A stretch of DNA of 38,036 bases from Pseudomonadota bacterium. GTDB taxonomy: Bacteria > Pseudomonadota > Gammaproteobacteria > Burkholderiales > Burkholderiaceae_C. The stretch spans positions 1 through 38,036 of the forward strand of contig JAUNUR010000026.1 of assembly GCA_030538085.1 (NCBI GenBank), given 5' to 3'. Of the stretch, positions 1 through 38,036 are shown one piece after another. Each line of letters opens with the position of its first letter. The stretch's first letter is position 1. Position numbers and translations under genes: made by a program. Under the pieces are notes generated by a model. That model ran no database searches and had not been told where the DNA came from. It saw only the letters and a program-made list of their open reading frames with translations.

Positions 1-76
1 TGACAAATGACAAATGACAAATGCGCCATTTGTCATTGAAGCGCAGCGAAGTCATTCGTCATCTTGAAAGCCGATG
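1..76 (+). repeat. Dispersed repeat family T, copy 1
   Basis: The window opens with three tandem TGACAAA units, then GCGCCATTTGTCATTGAAG, then CGCAGCGAAGTCATTCGTCAT and TTGAAAGCC. The same order recurs at 9044-9142 on this strand and at 5711-5788 on the other. TGACAAATG and CATTTGTCA can pair, so the unit can fold. The copy may begin before the window. It lies just past the 3' end of plsY. Confidence 0.8.
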
Positions 77-153
77 CGTACAAGACAAGCGCGGCGTATG
101 GCTGTGCTTCGTGTACCGCTATCGCCGCCTCATGCTGCTGCGAACAGCATCGC

Positions 154-780
154 TCACGGCTTCTTCTTGCTGCCCAGCTTGGATTCAGTGCCCGCCATCA
201 GGCGCTGAATGTTTTCGCGGTGGCGCCAGATCAACAGCGCAGCCATCGCCATCATGGCCAGCGCCTTGGCGCCCGATGCTTGCCAGACCACTTCGTGACC
301 CAGCAGGTAATAGGCCGGCGCGAACAGCGCGGCCACCATCGAGGCCAGCGACACGTAGCGGAAGAACACCACGATGATGACGAAGGTCAGCAGCGTGGCC
401 AGCGCCAGCAGCGGCTCGAACGCGAGCAGTACGCCGACAGCGGTGGCAACGCCCTTGCCACCCTTGAAGCCGAAGAACACCGGGTACAGATGCCCCAGAA
501 AGGCCGCCAGCCCCGCCAGCGCCTGCGCGCCCTCACCCAGCCCGTAGGCCGGGCCGAACCACTTCACCAGCATCACCGGCAGCCAGCCCTTGAAGGCATC
601 CAGCAGCAGCGTGACGATGGCCGCCGGCTTGCTGCCGGAGCGCAGCACGTTGGTGGCGCCAGGGTTGCCGCTGCCGTAGGTGCGCGGGTCCGACAGGCCG
701 AACGCACGGCTGACGATGACGGCAAAGCTGAGCGAGCCGATCAGATAGGCCGCCAGCGCGGCCAGGGCGGTGTGCAGCAT
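154..780 (-). CDS. plsY: Glycerol-3-phosphate acyltransferase PlsY
   Basis: PlsY transfers the acyl group of acyl-phosphate to glycerol-3-phosphate, giving lysophosphatidate, the first membrane step of phospholipid synthesis. The 208-residue product has the usual family length and several hydrophobic segments (starting with residues 3-25). All three family motifs are visible: GSGNPGATN at 36-44, DAFKG at 61-65, and GHLYPVFFGFKGGKG at about 96-110. The frame stays open upstream to 912, but the ATG at 780 is chosen because AGGAGG lies 8 bases before it and the protein then begins at the first membrane helix, as in the family. It is divergent from the unknown membrane protein at 845. Identification is secure. 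Confidence 0.96.
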   Translation of the reverse strand: MLHTALAALAAYLIGSLSFAVIVSRAFGLSDPRTYGSGNPGATNVLRSGSKPAAIVTLLLDAFKGWLPVMLVKWFGPAYGLGEGAQALAGLAAFLGHLYPVFFGFKGGKGVATAVGVLLAFEPLLALATLLTFVIIVVFFRYVSLASMVAALFAPAYYLLGHEVVWQASGAKALAMMAMAALLIWRHRENIQRLMAGTESKLGSKKKP

Positions 781-844
781 CGACGCCTCCTTGCAATCCT
801 TGTAGAAGGGGGGCATTGTGCCGCGTGTTACAACCGGCGCGACC

Positions 845-2041
845 ATGAAGCCGAATCTGCTGCGCTGGCTCCCGATCCTTCTGGCCTGCCTGCCCCTGCT
901 GCTGTGGCGCACTCCCTGGTCGCTGCTGCTGGGGCTGTTGCTGCTCGTGGCGGCGCATCGGCTGCTGGCGCGGTGGGTGCCCGACGCCTTCGCGCCCGAG
1001 CCCGACGCTGCGCGCGACTGGCGCTCGCACGTGCCAGCCGCCGCGTTGTTCAGCGGCTACCCCGTGAGCGTGGATCGCGTGCTGGACGACACCGAGAGCG
1101 AAATCGGCATGGGCGGCCCGCGCTTTGCCAGCGTGCTGCTGGCCGACGGCATGCTGGTCGACGGTGTGCGGCTGCAAGCCCCGCTCGTCACCGCGCAAGA
1201 CGCCCACGGCCCCTGTCGGGCGCTGCTGCGCGCGCGGGGCGATGCCATGGTGCTTGCCGATCTGGCCACCCACACGCGCTACACCTTCGCGCCGGTGGAC
1301 GGCCCGCCTGCGGCACATCTGCTTGCTCAGTGGGCCGGGCTGCCCGATGGCGAACGCGCGGCGGCGCTGCGCGCGGCCATGGCGTGCTGCGCGCCCGAGC
1401 CCTGCGTGGCGCTGCGCGGCCTGTGGCTGCAGCCTGCCCTGCGTGCCGACGCCCAGCCGGAGGATGTGCTGGAACGTCGCCTGCCCAGCGGCCGGCACCT
1501 GCAAGCCCGCACCGTGCTGCCACCCGATCTGCGCGCCGCGCGCAACCCTGCGCAGTGGGTTCAGCGCCCGCCCAACGCCCTGTGGCTGGACGGCCAGCCC
1601 ACGCCGCACCACGTGATCGATCTGGATGACGTGGCGGAAAGCCCTGATGGCCGCACGCTGGTGCTGCACGGCGTGCTGCTCGGCCCCACAGGCGCTGTGC
1701 GTGAAGGCGTGTACCACCTCGCGCGGCTGACGCCGGGCGCAGCGCCGCACTGGTTCACCGTGCGTTCATGGGCCCAACAGGGCGGCCAGCTCTGGAGACT
1801 GGAATTGCCCCACGCCGACAACGGCGGCACCGTCACCTGGCGCGTGGCAGTTTTCGGCCACAGCGACGTGGTGCTTGCGGCATCCGCCACGCCGCCCGAA
1901 GCGATCACCCTGCCCACCGACGGATTCGACAGCCCCACGCTTCGGCTGCCCTTGCGCGAAGACGTTGTGCGGCTGCTGCTGCCAGTACAGGCTGATGGCG
2001 CCGGGCGAAGCAGCGACGCTGAACGAGTTACCCGCGGGTGA
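845..2041 (+). CDS. Unknown membrane-anchored protein
   Basis: I do not recognise this 398-residue protein. Its first 45 residues hold two closely spaced hydrophobic segments (about 6-20 and 24-38), suggesting an N-terminal membrane hairpin or a signal-anchor. The rest is soluble and rich in Ala, Leu, Arg and Pro, with no catalytic motif that I can name. Strong GC bias at third codon positions supports the frame. An upstream ATG at 818 is possible, but the one at 845 places the hydrophobic stretch at the N terminus. It stands alone: plsY is divergent, and the next gene is convergent. A Pseudomonas-type REP half-unit follows the stop. It may be a lineage-specific envelope protein. Confidence 0.75.
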   Translation: MKPNLLRWLPILLACLPLLLWRTPWSLLLGLLLLVAAHRLLARWVPDAFAPEPDAARDWRSHVPAAALFSGYPVSVDRVLDDTESEIGMGGPRFASVLLADGMLVDGVRLQAPLVTAQDAHGPCRALLRARGDAMVLADLATHTRYTFAPVDGPPAAHLLAQWAGLPDGERAAALRAAMACCAPEPCVALRGLWLQPALRADAQPEDVLERRLPSGRHLQARTVLPPDLRAARNPAQWVQRPPNALWLDGQPTPHHVIDLDDVAESPDGRTLVLHGVLLGPTGAVREGVYHLARLTPGAAPHWFTVRSWAQQGGQLWRLELPHADNGGTVTWRVAVFGHSDVVLAASATPPEAITLPTDGFDSPTLRLPLREDVVRLLLPVQADGAGRSSDAERVTRG

Positions 2042-2055
2042 CGGGTCTTCAGAAT

Positions 2056-2077
2056 TGTGGGAGCGGGCTTGCCCGCG
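2056..2077. repeat. REP half-unit of Pseudomonas type
   Basis: TGTGGGAGCGGGCTTGCCCG lies in the gap between two convergent genes. It contains the small palindrome GCGGGCTTGCCCGC. Its reverse complement occurs as one arm of the REP pair at 13921-13943. From memory, this matches the REP core common in Pseudomonas. Confidence 0.75.
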
Positions 2078-2166
2078 CTGGGGCGGTCTCGCAGGAGGGC
2101 GCACTGCGCACACTCAGCCCCAGGCCGCCACGCGCACGCTCAGACGTGGCCACCCACCAGCCGCGC

Positions 2167-2658
2167 TCACAGCTCAATCGCACACTGCACCGGCTTGGCG
2201 CCCAGCAGTTGCACACACATCTGCGGGTCAATACCGATCAGGTAGCCGCGTCGCCCGCCATTGAGGGCGATGCGCGGCAGGGCCAGGATGCTCTCTTCGA
2301 TGTACACCGGCATCTGCCGCCGCGTGCCAAAGGGCGATGTGCCGCCCACCTGATAGCCACTGTGGCGGCTGGCCACTTCGGGCGCGCAGGGCTCGACCGA
2401 CTTGGCGCCGATCTGCCGCGCCAGGTTCTTGGTGCTGACCTTGCGGTTGCCATGCATCAGCACGATGAGCGGCTTGGCTTGCTGGTCCTGCATCACCAGG
2501 GTCTTGACCACGGCGAAGGGGTCAAAACCCAGCACTTCGGCGCTGTGCGTGGCGCCGCCGTGTTCGACGTAGTCGTAGGGGTGCTCTGTGAAGGCCACGC
2601 CCCGTGCGCGCAGCAAGGCGGTGGCGGGTGTTTCGCTGACGTGGGCAGCGCGTGCCAT
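2167..2658 (-). CDS. ybaK: YbaK/EbsC-type Cys-tRNA(Pro) deacylase
   Basis: This family hydrolyses Cys-tRNA(Pro) formed when prolyl-tRNA synthetase mischarges tRNA(Pro) with cysteine. It acts in trans in the cytoplasm, usually with the synthetase. The 163-residue product is one YbaK domain of normal length. Visible features are the conserved lysine in VVKTLV (K52), KVSTKNLARQIGAKSVEP from about residue 73, and GYQVGGTSPFG at 101-111, the family signature. Its ATG shares one base with the stop of the upstream gene (TGATG), so the two are probably translationally coupled. Naming it YbaK rather than a neighbouring subfamily (ProX, EbsC) rests on these motifs only. Confidence 0.9.
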   Translation of the reverse strand: MARAAHVSETPATALLRARGVAFTEHPYDYVEHGGATHSAEVLGFDPFAVVKTLVMQDQQAKPLIVLMHGNRKVSTKNLARQIGAKSVEPCAPEVASRHSGYQVGGTSPFGTRRQMPVYIEESILALPRIALNGGRRGYLIGIDPQMCVQLLGAKPVQCAIEL

Positions 2659-2924
2659 CAGACCGAGTCGTCCCGCGCTCCTGCGCTTTCCAGCTGATCG
2701 TCGCGCGCCTTCACGGCGGCGCGCAGATCAAGCAGGATGGAAGTCAGCTCGATGCGGCCCTTGCTGCCGGCGATCTCGGCCATAGTGACCAGATCCTTGC
2801 CGAATCTCATGCGCTGCTCAGGCGTGAGCAATTGCGTCACGCACAGCGTGACCACGGTCATGGCGTCCACGACGGCGTTGAGAGACGCCTGGTTCAATTC
2901 AAGTTCGGAGTGACGGGCGGGCAT
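2658..2924 (-). CDS. Small conserved-looking protein of unknown role
   Basis: This is an 88-residue soluble, probably mostly helical protein without cysteine motifs or a signal peptide. It contains LTPEQRMRFGKDLVTMAEIAG, which reads like an amphipathic helix pair. I cannot assign a family. It overlaps the ybaK start by one base (TGATG) and is first in that two-gene unit, which argues that it is a real gene. A role linked to the deacylase is inference from position only. Confidence 0.7.
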   Translation of the reverse strand: MPARHSELELNQASLNAVVDAMTVVTLCVTQLLTPEQRMRFGKDLVTMAEIAGSKGRIELTSILLDLRAAVKARDDQLESAGARDDSV

Positions 2925-3054
2925 GCTGAAAACGCAGTGATGAAAAAGCCGATCCTATCCCCCGGCCGCGTGTGTTGGGCAGTAATTGACGGTGCCACGG
3001 CCGCGCCCCATGCTCCCTACAATGCAGGCAGTAATCATTTTGAATTCAAAAGTC

Positions 3055-4515
3055 ATGACTCAAATCAAGTTGCCGTGGTGGGCTGTCACACTCTTCGCGG
3101 TCATGGTCGGCATGCTCGTGCCGCGGCTGGCTCTGGCGCAGGAGCTTGGGCCAGCACTGCAGGGCCTGGGATTCATCCAGGGCGTGGTGGAGCGCGAGGC
3201 AGCGCGCAAGGCCGAGGCCGAGCGCCAACGCGCGATCGACGAAGGCGCGCTGAACATGCGCGAGCGGCTGGGCGCCCTGGCGATGGACCCCGAGGGCACG
3301 GCCTACGGCATGTTCACCCAGGCGCCGGGCAGCGGCGACCGCGCCGAGCAACTGGTCGCCGTGGCGCGCAAGGCCGTTGAGGCGTGCGAGGCGCAGCAGC
3401 CGCGCATGCCGTGCAACTTCGTGACCACCTTCAACTTCGAATGCCTGTCGATCGCGTGGAGCGCCAACACGATGCGACCGTTCTGGTACAGCGCCTTCAT
3501 GTTGCGAGCGGCGGAAGAGTTCGCGATGGAGAAATGCGAGAAAGGCGGTGGCAACTGTCGTCTGGTCAAGACGGAGTGCGCCATCCAGCAAAGCGGCGCC
3601 AGCAACCTGCTGTCGCTCGGCACCACCACGGCCGGCCGCAGCGCCAGCGCCGCCGAGTTGGAGCGCATCAACGCCCGCACGCCGATGCTCGGCATGTTCA
3701 TCGTCGACCCGAAGGCGACGGTGCTGCTGGGCCTGCTGAACCAGCCCTATCCGGGACGCGGCAAGCGCATCGAGCAATTGACGGGCGAGGTCAAGCTGCT
3801 GACCCTGATCAACGGCAACCGGCAGCAGGCGGCCGCGGTGCTGGGCAACCCGGCCATCGACAAGACGCCGGTGCACGTGTTCGCCAACACCTGCTCGGCG
3901 GCGGCGATTCCGGCCGACCCCTCCAGCACGGCGAAGGACCTCTTTTTCGCCGACGCGCCGAACCCGGCACTGGCGGCCGAACTGGCCAAGGAACATTGCC
4001 AGCGCGAATTCAAGAGTGGCTGCAACGCCAGCGCGCTGAGCGACGAACAAGCCTGCACGGGCGAATTCGTGCGCGCCGCCGACCGCGAAACCGCCCGCGG
4101 ACCGGTGTTCGGCGCCGTGGCCGTGGACCAGGGTGTCAACGGCATCGCCGTCGTGCTCAACCAAACCTCGCGCGCACAGGCCAAGGCGGCGGTGGAAGCG
4201 TCGACCACTTTGCTGGCGCCGCTGAATGGCAAGGCCATGGCCGAGGCCACGCGGCTGGCCCGTTCGAGCCCGAAGACCGGCGTGGTCACGTTCGCCAACG
4301 GCTGCGCGGGCATTGCCCATCCCAAGGCGGGCGCCCGTTCCGTGATGGACGTGTTCCTGCTGACCGACGAGACGGCCGACGATGCGCGGCGGCGCGCCAA
4401 GCGGCGTTGCGAGAGCGTCACCGGCGGCGCCTGCGTCGCCCTGGAGATTCCGCAGGCGACGGTGTGCGCGGGCGACTACATCAAGGACCTGTCGGAAAAC
4501 CTGGGCCGCAAGTAG
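3055..4515 (+). CDS. Exported three-repeat protein, DUF4189-like
   Basis: This is a 486-residue protein with a clear signal peptide, hydrophobic at 8-24 and with cleavage likely after ALA28. The mature part contains three copies of a module starting near residues 83 (AYGMF), 211 (MLGMF) and 351 (VFGAV). Each module has a beta-rich half ending in a phrase such as FANTC or FANGC followed by A-x-P or a similar turn, then a helix carrying A..C, then G-x-C and a final C. Copies 2 and 3 share LNQ, NG, FAN-x-C and paired cysteines; copy 1 is more diverged. The layout recalls DUF4189, but with no search that is a guess. An earlier ATG at 2986 is in frame; 3055 is chosen to fit the signal peptide. TACAAT occurs upstream (near 3018) without a well-spaced -35. 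Even cysteine numbers suggest disulphides in the periplasm. Confidence 0.8.
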   Translation: MTQIKLPWWAVTLFAVMVGMLVPRLALAQELGPALQGLGFIQGVVEREAARKAEAERQRAIDEGALNMRERLGALAMDPEGTAYGMFTQAPGSGDRAEQLVAVARKAVEACEAQQPRMPCNFVTTFNFECLSIAWSANTMRPFWYSAFMLRAAEEFAMEKCEKGGGNCRLVKTECAIQQSGASNLLSLGTTTAGRSASAAELERINARTPMLGMFIVDPKATVLLGLLNQPYPGRGKRIEQLTGEVKLLTLINGNRQQAAAVLGNPAIDKTPVHVFANTCSAAAIPADPSSTAKDLFFADAPNPALAAELAKEHCQREFKSGCNASALSDEQACTGEFVRAADRETARGPVFGAVAVDQGVNGIAVVLNQTSRAQAKAAVEASTTLLAPLNGKAMAEATRLARSSPKTGVVTFANGCAGIAHPKAGARSVMDVFLLTDETADDARRRAKRRCESVTGGACVALEIPQATVCAGDYIKDLSENLGRK

Positions 4516-4547
4516 GCCGACACCCGGGGCCACACGCGCGAACGCCT

Positions 4548-5606
4548 TCAGTTGGCCGGGTCGCGCATCTCCAGCCGGATAGCGTCGCAGGCGGCCAGCA
4601 CCTCGTCGGACAGCTGCACATTCCAGGCGTCCAGGTCTTCGTCCAGCTGCGCCAGCGTGGTGACACCGATGATGGTGCTGGCCACGCGCCAGTTACGGTA
4701 GCAAAAAGCCAACGCCAGTTGCGTGGGCGTCAGGCCGTGGTCACGCGCCAGCTCGTTGTAGCGCCTGGCGGCGGCCAGGGCCGATTCGCGGCCCCAGCGC
4801 TGGTTCTTCATGCGCTGGTACAGGCTCATGCGGCCACGCGGCGCGTCGGGGCCGTGAATGCCGGTGGCGTCGTACTTGCCGGTCAGCAGGCCAAAGCCCA
4901 GCGGCGAATAGGCCAGCAGACCAACGTTCAGCCTGTGGCAGGTTTCGTCCAGGCCGTTGTCGTAGACGCGGCTGATCAGGCAATACGGGTTCTGCGTGGT
5001 GGCGATGCGCGGCAGGCCGTGCTCCTCGGCCAGGCGCACGAATTCATGCACGCCGTAGGGCGTTTCGTTCGACAAGCCGATGTGCCGCACCTTGCCGGCC
5101 TGCACCAGCTTGGCCAGCGCTTCAAGCTGCTCGCGGATGGGCGTTTGCGACTTTTCCTGCGCGGGGTCGTAATACAGGCTGCCGAAAGCAGGCACGTGGC
5201 GCTCGGGCCAGTGGATCTGGTAGAGGTCGATCACGTCGGTGCGCAGGCGCTTGAGGCTGGCGTTGCACGACGCCTCGATGTCGGCCGCCGTCATGCCCTG
5301 CCCTTCGCGAATCCATGGCATGCCGCGCGCGGGGCCGGCCACCTTGCTGGCAAGCACGACTTTCTGGCGCATGCCCGGCCGCTGGCTGAGCCAGTTGCCG
5401 ATGAAGGTCTCGGTGGCGCCGCAGATGGGCGCGCTGGGCGGCACGGGGTACATCTCGGCCGTGTCGAGAAAGTTGATGCCGCGGGCGATGGCGCGGTCCA
5501 TGATGGCGTGCGAGGTGGGTTCGTCCACCTGCTCGCCGAAGGTCATGGTGCCAAGGCAGATGGGGGTAACGCGCAAGTCGCTGGTGCCGAGAAGGATGGT
5601 GTTCAT
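4548..5606 (-). CDS. tas: Tas-type NADP(H)-dependent aldo/keto reductase
   Basis: Aldo/keto reductases reduce carbonyl groups with NADPH in a TIM barrel in the cytoplasm. The 352-residue product matches my memory of E. coli Tas over its whole length: LGTMTFGEQ near 18, AEMYPVPP at 50-57, QIHWPER near 130, and LLAYSPLGFGLLTGKY later. The catalytic tetrad is present as D48, Y53, K88 and H132. The frame extends upstream to 5660, but the ATG at 5606 begins at the usual first strand. The physiological substrate of Tas proteins is not settled. The gene converges on the three-repeat protein gene and has no operon partner. Confidence 0.92.
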   Translation of the reverse strand: MNTILLGTSDLRVTPICLGTMTFGEQVDEPTSHAIMDRAIARGINFLDTAEMYPVPPSAPICGATETFIGNWLSQRPGMRQKVVLASKVAGPARGMPWIREGQGMTAADIEASCNASLKRLRTDVIDLYQIHWPERHVPAFGSLYYDPAQEKSQTPIREQLEALAKLVQAGKVRHIGLSNETPYGVHEFVRLAEEHGLPRIATTQNPYCLISRVYDNGLDETCHRLNVGLLAYSPLGFGLLTGKYDATGIHGPDAPRGRMSLYQRMKNQRWGRESALAAARRYNELARDHGLTPTQLALAFCYRNWRVASTIIGVTTLAQLDEDLDAWNVQLSDEVLAACDAIRLEMRDPAN

Positions 5607-5710
5607 GCGATCAGGGGTTGAGGCTGGAAGAAAAACGCCGCCCGAGTGTAGATGCGCCACCGAGCCACATCAACACGTACCGATGCGTCTTCCGTGGGAA
5701 TGGTCTTATG

Positions 5711-5788
5711 CGCATTGGCTTTCAAAATGACGAATGACGAATGACTTCGCTGCGCTTCAATGACAAATGGCGCATTCGTCATTTGTGA
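5711..5788 (-). repeat. Dispersed repeat family T, copy 2
   Basis: Read on the minus strand, this copy gives ACAAATGACGAATGCGCCAT, then TTGTCATTGAAGCGCAGCGA, AGTCATTCGTCATTCGTCAT and TTGAAAGCCAATGCGCAT. It is the same unit as at 1-76 and 9044-9142. It fills most of the gap between the tas start and the hydrolase start, where promoters for both would be expected. Confidence 0.8.
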
Positions 5789-5862
5789 GGCGGCGCCAGC
5801 TGCGGTACCCCCTGTCCCCAGGCGGACGGCCTGTCCGCGCGCCTCCTGAATAATGCCGCCCC

Positions 5863-6795
5863 ATGTACGCCGTCCAACGCCCTTCCCGCTCCGAGTTCGT
5901 TCCCATCCGCCTGCACCGCTACCACGTGCGCTTGTGGGGCGATGCTTCGTCCACCCTGCCGCCGCTGGTGTTGGTGCACGGGTGGATGGACGTGGCGGCG
6001 AGCTGGCAGTTCATGGTCGATACGCTCTCGCCCGCGTTCTTCGCCGGTCGCCTGATCATCGCGCCCGACTGGCGCGGCTTTGGCCGGTCCACGGGGCCAG
6101 CCTGCGACCATTACACGTTTGCCGACTACCTGGGCGATCTGGAATGGCTGCTCGACCATTACGCGGGTGAGCGGCCAGTCGATCTGGTCGGCCACAGCAT
6201 GGGCGGCAACATCGCGATGATGTACGCGGGCACGCGCCCCCAGCGCATCCGGCGCCTGGTCAATCTGGAAGGTTTCGGCATGCCGGCCACCCAGCCGTCA
6301 CAGGCGCCGCGGCGCTACGCCCGGTGGCTGGGCGAGCTGAAAGCCTTGCACCGTGGCGAGCAGGCGCTGAAAACCTATGACGATCTGGCTGGCGTGGCCG
6401 CCCGCCTGATGAAGACCAACCGCCGCCTCACACAGGCCAAGGCCGATTGGCTGGCGCATAAATGGTCGGAAGACCGCGCGCTGCCCGACGGCGCCGCGCG
6501 CCGCGCGATTCTGGGCGACGCGGCCCACCGCATCATCAACCCGCAGTTGTTCCGCGTTGACGAAATGCTGGCGCTGTACGCCGCCATCACCGCCCCCGTG
6601 CTGATGACGGAAGGCAGCGACGACAGCCTGGGCACATGGTGGCAAGGCAAGTTCACGCTGCAGGAATTTCACGAGCGCCTGAACGCCGTGCCCCAGGTGC
6701 GCCGCGTGGTGCTGCCCGACTGCGGCCACATGCTGCACCACGACCAGCCCGAGGCCCTGGCCCGGTTGGTCGAGGATTTTCTGGATACGCCCTGA
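5863..6795 (+). CDS. Alpha/beta-fold hydrolase
   Basis: A 310-residue alpha/beta hydrolase with a complete likely catalytic triad. The oxyanion-hole motif HGWMD is at 39-43, the nucleophile elbow is GHSMGG at 110-115 with S112, the acid is D253 or D254 in EGSDDS, and the histidine is H289 in CGHMLHH. The strand order and the cap region between about residues 135 and 235 fit the fold. The substrate cannot be told from sequence; esterase, epoxide hydrolase and dienelactone-type proteins share this layout. The Ser nucleophile argues against haloalkane dehalogenase and epoxide hydrolase. No signal peptide is seen, so it is probably cytoplasmic. It converges on the lactate permease gene. Confidence 0.9.
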   Translation: MYAVQRPSRSEFVPIRLHRYHVRLWGDASSTLPPLVLVHGWMDVAASWQFMVDTLSPAFFAGRLIIAPDWRGFGRSTGPACDHYTFADYLGDLEWLLDHYAGERPVDLVGHSMGGNIAMMYAGTRPQRIRRLVNLEGFGMPATQPSQAPRRYARWLGELKALHRGEQALKTYDDLAGVAARLMKTNRRLTQAKADWLAHKWSEDRALPDGAARRAILGDAAHRIINPQLFRVDEMLALYAAITAPVLMTEGSDDSLGTWWQGKFTLQEFHERLNAVPQVRRVVLPDCGHMLHHDQPEALARLVEDFLDTP

Positions 6796-6826
6796 CTCGG
6801 GGCCATCAACAACCGGCACCCGCCGG

Positions 6827-8527
6827 TCAGCCGAACTGGACCCCCACCATCGGGTCCGTCATGCCCACGACATGCAGCGCCACATAGGCGAGCACGCCGA
6901 CCAGCAGCACGTAGTAGATCGTCGGGATGATGGTGCGCCGCAGCGTGACACCCTCGCGCCCCAGCAGGCCCACGGTGGCCGATGCCGCCACCACGTTGTG
7001 GATGGCGATCATGTTGCCCGCCGCCGCGCCCGCCGATTGCGCCGCCACCAGCGTGGCGCCGCTGGCGCCCAGCGCCTGCGCCACGCTGTACTGGAACTGG
7101 CTCAGCATCAGGTTCGACACCGTGTTGCTGCCCGCCAGGAAAGCGCCCAGCGCACCCACCGTGGGCGCGAACAACGGATAGGCGCCGCCCACCGTGTCGG
7201 CCACCCACTGCGCCATGGCGATCGGCATGCTCGGCAGCTCGGCCAGGTTCACGCCGGACTGGATCATCACCCGCACCATGGGCACCGTGAAAATCAGCAC
7301 GAAGCCCGCGCCGACCAGCGTTCGCGCCGATTCACCGGCGGCCTTGCCGAAATCGCTCCAGCGCATGCGGTGCAGCAGCACCGTGATCAGGCACACCAGC
7401 ACCAGAATGCCGCCCGGCAGGTACAGCGGCTGGAAGTTGCCGTTGATGCCACTTTCGCCCAGGATGCCGCGCGTCGCCCACTGCACGCCCATCAACCCCT
7501 GCTTGAGCGGCTCGATGGTCCGCGTCAGCACCAGAAAGACAGCCAGCAGCACGTAGGGCAGCCAGGCCACGAACAGCGGCATGCGTTTTTCGTTGCTGCC
7601 CAGCTCCATGTGCAGGCTTCCGACCCACTCCCTCGGCCACTCGGCGGCGGGCGGGAAGTCCCACTCGCGCTTGGGCACCAGAAAACCCACGCGCGCCGCC
7701 ATCGCCGCCACGGCCAGGCCCAGCAGGCCGCCGATGATCGAAGGGAATTCCGGTCCCAGGTACACGGCCGACAGCGTGTACGGCACGGTGAAGGCGAACG
7801 CCGCGAAGATGGCGAACGGCGCCGCCGCCAGCCCTTCGGTCCATGAGCGGTTCTTGCCGAAGAAGCGCGTCATGAACACCACCAGGAACAGCGGTATCAG
7901 CGTGCCGCAAATGGCGTGAAAAATCGCCGTCTGCGCCACCACCAGATGAAAGAACTCGGCCCAAGTGTGGCCCTGGGCCTCCAGCGCCTGCGTCATAGCG
8001 TCGCGCTGCAGGCCGCCCTGCACGCCCACCAGCATCGGCGTGCCCACCGCGCCGAACGACACCGGCGTGGACTGGATGATGAGCCCGAAGATCACCGCCG
8101 CCAGCGCTGGAAAGCCCACCGCCACCATCAGCGGCCCGACCACCGCCGCCGGCGTGCCAAAGCCCGATGCGCCCTCGATGAAGCAGCCGAACAGCCACGC
8201 GATCAGGATGACCTGGATACGCCGGTCACCCGACAGGCCAGAAAAACCCGAGCGAATGGTGCCGATGCCGCCCGAGTACTTGAGCGTGTTCAGCAGCAGC
8301 AGCGCGCCGAAGATGATCCACAGCACCTGCGCGGTGATGATGAGCCCTTCCATCGACGCGGCCGCGATGCGGTTGAAGCTGACGTCCCAGGCCAGCAGCG
8401 CGATCAACGCGGTGAGTACGTACACGATCGGCATCGCCGTTCTGGCCGCCATGCGAAAGCCGACGAGCAGCACGCCCGCCAGCGCAATGGGTGCGAAGGC
8501 GAGCAGCGCCTGCATTCCGTGTCCCAT
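6827..8527 (-). CDS. lldP: L-lactate permease, LctP/LldP family
   Basis: This is a 566-residue inner-membrane carrier, the normal length for the family, with a dozen or more hydrophobic segments throughout. LctP family members import L-lactate, D-lactate or glycolate with protons. Family stretches include [20 protein letters not shown] and the phrase [19 protein letters not shown] near the C terminus. The start at 8527 is preceded by AGGAGG; an earlier in-frame ATG at 8608 has no such site and would put charged residues before the first helix. No lactate dehydrogenase or LldR regulator lies next to it, so which 2-hydroxyacid it carries is not fixed by context. Its upstream region is occupied by the composite element at 8594-8805, starting 66 bp before the start codon. 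Confidence 0.93.
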
Positions 8528-8593
8528 GATGATTTTTCCTCCTGCGTTGATGGAGCGGCCTGTCATGACCCACGCCAAATCAAACTTACTACC

Positions 8594-8805
8594 TATTGAT
8601 ATTTTCAAAAATCACGACAGCGCGGGCTATCAGAAAAATTCCCTCACATTCCCTCGTCATTGCGGCGAAGGCCGCAATCCATGGGGCGTCACCTTGACGC
8701 GGCGTTCACCTGCGGACACCGTGTGGATTGCGGCCTTCGCCGCAATGACAGGATGAGGTGAAGGCATTACGTATGCTTGTCCTGAATTACGAAACTCTCA
8801 ATAGT
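8594..8805 (-). repeat. Composite element A, copy 1 (REP-pair core)
   Basis: A 212-bp element whose ends are imperfect inverted repeats (CTATTGATATTTTC at one end, GAAACTCTCAATAG at the other). Inside lie the block ATCACGACAGCGCGGGCTAT and two inverted copies of the palindrome TTGCGGCGAAGGCCGCAA. It is about 85-90% identical by eye to 24578-24788 in the opposite orientation. Its ends are shared with 21884-22003, which has a different core. It has no open frame and lies upstream of lldP. Confidence 0.9.
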
Positions 8806-9043
8806 TAAGCAGGGGGAGTCTGCCGCCATCGCGCACCTGTGCACATCGGGTCGATCCCTGAAAGCAGGCACCGGTCAACGCCAACACGGAAACCGGATCT
8901 TGCCTGCGGACAGTGGCTGACGGCGAAGTGAGGTTCGTGCCTGATGGCGCTTGGCTTACCCGCCCCGTGGCCCGGGCGGTCCGTGACAGGCACTTCTCAG
9001 TCGTCATTGCAGCGAAAGCCGCAATGACGGGAAGAAGCGATGA
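8806..9043. other. Gene-free stretch with hairpins
   Basis: No gene is visible between the composite element and the family T repeat. There is a loose hairpin with arms GCAGGCA and TGCCTGC at about 8863-8910. A small REP-like unit, GTCATTGCAGCGAAAGCCGC, lies near 9002-9021. The rest resembles nothing else in the window and may be decayed sequence. Confidence 0.5.
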
Positions 9044-9142
9044 CAAATGACCGAGGCTGGCGCCGCATGACCAATGACGAACGCGCCATTTGTCATTGAA
9101 GCGCAGCGAAGTCATTTGTCATTTGTCATATTGAAAGCCAAT
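9044..9142 (+). repeat. Dispersed repeat family T, copy 3
   Basis: GCGCCATTTGTCATTGAAGC then GCAGCGAAGTCATTTGTCAT and TTGAAAGCCAATGC repeat the unit seen at 1-76. The left part is longer and partly diverged, containing GATGACAAATGACCGAGG. It ends 6 bp from the fadD stop, as copy 1 ends just past the plsY stop. Confidence 0.8.
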
Positions 9143-9147
9143 GCACA

Positions 9148-10872
<1,725 letters not shown>

Positions 10873-11105
10873 GCACACCATTTTGATAAGAAAAGATACA
10901 TCTTCCGCCATCCGGTTTCACCCTGAGATGCACAAACGCAGCATGTCGCCAAGGTGATTGCCGTCGCCTCATCACGCGCCTGTGCCATGAATCGCCAGCA
11001 CCGCCCCGCAAAAAGATCGGTTCTGCGAAAATCACGGGTTTCGCGCATTGCGCGCGCCCATCCATTTCGCGCCCCGCACGCGCCTTTTTTCGGAAAACAA
11101 CAGCC

Positions 11106-12210
11106 ATGGAAGCAGAACACATCAACCAGATTGGTCACCAGATCGAAGACCTGAGCGCTCGCACCGCCGAGCTACGGGGGTATCTTTGACTACGCTGCCA
11201 AGGCCGAACGCCTGCGCACCGTGAACGCCGCGCTGGAAGACCCGGCGGTCTGGAACGATCCCAAGAAGGCCCAGGAACTGGGCAAGGAAAAAAAAGCGCT
11301 CGATGGCGTGGTCGTCACGCTCGATGACCTCACCCGCAACCTGGCCGACAACGCTGAATTGTTCGAGCTGAGCAGCGACGAGGATGACGAGGCCGCCCTG
11401 CAGGCCATCGCCGACGACGTGGCCGAGCTGGAAAAGACGGTGGAAGAGCTGGAGTTCCGCCGCATGTTCAATCAGCCGGCCGACGCCAACAACGCCTTCC
11501 TCGACATCCAGGCCGGCGCCGGCGGCACCGAGGCGCAGGACTGGGCCAGCATGCTGCTGCGCCAGTACCTGAGGTACGCCGAGCGCAAGGGTTTCAAGAC
11601 CGACATCGAGGACGAAACCCCCGGCGACACCGCCGGCATCAAGGGCGCCACCGTGCGCATCGAAGGCGAATACGCCTACGGCCTGCTGCGCACCGAAACC
11701 GGTGTGCACCGCCTGGTGCGCAAGTCGCCGTTCGACTCATCGGGCGGGCGTCACACCAGCTTCGCCAGCGTGTTCGTCTACCCCGAGATCGACGACTCAA
11801 TCGAGATCGACATCAACCCCGCCGACGTGCGCGTGGACACCTACCGCGCATCGGGCGCGGGCGGTCAGCACATCAACAAGACCGACTCGGCCGTGCGCCT
11901 GACGCACGAGCCCACCGGCATCGTGGTGCAGTGCCAGGACAGCCGCAGCCAGCACAGCAACCGCGACGTGGCCTGGCAGCGCCTGCGCTCGCGCCTGTAC
12001 GACCACGAGATGCGCAAACGCACCGAAGAGCAGCAAAAGCTGGAAGACAGCAAGACCGACGTCGGCTGGGGCCACCAGATCCGCAGCTACGTGCTGGACA
12101 ACAGCCGCATCAAGGACTTGCGTACCAACGTCGAAATCAGCAACACGCAGAAAGTGCTGGATGGCGACCTGGATGCCTTCATCGAGGCGAGCCTGAAGCA
12201 GGGCGTGTAA
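11106..12210 (+). CDS. prfB: Peptide chain release factor 2, with programmed +1 frameshift
   Basis: RF2 recognises UAA and UGA and triggers release of the finished peptide on the ribosome. Translation starts at the ATG at 11106 and reads 27 codons to an in-frame TGA at 11187-11189. A +1 slip at CTT TGA C moves reading to the frame beginning GAC at 11188, giving about 367 residues in total, as in E. coli. In the full-length numbering the codon-recognition motif SPF is at 207-209 and the catalytic GGQ at 252-254, close to the E. coli positions. Because RF2 itself reads the UGA, low RF2 favours the shift: this is classical autoregulation. It is followed by a repeat-filled gap rather than by lysS. 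Confidence 0.97.
11172..11190 (+). promoter_or_regulatory. prfB: prfB +1 recoding site
   Basis: CTACGGGGGTATCTTTGAC contains the internal Shine-Dalgarno-like GGGGG, three bases, then the slippery CTT followed by the TGA stop and C. The spacing and the TGAC context match the well-known RF2 autoregulatory site. Compared with the common AGGGGGTATCTTTGAC, only the first base of the SD-like element differs (CGGGGG). Confidence 0.96.
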
Positions 12211-12227
12211 TACCGTTTCACGTTCAA

Positions 12228-12412
12228 ACAGATGGCTACTCGTGCGCGATGCGATGACGAAATGATCTCGCTGCGCTTGAACGCCTGTCCCGGCGCAGGC
12301 CGGGGACGGCGGCTGCGCCGCCATGACAACCATTGAGCACGAGGCATTTCGTGCATCACCCGCGTCATGTCGTCATAACGCCCGCACAGCGGCGAAGTCA
12401 TTCCGTCACCCC
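12228..12412. repeat. Repeat family C, uninterrupted copy
   Basis: This repeat fills the gap after prfB. It holds GCGATGACGAAATGATCTCG near its left side, several GC palindromes (for example GGCGGCTGCGCCGCC), and GCGGCGAAGTCATTCCGTCA at its right. The same left and right blocks occur at about 18095-18193 and 18361-18426, where they are separated by the inserted element at 18194-18360. This copy therefore shows roughly what the empty site looks like. Confidence 0.75.
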
Positions 12413-12438
12413 AGCTTGCCAAGGCACATCCGATAGCC

Positions 12439-13770
12439 ATGAAGCCCAACGCCCACCAGCCCGCCAGTCAATGGAAAAGCGCCGTGCTCGCCCATGCTGC
12501 CCATTTGAACGACTACATCCTGCGCGGCGATGCCTGTGACTGGCAAGACATGGATGCCCATGATCCGGCGCCCGATCTGTCGGCGCTGCTTCCGCAGATG
12601 CTGGCCGAACTGCGCGCGGCCAACGCCGAGGGTAGCGAGGCGGCGATCAACGCATTTCGCGAACACTGGCCGCCAATGCACGAGGCCACGCTGGAGCTGC
12701 TGGAAGAAAGCAGCCAGGGCTTCGGCGCGCTGGCCTGGCTGCCCGATGGCGACCTGCTGGTGCGCACCGGCTGCTGGTACGAGCCGGGCCGCGTTCTGTG
12801 CATTCAGGGCTTGCGCATCGTGGACATGCCGCATGTCGAGATGTTCGGCCTCAGTCCGAACCAGCGGGTGCTGGCACTGGCCGCGAACGGCTCGGTCCGC
12901 CTGGTGCCAAGCACCGACTGCACCAACCAGGCCGAGCTGGCCACGTTCAGCTTGCCCGATGGCAGCGAAGGCCTGCCCGCCGGCCACCCCGTGAACGACC
13001 AGCGCGAGCACCCCGGCACCGACATTCAATTGCTGCTGCCTTTCGACGATGCCAGCGGCGTCGTGGTGGTGCAAAGCGCTGGCGTGTTCCTGCTCACTGC
13101 CTCCGGCACCACGCGCCTGCTGCCCACCGACACCGAGCTGGCCGAGGCCATGAAGGACAAGACACGCTACCCCGTGTACCTGGACATGTGCCACGCGGCC
13201 ATTTCGCCGGACGGACGATGGATCGTGTGCGGCGCGCAGGATGGCCCACACCGCGTGTTCAACGCGCGTGGCGAGCTGGTCGACAGCATCGGCCCTCATG
13301 GCGAATACCCGCACCACGCCGCCTTCTTTGCCGATGGCCGCCATGCGGCAATGAATGCCTGCCATTTCTACAACGGCGCCACGATCGCCGTTGACGCAAG
13401 CGCGTTCGGCGGCATCCAGACGGACTACTACGAAGAGCACCCCGCCGTGACCGTCATCGACCCGTCGGCGCGGGTATATGCCAGCGCACCCGCCGGTCAC
13501 GCACTCGTGCTGGGCGACGCCCAAGGCTATCTCTGGGCACGTGACCACACGGGCCAGTTGCAATGGAAGCAGTACGTGGGCGGCACGATCTGCGCCATGG
13601 CGGCATCGGCCGATGGCGCGCGCTTGGCCGTCGGGACTTATTCGGGTACGGTCCACATCATCGACCTCGCGGATACCCGGCCCGCGCCAGAACAAGTGGG
13701 CGTGCGCGCCCGCAAGGAGCTGCGGCGATGGGTCTTCTGGAAGAAGGAAAATCAGCCGCTGGCGTGGTGA
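12439..13770 (+). CDS. Unknown protein, possibly beta-propeller
   Basis: A 443-residue cytoplasmic-looking protein without signal peptide or membrane segment. I do not recognise the family. The N-terminal 90 residues look helical. From about residue 95 it holds repeated short beta-type phrases ending in D-G or S-P-D-G-R, such as LAWLPDGDLLV, FGLSPNQRVLAL, AAISPDGRWIVCGAQDG, AFFADGRHAAMN and AASADGARLAVGTYSG, typical of WD40 or quinoprotein-like propellers. No nearby gene suggests a partner: prfB lies upstream across a repeat, and a repeat follows the stop. No strong ribosome binding site precedes the ATG. Codon bias supports a real gene. Confidence 0.75.
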   Translation: MKPNAHQPASQWKSAVLAHAAHLNDYILRGDACDWQDMDAHDPAPDLSALLPQMLAELRAANAEGSEAAINAFREHWPPMHEATLELLEESSQGFGALAWLPDGDLLVRTGCWYEPGRVLCIQGLRIVDMPHVEMFGLSPNQRVLALAANGSVRLVPSTDCTNQAELATFSLPDGSEGLPAGHPVNDQREHPGTDIQLLLPFDDASGVVVVQSAGVFLLTASGTTRLLPTDTELAEAMKDKTRYPVYLDMCHAAISPDGRWIVCGAQDGPHRVFNARGELVDSIGPHGEYPHHAAFFADGRHAAMNACHFYNGATIAVDASAFGGIQTDYYEEHPAVTVIDPSARVYASAPAGHALVLGDAQGYLWARDHTGQLQWKQYVGGTICAMAASADGARLAVGTYSGTVHIIDLADTRPAPEQVGVRARKELRRWVFWKKENQPLAW

Positions 13771-13828
13771 GCGCCTTGGTCAGCCCAGCGCAAACCCCAG
13801 TACGCCGACCTGGAGATTTCGGAACATG

Positions 13829-14009
13829 GTGAAAGTGCTTGATTATCAAGAAGTCTCAGATACGGCTTGTGGGAGCGGCCTTGGCCGCGATGGCAGCGTT
13901 TCGCCCTGAGCCAAGGCTTATCGCGGGCAAGCCCGCTCCCACAAAAAACGATGGAAAACCGCGTGCATGCATGCACGCTCTGAAACTCGTTGATAAGCAA
14001 GTGAAAGTG
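13829..14009. mobile_element. MITE-like insertion with 9-bp target duplication
   Basis: GTGAAAGTG occurs at 13829-13837 and again at 14001-14009. In the undisturbed copy of element E (reverse strand near 18320) it occurs once. The inserted 163 bp have imperfect inverted ends: TTGATTATCAAGAAGTCTCA at the left, and on the reverse strand of the right end TTGCTTATCAACGAGTTTCA. The interior holds a pair of inverted REP units, TGTGGGAGCGGCCTTGGCCG and CGGGCAAGCCCGCTCCCACA. No transposase is encoded; a full-length parent elsewhere would be needed to move it. Confidence 0.88.
13868..13943. repeat. REP doublet (REPIN-like) inside the MITE
   Basis: Two inverted units, each beginning TGTGGGAGCGG and carrying a small internal palindrome, are separated by about 30 bases and can fold into one long hairpin. 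The unit matches the half-unit at 2056-2077. By recall, such doublets are typical of Pseudomonas, where RAYT transposases act on them. Confidence 0.75.
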
Positions 14010-14198
14010 ATGGATTCGGCCCGAGGGCAAGACGCACACCGCAGCGATACCGGGTGTATCGCGAGGATGAGCAACGCCGCCATCGGGTAGCCTTGCAACG
14101 GATTCAGCGGCTCGACCGATGGATTCACGATATTTCCCCTCCCGCCATGCAGCCGCAGGCGCGAGCAACCATTGAATTGAAAGCAAACAGGAGTTTGG

Positions 14199-16982
14199 AT
14201 GCGCGAAGGACAACCCTCCGTCACCCGCCGCCAGGATTACGCCCCCCCCGCGTTCTGGATCGATTCGGTCGAACTCACCTTCGATCTCGACCCCGCCAAG
14301 ACCCGCGTGCTCAACCGCATGCGCCTGCGCCGCAACCCCGACGTGCCAGTGCAACCGCTGCGCCTGGATGGCGACGAGCTGAACCTGTCGCGCGTCATGC
14401 TGGCCGGCCAGGGCTGCAGCTTCCGCATGGACGGCGAGACACTGGTGCTGGAGAACCTGCCCGAGGGCACCGCCCCGTTCGAGCTGGAAATCTTCACCAC
14501 CTGCTATCCCGAGAAGAACAGCAAGCTCATGGGTCTGTTCATGAGCGGTGGCGACTTCTTCACGCAGTGCGAGGCCGAGGGCTTTCGCCGCATCACCTAC
14601 TTCCTCGACCGGCCGGATGTGATGGCCAGCTACACCGTCACCCTGCGCGCCGACAAGGCGCGCTATCCCGTCCTGCTGTCCAACGGCAACCTCACCGACG
14701 CGGGCGACCTGCCCGAAGGCCGCCACTTCGCCACCTGGCACGACCCGCACAAGAAGCCCAGCTACCTGTTCGCCCTGGTGGCCGGCAAGCTGGTGGCACG
14801 CGAGCAGCGCATCGCCACCCGGTCGGGCAGCGAGCACCTGCTGCAGGTCTACGTGCGCCCCGGCGACCTGGACAAGACCGAGCACGCGATGAACTCGCTG
14901 ATCCACTCGGTGCTGTGGGACGAGGCGCGCTTCGGCCTGCCGCTGGATCTGGAGCGCTTCATGGTGGTGGCCACCAGCGACTTCAACGCCGGCGCGATGG
15001 AGAACAAGGGCCTCAACATCTTCAACACCAAGTACGTGCTGGCCAAGCCATCCACGGCCACCGACGGCGACTACGACGCCATCGAAAGCGTGATCGGCCA
15101 CGAGTACTTCCACAACTGGACGGGCAACCGCGTCACCTGCCGCGACTGGTTCCAGCTCAGCCTGAAAGAAGGCCTGACCGTGTTCCGCGACCAGGAGTTC
15201 AGCCAGGACCTGGCCGGCACGCCCAGCGCGCGCGCCGTCAAACGCATCCAGGACGTCATCCGCCTGCGCGCGGCGCAGTTCCCCGAAGACGCCGGCCCCA
15301 TGGCCCACCCCGTGCGCCCTGACGAATACCTGGAGATCAGCAACTTCTACACCACCACCATCTACGAGAAGGGTGCCGAAGTGGTGCGCATGTACCAGAC
15401 GCTGGTAGGCCGCGACGGCTTCCGCAAGGGGCTGGATCTGTACTTCCAGCGCCACGACGGCCAGGCCGTGACCTGCGACGATTTCGCCCAGGCCATGGCC
15501 GACGCCAACCCGGACAGTGACCTCGCCCGCCTGCTGCCCCAGTTCAAGCGCTGGTACAGCCAGGCCGGCACGCCGGTGGTGAAGGCCGAGGGGCGGTACG
15601 ACGCCGCCGCGCGCACCTACACCCTCACGCTGTCGCAAAGCTGCCCGGCCACGCCCGGCCAGCCGGTGAAAGAGCCCTTTGTCATCCCCGTGCGCCTGGG
15701 TCTGGTCGGCCCCCACGGGCGCGATATGCCACTGCAGCTTGAAGATGGCTGGGCGGCGCCCATCGAAGGCAGCTACACCCACGTCTTGAGCCAGCCCACC
15801 GAGACACTCGTCTTTTCGCACGTGGACGCCGAACCCGTGCCCTCGCTGCTGCGCGGCTTCTCGGCCCCGGTCAACCTGGACTGCGACTACAGCACCGCGC
15901 AACTGCTGCACCTGCTGGCGCACGACAGCGACCCCTTCAACCGCTGGGAAGCCGGGCAGCAGCTGGGCCTGCGCAAGGCCATCGAACTGCTGGCCCACAC
16001 CGGCGACGTGCCGGCCCGCCCGCTGGACGACGCCTACGTGGCCGCCCTGCGCGCCGTGCTGCGTCACCCCACGCTGGATGCCGCGTTCAAGGAATTGGTG
16101 CTCACCCTGCCCGGCGAGGACTACATTGCCGAGCAGCTCGACGTGGTCGACCCGCAACGCATCCACGCCGTGTGCGACGCCATGGAACTGCAGCTGGCCA
16201 CCGACCTGCACGCCGACTGGCAGTGGGCTTACGAGCAGAACGAGCACACCGGCGCCTACACGCCCGACCCCGTGTCATCAGGCCGGCGCGCCCTGGCCGG
16301 CCTGGCCCTGCACATGCTGTGCCTGTCGGCACGCACAAGCGGCGACACGGTGTGGCCCGGCAAGGCCTATCAGCGCGTGAAGGACGCCGGCAACATGACC
16401 GACCGCCGCAACGCGCTGGAGGCCCTGCTTTATGCCGGTCATGAACTGGCTGAGCGCGCGCTGGCGCGCTACTACGCGGTGTTCAAGGACGAGCCGCTGG
16501 CGCTGGACAAGTGGTTCGCCCTGCAAGCCTGCGCGCCCGACCGTGGCGGCAATGTGCTGCCCGCCGTGCGCGAGCTGATGAAGCACCCCGACTTCAGCCT
16601 GCGCAACCCCAACCGCGCGCGCAGCGTGGTGTTCAGCTACTGCCACGGCAACCCGGCGGCCTTCCACCGGCGCGACGCCGCCGGCTACGTCTACTGGGCC
16701 GACCGCGTGCTGGAACTCGACGCGCTCAACCCACAGGTGGCCGCCCGCCTGGCCCGCGCCATGGACGCCTGGGCGCGCCTGGCCGAGCCCTACCGCGGCG
16801 GCGCGCGCGACGCCATTGCCCGCGTGGCCACACACCCCAGCCTGAGCAACGACGTGCGCGAAGTCATCACGCGCGCACTGGCCGAAGCCGGTGACACCCC
16901 GGCGCCGATGGCCGCGACGGCCACCGACACCGAGGCCCGCACCGCCCCCTCCCCCGACTCCGAACCGAAAGGCGACGCATGA
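14199..16982 (+). CDS. pepN: Aminopeptidase N (M1 zinc peptidase)
   Basis: PepN removes N-terminal residues from peptides in the cytoplasm, in the last steps of protein turnover. The 927-residue product compares with about 870 for E. coli; it has a longer C-terminal tail rich in Ala, Pro and Thr. The exopeptidase motif GAMEN is at 265-269 and the zinc site HEYFH at 301-305, with the third ligand E324 in SLKEGLT, the correct distance downstream. The ATG at 14199 follows AGGAG at a good distance. Its stop overlaps the fbp start (ATGA), so the two form an operon. Identification is secure. Confidence 0.97.
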
Positions 16983-18001
16983 GCAAGCGCATCTCCCTCA
17001 CCCGCTACCTGGTCGAAAAACAGCGCCACGACGGCCATATCCCGGCGCAGCTGCGCCTGCTGCTGGAAGTGGTGGCGCGCGCCTGCAAAAGCATCAGCCA
17101 CGCCGTCAACAAGGGCGCGCTGGGCGGCGTGCTGGGCAGCGCCGGCAGCGAGAACGTGCAAGGCGAAGTGCAGAAAAAACTCGACATCATCGCCAACGAG
17201 GTGCTGATCGAGGCCAACGAATGGGGCGGCCACCTGGCGGCCATGGCCAGCGAGGAGATGAACAACATCTACCTCATCCCCAACCGCTACCCGCGCGGCG
17301 AATACCTGCTGCTGATGGACCCGCTGGACGGCTCCAGCAACATCGATGTCAACGTCAGCATCGGCACCATCTTCAGCGTGCTGCGCATGCCCGAGGGCGA
17401 CCGCGGCGTGGAGGAAGGCGACTTCCTGCAGCCCGGCAAATGCCAGGTGGCCGCTGGTTACTGCGTGTATGGCCCGCAGACCACGCTGGTGCTGACGGTG
17501 GGCGACGGCGTGGCCATGTTCACGCTCGACCGCGAACTGGGCAGCTTCGTACTGACGCAGGACGACGTGCGCATCCCCGAAGACACCAAGGAATTCGCCA
17601 TCAACATGAGCAACATGCGCCATTGGGACGCTCCCATGACGCGCTACATCGACGAATGCCTGGCCGGCAAGGACGGCCCACGCGGCAAGGACTTCAACAT
17701 GCGCTGGGTGGCCAGCATGGTGGCCGACGTGCACCGCATCATGACGCGCGGCGGCATCTTCATGTACCCGTGGGACAAGCGCGAGCCCAACAAGCCCGGC
17801 AAGCTGCGCCTGATGTACGAGGCCAACCCCATGGCCTGGCTCATCGAGCAGGCCGGCGGCGCCGCCACCAATGGCCGCGAGCGCATCATGGAGGTGCAGC
17901 CCACGCTGCTGCACGAGCGCGTGGCCGTGGTGCTGGGCAGCAAGAACGAAGTGGACCGCGTAACGCAGTATCACCTGGAAGCCGGCGCCCCGGCTTCATA
18001 A
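16979..18001 (+). CDS. fbp: Fructose-1,6-bisphosphatase, class I
   Basis: This enzyme hydrolyses fructose-1,6-bisphosphate to fructose-6-phosphate, the committed step of gluconeogenesis, in the cytoplasm. The 340-residue product has the class I length. The metal and substrate site [13 protein letters not shown] lies at about 113-125 with the preceding acidic pair SEE at 91-93, and [11 protein letters not shown] leads into it. The ATG overlaps the pepN stop by four bases (ATGA), so translation is probably coupled, and a clear terminator ends the unit. The pairing may link peptide catabolism to gluconeogenesis, but that is inference from context. Confidence 0.97.
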
Positions 18002-18025
18002 GCCGCCACTGTCCAGCCCCATTCA

Positions 18026-18057
18026 AGCCGACGCGGTTTTTCCACGTCGGCTTTTTT
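18026..18057 (+). terminator. Rho-independent terminator after pepN-fbp
   Basis: AAGCCGACG and CGTCGGCTT form a perfect 9-bp stem, followed directly by a run of T. It lies 25 bases after the fbp stop. Confidence 0.9.
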
Positions 18058-18094
18058 CATGCCCGACGCCCATTACGGATCAAAGCTACCCCTT

Positions 18095-18426
18095 CGCGTT
18101 CAAGCGGATCACCACGCGGGTGCAATGCGATGACGAAATGACCTCGCTGCGCTTCGATGATGGCGGCCGTGCCGCCATGACACCATGGAGCGCCTAGTAC
18201 ACCGACACGGAGATTTCGAAACGTGAAAGCGCGCCTTCGCCCCGATGGCGGCGTTGCACATCCTCGCGATACCACCCGGTATCGCTGCGGTGTGCGCCTT
18301 GCCCTCGGGCCGAATCCATCACTTTCACCATGTTCCGAAATCTCCGTGTCGGCGTACTAGCGCTTCGCGCACGGTCATCGTCATTTCGTCATTGACGCCG
18401 CGAAGCGGCGAAGTCATTCCGTCATG
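18095..18426. repeat. Repeat family C, copy split by element E
   Basis: The outer parts, 18095-18193 (with GCAATGCGATGACGAAATGA) and 18361-18426 (with GCGGCGAAGTCATTCCGTCA), match 12228-12412. Element E lies between them. The two halves realign across the insertion with the copy after prfB, showing that E entered a pre-existing repeat. Confidence 0.75.
18194..18360. mobile_element. Element E: 167-bp element with long terminal inverted repeats
   Basis: The left end CTAGTACACCGACACGGAGA and the right end, read on the other strand, CTAGTACGCCGACACGGAGA continue into near-identical sequence for about 30 bases, with roughly two differences. The middle holds the hairpin GCGATACCACCCGGTATCGC. A second, truncated copy in the other orientation lies at 13797-14095. 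No protein is encoded, so it is a MITE-like passenger. Candidate target duplications at the edges are short and not decisive (AGCGC is near both). Confidence 0.85.
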
Positions 18427-18462
18427 AGTCAAAAACCATCTTTTTGAACGCAAAACGGTATT

Positions 18463-18546
18463 CGTCATTCCGGCGAAGGCCGGAATCCAGACGGCGTGCA
18501 CTGGGAAACATGGATCCCGGCCTTCGCCGGGATGACGGTGATTGAC
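18463..18546. repeat. REP pair R, copy 1
   Basis: CGTCATTCCGGCGAAGGCCG at the left and CGGCCTTCGCCGGGATGACG at the right form an inverted pair around GACGGCGTGCACTGGGAAAC. Nearly the same 84 bp recur at 24451-24535. The same palindromic unit forms the core of composite element A. Confidence 0.85.
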
Positions 18547-18629
18547 GTTTCTGAAACGAAATGAAATCCTTTCCCACCCATGAATTTCTCTATTGACAGA
18601 AATATCAGACATGATCAACAATTGTCGCC

Positions 18630-19163
18630 ATGCAACTTACCGACACCGCTCGCCGCTTCGTCGTCCACTGGGGCGAAATGGGTTCCGCCTGGGGCGTCAA
18701 CCGCACCGTCTCGCAGATCCACGCCCTGCTCTACTACCATGGCCGCCCGCTCAACGCCGAAGACATCGCCGACACGCTGAGCGTGGCGCGCTCCAACGTC
18801 AGCACCAGCCTGAAGGAGTTGCAAAACTGGGGCCTGGTGCGCGTCACCCACGTGCTGGGCGACCGGCGTGACTATTTCGAAACGTCCAGCGACGTGTGGG
18901 AGCTGTTCCGCACCATCGTGCGCGAGCGCAAGGAGCGCGAATTCGACCCCACCACGCGCCTGCTGCGCGAATTGGTGGCGCAACCGGGTTTCGAGGCCGA
19001 GCCAGCCGACACCCAGGACCGCGTGCAGGAAACCCTGCGCTTCATGGAGTCGCTCGGTTCATGGGCCGACGAGATGCTGCGACTGTCACCCCCCACGCTT
19101 GAAAAGGTGCTGCGCATGGGTGCCAGCGTGCAGCGTTTCGTGCGCGGCAAGGACGAGAAGTAA
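18630..19163 (+). CDS. GbsR/MarR-like transcriptional regulator
   Basis: A 177-residue winged-helix protein. The helix-turn-helix region is LNAEDIADTLSVARSNVSTS at about 48-67, followed by LKELQNWGLVRVTHVLGDRRD and a wing. The layout and the start with a helix containing WGEMG fit the GbsR subgroup of MarR-like regulators. It is first in a run of six collinear genes and may control them and itself. TTGACA at 18593-18598 could be a -35 box, but no convincing -10 follows. ATTTCTGT occurs just upstream (minus strand, 18596-18603) and again before the next gene. No Shine-Dalgarno sequence precedes the ATG. Confidence 0.88.
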   Translation: MQLTDTARRFVVHWGEMGSAWGVNRTVSQIHALLYYHGRPLNAEDIADTLSVARSNVSTSLKELQNWGLVRVTHVLGDRRDYFETSSDVWELFRTIVRERKEREFDPTTRLLRELVAQPGFEAEPADTQDRVQETLRFMESLGSWADEMLRLSPPTLEKVLRMGASVQRFVRGKDEK

Positions 19164-19179
19164 AAAAATTTACCTCTTA

Positions 19180-19199
19180 ATTTCTGTTTTTACTGAAAT
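19180..19199. promoter_or_regulatory. Candidate operator in the regulator-DCC gap
   Basis: An unusually AT-rich 48-bp gap separates the regulator from the DCC gene. It holds the inverted pair ATTTC/GAAAT around TGTTTTTACT. The word ATTTCTGT also occurs, inverted, at 18596-18603 before the regulator gene. Two copies at the two places where an autoregulated operon would need them is suggestive only. Confidence 0.35.
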
Positions 19200-19211
19200 A
19201 CCATAAATATC

Positions 19212-19670
19212 ATGAACGACATCACCTACCCCCTCACCCTGTATTTCGATGGCGCCTGCCCCTTGTGCGTGGCCGACATGGACAACCTGCGTCTGCGCGA
19301 CAGCGCGGGCCGCCTGCGCTTCATCGATGCGTCGGCCCCCGGCTTCGATGCCGCGCCCGCCGGCACGACGGTGGCCGACCTGATGGCGGCCATGCATGCG
19401 CGGACGGCCGATGGACGGCTGCTGCGCGGCGTGGCCGTGTTCGAGGCCGCCTACGACGCGGTGGGCCTGCACCAGGTCAGCGGCTGGCTGCGCTCGCCCA
19501 CGTGGCGGCCACTGCTGGAGCGGCTCTACCCCTTCGTCGCCCGCCATCGCCAGCACTTGCCCCGCCCGCTGGTGCGCCTGTTGTTTGGCCGCGCCCTGCG
19601 CCGCGCCGCCGAACAGGCCGCCATGCGCCGTTGCAGCGCGGACGGCGCGTGCCGCATCGACCCTCAGTAA
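19212..19670 (+). CDS. DCC family thiol-disulphide oxidoreductase-like protein (DUF393)
   Basis: A 152-residue protein with the family signature YFDGACPLC at 11-19, giving a CxxC pair at C16 and C19 in a thioredoxin-like setting. This family is annotated as putative thiol-disulphide oxidoreductase, but a reaction is not firmly known. A hydrophobic, arginine-rich C-terminal half (about 95-140) may contact the membrane. It is the second gene of the six-gene run and is followed after 25 bases by the small membrane protein gene. It has no clear ribosome binding site; the gap before it is AT-rich. Confidence 0.9.
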   Translation: MNDITYPLTLYFDGACPLCVADMDNLRLRDSAGRLRFIDASAPGFDAAPAGTTVADLMAAMHARTADGRLLRGVAVFEAAYDAVGLHQVSGWLRSPTWRPLLERLYPFVARHRQHLPRPLVRLLFGRALRRAAEQAAMRRCSADGACRIDPQ

Positions 19671-19695
19671 TACATCCAACCCCAGGAGATCAGCC

Positions 19696-20061
19696 ATGGA
19701 CCTGCCACTTTTCATCGCCAGCCTGCTGGTTGCCGCCGCCGCCCCCGTGCTGGCCGTGCGCTACCTGCAACCCATTCTGTTGCGCGTGCTGCAACAGCTT
19801 TGCCCAGGCGATGCGGCGGCCGCGTTCTGGCTGCGCTGCTGCTACCTGCTGGCCTTGTGCGGCAGCCTGGTGCTGATGCTGCTGTTCGGCAATTTCGATC
19901 CCGGCCAGAACGCGGTGCAGGTTGCCCGGCGCGGGCTGCTGCTGGTGCTGGGCGGGGTGTTCTTCAGCGTCATGTTCATCTCGCGCAGCGTGTGGAGCCA
20001 GGTGCGCCGCGGCCAGACCGATGCCGCGGCAGCCACAACCGCGCCAGACTGGAAGGAATAA
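19696..20061 (+). CDS. Small membrane protein
   Basis: A 121-residue protein with three probable membrane helices (about 4-22, 44-64 and 79-98) and a hydrophilic tail. I do not recognise a family. AGGAG precedes the ATG at 19696 at good spacing; a longer frame upstream overlaps the DCC gene and is rejected. The next gene starts 4 bases after its stop, so it is firmly within the operon. Confidence 0.8.
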   Translation: MDLPLFIASLLVAAAAPVLAVRYLQPILLRVLQQLCPGDAAAAFWLRCCYLLALCGSLVLMLLFGNFDPGQNAVQVARRGLLLVLGGVFFSVMFISRSVWSQVRRGQTDAAAATTAPDWKE

Positions 20062-20065
20062 GGCC

Positions 20066-20938
20066 ATGAACATCCTGCTGTGCGGCGCCAGCGGCTTCAT
20101 CGGCCGCCACGTTCAGGCCGTGCTGGCGGATGGCGGCCACCAGGTACGCGCCGCCAGCCGGCGCAGCCTGCCGCCCATCGACTTCGCCCGTGCCACGCAG
20201 GCACGCGACTGGCTGCCGCATCTGCACGGCATCGACGCCGTGGTCAACGCCGTCGGCGTGCTGCGCGACTCCTCCCGGCAGCCCATGGCCGCGCTGCACG
20301 ACGCCGCACCGCGCGCCCTGTTCGACGCCTGCGCCCAGGCCGGCGTGCGGCGCGTGATGCAGGTGTCGGCACTGGGCATCGAAGGCAACCCCACGCTGTA
20401 CGCCCGCAGCAAGCAGGCCGCCGACGCGCACCTGCTGGCGCTGACGCAGGCGGGGCGGCTGGACGGCGTGGTGCTGCGGCCCAGCATCGTGTTTGGGCCG
20501 GGCGGGCAAAGCAGCCGCCTGTTCGTGACGCTGGCTCGCCTGCCCTGGCTGGCTTTGCCGCGCCCGGTGCGCCACGCGCGCGTGCAGCCGTTGGCCGTGC
20601 GGGAACTGGCCACGGTGGTTGCACGCCTGCTGGCCGACCCGCCACGCCAGGGCACGCTCGAACTGGGTGGCCCCCGCGCATTGACGCTCGGCGAGTTCAT
20701 CGCCAGCCTGCGCCGGCAGCTTGGCCATGGCCCGGCGCGCGTGCTGGACCTGCCCGACGCACTCACCCAGCTCAGCGCACGGATCGGCGACTGGGTGCCG
20801 CTGGCACCGTGGTGCAGCGAAACGCTGGCCCTGCTGGCACAGGACAACGTGGCCCGCCCCGACCTATTGCACGAGCTGCTGGGTCGCGCACCCACGCCGC
20901 CCGAGCACCTGATGGATGCCACGTGGAATGCGGTGTGA
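20066..20938 (+). CDS. NAD(P)-binding epimerase/dehydratase-like protein
   Basis: A 290-residue atypical short-chain dehydrogenase of the NAD(P)H-binding/epimerase type. The Rossmann motif GASGFIG is at about 7-13, followed by a beta-alpha-beta unit; VVNAVGVL and VMQVSALGIEG correspond to the strands that usually carry catalytic residues, and YARSK supplies the Tyr-x-x-x-Lys pair. The substrate is unknown. Start choice rests on the immediate spacing after the previous stop and on the Rossmann fold beginning at the N terminus. It is followed by a DoxX-like and a DUF2269 gene, a combination I recall from other betaproteobacteria. Confidence 0.88.
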   Translation: MNILLCGASGFIGRHVQAVLADGGHQVRAASRRSLPPIDFARATQARDWLPHLHGIDAVVNAVGVLRDSSRQPMAALHDAAPRALFDACAQAGVRRVMQVSALGIEGNPTLYARSKQAADAHLLALTQAGRLDGVVLRPSIVFGPGGQSSRLFVTLARLPWLALPRPVRHARVQPLAVRELATVVARLLADPPRQGTLELGGPRALTLGEFIASLRRQLGHGPARVLDLPDALTQLSARIGDWVPLAPWCSETLALLAQDNVARPDLLHELLGRAPTPPEHLMDATWNAV

Positions 20939-20945
20939 TTTGGTC

Positions 20946-21001
20946 CAAAAACCCATTGAATCCCACACGGAATAAGCGCAAACAGCTATCAAACCAGAAG
21001 C
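20946..21001 (-). repeat. Comamonadaceae-type dispersed repeat G, copy 1
   Basis: Read on the minus strand this is GCTTCTGGTTTGATAGCTGT, then TTGCGCTTATTCC and GGGTTTTTG. The same pattern, ATAGCTG-nnn-GCG, a gap of about 20 bases, then GGGTTTTT, occurs at 26834-26888, and a more diverged form lies at 34053-34110. I recall this family as common in Comamonadaceae genomes. It spans the gap between the epimerase-like gene and the DoxX-like gene and would be part of the operon mRNA. Confidence 0.6.
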
Positions 21002-21003
21002 AA

Positions 21004-21417
21004 ATGACACATCCGATCAACCCTGCTCCCGCACCCACGTCCAACCTGCTGCCGCTGCGCCTGAGCCTGGTCGCCGTCTGGCTGTGGACCGCCCTCGTCA
21101 GCCTGATCGAGTGGAACGGCCAGAGCCTGCAACTGCTGCATGCCGGCGGCGTGACCAGCCCGGCGCTGACGCCAGCGCTGATCGGCGGCGGCGCCGCGCT
21201 GGACGCGGCACTGGGCATCGCCCTGTGGCGCTGGCCCCGGCGCGCGGTGTTCGTGACCGCCTTCGCCGCAACGCTGTTCATGACCACCATCGCCACCGCG
21301 CTGCTCCCCGCGCTGTGGCTGCATCCGCTGGGGCCGCTCAGCAAGAACCTGCCCATCCTGGCGGCGCTGTGGCTGCTGTGGAGTGCTGAACCTGGAAAAA
21401 AGGCGGTTGAAGCATGA
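21004..21417 (+). CDS. DoxX-like membrane protein
   Basis: A 137-residue protein with four probable membrane helices, from about residue 17 to 127. LRLSLVAVWLWTALVSLIEW begins the first helix. The length and four-helix plan fit the DoxX-like family often found after NAD(P)-binding epimerase-like genes. Role unknown; DoxX relatives are linked to redox or quinone-side membrane functions. Its stop overlaps the next start (ATGA). No strong ribosome binding site precedes the ATG at 21004; repeat G abuts it. Confidence 0.8.
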   Translation: MTHPINPAPAPTSNLLPLRLSLVAVWLWTALVSLIEWNGQSLQLLHAGGVTSPALTPALIGGGAALDAALGIALWRWPRRAVFVTAFAATLFMTTIATALLPALWLHPLGPLSKNLPILAALWLLWSAEPGKKAVEA

Positions 21418-21890
21418 ACACCTACCTCGTTCTCAAATGGATTCACATCCTCAGCAGCGTGCTGATGGTGGGCACCGGCTTCGGCTCGGCGTTCTACATG
21501 TTCTTCGCCAACCGCAGTGGCAGCGTGGCGGCGCAGGCCGTGGTCAGCCGGCTGGTGGTGCGCGCCGACACCTGGTTCACCACGCCGGCCATCATCGTGC
21601 AGCCCGTCACCGGCGTGTGGATGGCGCACCTGGCCGGCTGGCCGTTGACCACGCCGTGGCTGCTGGCGTCGATTGGCTTGTACCTGCTGGCCGGTGCCTG
21701 CTGGCTGCCGGTGGTGTGGCTGCAAATCCGCATGGCCCGGCTGGCGCGGGCCGCCAGCACCCACGGCACGCCGCTGCCGCCCGCCTATGCCCGGCTGCAG
21801 CGCACGTGGGAATGGCTGGGTTATCCGGCCTTCGTCGCCATGCTGGTGGTGTACTGGTTGATGGTGAACAAGCCAGCGCTGGGCTATTGA
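21414..21890 (+). CDS. DUF2269 family membrane protein
   Basis: A 158-residue protein with four probable membrane helices. The start LVLKWIHILSSVLMVGTGFG and the phrase ITGVWMA-like PVTGVWMAHLAGWPL fit DUF2269, whose histidine in KWIHI is often conserved. Function is unknown. It is translationally coupled to the DoxX-like gene (ATGA). Its stop codon lies within the left terminal repeat of composite element A at 21884, so the element supplies or overlaps the end of the gene; a slightly longer ancestral protein is possible. Confidence 0.88.
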   Translation: MNTYLVLKWIHILSSVLMVGTGFGSAFYMFFANRSGSVAAQAVVSRLVVRADTWFTTPAIIVQPVTGVWMAHLAGWPLTTPWLLASIGLYLLAGACWLPVVWLQIRMARLARAASTHGTPLPPAYARLQRTWEWLGYPAFVAMLVVYWLMVNKPALGY

Positions 21891-22003
21891 AAATTTCGTA
21901 ATTCATGACACGCCGCTTGCCCTCACCCCAACCCTCTCCCAGAGGGAGAGGGAGATTTCTTTCTGATAGCCCGCGCTGTCGTGATTTTTGAAAATATCAA
22001 TAG
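21884..22003 (+). repeat. Composite element A, copy 2 (short, different core)
   Basis: This 120-bp copy has the same ends as 24578-24788: CTATTGAAAATTTCGTAATT at the left, and CTGATAGCCCGCGCTGTCGT then GAAAATATCAATAG at the right. The middle is different: ACCCCAACCCTCTCCCAGAG followed by GGAGAGGG, the palindromic repeat also found inside the helicase gene. It begins inside the last codons of the DUF2269 gene and ends 9 bp from the HD-kinase stop. Confidence 0.88.
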
Positions 22004-22012
22004 GCGTGAATC

Positions 22013-23149
22013 TCACGCCACCTCGTATTCCACCGCATGCGCCTCCCACGGCAAGGGCACTTCCCAGCGGTGCAGCATGCGCATCAGGTGCTTGTTGCTC
22101 AGCGTCGTGTCGCGCTTGTCATTGCGCGCAAGGACGGTGACTTCGGGCGCTTCCAGATACACCAGCCGCACACGGGCGTGGTAGGCGTACAGCAAATCCA
22201 GCGTGCGGCTGCGCATGTCGTGGGACAGGTGCGTGGCGTTCCAGACAAAGCGCGCATGGCCGCGCAGCAGGGCCTTGGCCTTGTCGATGGCGTGGTGCGC
22301 GGCCTTGCCGTCGTTCTCGCCATGTTTCAGCCCCAGCTCGGCCTTGGCGTCGTCGAACGACACCGCGGGCCAATCCTTGGCGTGCTGGCGCACCCAGGTG
22401 TCCTTGCCCGAGGCGGGCAGGCCGCTCAGCACGATGACTTCGCTGCCCGCCAGCGGGTGCTGGGCAAATTGCGGGTCGATCGCCTTGCCGCGCGCGTACA
22501 GCAGGCGCGTGTGCGCGTCGGCGGCGGGCCACGGCGCGTTCCAGCAGCCTTGCTCGCGCGCCAGTTCCTCGAACAGCTCGATGTCTGCCAGATGGCTGGC
22601 CTGATCGGCGCAGACGCGGCCGCGCATGTCGGCGCGCGCCACGCAGGCCAGCTCCGACACGTCCAGCTCCCACGACAGGCGGCGCACGATGCGTTCGGGC
22701 GCCTCGCCGCGCCGGCTGTCGAACGCGAAAAACGGCAGCTGATGCACGGCCACGATGCGGCACACCGCCTCGCGCTGCGCGAACGGCATGCCCGCGCGCC
22801 ACAGCAGGATGCGGGCATCGACCGCGCCGCGCCGGGAGTGGCCGGGCTGGCCGATGGCGCCGGTGACGGGGTCGATCACCGTGGTGTCGGGCTTGGCGAT
22901 GTCGTGCAGCAGCGCGGCGGTGAACATCACCTCCTGGCGCGGGCGGGCGGCGCTTTGCCAGACGGGATCCGACAGCAGCGCGTCCAGCACCATCCGGGTG
23001 TGGATGCCGACGTTGCCCTCGGCGTGGTGCCGCGGGTCCTGGGGCGTGGTCTCCAGCCGGTGCAGCGCGGGCAGCAGCTCGCACAGCAGCGGCCAGTCGT
23101 GGCCCGCCCCCGGCGCGGGGATCAGGGTTTGCAATGTTTTCCAGAGCAT
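22013..23149 (-). CDS. HD-Pnk: HD phosphoesterase fused to polynucleotide kinase
   Basis: A 378-residue two-domain RNA/DNA end-healing protein. The N-terminal HD domain carries H50, HD at 82-83 in LLHDIAKP, H104 and H136; in the studied relative from Runella this domain removes 2',3'-cyclic phosphate or phosphate ends. The C-terminal domain (about 235-378) has the P-loop GLPASGKDTW at 243-252, a following SFDD, and a lid-like ARNDKRD near 341-347, as in T4-type 5'-OH polynucleotide kinase. Together these would make 3'-OH and 5'-phosphate ends. AAGGAG precedes the ATG. It starts 18 bp after the stop of the RNA ligase, so healing and sealing enzymes are co-transcribed. Target RNA is not known. 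Confidence 0.9.
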   Translation of the reverse strand: MLWKTLQTLIPAPGAGHDWPLLCELLPALHRLETTPQDPRHHAEGNVGIHTRMVLDALLSDPVWQSAARPRQEVMFTAALLHDIAKPDTTVIDPVTGAIGQPGHSRRGAVDARILLWRAGMPFAQREAVCRIVAVHQLPFFAFDSRRGEAPERIVRRLSWELDVSELACVARADMRGRVCADQASHLADIELFEELAREQGCWNAPWPAADAHTRLLYARGKAIDPQFAQHPLAGSEVIVLSGLPASGKDTWVRQHAKDWPAVSFDDAKAELGLKHGENDGKAAHHAIDKAKALLRGHARFVWNATHLSHDMRSRTLDLLYAYHARVRLVYLEAPEVTVLARNDKRDTTLSNKHLMRMLHRWEVPLPWEAHAVEYEVA

Positions 23150-23167
23150 GATGCGACTCCTTCCGGT

Positions 23168-24073
23168 TCAGGGCATTTGCGCGGCGAACGCCACGGGGTC
23201 GAAGGCGCGCAGCGCGTCCAGCGACGTCAGGGTCCGCAGGCCCAGCGGCTCCCAGCCCAGCGTGGGCAGCGGCGCGTACAGATCGACCCCTTCGGCCAGC
23301 ATGTTGGGCAGCAGGGGCCGCGCCAGGTGGTGCGAGCCGGAATCCAGAATGGTCTGCGTGAAGCCGGGGCGCACCCACTTGTAGCGGGCTTCGACAAAGT
23401 CATCGTTCTCCACCTTCAGGTACAGCCCTTCGGACTCGTCCTGCGCGTTGGTCTGCTTCCAGGTCAGCGCCAGCGGCAAGCCCGCGCGCGCCACCTGCTG
23501 CTCGAAGTGCTGGCGCCACGCTCGGCTCTTGGCGAGCGAGCGGTACACCAGCTTTTTCAGCAGCTTCAGATCGGTCGGCATCGGCCCGGCGTACAGCACC
23601 GGCACCGACACCAGCGGCAGGCCGCGCAGCAGCGCTTGGCGGCGCGGTGTCGACAGGAACCGGCCCGTGTGCCGATCCAGCAGGTCGAACTCCAGCAAGA
23701 AGTGCGGCAGCCGGTCGTACCAGACCGAATGCTTGGCGTACATGGCCTCGCCATACAGCACCCAGCGGTCTTCCAGCCGCGCCAGCAAGGCATCGGCATG
23801 CGCCTGCGCCCAGGGCTTGAGCCAGTTGAACTGGCGCTCGCTCCCGCCGCCGACCAGATAGTGGCCGCGCGATTGCAGCAGCAATTGGCCGTCCGCGCTG
23901 AACGACAGGCCGCAGTTGGCCCCGTCCAGCTTTTCCTCGATCACGACATGCTTGCCCGCCAGCGCGGCCAGCGGCGTCTGGTCGCGGCCATCGTCGCCCG
24001 CTTGCAGGCGCGAGCCTTGCAGATGCGCCGTGCGCGGATACCTGGCCAGTTCCAGGGATTGAAGGGGTTTCAT
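23168..24073 (-). CDS. ATP-dependent RNA ligase family protein
   Basis: A 301-residue nucleotidyltransferase that would join 3'-OH and 5'-phosphate RNA ends. Motif I is EEKLDGAN with the adenylated lysine at K48. Motif III is LYGEAMY near 107-112, IIIa is FLLEFDLLD near 125-133, motif IV is EGLYLKVE at 215-222, and motif V is ARYKWVRP at 229-236. The C-terminal part beyond 240 is short, nearer to Rnl2-like or minimal RNA ligases than to DNA ligases. AGGAG lies seven bases before the ATG. A 13-bp stem sits directly upstream of that site. It is first in a two-gene unit with HD-Pnk. Whether its substrate is RNA or nicked duplex cannot be told from sequence. Confidence 0.9.
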   Translation of the reverse strand: MKPLQSLELARYPRTAHLQGSRLQAGDDGRDQTPLAALAGKHVVIEEKLDGANCGLSFSADGQLLLQSRGHYLVGGGSERQFNWLKPWAQAHADALLARLEDRWVLYGEAMYAKHSVWYDRLPHFLLEFDLLDRHTGRFLSTPRRQALLRGLPLVSVPVLYAGPMPTDLKLLKKLVYRSLAKSRAWRQHFEQQVARAGLPLALTWKQTNAQDESEGLYLKVENDDFVEARYKWVRPGFTQTILDSGSHHLARPLLPNMLAEGVDLYAPLPTLGWEPLGLRTLTSLDALRAFDPVAFAAQMP

Positions 24074-24088
24074 TTCCGTCTCCTAGCA

Positions 24089-24182
24089 GCACCGTGCCCG
24101 CTGCGTTGGAGAGGCAGGTCAGGCGGTACCGCGGTTCATTTGGGAAGAACCGACGACGGAAAACGTGATGCGGGCACGGTGC
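24089..24182 (-). ncRNA. Candidate structured leader RNA of the RNA ligase operon
   Basis: On the minus strand, GCACCGTGCCCGC at 24182-24170 pairs perfectly with GCGGGCACGGTGC at 24101-24089, a 13-bp GC-rich stem closing 68 nt. Inside is a second hairpin with arms CGGTTC and GAACCG (24152-24147 and 24137-24132) and the palindrome GCGGTACCGC. The closing stem ends 4 nt before the ligase AGGAG site, so it is likely within the mRNA leader. It may control translation, be a processing or damage-sensing site, or be an independent RNA. No known RNA family is recognised. Confidence 0.5.
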
Positions 24183-24450
24183 GTGCCCCAGGATTGACCG
24201 GGCAAATAGGAAAACCCGGCGCTCAGGTGTCTGGCGTCAAATCACGAACCGGGTCATCCTTCAGCGGCACCATGGCGTACCGGTGGCAGGGTGAGGGTTC
24301 GCGTCTGATCGAAAGACGCGGTCGTCGGTCAGCAGGTGACGAGTGCGCAGGACACGGTGAACTCCAAACTGCCTTGAAGACAGGGTCCAAGGTAGCGCAG
24401 GTGAAAGAAGGCGCGCATCTTAATCCAATTCCAGATCAAAGCTGCAATCT
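24183..24450 (-). other. Unexplained non-coding stretch upstream of the RNA repair operon
   Basis: About 270 bases without a plausible gene and unlike any repeat in the window. On the minus strand there is a perfect 7-bp hairpin at 24320-24300, arms CGCGTCT and AGACGCG, whose 7-nt loop TTCGATC fits the tRNA T-loop pattern. Other short inverted pairs are CCGGG/CCCGG near 24198-24219 and CACC/GGTG. The stretch may hold a promoter and a structured RNA; a complete tRNA fold was not found. Confidence 0.4.
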
Positions 24451-24535
24451 CGTCATTGCGGCGAAGGCCGCAATCCAAACGGCGTGTGTAGGGAAACATG
24501 GATCCCGGCCTTCGCCGGGATGACGGTGATTAACG
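24451..24535. repeat. REP pair R, copy 2
   Basis: CGTCATTGCGGCGAAGGCCG at the left and CGGCCTTCGCCGGGATGACG at the right, with GGGAAACATGGATC between. It is nearly identical to 18463-18546. The two arms here differ (TTGCGG against TCCCGG), so the hairpin is imperfect. Confidence 0.85.
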
Positions 24536-24577
24536 CCTTGGAGTGGAGTTTGAAGGCGAAACATCGCCCAAATGGAG

Positions 24578-24788
24578 TTATTGAAAGTTTCGTAATTCAG
24601 GACAAGCCTATGTAATGCCTTCACCTCATCCCGTCATTGCGGCGAAGGCCGCAATCCACACGGTGTCCGCGGGTCAACACCGTGTCAAGGGACGTTCCAT
24701 GGATTGCGGCCTTCGCCGCAATGACGAGGGAATGTGAGGGGATTTTTCTGATAGCCCGCGCTGTCGTGATGATTGAAACTCTCCATAG
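24578..24788 (+). repeat. Composite element A, copy 3 (REP-pair core)
   Basis: A 211-bp element with ends TTATTGAAAGTTTCGTAATT and GAAACTCTCCATAG, the block CTGATAGCCCGCGCTGTCGT, and a core of two inverted TTGCGGCGAAGGCCGCAA units. It is the inverted near-copy of 8594-8805 and is in the same orientation as the short copy at 21884-22003, so the pair brackets the RNA repair genes as direct repeats. Confidence 0.9.
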
Positions 24789-24893
24789 TTGCACCAGCCG
24801 CCGCATGGCAAAGGCCATTGCGGTGTGTGTGACGCAGATGCTTCAGTTTGAGTGGGTTCAATCGACACTGATTCAACGTCTATCCGCAAGCGT

Positions 24894-27701
24894 TCAATGC
24901 GCCTGCTCCCAGTTCGGCCCCACGCCCACCTCGGCCAGCAGCGGTACCTTCAGCTCGGCCACGGCGGCCATCAGCTTCGGTACCTCGGCCTTCACCCAGT
25001 CGATCTCGGCCTGGGGCACCTCGAACACCAGTTCGTCATGCACCTGCATGATCATGCGCGTGGCACGCCGTTCTTTTTCAAGTACGCCTTGCACCGCCAC
25101 CATGGCCTTCTTGATCAGGTCGGCCGCCGTGCCCTGCATGGGCGCGTTGATGGCGGCGCGCTCGGCAGCGGAGCGGCGCGGGCCGTTGGGGCTGTTGATC
25201 TCGGGCAGGATCAGGCGGCGGCCGAACACGGTCTCGACATAGCCCTGCGCCTTGGCCGCCTGCTTGGTCTCGTCCATGTAGCGCTTCACGCCGGGATAGC
25301 GATCGAAATAGCGCTCGATATAGTTGCGCGCCGCCGTGTTGTCGATGCCGAGGTTGCGCGCCAGCCCAAAGCTGCTCATGCCGTAAATCAGGCCGAAGTT
25401 GATGACCTTGGCGTAGCGGCGCTGCTCGCTGCTGACCTGATCCGGCGCGACACCGAACACTTCGCTCGCCGTGGCGCGGTGCACGTCCAGCCCTTCGGTG
25501 AAGGCCTTCAGCAGTGCCTCGTCATCCGACAGGTGCGCCATGATGCGCAGCTCGATCTGGCTGTAGTCGGCGCTGACGACCACGTGCCCCGGCGGCGCGA
25601 TGAAGGCCTCGCGGATGCGGCGGCCTTCCGCCGTGCGGATGGGGATGTTCTGCAGGTTCGGATCGTTGCTGGCCAGCCGCCCCGTCACCGCCACCGCCTG
25701 CGCGTAATGCGTGTGCACGCGCCCGGTGGCGGGGTTCACCATCTGCGGCAGCTTGTCGGTGTAGGTGCTCTTCAGCTTGGCAAGACCGCGATGCTCCAGG
25801 ATGCGCGCGGGCAGCGGGTAGTCCTCGGCCAGCTTTTCCAGCACCTCCTCGTCGGTGCTGGGCTTGCCGGTGGCGGTTTTCTTGACCACGGGCAGGCCGA
25901 GCTTGTCGAAGAAGATTTCGCCAATCTGCTTAGGCGACCCCAAGTTGAAGGGCTGGCCCGCCAGTTCGTGCGCCTCCTGCTCCAGTTGCAAAATGCGCTG
26001 GCCCAGCTCGTGGCTTTGCTGGCGCAGCAGTTCGCTGTCGATCAGCACGCCATGGCGCTCGATCTGGAACAACACCTCGCTGGTGGCGATTTCCAGCTCA
26101 TAGATTTGCAGCAGCCCGGCGTTCTGCTGCAGGCGCGGCCACAGCGTGAGATGCACGTCCAGCGTCTGGTCGGCATCCTCGGCACCGTAGTGCACGGCCT
26201 GCTCGAACGGCGCCTGCGCGAACGGGATCTGATGCGCGCCCTTGCCGCACAGGTCTTCATAGCTGGTGCCGCTACGGCCCAGGTGCCGGTCGGCCAAGCT
26301 CGCCAGGCCGTGCGGGCGGTGCACTTCGAGCACGTAGCTTTGCAGCATGGTGTCGTGCGCGTAGCCCGCCACCTCGATGCCGTGGTTGGCGAACACGTGG
26401 CGGTCGTACTTGATGTGCTGGCCCAGCTTCTTCTTGGCCGGGTCTTCCAGCCAGGGCTTCAGGCGCGCCAGCGCCTCATCCAGCGGCAGTTGCGCTGGCG
26501 CATCGGGGCCATCGTGGGCCAGCGGGATGTAGGCCGCTTCGCCCGGCTGCACACTGAACGAGATGCCGACGATGCGCGCCTGCATCTCGTCGAGCGAGGT
26601 GGTTTCTGTGTCCAGCGCCGTCAGCTCCGCCGCGTCGATCTTCGCCAGCCAGCGGTCGAAGGCGGGCCAGTCAAGCACCGTCTCGTAGCGCACGTCACCG
26701 CCCACCTGCGACGCCGTCGGTGGATCGGCAAACAGGTCGTCGGTGGGCGTGGCGGCTGCGGGCTTGCGGGCCGGCTTGGCGGCTGCGCCGCCCGTCAAGG
26801 CCTTGGCCAGCGACTTGAAGCCGAACTGCTCATAAAAACCCGCTAGATCGCCCGTTTGTTGTTCGCGTACAGCTATCGAATCAAGAGCTGGAAGCCCCTC
26901 CACGTGGCCATCCAGATCGCAATCGGTGCGTATCCGCAGCAGCTGGCGCCCCATCGGCAGCCAGTCGAGCGAGTTGCGCAGGTTCTCGCCCGCCGCGCCC
27001 TTGATCTGGTCTGCGGCGGCCAGGATGCCATCCAGCGAGCCATGCTCGTTCAGCCATTTGGCGGCGGTCTTGGGGCCGACCTTGTCGACGCCCGGCACGT
27101 TGTCGATGGCGTCGCCCAGCAGCACCTGGTAGTCGAGCATCTGGTCGGGCCGCACGCCGAACTCGGCCTGCACGCCGGCCTCGTCGCGGCGCTTGCCGCT
27201 CATGGTGTCGATGATGCTGATGTGCGGCGTCACCAGCTGCGCCAGATCCTTGTCGCCGCTGGAGATGACCACCTCCACCCCCTGCCGCGCGGCGGCGTAC
27301 GCCAGCGTGCCGATCACGTCGTCGGCCTCCACGCCGGGCACCGCCAGCACCGTCCAGCCCAGCAGGCGCACCACGGCGTGAATCGGCTCGATCTGGCTGC
27401 GCAGGCCGTCGGGCATGGGCGAGCGGTTGGCCTTGTAGTCGGGGTACAGGTCGTCGCGGAAGGTCTTGCCGGGCGCGTCGAACACGCAGGCGGCGTACTG
27501 TGCGTCGGGGTATTCCTTGCGCAGCGCGCCCAGCATGTTGATCATGCCGCGGATGGCGCCGGTGGGCTGGCTGGCTGGGTCGGCCGGGTCCGCGCGCAGG
27601 TCGGGCATGGCGTGGTAGGCGCGGTACAGGTAGCTGGAGCCGTCGACCAGCAGCAGGCGTGGCGCGGGCGTGGCTTCGGGCGCGGAAGGGGTGTCTGTCA
27701 T
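24894..27701 (-). CDS. polA: DNA polymerase I
   Basis: PolA fills gaps and removes RNA primers during repair and lagging-strand synthesis. The 935-residue product contains all three domains: the N-terminal 5'-3' exonuclease (LLLVDGSSYLYRAYHA at about 16-31, SSGDKDLAQLV, LLGDAIDNVPGVDKVGPKTA), the 3'-5' proofreading domain (LTALDTETTSLDEM, with D and E metal ligands), and the polymerase domain (DYSQIELRIMAHLSDD, FGLIYGMSSFGLARNLG, and MQVHDELVFEVP near the C terminus). The ATG at 27701 is preferred to 27716; both are possible. The stretch coding residues about 272-290 carries AT-rich codons and matches dispersed repeat G. It is divergent from the DUF2782-like and homoserine kinase genes, an order I recall from Pseudomonas. 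Confidence 0.97.
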   Translation of the reverse strand: MTDTPSAPEATPAPRLLLVDGSSYLYRAYHAMPDLRADPADPASQPTGAIRGMINMLGALRKEYPDAQYAACVFDAPGKTFRDDLYPDYKANRSPMPDGLRSQIEPIHAVVRLLGWTVLAVPGVEADDVIGTLAYAAARQGVEVVISSGDKDLAQLVTPHISIIDTMSGKRRDEAGVQAEFGVRPDQMLDYQVLLGDAIDNVPGVDKVGPKTAAKWLNEHGSLDGILAAADQIKGAAGENLRNSLDWLPMGRQLLRIRTDCDLDGHVEGLPALDSIAVREQQTGDLAGFYEQFGFKSLAKALTGGAAAKPARKPAAATPTDDLFADPPTASQVGGDVRYETVLDWPAFDRWLAKIDAAELTALDTETTSLDEMQARIVGISFSVQPGEAAYIPLAHDGPDAPAQLPLDEALARLKPWLEDPAKKKLGQHIKYDRHVFANHGIEVAGYAHDTMLQSYVLEVHRPHGLASLADRHLGRSGTSYEDLCGKGAHQIPFAQAPFEQAVHYGAEDADQTLDVHLTLWPRLQQNAGLLQIYELEIATSEVLFQIERHGVLIDSELLRQQSHELGQRILQLEQEAHELAGQPFNLGSPKQIGEIFFDKLGLPVVKKTATGKPSTDEEVLEKLAEDYPLPARILEHRGLAKLKSTYTDKLPQMVNPATGRVHTHYAQAVAVTGRLASNDPNLQNIPIRTAEGRRIREAFIAPPGHVVVSADYSQIELRIMAHLSDDEALLKAFTEGLDVHRATASEVFGVAPDQVSSEQRRYAKVINFGLIYGMSSFGLARNLGIDNTAARNYIERYFDRYPGVKRYMDETKQAAKAQGYVETVFGRRLILPEINSPNGPRRSAAERAAINAPMQGTAADLIKKAMVAVQGVLEKERRATRMIMQVHDELVFEVPQAEIDWVKAEVPKLMAAVAELKVPLLAEVGVGPNWEQAH
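26834..26888 (-). repeat. Repeat G-like segment inside polA
   Basis: The minus strand reads GCTCTTGATTCGATAGCTGT, ACGCGAACAACAAACGGGCG and ATCTAGCGGGTTTTT. It aligns with copy 1 at 20946-21001 at the same length, sharing ATAGCTG-nnn-GCG and GGGTTTTT. It codes for about 18 residues between the two nuclease domains and uses codons (ATA, GTA, CTA) that are rare in the rest of the gene. Confidence 0.5.
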
Positions 27702-27759
27702 GCCGGCATTGTGCACGGCGGCCTATGCCTCGTGGATGAGTGCCGCCTAGAATACGGGC

Positions 27760-28110
27760 ATGCGTTCCATCACCGTTTTCAAGGCCGTCATGGCCGCCTG
27801 CGGCCTGTCATTGCTGGGTCCGCTGGCGCTGGCACAAACCACCACCGCCCCCACCGCCAGCCCAGTGCGCAATGAACCCGCGCTGGACCGCAACACCCAG
27901 CGCGTGGAACACATCCAGCACGAAGACGCTGGCAGCCGCGTGAACGAGGTGCGTGTGGGCGGGCAGACCCGGTCCATCACCGTGCAGCCCAAGGCCGGCG
28001 TGCCCTCGTACGACGTGCAGCCCGCCGACGCCACGGGCATGGGTGCCGGTAACCGCGAAACCGGCCCCGGCAACGCTGGCCGCCGCGTCTGGAAACTGCA
28101 TCAATTCTGA
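27760..28110 (+). CDS. Secreted protein, DUF2782-like
   Basis: A 116-residue protein with a signal peptide (hydrophobic at about 7-24, ALA-Q cleavage near 25). The mature part contains [20 protein letters not shown], which resembles DUF2782 as I remember it, and a basic C-terminal end. In Pseudomonas a DUF2782 gene lies between polA and thrB, and the same order is seen here. Function is unknown. TAGAAT (27748-27753) lies shortly before the ATG and could be a -10 box, though no good -35 is seen. Confidence 0.85.
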
Positions 28111-28141
28111 TAGCGCATCACGCAAGCTGGACCAGCGCTAC

Positions 28142-29128
28142 ATGGCGGTTTACACCGAAGTCTCCGAGGACGAGGCCCGTGCCCTGCTGCAATCGCTGGG
28201 CCTGGGCGATCTGACATCGCTGCGCGGCATCGAGGGCGGCATCGAGAACACCAACTACTTCGCCAGCAGCACGCACGGCGAATGGGTGCTGACGCTGTTC
28301 GAGCGCCTGACGCACGCGCAGCTGCCCTTCTACCTGCACCTGATGAAGCACCTGGCCCAGCACGGCGTGCCCGTGCCCGATCCGCAGGCCAAGGCCGAGG
28401 GCGTGCGCATCGGCCCCGGCGAGGACGACATCCTGCACACCGTGTGCGGCAAGCCCGCCGCCGTGGTCAACCGCCTGCGCGGCAGGAGCGAGCTGGCCCC
28501 CGGCCCGGCGCACTGCGCCGCCGTGGGCGAGATGCTGGCGCGCGCCCACCTGGCCGCGCGCGACTACGACCGCCACCTGCCCAACCTGCGCGGCCTGCCA
28601 TGGTGGAACGAGACCGTGCCGGTGGTGCTGCCCCATCTTGACGACAGCCAGGCCACGCTGATCCGCGCCGAGCTGGCCTACCAGAACCACGTGGCCGCCG
28701 GCTCCGCCTATGCCGCCCTGCCGCGCGGCGCCGTGCATGCCGACCTGTTCCGCGACAACGTGATGTTCGAGGGCACGCCCCAGCAGCCGGTGCTGACCGG
28801 CTTTTTCGACTGGTACTTCGCCGGCGTCGACACCTGGCTGTTCGATCTGGCCGTGACGCTGAACGACTGGGCCGTCGACCTGCCCACCGGCCATGCCGAC
28901 GAAGCCCGCACGCGGGCCCTGCTGGATGCCTACCAGGCGGTGCGCCCGCTCACCGATGCCGAGCGCCGCCTGCTGCCGGCCATGCTGCGCGCCGGTGCGC
29001 TGCGCTTCTGGACCTCGCGCCTGTGGGACTGGCACCTGCCGCGCGAGGCCAGCATGCTCAAGCCCCACGACCCGACACACTTCGAACGTGTGCTGCGCCA
29101 GCGCGTGGCCGCGCCGCTGCACGCATGA
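28142..29128 (+). CDS. thrB: Homoserine kinase, APH-fold type
   Basis: This enzyme phosphorylates homoserine on the way to threonine. The 328-residue product belongs to the aminoglycoside-phosphotransferase-like kind of homoserine kinase found in beta- and some gammaproteobacteria, not the GHMP kind of E. coli. It starts [16 protein letters not shown], as this family usually does. The kinase signature is HADLFRDN at 199-206, followed by the metal-binding Asp in GFFDWYF. It follows the DUF2782-like gene by 31 bases, and its stop overlaps the next start (ATGA). Other threonine genes are not in the window. Confidence 0.94.
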
Positions 29129-29937
29129 AGCTCAACATCGTTCCCGCCCGCACCGGGGCGCGGTGGGTACGCGAAGGCGTACGCATTTTCTGGAAGCAGC
29201 CGCTGGCCTTCGCCGGACTGTTCTTCATGTTCCTGGCCGCCACCGTCGTGGCCACGATGCTGCCCCTGGTGGGCGACGTGCTGGCGCTGGTGCTGGTGCC
29301 CGCCGCCACGGTGGGGCTGATGTCGGCCACGCGGCAAGTGCTGGACGGGCGCTTTCCCCTGCCGGTGACACTGCTGGTGGCGCTGCGGCAGTCACCAGCC
29401 AAGACCCGCGCCATGCTGATCCTTGGCGGCCTGTACGCCCTGGCCGTGCTGCTGATCATCGGGCTGGCCAGCTTGCTGGGCGATGGCAAGCTGCCGCAGC
29501 TGCTGGCCCAGGAAGGCGGACGCGTGACGCCCGAGATGATGGCCAAGCCCGAGGTGCGCGAGGCCGCGCGTGCCGCCATGCGGCAGCTGATGATGGCGGG
29601 CCTGCTCTACATACCGGTGTCGGTGCTGTTCTGGCACGCGCCGGCGTTGGTGCACTGGCACGACGTGCCGGTGGGCAAGAGCCTGTTCTTCAGCGCCGTC
29701 GGGGTGCTGCGCAACACCGGCGCCTACCTGATCTACGGCATGGGCTGGATGCTGCTGATGGCCATCGCCTGGATGGCCCTGCTGATGGCCGCCGCGATGA
29801 TGAACAACCTGAACCTCGCCGTGAGCGGCATGTTCCCGGTCGGCCTGGCCATCGTCACCATGTTCTACGCCTCGCTGTGGTTCACGTTCCGCGACAGCTT
29901 TGCCCCGGAGCCACCGCCCCAGGCGCCGTCACCCTAA
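29125..29937 (+). CDS. Membrane protein, BPSS1780-like
   Basis: A 270-residue inner-membrane protein with about six hydrophobic segments and a start ([17 protein letters not shown]) that I associate with a betaproteobacterial family named after BPSS1780. Function is unknown. It overlaps thrB by four bases, so its translation is coupled to homoserine kinase. The tail is proline-rich. Confidence 0.85.
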
Positions 29938-30013
29938 CGTCACGCCAAAGTCACCAAGGTTTCATTCAACACGCGCAGCATGGGCCGGTTTCCACCAAAC
30001 CCTCCTTGCCGTG

Positions 30014-31915
30014 ATGAACCTCCACCTGCCCCGCCTTCACCGCGCCATGATGATGGCCCCGATCGCTCTCGCCACGGCCCTGGTGGCCTGCGGCGGCGGT
30101 AACGACGACAAACCCGCTCCCACCCAGCCGGCGCCCGATGCCAAGCCGCTGGCGCTGACCATCGCGCACATCAACGATCACCATTCCAGCCTGGACCCGT
30201 TCGCCAATCAGGTGATGAACATCGGCGGCACCGACACCCAGGTCGAGCTGGGCGGTTTTGCCCGCGTCAGCAGCGCCTTCAAGGCCTACGACGGCCGCGA
30301 CGACGTACTGAAGCTGCACGCGGGCGATGCCAACACCGGCACCCTGTACTACACGCTGTTCAAGGGCAAGGCCGACGCCGAACTGATGAACACCGTCTGC
30401 TTCGACGCCATGGGCGTGGGCAACCACGAATTCGACGACGGTGACGGCCAGCTCAAGTCCTTCATCGACGCCCTGCACGCCGGGGCCTGCAAAACGCCGG
30501 TGCTGGCCGCCAACGTCAAGCCCCAGGTGGGCACGCCGCTGGCACCCAAGGCGGCCGACGACTACCTGAAGCCCTATGCCATCAAGACCGTCAAGGACGT
30601 GTCTATCGGCATCATCGGCATCTCCGTGAAAGGCAAAACGCAGAACTCATCCAGCCCGTTGCCCACCACCGCGTTCGAGGACGAAGCCGTGGCCGCGCAG
30701 CGCACCATCGACCAGCTCAAGGGCCAGGGCGTGCGGCACATCGTGCTGCTCACCCACATCGGCTACGAGGCCGACAAGGCACTGGCCGCCAAACTGACCG
30801 ACGTCGACGTGATCATCGGCGGCGATTCGCACACGCTGCTGGGCGACTTCTCCAGCCTGGGCGATGGCTACGCGGCCTCTGGCCCCTACCCCACGCAGGC
30901 CGTCAACAAGGACGGCAAGCCCGTCTGCATCGGCCAGGCCTGGGAATACAGCAAGGCCATCGGCGAGATGCGCGTGAACTTCAACAGTGCTGGTGAAGTC
31001 ACTGCGTGCGAGGGCCAGTCTTCGCTGATCATCGGCGACAGCTTCAATCGCAAGGACGCCAACGGCACCTGGACGCCAGTTGACGCGGCCACGCAGCAGC
31101 AAATCACCACCGCCGTGGCCGCCAACAAGAGCCTGAAGCTGCTCACCGCCGACGCCGGCGCGGCCACGGCGCTCCAGCGCTATTCCGGCCAGGTGGACGA
31201 GCTGAAGAAACAGTCCATCGGCGCCACCACCGACGCGCTGTGCCTGGTGCGCACACCCGGCCACACCACCAACCGCAGCGCGGGCACGCCCGGCTGCGAA
31301 GAGGCCAACAAACTGGCCCGTGGCAGCGACATCGCCCAGGTGGTGGCCCAATCCTTTCTCAACGCCAGCTTGCGCGCCGACATCGCCATCCAGAACGCAG
31401 GTGGCGTGCGCGTGCCGCTGAAAGCCGGCACCATCACCATGGGCGACGCCTTCACCGTGCTGCCGTTCACCAACGTGCTGGTCGAACTGCCACTGACGGG
31501 CGCACAAGTGGCCAGCGTGCTGGAAGACGCCGTGGGCCACTACCTCGACGCGGGCCAGGCTGAAGGCGGCGGCCACCCCTACGCCGCCGGTCTGCGCTGG
31601 AACCTGGACATGAGCCAGCCCAAGGGCAAACGCTTCAGCCAGATTCAGGTGAAGGATCGCAAGACCGGCAACTGGTCGGCCATCGACCCGGCCAAGACCT
31701 ACATCGTGGCCACCAACGACTTCATCGCCAAGGGCCAGGACGGCTACGCCACCTTCAAGCCCATCTACGACAGCGGCAATTTCGTCAACAACTACCTGCT
31801 GTACACGCAGACCTTCGTGGACTACATCCGCGCCAAGGGCACCGTGACACGCCCTGCGGCGGGCGAGTATTCGCACCAGTCCGTGATCACCAAGAGCGGT
31901 GTGCGCCTGCCCTGA
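30014..31915 (+). CDS. 5'-nucleotidase (UshA-like) lipoprotein
   Basis: A 633-residue metallophosphoesterase of the UshA/CD73 type, which hydrolyses nucleotides or related phosphate esters outside the cytoplasm. The N terminus is a lipoprotein signal with the lipobox LVAC, cysteine at 26, followed by GGGND. The N-terminal catalytic domain shows AHINDHHSS at 51-59, LHAGDANTG, GNHEFDDG, LLTHIGYE and IIGGDSHT, the expected order of metal ligands. The C-terminal nucleotide-binding domain has QNAGGVRVPL and DGYATF. The residue pattern ND-H-H differs slightly from the classical D-x-H. Start is the ATG at 30014. A terminator follows. Confidence 0.93.
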   Translation: MNLHLPRLHRAMMMAPIALATALVACGGGNDDKPAPTQPAPDAKPLALTIAHINDHHSSLDPFANQVMNIGGTDTQVELGGFARVSSAFKAYDGRDDVLKLHAGDANTGTLYYTLFKGKADAELMNTVCFDAMGVGNHEFDDGDGQLKSFIDALHAGACKTPVLAANVKPQVGTPLAPKAADDYLKPYAIKTVKDVSIGIIGISVKGKTQNSSSPLPTTAFEDEAVAAQRTIDQLKGQGVRHIVLLTHIGYEADKALAAKLTDVDVIIGGDSHTLLGDFSSLGDGYAASGPYPTQAVNKDGKPVCIGQAWEYSKAIGEMRVNFNSAGEVTACEGQSSLIIGDSFNRKDANGTWTPVDAATQQQITTAVAANKSLKLLTADAGAATALQRYSGQVDELKKQSIGATTDALCLVRTPGHTTNRSAGTPGCEEANKLARGSDIAQVVAQSFLNASLRADIAIQNAGGVRVPLKAGTITMGDAFTVLPFTNVLVELPLTGAQVASVLEDAVGHYLDAGQAEGGGHPYAAGLRWNLDMSQPKGKRFSQIQVKDRKTGNWSAIDPAKTYIVATNDFIAKGQDGYATFKPIYDSGNFVNNYLLYTQTFVDYIRAKGTVTRPAAGEYSHQSVITKSGVRLP

Positions 31916-31945
31916 TTTTTTCCGTCGACCACTCTTTCCACCTCT

Positions 31946-31987
31946 CCAGACCATGTCCGTCACACCAGCGGCTGGTCTGGTTTTTTT
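31946..31987 (+). terminator. Rho-independent terminator after the 5'-nucleotidase gene
   Basis: CCAGACCA and TGGTCTGG form a perfect 8-bp stem around 19 bases, followed by seven T. It separates the two lipoprotein genes, so the second probably has its own promoter. Confidence 0.88.
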
Positions 31988-32009
31988 AAGTCCTACGCCC
32001 ACATCCTGT

Positions 32010-33905
32010 ATGCCCATGCGCCCCCTTCCCCTGCACTCCGTCCTGACATCCATGCTGCTGGCGGCATCGCTGGTCGCCTGTGGTGGCGACAATGACCACC
32101 CGCCCGCCACCACACCACCGACATCCGAAACTCCGCCGACCGCCCCCGAAAAAACCCCGGTGGCCCTGTCACTGGAAAAAATCGGCGGCTACAACAGCAA
32201 CATCTTCGGCAAGAGCGCGGCGGAGATTCCTGCGTTCGACGCCGCATCCAAACGCGCCTTCGTCGTCAACGCCGCCGCTGGCAAAGTCGATGTGCTCGAC
32301 CTGACCAGCCCGACGCAAACCACAAAACTCGGCGAGATCGACGCCAGCGCGGTACTTGCCGGTGCAGAAATCAACAGCGTGGCGGTGCACAACGGCCTGG
32401 TGGCCGTGGCCATTCAGGCCAACCCAAAAACGGATCCGGGCCGTGTGGCGCTGTACCGCGCCAGCGATCTGGCATTGCTGGGCCATGTGGCCGTAGGCGC
32501 CCTGCCCGACATGCTGACCTTCACGCCCGACGGCAAGACCGTGCTGGTCGCCAACGAGGGCGAGCCCAGCGACGATTACCAGATCGACCCCGAAGGCTCC
32601 ATCAGCGTCATCGACGTGAGCAACCCGGCAGCGCCCACCGCGCGCACGGCCGGTTTTACAGCCTTCAATGGCCAGGAAGCCGCCTTGCTCACCAAGGGCA
32701 TCCGCATCTTCGGCCCCAAGGCCACCGCCTCCCAGGACATCGAGCCTGAATACATCGCTGTGTCTTCCGACGGCAAAACCGCCTGGGTGACGCTGCAAGA
32801 GAACAACGCGCTGGCCAAGGTGGACATTGCATCGGCCACCGTGACCGCCATCACCCCCCTGGGCTACAAGGACCATGGCGTGGCGGGCAACGAGCTTGAC
32901 GTGTCTGACACCGACCTCAAGGCCGACATCCGCACCTGGCCCGGCGTGCGCGGCCTGTACCTGCCTGATTCGATTGCCTCCTACCAGGCCGATGGCAAAA
33001 CCTACCTGGTCACCGCCAACGAAGGCGACGCCCGCGCCTGGGGTGAAACCAACCCCGACTACTTCAACGGCGACACCAGCAAGGGCTTTGTGGAAGAGTT
33101 CCGCGTCAAGCACCTGATCAACGCCAAGGGCTGGAGCGGCCGCAAGGGCGACGATCTGCCGGCCCACCTGGCTGCCACGGCAGCAGGCGGCCTGCTCAAC
33201 CCCGCCACCTTCGGCTACTGCGGCGCCATTGCCGGTAACCCCGGCGCCTGCCGCGACGACAACAATCTGGGCCGCCTGACCATTACCTGGACCATGGGCT
33301 ACCAGACCAACCCCGATGGCACACCCAAGCTCTATACCGCAGCCGGCGTGGCCGACCCGGTCAATGGCAACCGCCTGATGTACGACCACCTCTATGCCTT
33401 CGGCGGGCGCTCGTTCAGCATCTGGGACGACAACGGCCAACTGGTGTGGGACTCGGGCGCCGAGCTGGAGCAATTCCTGGCCAGTGATGCGTGCAAGGTG
33501 GGCGCCGCCCGCGACAAGCTGTGCAAGGACTTCTTCAACTCCAACCACGAAGCGGGTGCCAGCATGGACAACCGCAGCGACAACAAAGGCCCTGAGCCTG
33601 AAGGCGTTACTGTCGGCAAGATCGGCGAGAAGACTTTCGCCTTCATCGGGCTTGAGCGCATGGGTGGCGTGATGGTGTACGACATCACCAACCCCAAGGC
33701 ACCCGTGCGCGTGGACTACATCAACACCCGCGAAGACTGGACCACCAAAGACCCGTCTACCGTGGGTGCCGCTGCAGGCGACCTCGGCCCCGAAGGACTG
33801 GTGTTCGTGCCCGCCGCGCAGTCGCCCAACGGCAAGCCGATGCTGCTGGTGGGCAACGAGGTGAGTGGCACCACAGCCATTTACCAGCTCAATCTGGGCT
33901 ATTGA
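32010..33905 (+). CDS. Choice-of-anchor I family lipoprotein
   Basis: A 631-residue extracytoplasmic protein with a lipobox ASLVAC, cysteine at 24, then a Pro/Thr-rich linker (about 30-50) and a propeller-like body. Phrases such as LTFTPDGKTVLVANEGEPS, YIAVSSDGKTAWVTLQENNA, YLVTANEGDARAW, and the final FVPAAQSPNGKPMLLVGNEVSGT fit the choice-of-anchor I group. Homologues are often called alkaline phosphatase, which is doubtful. ATG choices at 32010 and 32016 differ by two residues. It follows the UshA-like gene across a terminator. Both have closely similar lipoboxes, so they may work at the same membrane on phosphate esters; that is inference. Confidence 0.9.
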   Translation: MPMRPLPLHSVLTSMLLAASLVACGGDNDHPPATTPPTSETPPTAPEKTPVALSLEKIGGYNSNIFGKSAAEIPAFDAASKRAFVVNAAAGKVDVLDLTSPTQTTKLGEIDASAVLAGAEINSVAVHNGLVAVAIQANPKTDPGRVALYRASDLALLGHVAVGALPDMLTFTPDGKTVLVANEGEPSDDYQIDPEGSISVIDVSNPAAPTARTAGFTAFNGQEAALLTKGIRIFGPKATASQDIEPEYIAVSSDGKTAWVTLQENNALAKVDIASATVTAITPLGYKDHGVAGNELDVSDTDLKADIRTWPGVRGLYLPDSIASYQADGKTYLVTANEGDARAWGETNPDYFNGDTSKGFVEEFRVKHLINAKGWSGRKGDDLPAHLAATAAGGLLNPATFGYCGAIAGNPGACRDDNNLGRLTITWTMGYQTNPDGTPKLYTAAGVADPVNGNRLMYDHLYAFGGRSFSIWDDNGQLVWDSGAELEQFLASDACKVGAARDKLCKDFFNSNHEAGASMDNRSDNKGPEPEGVTVGKIGEKTFAFIGLERMGGVMVYDITNPKAPVRVDYINTREDWTTKDPSTVGAAAGDLGPEGLVFVPAAQSPNGKPMLLVGNEVSGTTAIYQLNLGY

Positions 33906-33930
33906 GCCCGCACGTCGCCTGACCAAAAGA

Positions 33931-33954
33931 CAGCACCTTCCAGGTGCTGTTTTT
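33931..33954 (+). terminator. Rho-independent terminator after the choice-of-anchor I gene
   Basis: CAGCACCT and AGGTGCTG form a perfect 8-bp stem with a TCC loop, followed by five T. It lies 25 bases after the stop. Confidence 0.9.
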
Positions 33955-34052
33955 GTATATCGATCCGGAAAAAACGACCAGCCGGTTCCTCAACGTGGAA
34001 TAAAGCGTATCCAAACCCAGAACGAAGGGGGGACTTGCCAAATTTATTCAAC

Positions 34053-34110
34053 CATCAAAACTGGCTTTGCCGCTTGGTTCACAAGCGCGAGCAGCTCCTG
34101 TTTTGATTGT
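34053..34110 (-). repeat. Dispersed repeat G, diverged copy
   Basis: The minus strand reads AATCAAAACAGGAGCTGCTC then GCGCTTGTGAACCAAGC and AAAGCCAGTTTTGATGG. It has the AGCTG-nnn-GCGCTT block and the T-rich end of copy 1. It lies in the gap after the terminator at 33954, downstream of the helicase gene. Nothing else is seen in that 289-bp gap. Confidence 0.5.
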
Positions 34111-34194
34111 GAAGAATGGCTAAACATGGCTATCGTCTGGATAAGCCGATTCCAGGCATTCATCCACCAATGGCGGCCACCAAGCAGGCGCCCC

Positions 34195-36738
34195 CTACTC
34201 CACCACCGTCAGCTTGGCCACCGCCAGCGCCAGCCACTTGTCGCCATGGCGCGGAAAGCCGACCTTGGCGCGCGCATCGTCGCCCGCGCCTTCCACGGCC
34301 AGCACCTTGCCTTCACCGAACTTGTTGTGAAACACCTGCTGGCCGACGGCGATGCCGTGCGTCTGCTCGGCCTTGCGCCGGGGCAACGGCGCGGCGGCAA
34401 AGCTTGAATCAAGGGCGCTGTTCCCCCAGGCGGGACGCGCGCCGCCCGCCATCGACGCCGACGCCGGCATGTCGGCAAAGCCGCTGCGCCGGGGCGTGAT
34501 CCACTTCAGCGCCTCCTCGGGCAGTTCCTCCAGAAAGCGGCTGCGCACGTGGTAGCGCGTCTGCCCGTGCAGCATGCGCGTCTGCGCGTGGCTCAGGTAC
34601 AGGCGCTTGCGCGCGCGCGTGATGGCGACATACATCAGGCGGCGCTCTTCCTCCAGCCCGTCCATGTCGCTCATCGAGTTCTCATGCGGGAACAGGCCCT
34701 CTTCCAGCCCGGTGATGAACACGGCGTCGAACTCCAGCCCCTTGCTGGCGTGCACCGTCATCAGCTGCACCGCATCCTGCCCGGCCTGAGCCTGGTTGTC
34801 GCCGGCCTCCAGCGCGGCGTGCGTCAAAAAGGCGGCCAGCGGGCTCAAAGTTTCGCCGGTGGCGGCGTCAGGGGCCAGAACGAAGCCGTCGCCCCTCACC
34901 CCAGCCCTCTCCTCCCCAAAGGGGCGAGGGAATTCATTCCCATGGTCGGCGCCCGGGGCTGAGGAACCCCCTCTCCCGCCGGCGGGAGAGGGTTGGGGTG
35001 AGGGCAAGGGTTCATCCAGCATCGGCGCATCCGGATCCAGCCCCTGGCTGGCCGGGCTCTGCGTCAGCGTGGCGGACGGATCGGCGGTTTCGTCCATCGG
35101 CAGCGCCACCGCGTCGCGGCCAAAGCCTTCCTGAGTGACGAAGCTCTCGGCGGCACTGGCCAGCTCCTCCAGGTTCTCGATACGGTCGGCGCCCTCGCGG
35201 TCGGCGCGGTAGTGCTCGATCAGGCCGCTGGACTCCAGCATCGCCTCGATGATCTCGCGCAGCGTGCAGCCCGCCGTCTGCTCGCGCAGCACGTCGATCT
35301 TCGCCACGAAGGCGCTCAGGTTGGCACCGGCCTTGCCGCTCACGGCGCTCACGGCGTCGTGCAGCGAGGTGCCGGCGGCGCGTGCCGCGTCCTGCAGGTG
35401 CTCCAGTGTGCGCGCGCCAATGCCGCGCGGCGGAAAGTTGACCACGCGCAGAAAGCTGGTGTCATCGCGCGGGTTCTCCAGCAGGCGCAGATAGGCCAGC
35501 GCGTGCTTGATCTCGGCACGCTCGAAAAAGCGCAGCCCGCCATACACGCGGTAGGGCACGCCGGCGTTGAAAAGCTGCGTCTCGATCACGCGGCTTTGCG
35601 CGTTGCTGCGGTACAGGATGGCGATTTCCTTGCGCTCATGGCCCTCGCCCTTCACCAACTGGCGCAGCTCGTCCACCACCCATTCGGCCTCGGCGAAGTC
35701 GCTGGGCGCCTCATACACTCGCACCGGCTCGCCGGCACCTGCGTCGGTGCGCAGGTTCTTGCCCAGGCGCCGCTTGTTGTGGCTGATCAGCTCGTTGGCC
35801 GAATCCAGGATGTTGCTGTGGCTGCGGTAGTTCTGCTCCAGCTTGATCTGGTGCTGCACGTTGAACTCGCGCACGAAGTCGGCCATGTTGCCCACGCGCG
35901 CGCCACGGAAGGCGTAGATGCTCTGGTCGTCGTCGCCCACGGCCAGCACGGCGCTGCCGCCTTCTGATGGCAGGCCGGCGATCATCTTGATCCACGCGTA
36001 TTGCAGGCGGTTGGTGTCCTGAAACTCGTCGATCAGCACGTGGCGAAAGCGCCGCCGGTAGTGCTCGCGCACCGCGTCGTTGTCGCGCAGCAGCTCGTAG
36101 CTGCGCAGCATCAGCTCACCAAAATCGACCACGCCCTCGCGCTGGCACTGCTCTTCATAAAGCTGGTACACCTCCACCTTCTTGCGGCTCTCGGCGTCGC
36201 GCATCTCCACATCACCGGGACGCAGGCCGTCTTCCTTGCAGCCGCTGATGAACCACTGCAACTGCTTGGGCGGAAAACGCTCCTCGTCCACGTTGAACTG
36301 TTTGCACAGGCGCTTGATGGCCGAGAGCTGATCCTGCGTGTCCAGAATCTGGAACGCCTGCGGCAGGCCCGCCAGCTTGTAGTGCGCGCGCAGAAAGCGG
36401 TTGCACAGCCCGTGGAAGGTGCCGATCCACATGCCGCGCACGTTCAGCGGCAGCATGGCCGTCAGGCGCGCCACCATCTCTTTGGCGGCCTTGTTGGTGA
36501 AGGTGACGGCCAGCACGCCACCGGGCGACACCTGGCCGGTCTGCAGCAGCCAGGCGATACGCGTGGTGAGCACGCGCGTCTTGCCCGATCCGGCGCCAGC
36601 CAGAATCAGCGCCGCTTCAGGTGGCAAGGTGACGGCGGCGCGTTGTTCGGGGTTGAGGCCGGCCAGAATAGGCATGTCGCCCGCCGGGAGTGAGAAATCC
36701 TGCGTGAAAGGCATGGCGAGATTGTAGGAATCGGCCAT
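34195..36738 (-). CDS. UvrD/PcrA-type DNA helicase with in-frame palindromic insertion
   Basis: A superfamily 1A 3'-5' helicase acting in repair and fork restart. All motifs are visible: Walker A GAGSGKT at 48-54, [10 protein letters not shown], the Walker B box [46 protein letters not shown] and [16 protein letters not shown]. The C terminus ([20 protein letters not shown]) is the RNA-polymerase-contacting fold of UvrD/PcrA. Length is about 847, somewhat above usual. Residues about 579-616 come from a palindromic repeat ([15 protein letters not shown] onward) inserted in the 2B region. The start is uncertain: ATG at 36738 or 36714; the longer frame runs into the palindrome upstream. UvrD versus PcrA/Rep naming is left open. 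Confidence 0.92.
34892..35004. repeat. Palindromic repeat P translated inside the helicase gene
   Basis: CCTCACCCCAGCCCTCT at 34894-34910 and AGAGGGTTGGGGTGAGG at 34987-35003 are inverted ends with one mismatch. Inner inverted pairs CCCAAAGGGG-like and CCGCCGGCGG complete the fold. The shorter unit CTCACCCCAACCCTCTCCCA at 21921-21940 is the core of composite element A copy 2. The insertion keeps the helicase frame open. Confidence 0.9.
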
Positions 36739-36784
36739 CGCCGACAGCCGCAACGGACCGATCTCCCTACAATCAAGCACCGGG

Positions 36785-36955
36785 CCTAAGAGGCCGCCCT
36801 CAAACTCCTCGCGCCGCGCTTGTCCCCGGTCTCGGGCGCCCTGCGGCGTTGCATTCCTTGCCAATAGCACAAGCTATTGGCTGCGTAATGCGCCTTGCAG
36901 GACACCCGATCCGGGGCAATCGCTTACCGCGATGAATTTGAGGACAGCCTCTAGG
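36785..36955. mobile_element. 171-bp palindromic MITE-like element
   Basis: The whole segment is one long imperfect palindrome. Its ends, CCTAAGAGGCCGCCCTCAAA and, on the other strand, CCTAGAGGCTGTCCTCAAAT, pair, as do inner blocks (TTGTCCCCGG with CCGGGGCAA, GCGGCGTTGCATT with AATGCGCC). The centre is the perfect hairpin CCAATAGC-ACAA-GCTATTGG at 36861-36880. It fills the region between the divergent helicase and guaC genes and has no open frame of its own. Confidence 0.85.
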
Positions 36956-37057
36956 ATTTCTTGGCCCGGTTTTTTGTGCCCGTTTCAACGCGCGGCGCAA
37001 ACACCGCGGCCAAGCCAAGCGCCCCTGTGTCACACCTTGAATGGAGCTTGGGTTGTC

Positions 37058-38035
37058 ATGCAAATCTTCGACTACGACCACATCCTGCTGCTGCCGCGCA
37101 AATGCCGCGTGCAAAGCCGCGGCGAGTGCGATGCCAGCATCGAATTCGGCGGCCGGCGCTTCAGGCTGCCGGTGGTGCCCTCGAACATGAAGACGGTGGT
37201 GGACGAGCCGATGTGCGCCTGGCTGGCCGAGCACGGCTACTTCTACGTCATGCACCGGTTTGATCTGGACAACGTGGCCTTCGTGCGCGGCATGAAGGCC
37301 AAGGGCCTGTTCGCCTCGATCTCGGTGGGCATCAAGCCGGCGGACGTCGCCATCATCGACCAACTGGCCGCCGAAGGCCTGGCGCCCGAATACATCACCA
37401 TCGACATCGCGCACGGCCATGCCGATTCGGTGCGCGACATGATCCGCCACATCAAGTCCAGGCTGCCCCAGTCGTTCATCATCGCCGGCAACGTGGCCAC
37501 GCCCGAGGCCGTGATCGACCTGGAAAACTGGGGCGCCGACGCCACCAAGGTGGGCGTGGGCCCCGGTAAGGTGTGCATCACGCGGCTGAAGACGGGCTTT
37601 GGCACCGGCGGCTGGCAGCTTTCGGCGCTGAAGTGGTGCGCCCGCGTGGCCACCAAGCCCATCGTGGCCGACGGCGGCATTCGCCACCACGGCGACATCG
37701 CCAAATCCATCCGCTTTGGTGCCACCATGGTGATGATCGGCTCGCTGTTCGCGGGGCATGAGGAATCGCCCGGCCGCACGGTGGAGGTCGATGGCGAGTT
37801 GTTCAAGGAGTACTACGGATCGGCCAGCGACTTCAACAAGGGCGAGTACCGCCACGTCGAGGGCAAGCGCATTCTGGAGCCCATCAAGGGCAAGCTGGCC
37901 GACACGCTGGTGGAGATGGAGCAGGACGTGCAAAGCTCCATCAGCTACGCGGGCGGCAAGAAGTTGCTGGACATCCGCAAGGTGAACTACGTCATCCTGG
38001 GCGGAGACAATGCGGGCGAGCACCTGCTGATGTGA
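37058..38035 (+). CDS. guaC: GMP reductase
   Basis: GuaC reduces GMP to IMP and ammonia with NADPH, returning guanine nucleotides to the purine pool. The 325-residue product is complete; its stop lies one base before the window end. It is a TIM barrel of the IMPDH/GMPR group. The catalytic cysteine is C173 in [25 protein letters not shown] and the ending [13 protein letters not shown] resemble the shorter GuaC type known from Gram-positive bacteria rather than the longer E. coli type, as far as I remember. Lack of CBS domains and of an IMPDH active-site flap favours GMPR. The ATG follows a gap with little ribosome-binding signal; the palindrome at 36785-36955 lies about 100 bases upstream. 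Confidence 0.95.
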
Positions 38036-38036
38036 G

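Follow-up and report, generated by a model that had tools for sequence, protein, structure and literature searches.

A predicted RNA repair operon headed by a conserved short leader ORF, a candidate translational attenuator sensing stalled translation

The RNA ligase and HD-kinase pair

The window, that is, the whole 38,036-nt stretch of contig JAUNUR010000026.1 that was analysed, carries on its reverse strand a compact pair of genes for an RNA ligase and an HD-kinase. The ligase gene is preceded by a short leader open reading frame (ORF), and dispersed repeats lie around the pair.

23168..24073, reverse strand: ATP-dependent RNA ligase (Rnl) of 301 aa, with K48 as nucleotidyl-lysine by motif (EEKLDGAN), PF09414 at 1.6e-33
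22013..23149, reverse strand: fusion of an HD phosphoesterase and a P-loop 5'-OH kinase (HD-Pnk type), 378 aa

The first-pass annotation had named an RNA ligase with K48 in EEKLDGAN, and the ORF, the K-x-D-G motif and PF09414 agree with this. Among the ligase homologues, 33 of 34 have K-x-D-G-x-N by pattern, and the 34th (L040) also has K-x-D-G. The second gene had been described as an HD-phosphoesterase/5'-OH kinase fusion. This also holds, as Pfam places HD (PF01966) at residues 70-142 (1e-4) and then AAA_33 (PF13671) at 238-365 (1.1e-17) in the one chain. The HD motif and the P-loop GxPxxGK are present in all 31 HD-kinase sequences, the window's copy counted. Comparison with the bacter_Pnkp profile gave a weak match in the kinase domain (29.2 bits, far under the cut-off of 750). 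Among PDB sequences, the HD-kinase matched, in its kinase part only, three chains named Metallophosphoesterase (4jst and its kin; best E 0.005), which we take to be Clostridium Pnkp. Pnkp carries a metallophosphoesterase in place of the HD domain. No solved relative of the ligase was found in PDB sequences at E 0.1. No further gene separates the ligase from the HD-kinase, and the stretch bounded by the two flanking copies of repeat A contains no regulator gene.

These motifs and domains support well the prediction that the pair is an RNA end-healing and sealing unit, in line with the heal-and-seal role proposed for it before. A phage source of the ligase was considered and rejected; the phage matches are distant (19 records, all <60% identity) and none was confirmed in viral contigs.

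The pair is patchy in its distribution. The ligase is present in 2 of 60 genomes and in 20 of 399 genomes of the family, the window's own genome being counted in both. In another genome of the same genus (G014), the pair lies at a different place, and polA is near the DUF2269 gene without the pair there. Thus, the gain or loss of the pair that had been suggested is supported: the pair moves or gets lost.

A short leader ORF upstream of the ligase

The leader ahead of the ligase was overlooked in the earlier annotation, and we regard it as the more unusual feature of the locus.

24417..24422, reverse strand: likely -10 hexamer TAAGAT, with GC-rich GCGCGCC after it (by eye)
24362..24365, reverse strand: Shine-Dalgarno GGAG of the leader ORF
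24329..24355, reverse strand: leader ORF, GTG start, 8 codons, (M)SCALVTC-stop

Of 25 distinct loci in the ligase clade, 23 have a leader ORF of 7-9 codons; L022 (a near copy of L021) and L042 (identical to L013) were dropped from this 23-locus set. The two loci without it are L025 and L038, which are the sole non-bearers inside the 26-row clade of the ligase tree, on which the leader label takes three changes. When leader ORFs were called by a Shine-Dalgarno rule, 20 of 24 loci had one, the window included, as against 1.7 +/- 1.2 in shuffled sequences (maximum 6 in any of 200 sets); this count omits L038, a clade member lacking the ORF. The same rule gave 12 of 16 in representatives (1.3 in shuffles) and none in five distant ligase loci. 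The ORFs of L037, L049 and L057 were placed by eye because the rule missed all three. A short ORF with a Shine-Dalgarno sequence upstream of the regulated gene is the layout expected of an attenuator.

The peptide sequence is loose across the clade. Codon 3 or 4 is CGY or TGC in 22 of 23 leader ORFs. The leader is kept while the genomic position and the flanks of the operon vary. The leader ORF is apparently translated.

The -10 box was aligned by eye with TATGAT plus GCGCGCC in G014 and TATGAT plus CGCGCCC in Rhizobacter; automatic promoter scans of the window did not pick the TAAGAT box. A stringent-type promoter, in which a GC-rich stretch follows the -10 box, seems frequent among the relatives, 14 of 23 having boxes at p <= 0.05 against mononucleotide shuffles. 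Because the background is GC-rich, we make no claim of such a promoter.

Pairing between the leader and the ligase ribosome site

24321..24329, reverse strand: S2, ACCGACGAC, adjoining the stop codon of the leader ORF
24170..24182, reverse strand: arm 1 of a 13-bp stem that encloses S3 in the window (from sequence and folds)
24149..24157, reverse strand: S3, GTCGTCGGT, able to pair with S2 and near the ligase ribosome site
24089..24101, reverse strand: arm 2 of the 13-bp stem
24080..24084, reverse strand: Shine-Dalgarno AGGAG of the ligase gene

In 22 of 23 loci, 0-3 nt separate the leader stop codon from the S2 motif, which was written after the sequences were seen. The exception in codon usage, L051, has neither the S2 motif nor a CGY/TGC codon. 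Pairing of S2 with S3 beats shuffled sequences singly (p <= 0.04) in 7 of 23 loci, and in the window p=0.037. In 20 hand-aligned loci (L049, L051 and L057 left out), 154 of 180 cells pair, a value equalled by 2 of 5000 permutations that ignore kinship. Two-sided changes occur at three positions: pairs 1 and 4 exchange A-U and G-C, and pair 3 has a single swap from C-G to G-C. The pairing is weak or broken in several clades.

We modelled the effect of ribosome position on the ligase site. Over the 23 loci, the mean cost of opening the site was 9.3, 9.3 and 9.4 kcal/mol with the P site at codons 1, 2 and 3, respectively, 11.9 kcal/mol with the stop codon in the A site and 11.4 kcal/mol without a ribosome. 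The difference between the stop and codon 2 averaged 2.56 kcal/mol, compared with 0.34 +/- 0.23 in shuffled sets (maximum 0.76 of 30 sets, whose shuffle seeds cannot be reproduced exactly). Taken locus by locus, 10 of 23 beat all 30 shuffles and the others do not, with L046 (-0.7) and L048 (-1.4) going the wrong way. The window's own leader fails this test (1.3 kcal; 23 of 30 shuffles equal or better) because the 13-bp stem dominates its fold. The result also depends on the ribosome footprint assumed; under an earlier setting, the difference exceeded +0.5 at 16 of 23 loci and fell below -0.5 at 2, and at L047 it was 5.5, compared with 0.7 under the later one. In L021 and L024, even the stalled state retains some weaker pairing at the ligase site, and a clean exchange is missing from several other single best folds.

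Searches for the leader elsewhere and for known RNA classes

A profile of the leader, R1, was built from 18 rows (L022, L023, L049, L051, L055 and L056 left out). It matches the window at 24317-24367 (E 1.1e-8), by construction, since the window's leader is one of its rows. Over 399 genomes, R1 gave 13 matches of at least 29 bits, every one at a ligase locus, and in 17 of the 20 genomes with the ligase it matches the leader. The separation is thin, the 13th ligase match scoring 29.2 bits and the best non-ligase match 28.5, and the strong matches are mostly the profile's own training rows or near copies; at E 0.01, 111 of 399 genomes match. Other genes under the same leader were sought at ten non-ligase R1 loci (L099, L103-L106, L108-L111 and L113, excluding L102, L112, L114, L115 and matches not assigned to a locus), and this idea was dropped, as these loci resemble gene starts or coding DNA.

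Two other types of leader were rejected. A tRNA-like leader RNA finds no backing, as ARAGORN finds no tRNA in the window and Rfam families are unmatched; Rfam 15 gave five weak matches up to E 5 in window positions 23900-25000, all below the gathering score and none in the leader. Transcription attenuation was set aside because no consistent intrinsic terminator lies between the leader ORF and the gene; a terminator scan of the window found a single weak match of 5 pairs, where 0.4 would be expected, and a similar script found matches in 2 of 23 leaders.

A proposed translational switch and its alternatives

In the his and trp leaders and in the erm and msrD attenuators, the position of a ribosome on a short ORF selects between folds, one of which hides a ribosome site. 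With moderate confidence, we propose that the operon studied here is a predicted RNA repair operon under a translational attenuator that senses stalled translation. The support computed for this consists of the conserved leader ORF, the two-sided changes in S2 and S3, the modelled clade-average effect of ribosome position and the location of the strongest R1 matches at this operon. In the proposed switch, which may work in the cell as follows, a ribosome that is done with the leader ORF would park at the stop codon and mask S2. This would let S3 fold over the ligase ribosome site and close it. An early stall at about codons 2-4, where Arg CGY or Cys TGC usually stands, would leave S2 exposed, so that it could pair with S3 and make the ligase site easier to open. 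Stalled translation, for example after the matching tRNA is cleaved, would in this way call up the RNA repair enzymes. The predicted HD domain would remove 2',3'-cyclic or 3' phosphates, the kinase would put a phosphate on 5'-OH ends, and the ligase would seal them.

A more specific form of this proposal is tentative: the leader might read the tRNA pool, such that a ribotoxin-cut Arg (CGY) or Cys (TGC) tRNA causes the stall and the ligase and HD-Pnk mend that same tRNA. If true, this would be a damage sensor made of mRNA and ribosome alone, with no need for a regulator protein such as RtcR.

The leader could instead be a generic attenuator of antibiotic or stress stalling like those of erm or msrD, with drug-bound ribosomes rather than damaged tRNA as the signal. 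The layout is alike, a short ORF and a hidden ribosome site, and some leader peptides contain R-x-R (MSRRTRSC), on which ketolide-bound ribosomes stall according to a passage of PMC8298421. Bacterial Rtc RNA repair is linked with ribosome-targeting drugs in part of PMC12606134. However, R-x-R occurs in a minority of the 23 leaders and is absent from the window's MSCALVTC, and the peptide is too poorly conserved for peptide-specific arrest, which makes this reading rather unlikely.

It is unlikely, too, that the leader is a structured regulatory RNA or a protein-binding site in which the short ORF is untranslated or irrelevant. Such a view would fit the S2:S3 pairing kept in part of the clade and the loose peptide, whose ORF start (YCC-YGC) is conserved as nucleotides, and the repair enzymes themselves could bind the leader. 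On the other hand, the Shine-Dalgarno sequence, the start and the in-frame stop are kept while the length is 7, 8 or 9 codons, the count of ORFs is far over that in shuffles, and none of 19 leader loci matched an Rfam family at the gathering score.

Comparison with known RNA repair and leader systems

To our knowledge, neither a trigger nor an RNA target has been established for this type of bacterial heal-and-seal repair. The conserved leader, if it couples the genes to ribosome stalling, would be a concrete candidate for the signal, and its codons would name candidate damaged tRNAs. It is also a marker that separates regulated from unregulated versions of the operon. Among the best literature matches, from a search outside which subscription papers mostly lay, none described a leader ORF that regulates an RNA ligase/HD-Pnk operon in bacteria.

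Characterised HD-Pnk enzymes have the domain order HD, then kinase, and a Runella HD-Pnk has reportedly been shown biochemically to heal ends. The protein encoded here resembles the HD-Pnk of Runella slithyformis and Deinococcus radiodurans (Shuman laboratory), with an N-terminal HD and a C-terminal P-loop kinase, a likeness of domain order only; its gene differs in being second in the operon, after a ligase and a conserved leader. The D. radiodurans HD-Pnk work is cited in a passage of PMC9146567. As in the Pnkp-Rnl-Hen1 complex described in part of PMC4411300, a healing enzyme and an RNA ligase form one unit, whereas the operon here has HD, no extra gene between the ligase and the HD-kinase, and a proposed regulation by a leader ORF. 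Expression of the RtcBA operon responds to broken tRNA, according to an excerpt of PMC7790460. There, the protein activator RtcR binds tRNA halves, whereas here a leader ORF and a predicted RNA switch would take that role. The leader also differs from those of his/trp, erm and msrD in the genes it would control, which are for RNA repair and not for amino-acid synthesis or drug resistance. It further differs in having no consistent intrinsic terminator, and Rfam 15 families do not match it.

Repeats around the pair

21884..22004, forward strand: dispersed repeat A, short copy, the start of which overlaps the DUF2269 stop codon
24424..24547, reverse strand: dispersed repeat B, whose ends are similar and inverted; it abuts the likely -10 box
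24578..24788, forward strand: dispersed repeat A, full copy

Two same-direction copies of A flank the pair, the left one ending about 9 bp from the kinase stop codon, as had been described. They align only over their two ends (78% and 86%) and differ in their middles. The right end of A has 158 matches in the 3.5 Mb genome (<=3 mismatches; the window's three included), 81 forward and 77 reverse, compared with none in a backward control, and there are at least 41 near-full-length copies genome-wide. With a density of about 1 per 22 kb, about 6% of copies are expected by our own arithmetic to have another in the same direction within 2.7 kb, so several such pairs are expected in the genome. Because A is so common, though far beyond chance as a repeat, its bracketing of the pair is unremarkable.

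The first-pass annotation had inferred gain or loss of the pair by recombination between the A copies and proposed looking for an empty locus with a single A between the DUF2269 gene and polA. This is not supported: in G014 the pair does not travel with two flanking A copies, its flanks holding direct repeats of <=31 nt at 70-90% identity and nothing resembling A. Nor was the single-A empty site seen, as neither A nor B occurs in the sequence covered around polA at 27 further polA loci from 26 genomes of the genus, several of which cover little or nothing beyond polA. Nothing ties the movement or loss of the pair to A, and the flanking copies are probably incidental. The two A copies share their direction, and the pair is patchy and differently placed in two genomes of one genus. 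Even so, it is very improbable that these copies recombine and bound a cassette that can move or be removed, given these results, the unlike middles and the abundance of A, and the ORFs scanned around the pair carry no transposase family.

Repeat B, which was absent from the earlier annotation, lies inside the stretch bracketed by A and matches at least 39 other places in the genome over 70 bp or more. Homology to the G014 leader ends at 24422, where B abuts the likely -10 box. A third copy of A lies at 8593-8803 of the same window.

RNA repair genes and surrounding repeats

The first-pass annotation placed an RNA ligase and an HD-kinase fusion between two same-direction copies of repeat A, a dispersed repeat family of this genome, and ORFs, Pfam matches and repeat coordinates bore this layout out:

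21884-22004: repeat A, left copy, outside the pair, same direction as the right copy
22013-23149, minus strand: HD-kinase fusion (Pfam HD, 1e-4; AAA_33, 1.1e-17)
23168-24073, minus strand: RNA ligase (Pfam RNA_ligase, 1.6e-33)
24424-24547: repeat B, a second dispersed family, with similar inverted ends, between the pair and the right A copy
24578-24788: repeat A, right copy, outside the pair, same direction as the left copy
8593-8803: repeat A, further copy in the window

The ligase is upstream of the HD-kinase with a gap of 18 bases, and the pair, judged by its sequence, adds a new example to an already described set of enzymes. The left A copy stops about 9 bases short of the kinase stop and reaches into the end of the DUF2269 gene; at its left end it overlaps the DUF2269 stop codon (21884-21890), and the element may supply the end of this gene.

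The repeats on either side of the pair are ordinary. Sites matching the right end of A number 158 across the 3.5 Mb genome (0 in the backward control), at least 41 copies are near full length, and the two bracketing copies are alike at their ends only. A third dispersed repeat family was observed at 5701-5806, 9050-9155 and 7-62 (both directions, 89-98%), as was a near-perfect inverted repeat pair about 4.2 kb apart (14001-14087 and 18241-18328; 98% over 56 bases, 97% over 32).

Comparison within the genus settles most of the question of the A bracket. The ligase was found in 2 of 60 genomes; in the family sample it is present in 20 of 399. Both counts include the own genome. In the same-genus genome G014, whose ligase is 84% identical to that of the window, the pair lies near 430 kb. 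Its polA is near 1,639 kb; DUF2269 follows about 1.3 kb further on, with another ORF intervening. Nothing like repeat A was found in the flanks of the G014 pair. An empty locus with a single A between the DUF2269 gene and polA had been proposed as a check; neither A nor B was found in the available sequence at 27 other polA loci of the genus (26 genomes), several of which have short or no sequence downstream of polA. Thus, gain or loss and relocation of the pair are supported by these genome comparisons, and A, which is common genome-wide and missing from the G014 flanks, is probably incidental to the pair.

At 24417-24440 (minus strand), repeat B is directly upstream of the likely -10 box of the repair operon, where homology with G014 stops (24422). 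From this position, B seems to have inserted into the promoter and taken the place of the native -35 region in the window, which may have weakened or changed the promoter.

A conserved leader upstream of the ligase

Homology between the window and G014 passes the ligase start and continues to 24422, so upstream regions of ligase homologues were collected from family, order and class samples, plasmids and genome contigs. The order sample gave ligase matches in 18 of 399 at E 1e-3, among them six close homologues as well as the own genome; the class sample (E 1e-50) gave 2 of 369, neither of them new. Rhizobacter sp. OV335 (L013) keeps pieces of the leader homology with shifted spacing.

The leaders, between promoter and ligase start, share a common order: promoter-like boxes (p ≤ 0.05 in 14 of 23), Shine-Dalgarno, an ORF of 7-9 codons with ATG or GTG start, stop, strand S2, variable bases, strand S3 and the ligase ribosome site. 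The S2 motif (CCGACGAC or ACGAC types) begins 0-3 bases past the stop codon in 22 of 23 leaders (L051 has the ORF and lacks the motif). About 65-235 variable bases separate it from S3 (GTCGTCGG type), which lies 34-85 bases upstream of the ligase start at the 20 loci where it could be placed. Two elements of the window leader are as follows:

24355-24329, minus strand: leader ORF, reading (M)SCALVTC
24089-24101 with 24170-24182: 13-bp stem enclosing S3

An automatic rule detects the leader ORF in 20 of 24 loci (1.7 in shuffles), and three placed by eye bring the number to 23. In the ligase clade, 23 of 25 distinct loci bear it, the others being L025 and L038, where the rule found none; applied to five distant loci (L014, L016, L036, L039, L040), the same rule came up empty. 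The leader-bearing label is clustered on the tree, with 3 changes.

R1, a profile of the ORF-S2 block built from 18 rows, was run over the 399 family genomes and gave 13 matches of at least 29 bits, each of them at a ligase locus and most of them training rows or close copies of these; the next best (28.5 bits) lies away from any ligase. It matches the leader in 17 of 20 ligase genomes, missing G128, G557 and G752. At E 0.01 it matches in 111 genomes, and the ten non-ligase loci inspected resemble ordinary gene starts or coding DNA.

Ribosome position and S2:S3 pairing

Pairing of S2 with S3 is proposed to open the ligase ribosome site. The modelled site-opening cost averages, over 23 leaders, 9.3, 9.3 and 9.4 kcal/mol when the P site holds codons 1, 2 and 3, respectively; the mean is 11.9 kcal/mol when the stop codon occupies the A site and 11.4 kcal/mol without a ribosome. 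When the stretch from leader ORF to ligase site was shuffled, the stop-minus-codon-2 difference was 0.34 ± 0.23, versus 2.56 for real leaders, and none of 30 sets reached the real value. Ten loci singly beat all their own shuffles. The window leader has a difference of 1.3 kcal/mol, equalled or bettered by 23 of 30 shuffles, because the 13-bp stem encloses S3; in L046 and L048 the difference has the wrong direction, and the assumed ribosome footprint alters the values of single loci. The case for the modelled switch therefore comes from the clade and extends to the window by homology only.

S2:S3 pairing is significant in 7 of 23 loci taken singly (window, p 0.037). Across 20 loci aligned by hand, pairing holds in 154 of 180 cells, a result that 2 of 5000 re-pairings equal, and pairs 1, 3 and 4 show two-sided changes. 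S3 can also fold into a hairpin that takes in the ligase ribosome site. The best folds of L054 give a clean exchange: S2:S3 is formed and the site unpaired with the ribosome at codon 2, and the site is buried with the ribosome at the stop or absent. In L021 and L024, S2:S3 displaces the S3-site helix and weaker pairing remains at the site. Clean exchange was not seen in the best folds of L013, L037, L047, L057, L012 and the window, and thus the case rests mostly on ensemble energies. In L043-L045, a nearby TGTCGGCG past the leader ORF is another possible partner of S2, a hint that this clade may have a third alternative helix.

Since no consistent terminator was found in the leaders, the leader is most likely a translational attenuator, in which an early stall in leader translation would open the repair operon. 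CGY or TGC stands at codon 3 or 4 in 22 of 23 leaders, and Arg and Cys account for 49 of 166 leader residues (related leaders unweighted). Together with site opening being easiest when a ribosome is held at codons 1-3, these codons suggest that the leader senses Arg or Cys tRNA supply. tRNA-Arg(ICG) is a target of colicin D, and some VapC toxins cleave tRNA-Cys. None of the papers listed in a literature search reports such leader control put to an RNA-repair purpose; the leader reads as a new version of an established mode of control whose use here is new as far as those papers show.

HD-kinase partners of the ligase

The HD-kinase adjoins the ligase in 22 of 22 close homologues (family and order samples, own genome and G014 excluded) and in P. 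aeruginosa plasmid pF051. Of five planctomycete loci from the genome contigs, L017 and L018 have an HD-kinase, and none was found in L014-L016. L038 (5971-8464), a Variovorax plasmid ligase inside the leader-bearing clade, is separated from its HD-kinase by an extra ORF. In L036 (98-1944), an HD-kinase 55% identical to that of the window has, 3 bases away, a very dissimilar ligase (26%), which looks like a swap of the sealing partner. Ligase and HD-kinase are near each other in L017 and L018, which were inspected for the motif only, and in L039, on a cyanobacterial plasmid; the pair may predate the leader.
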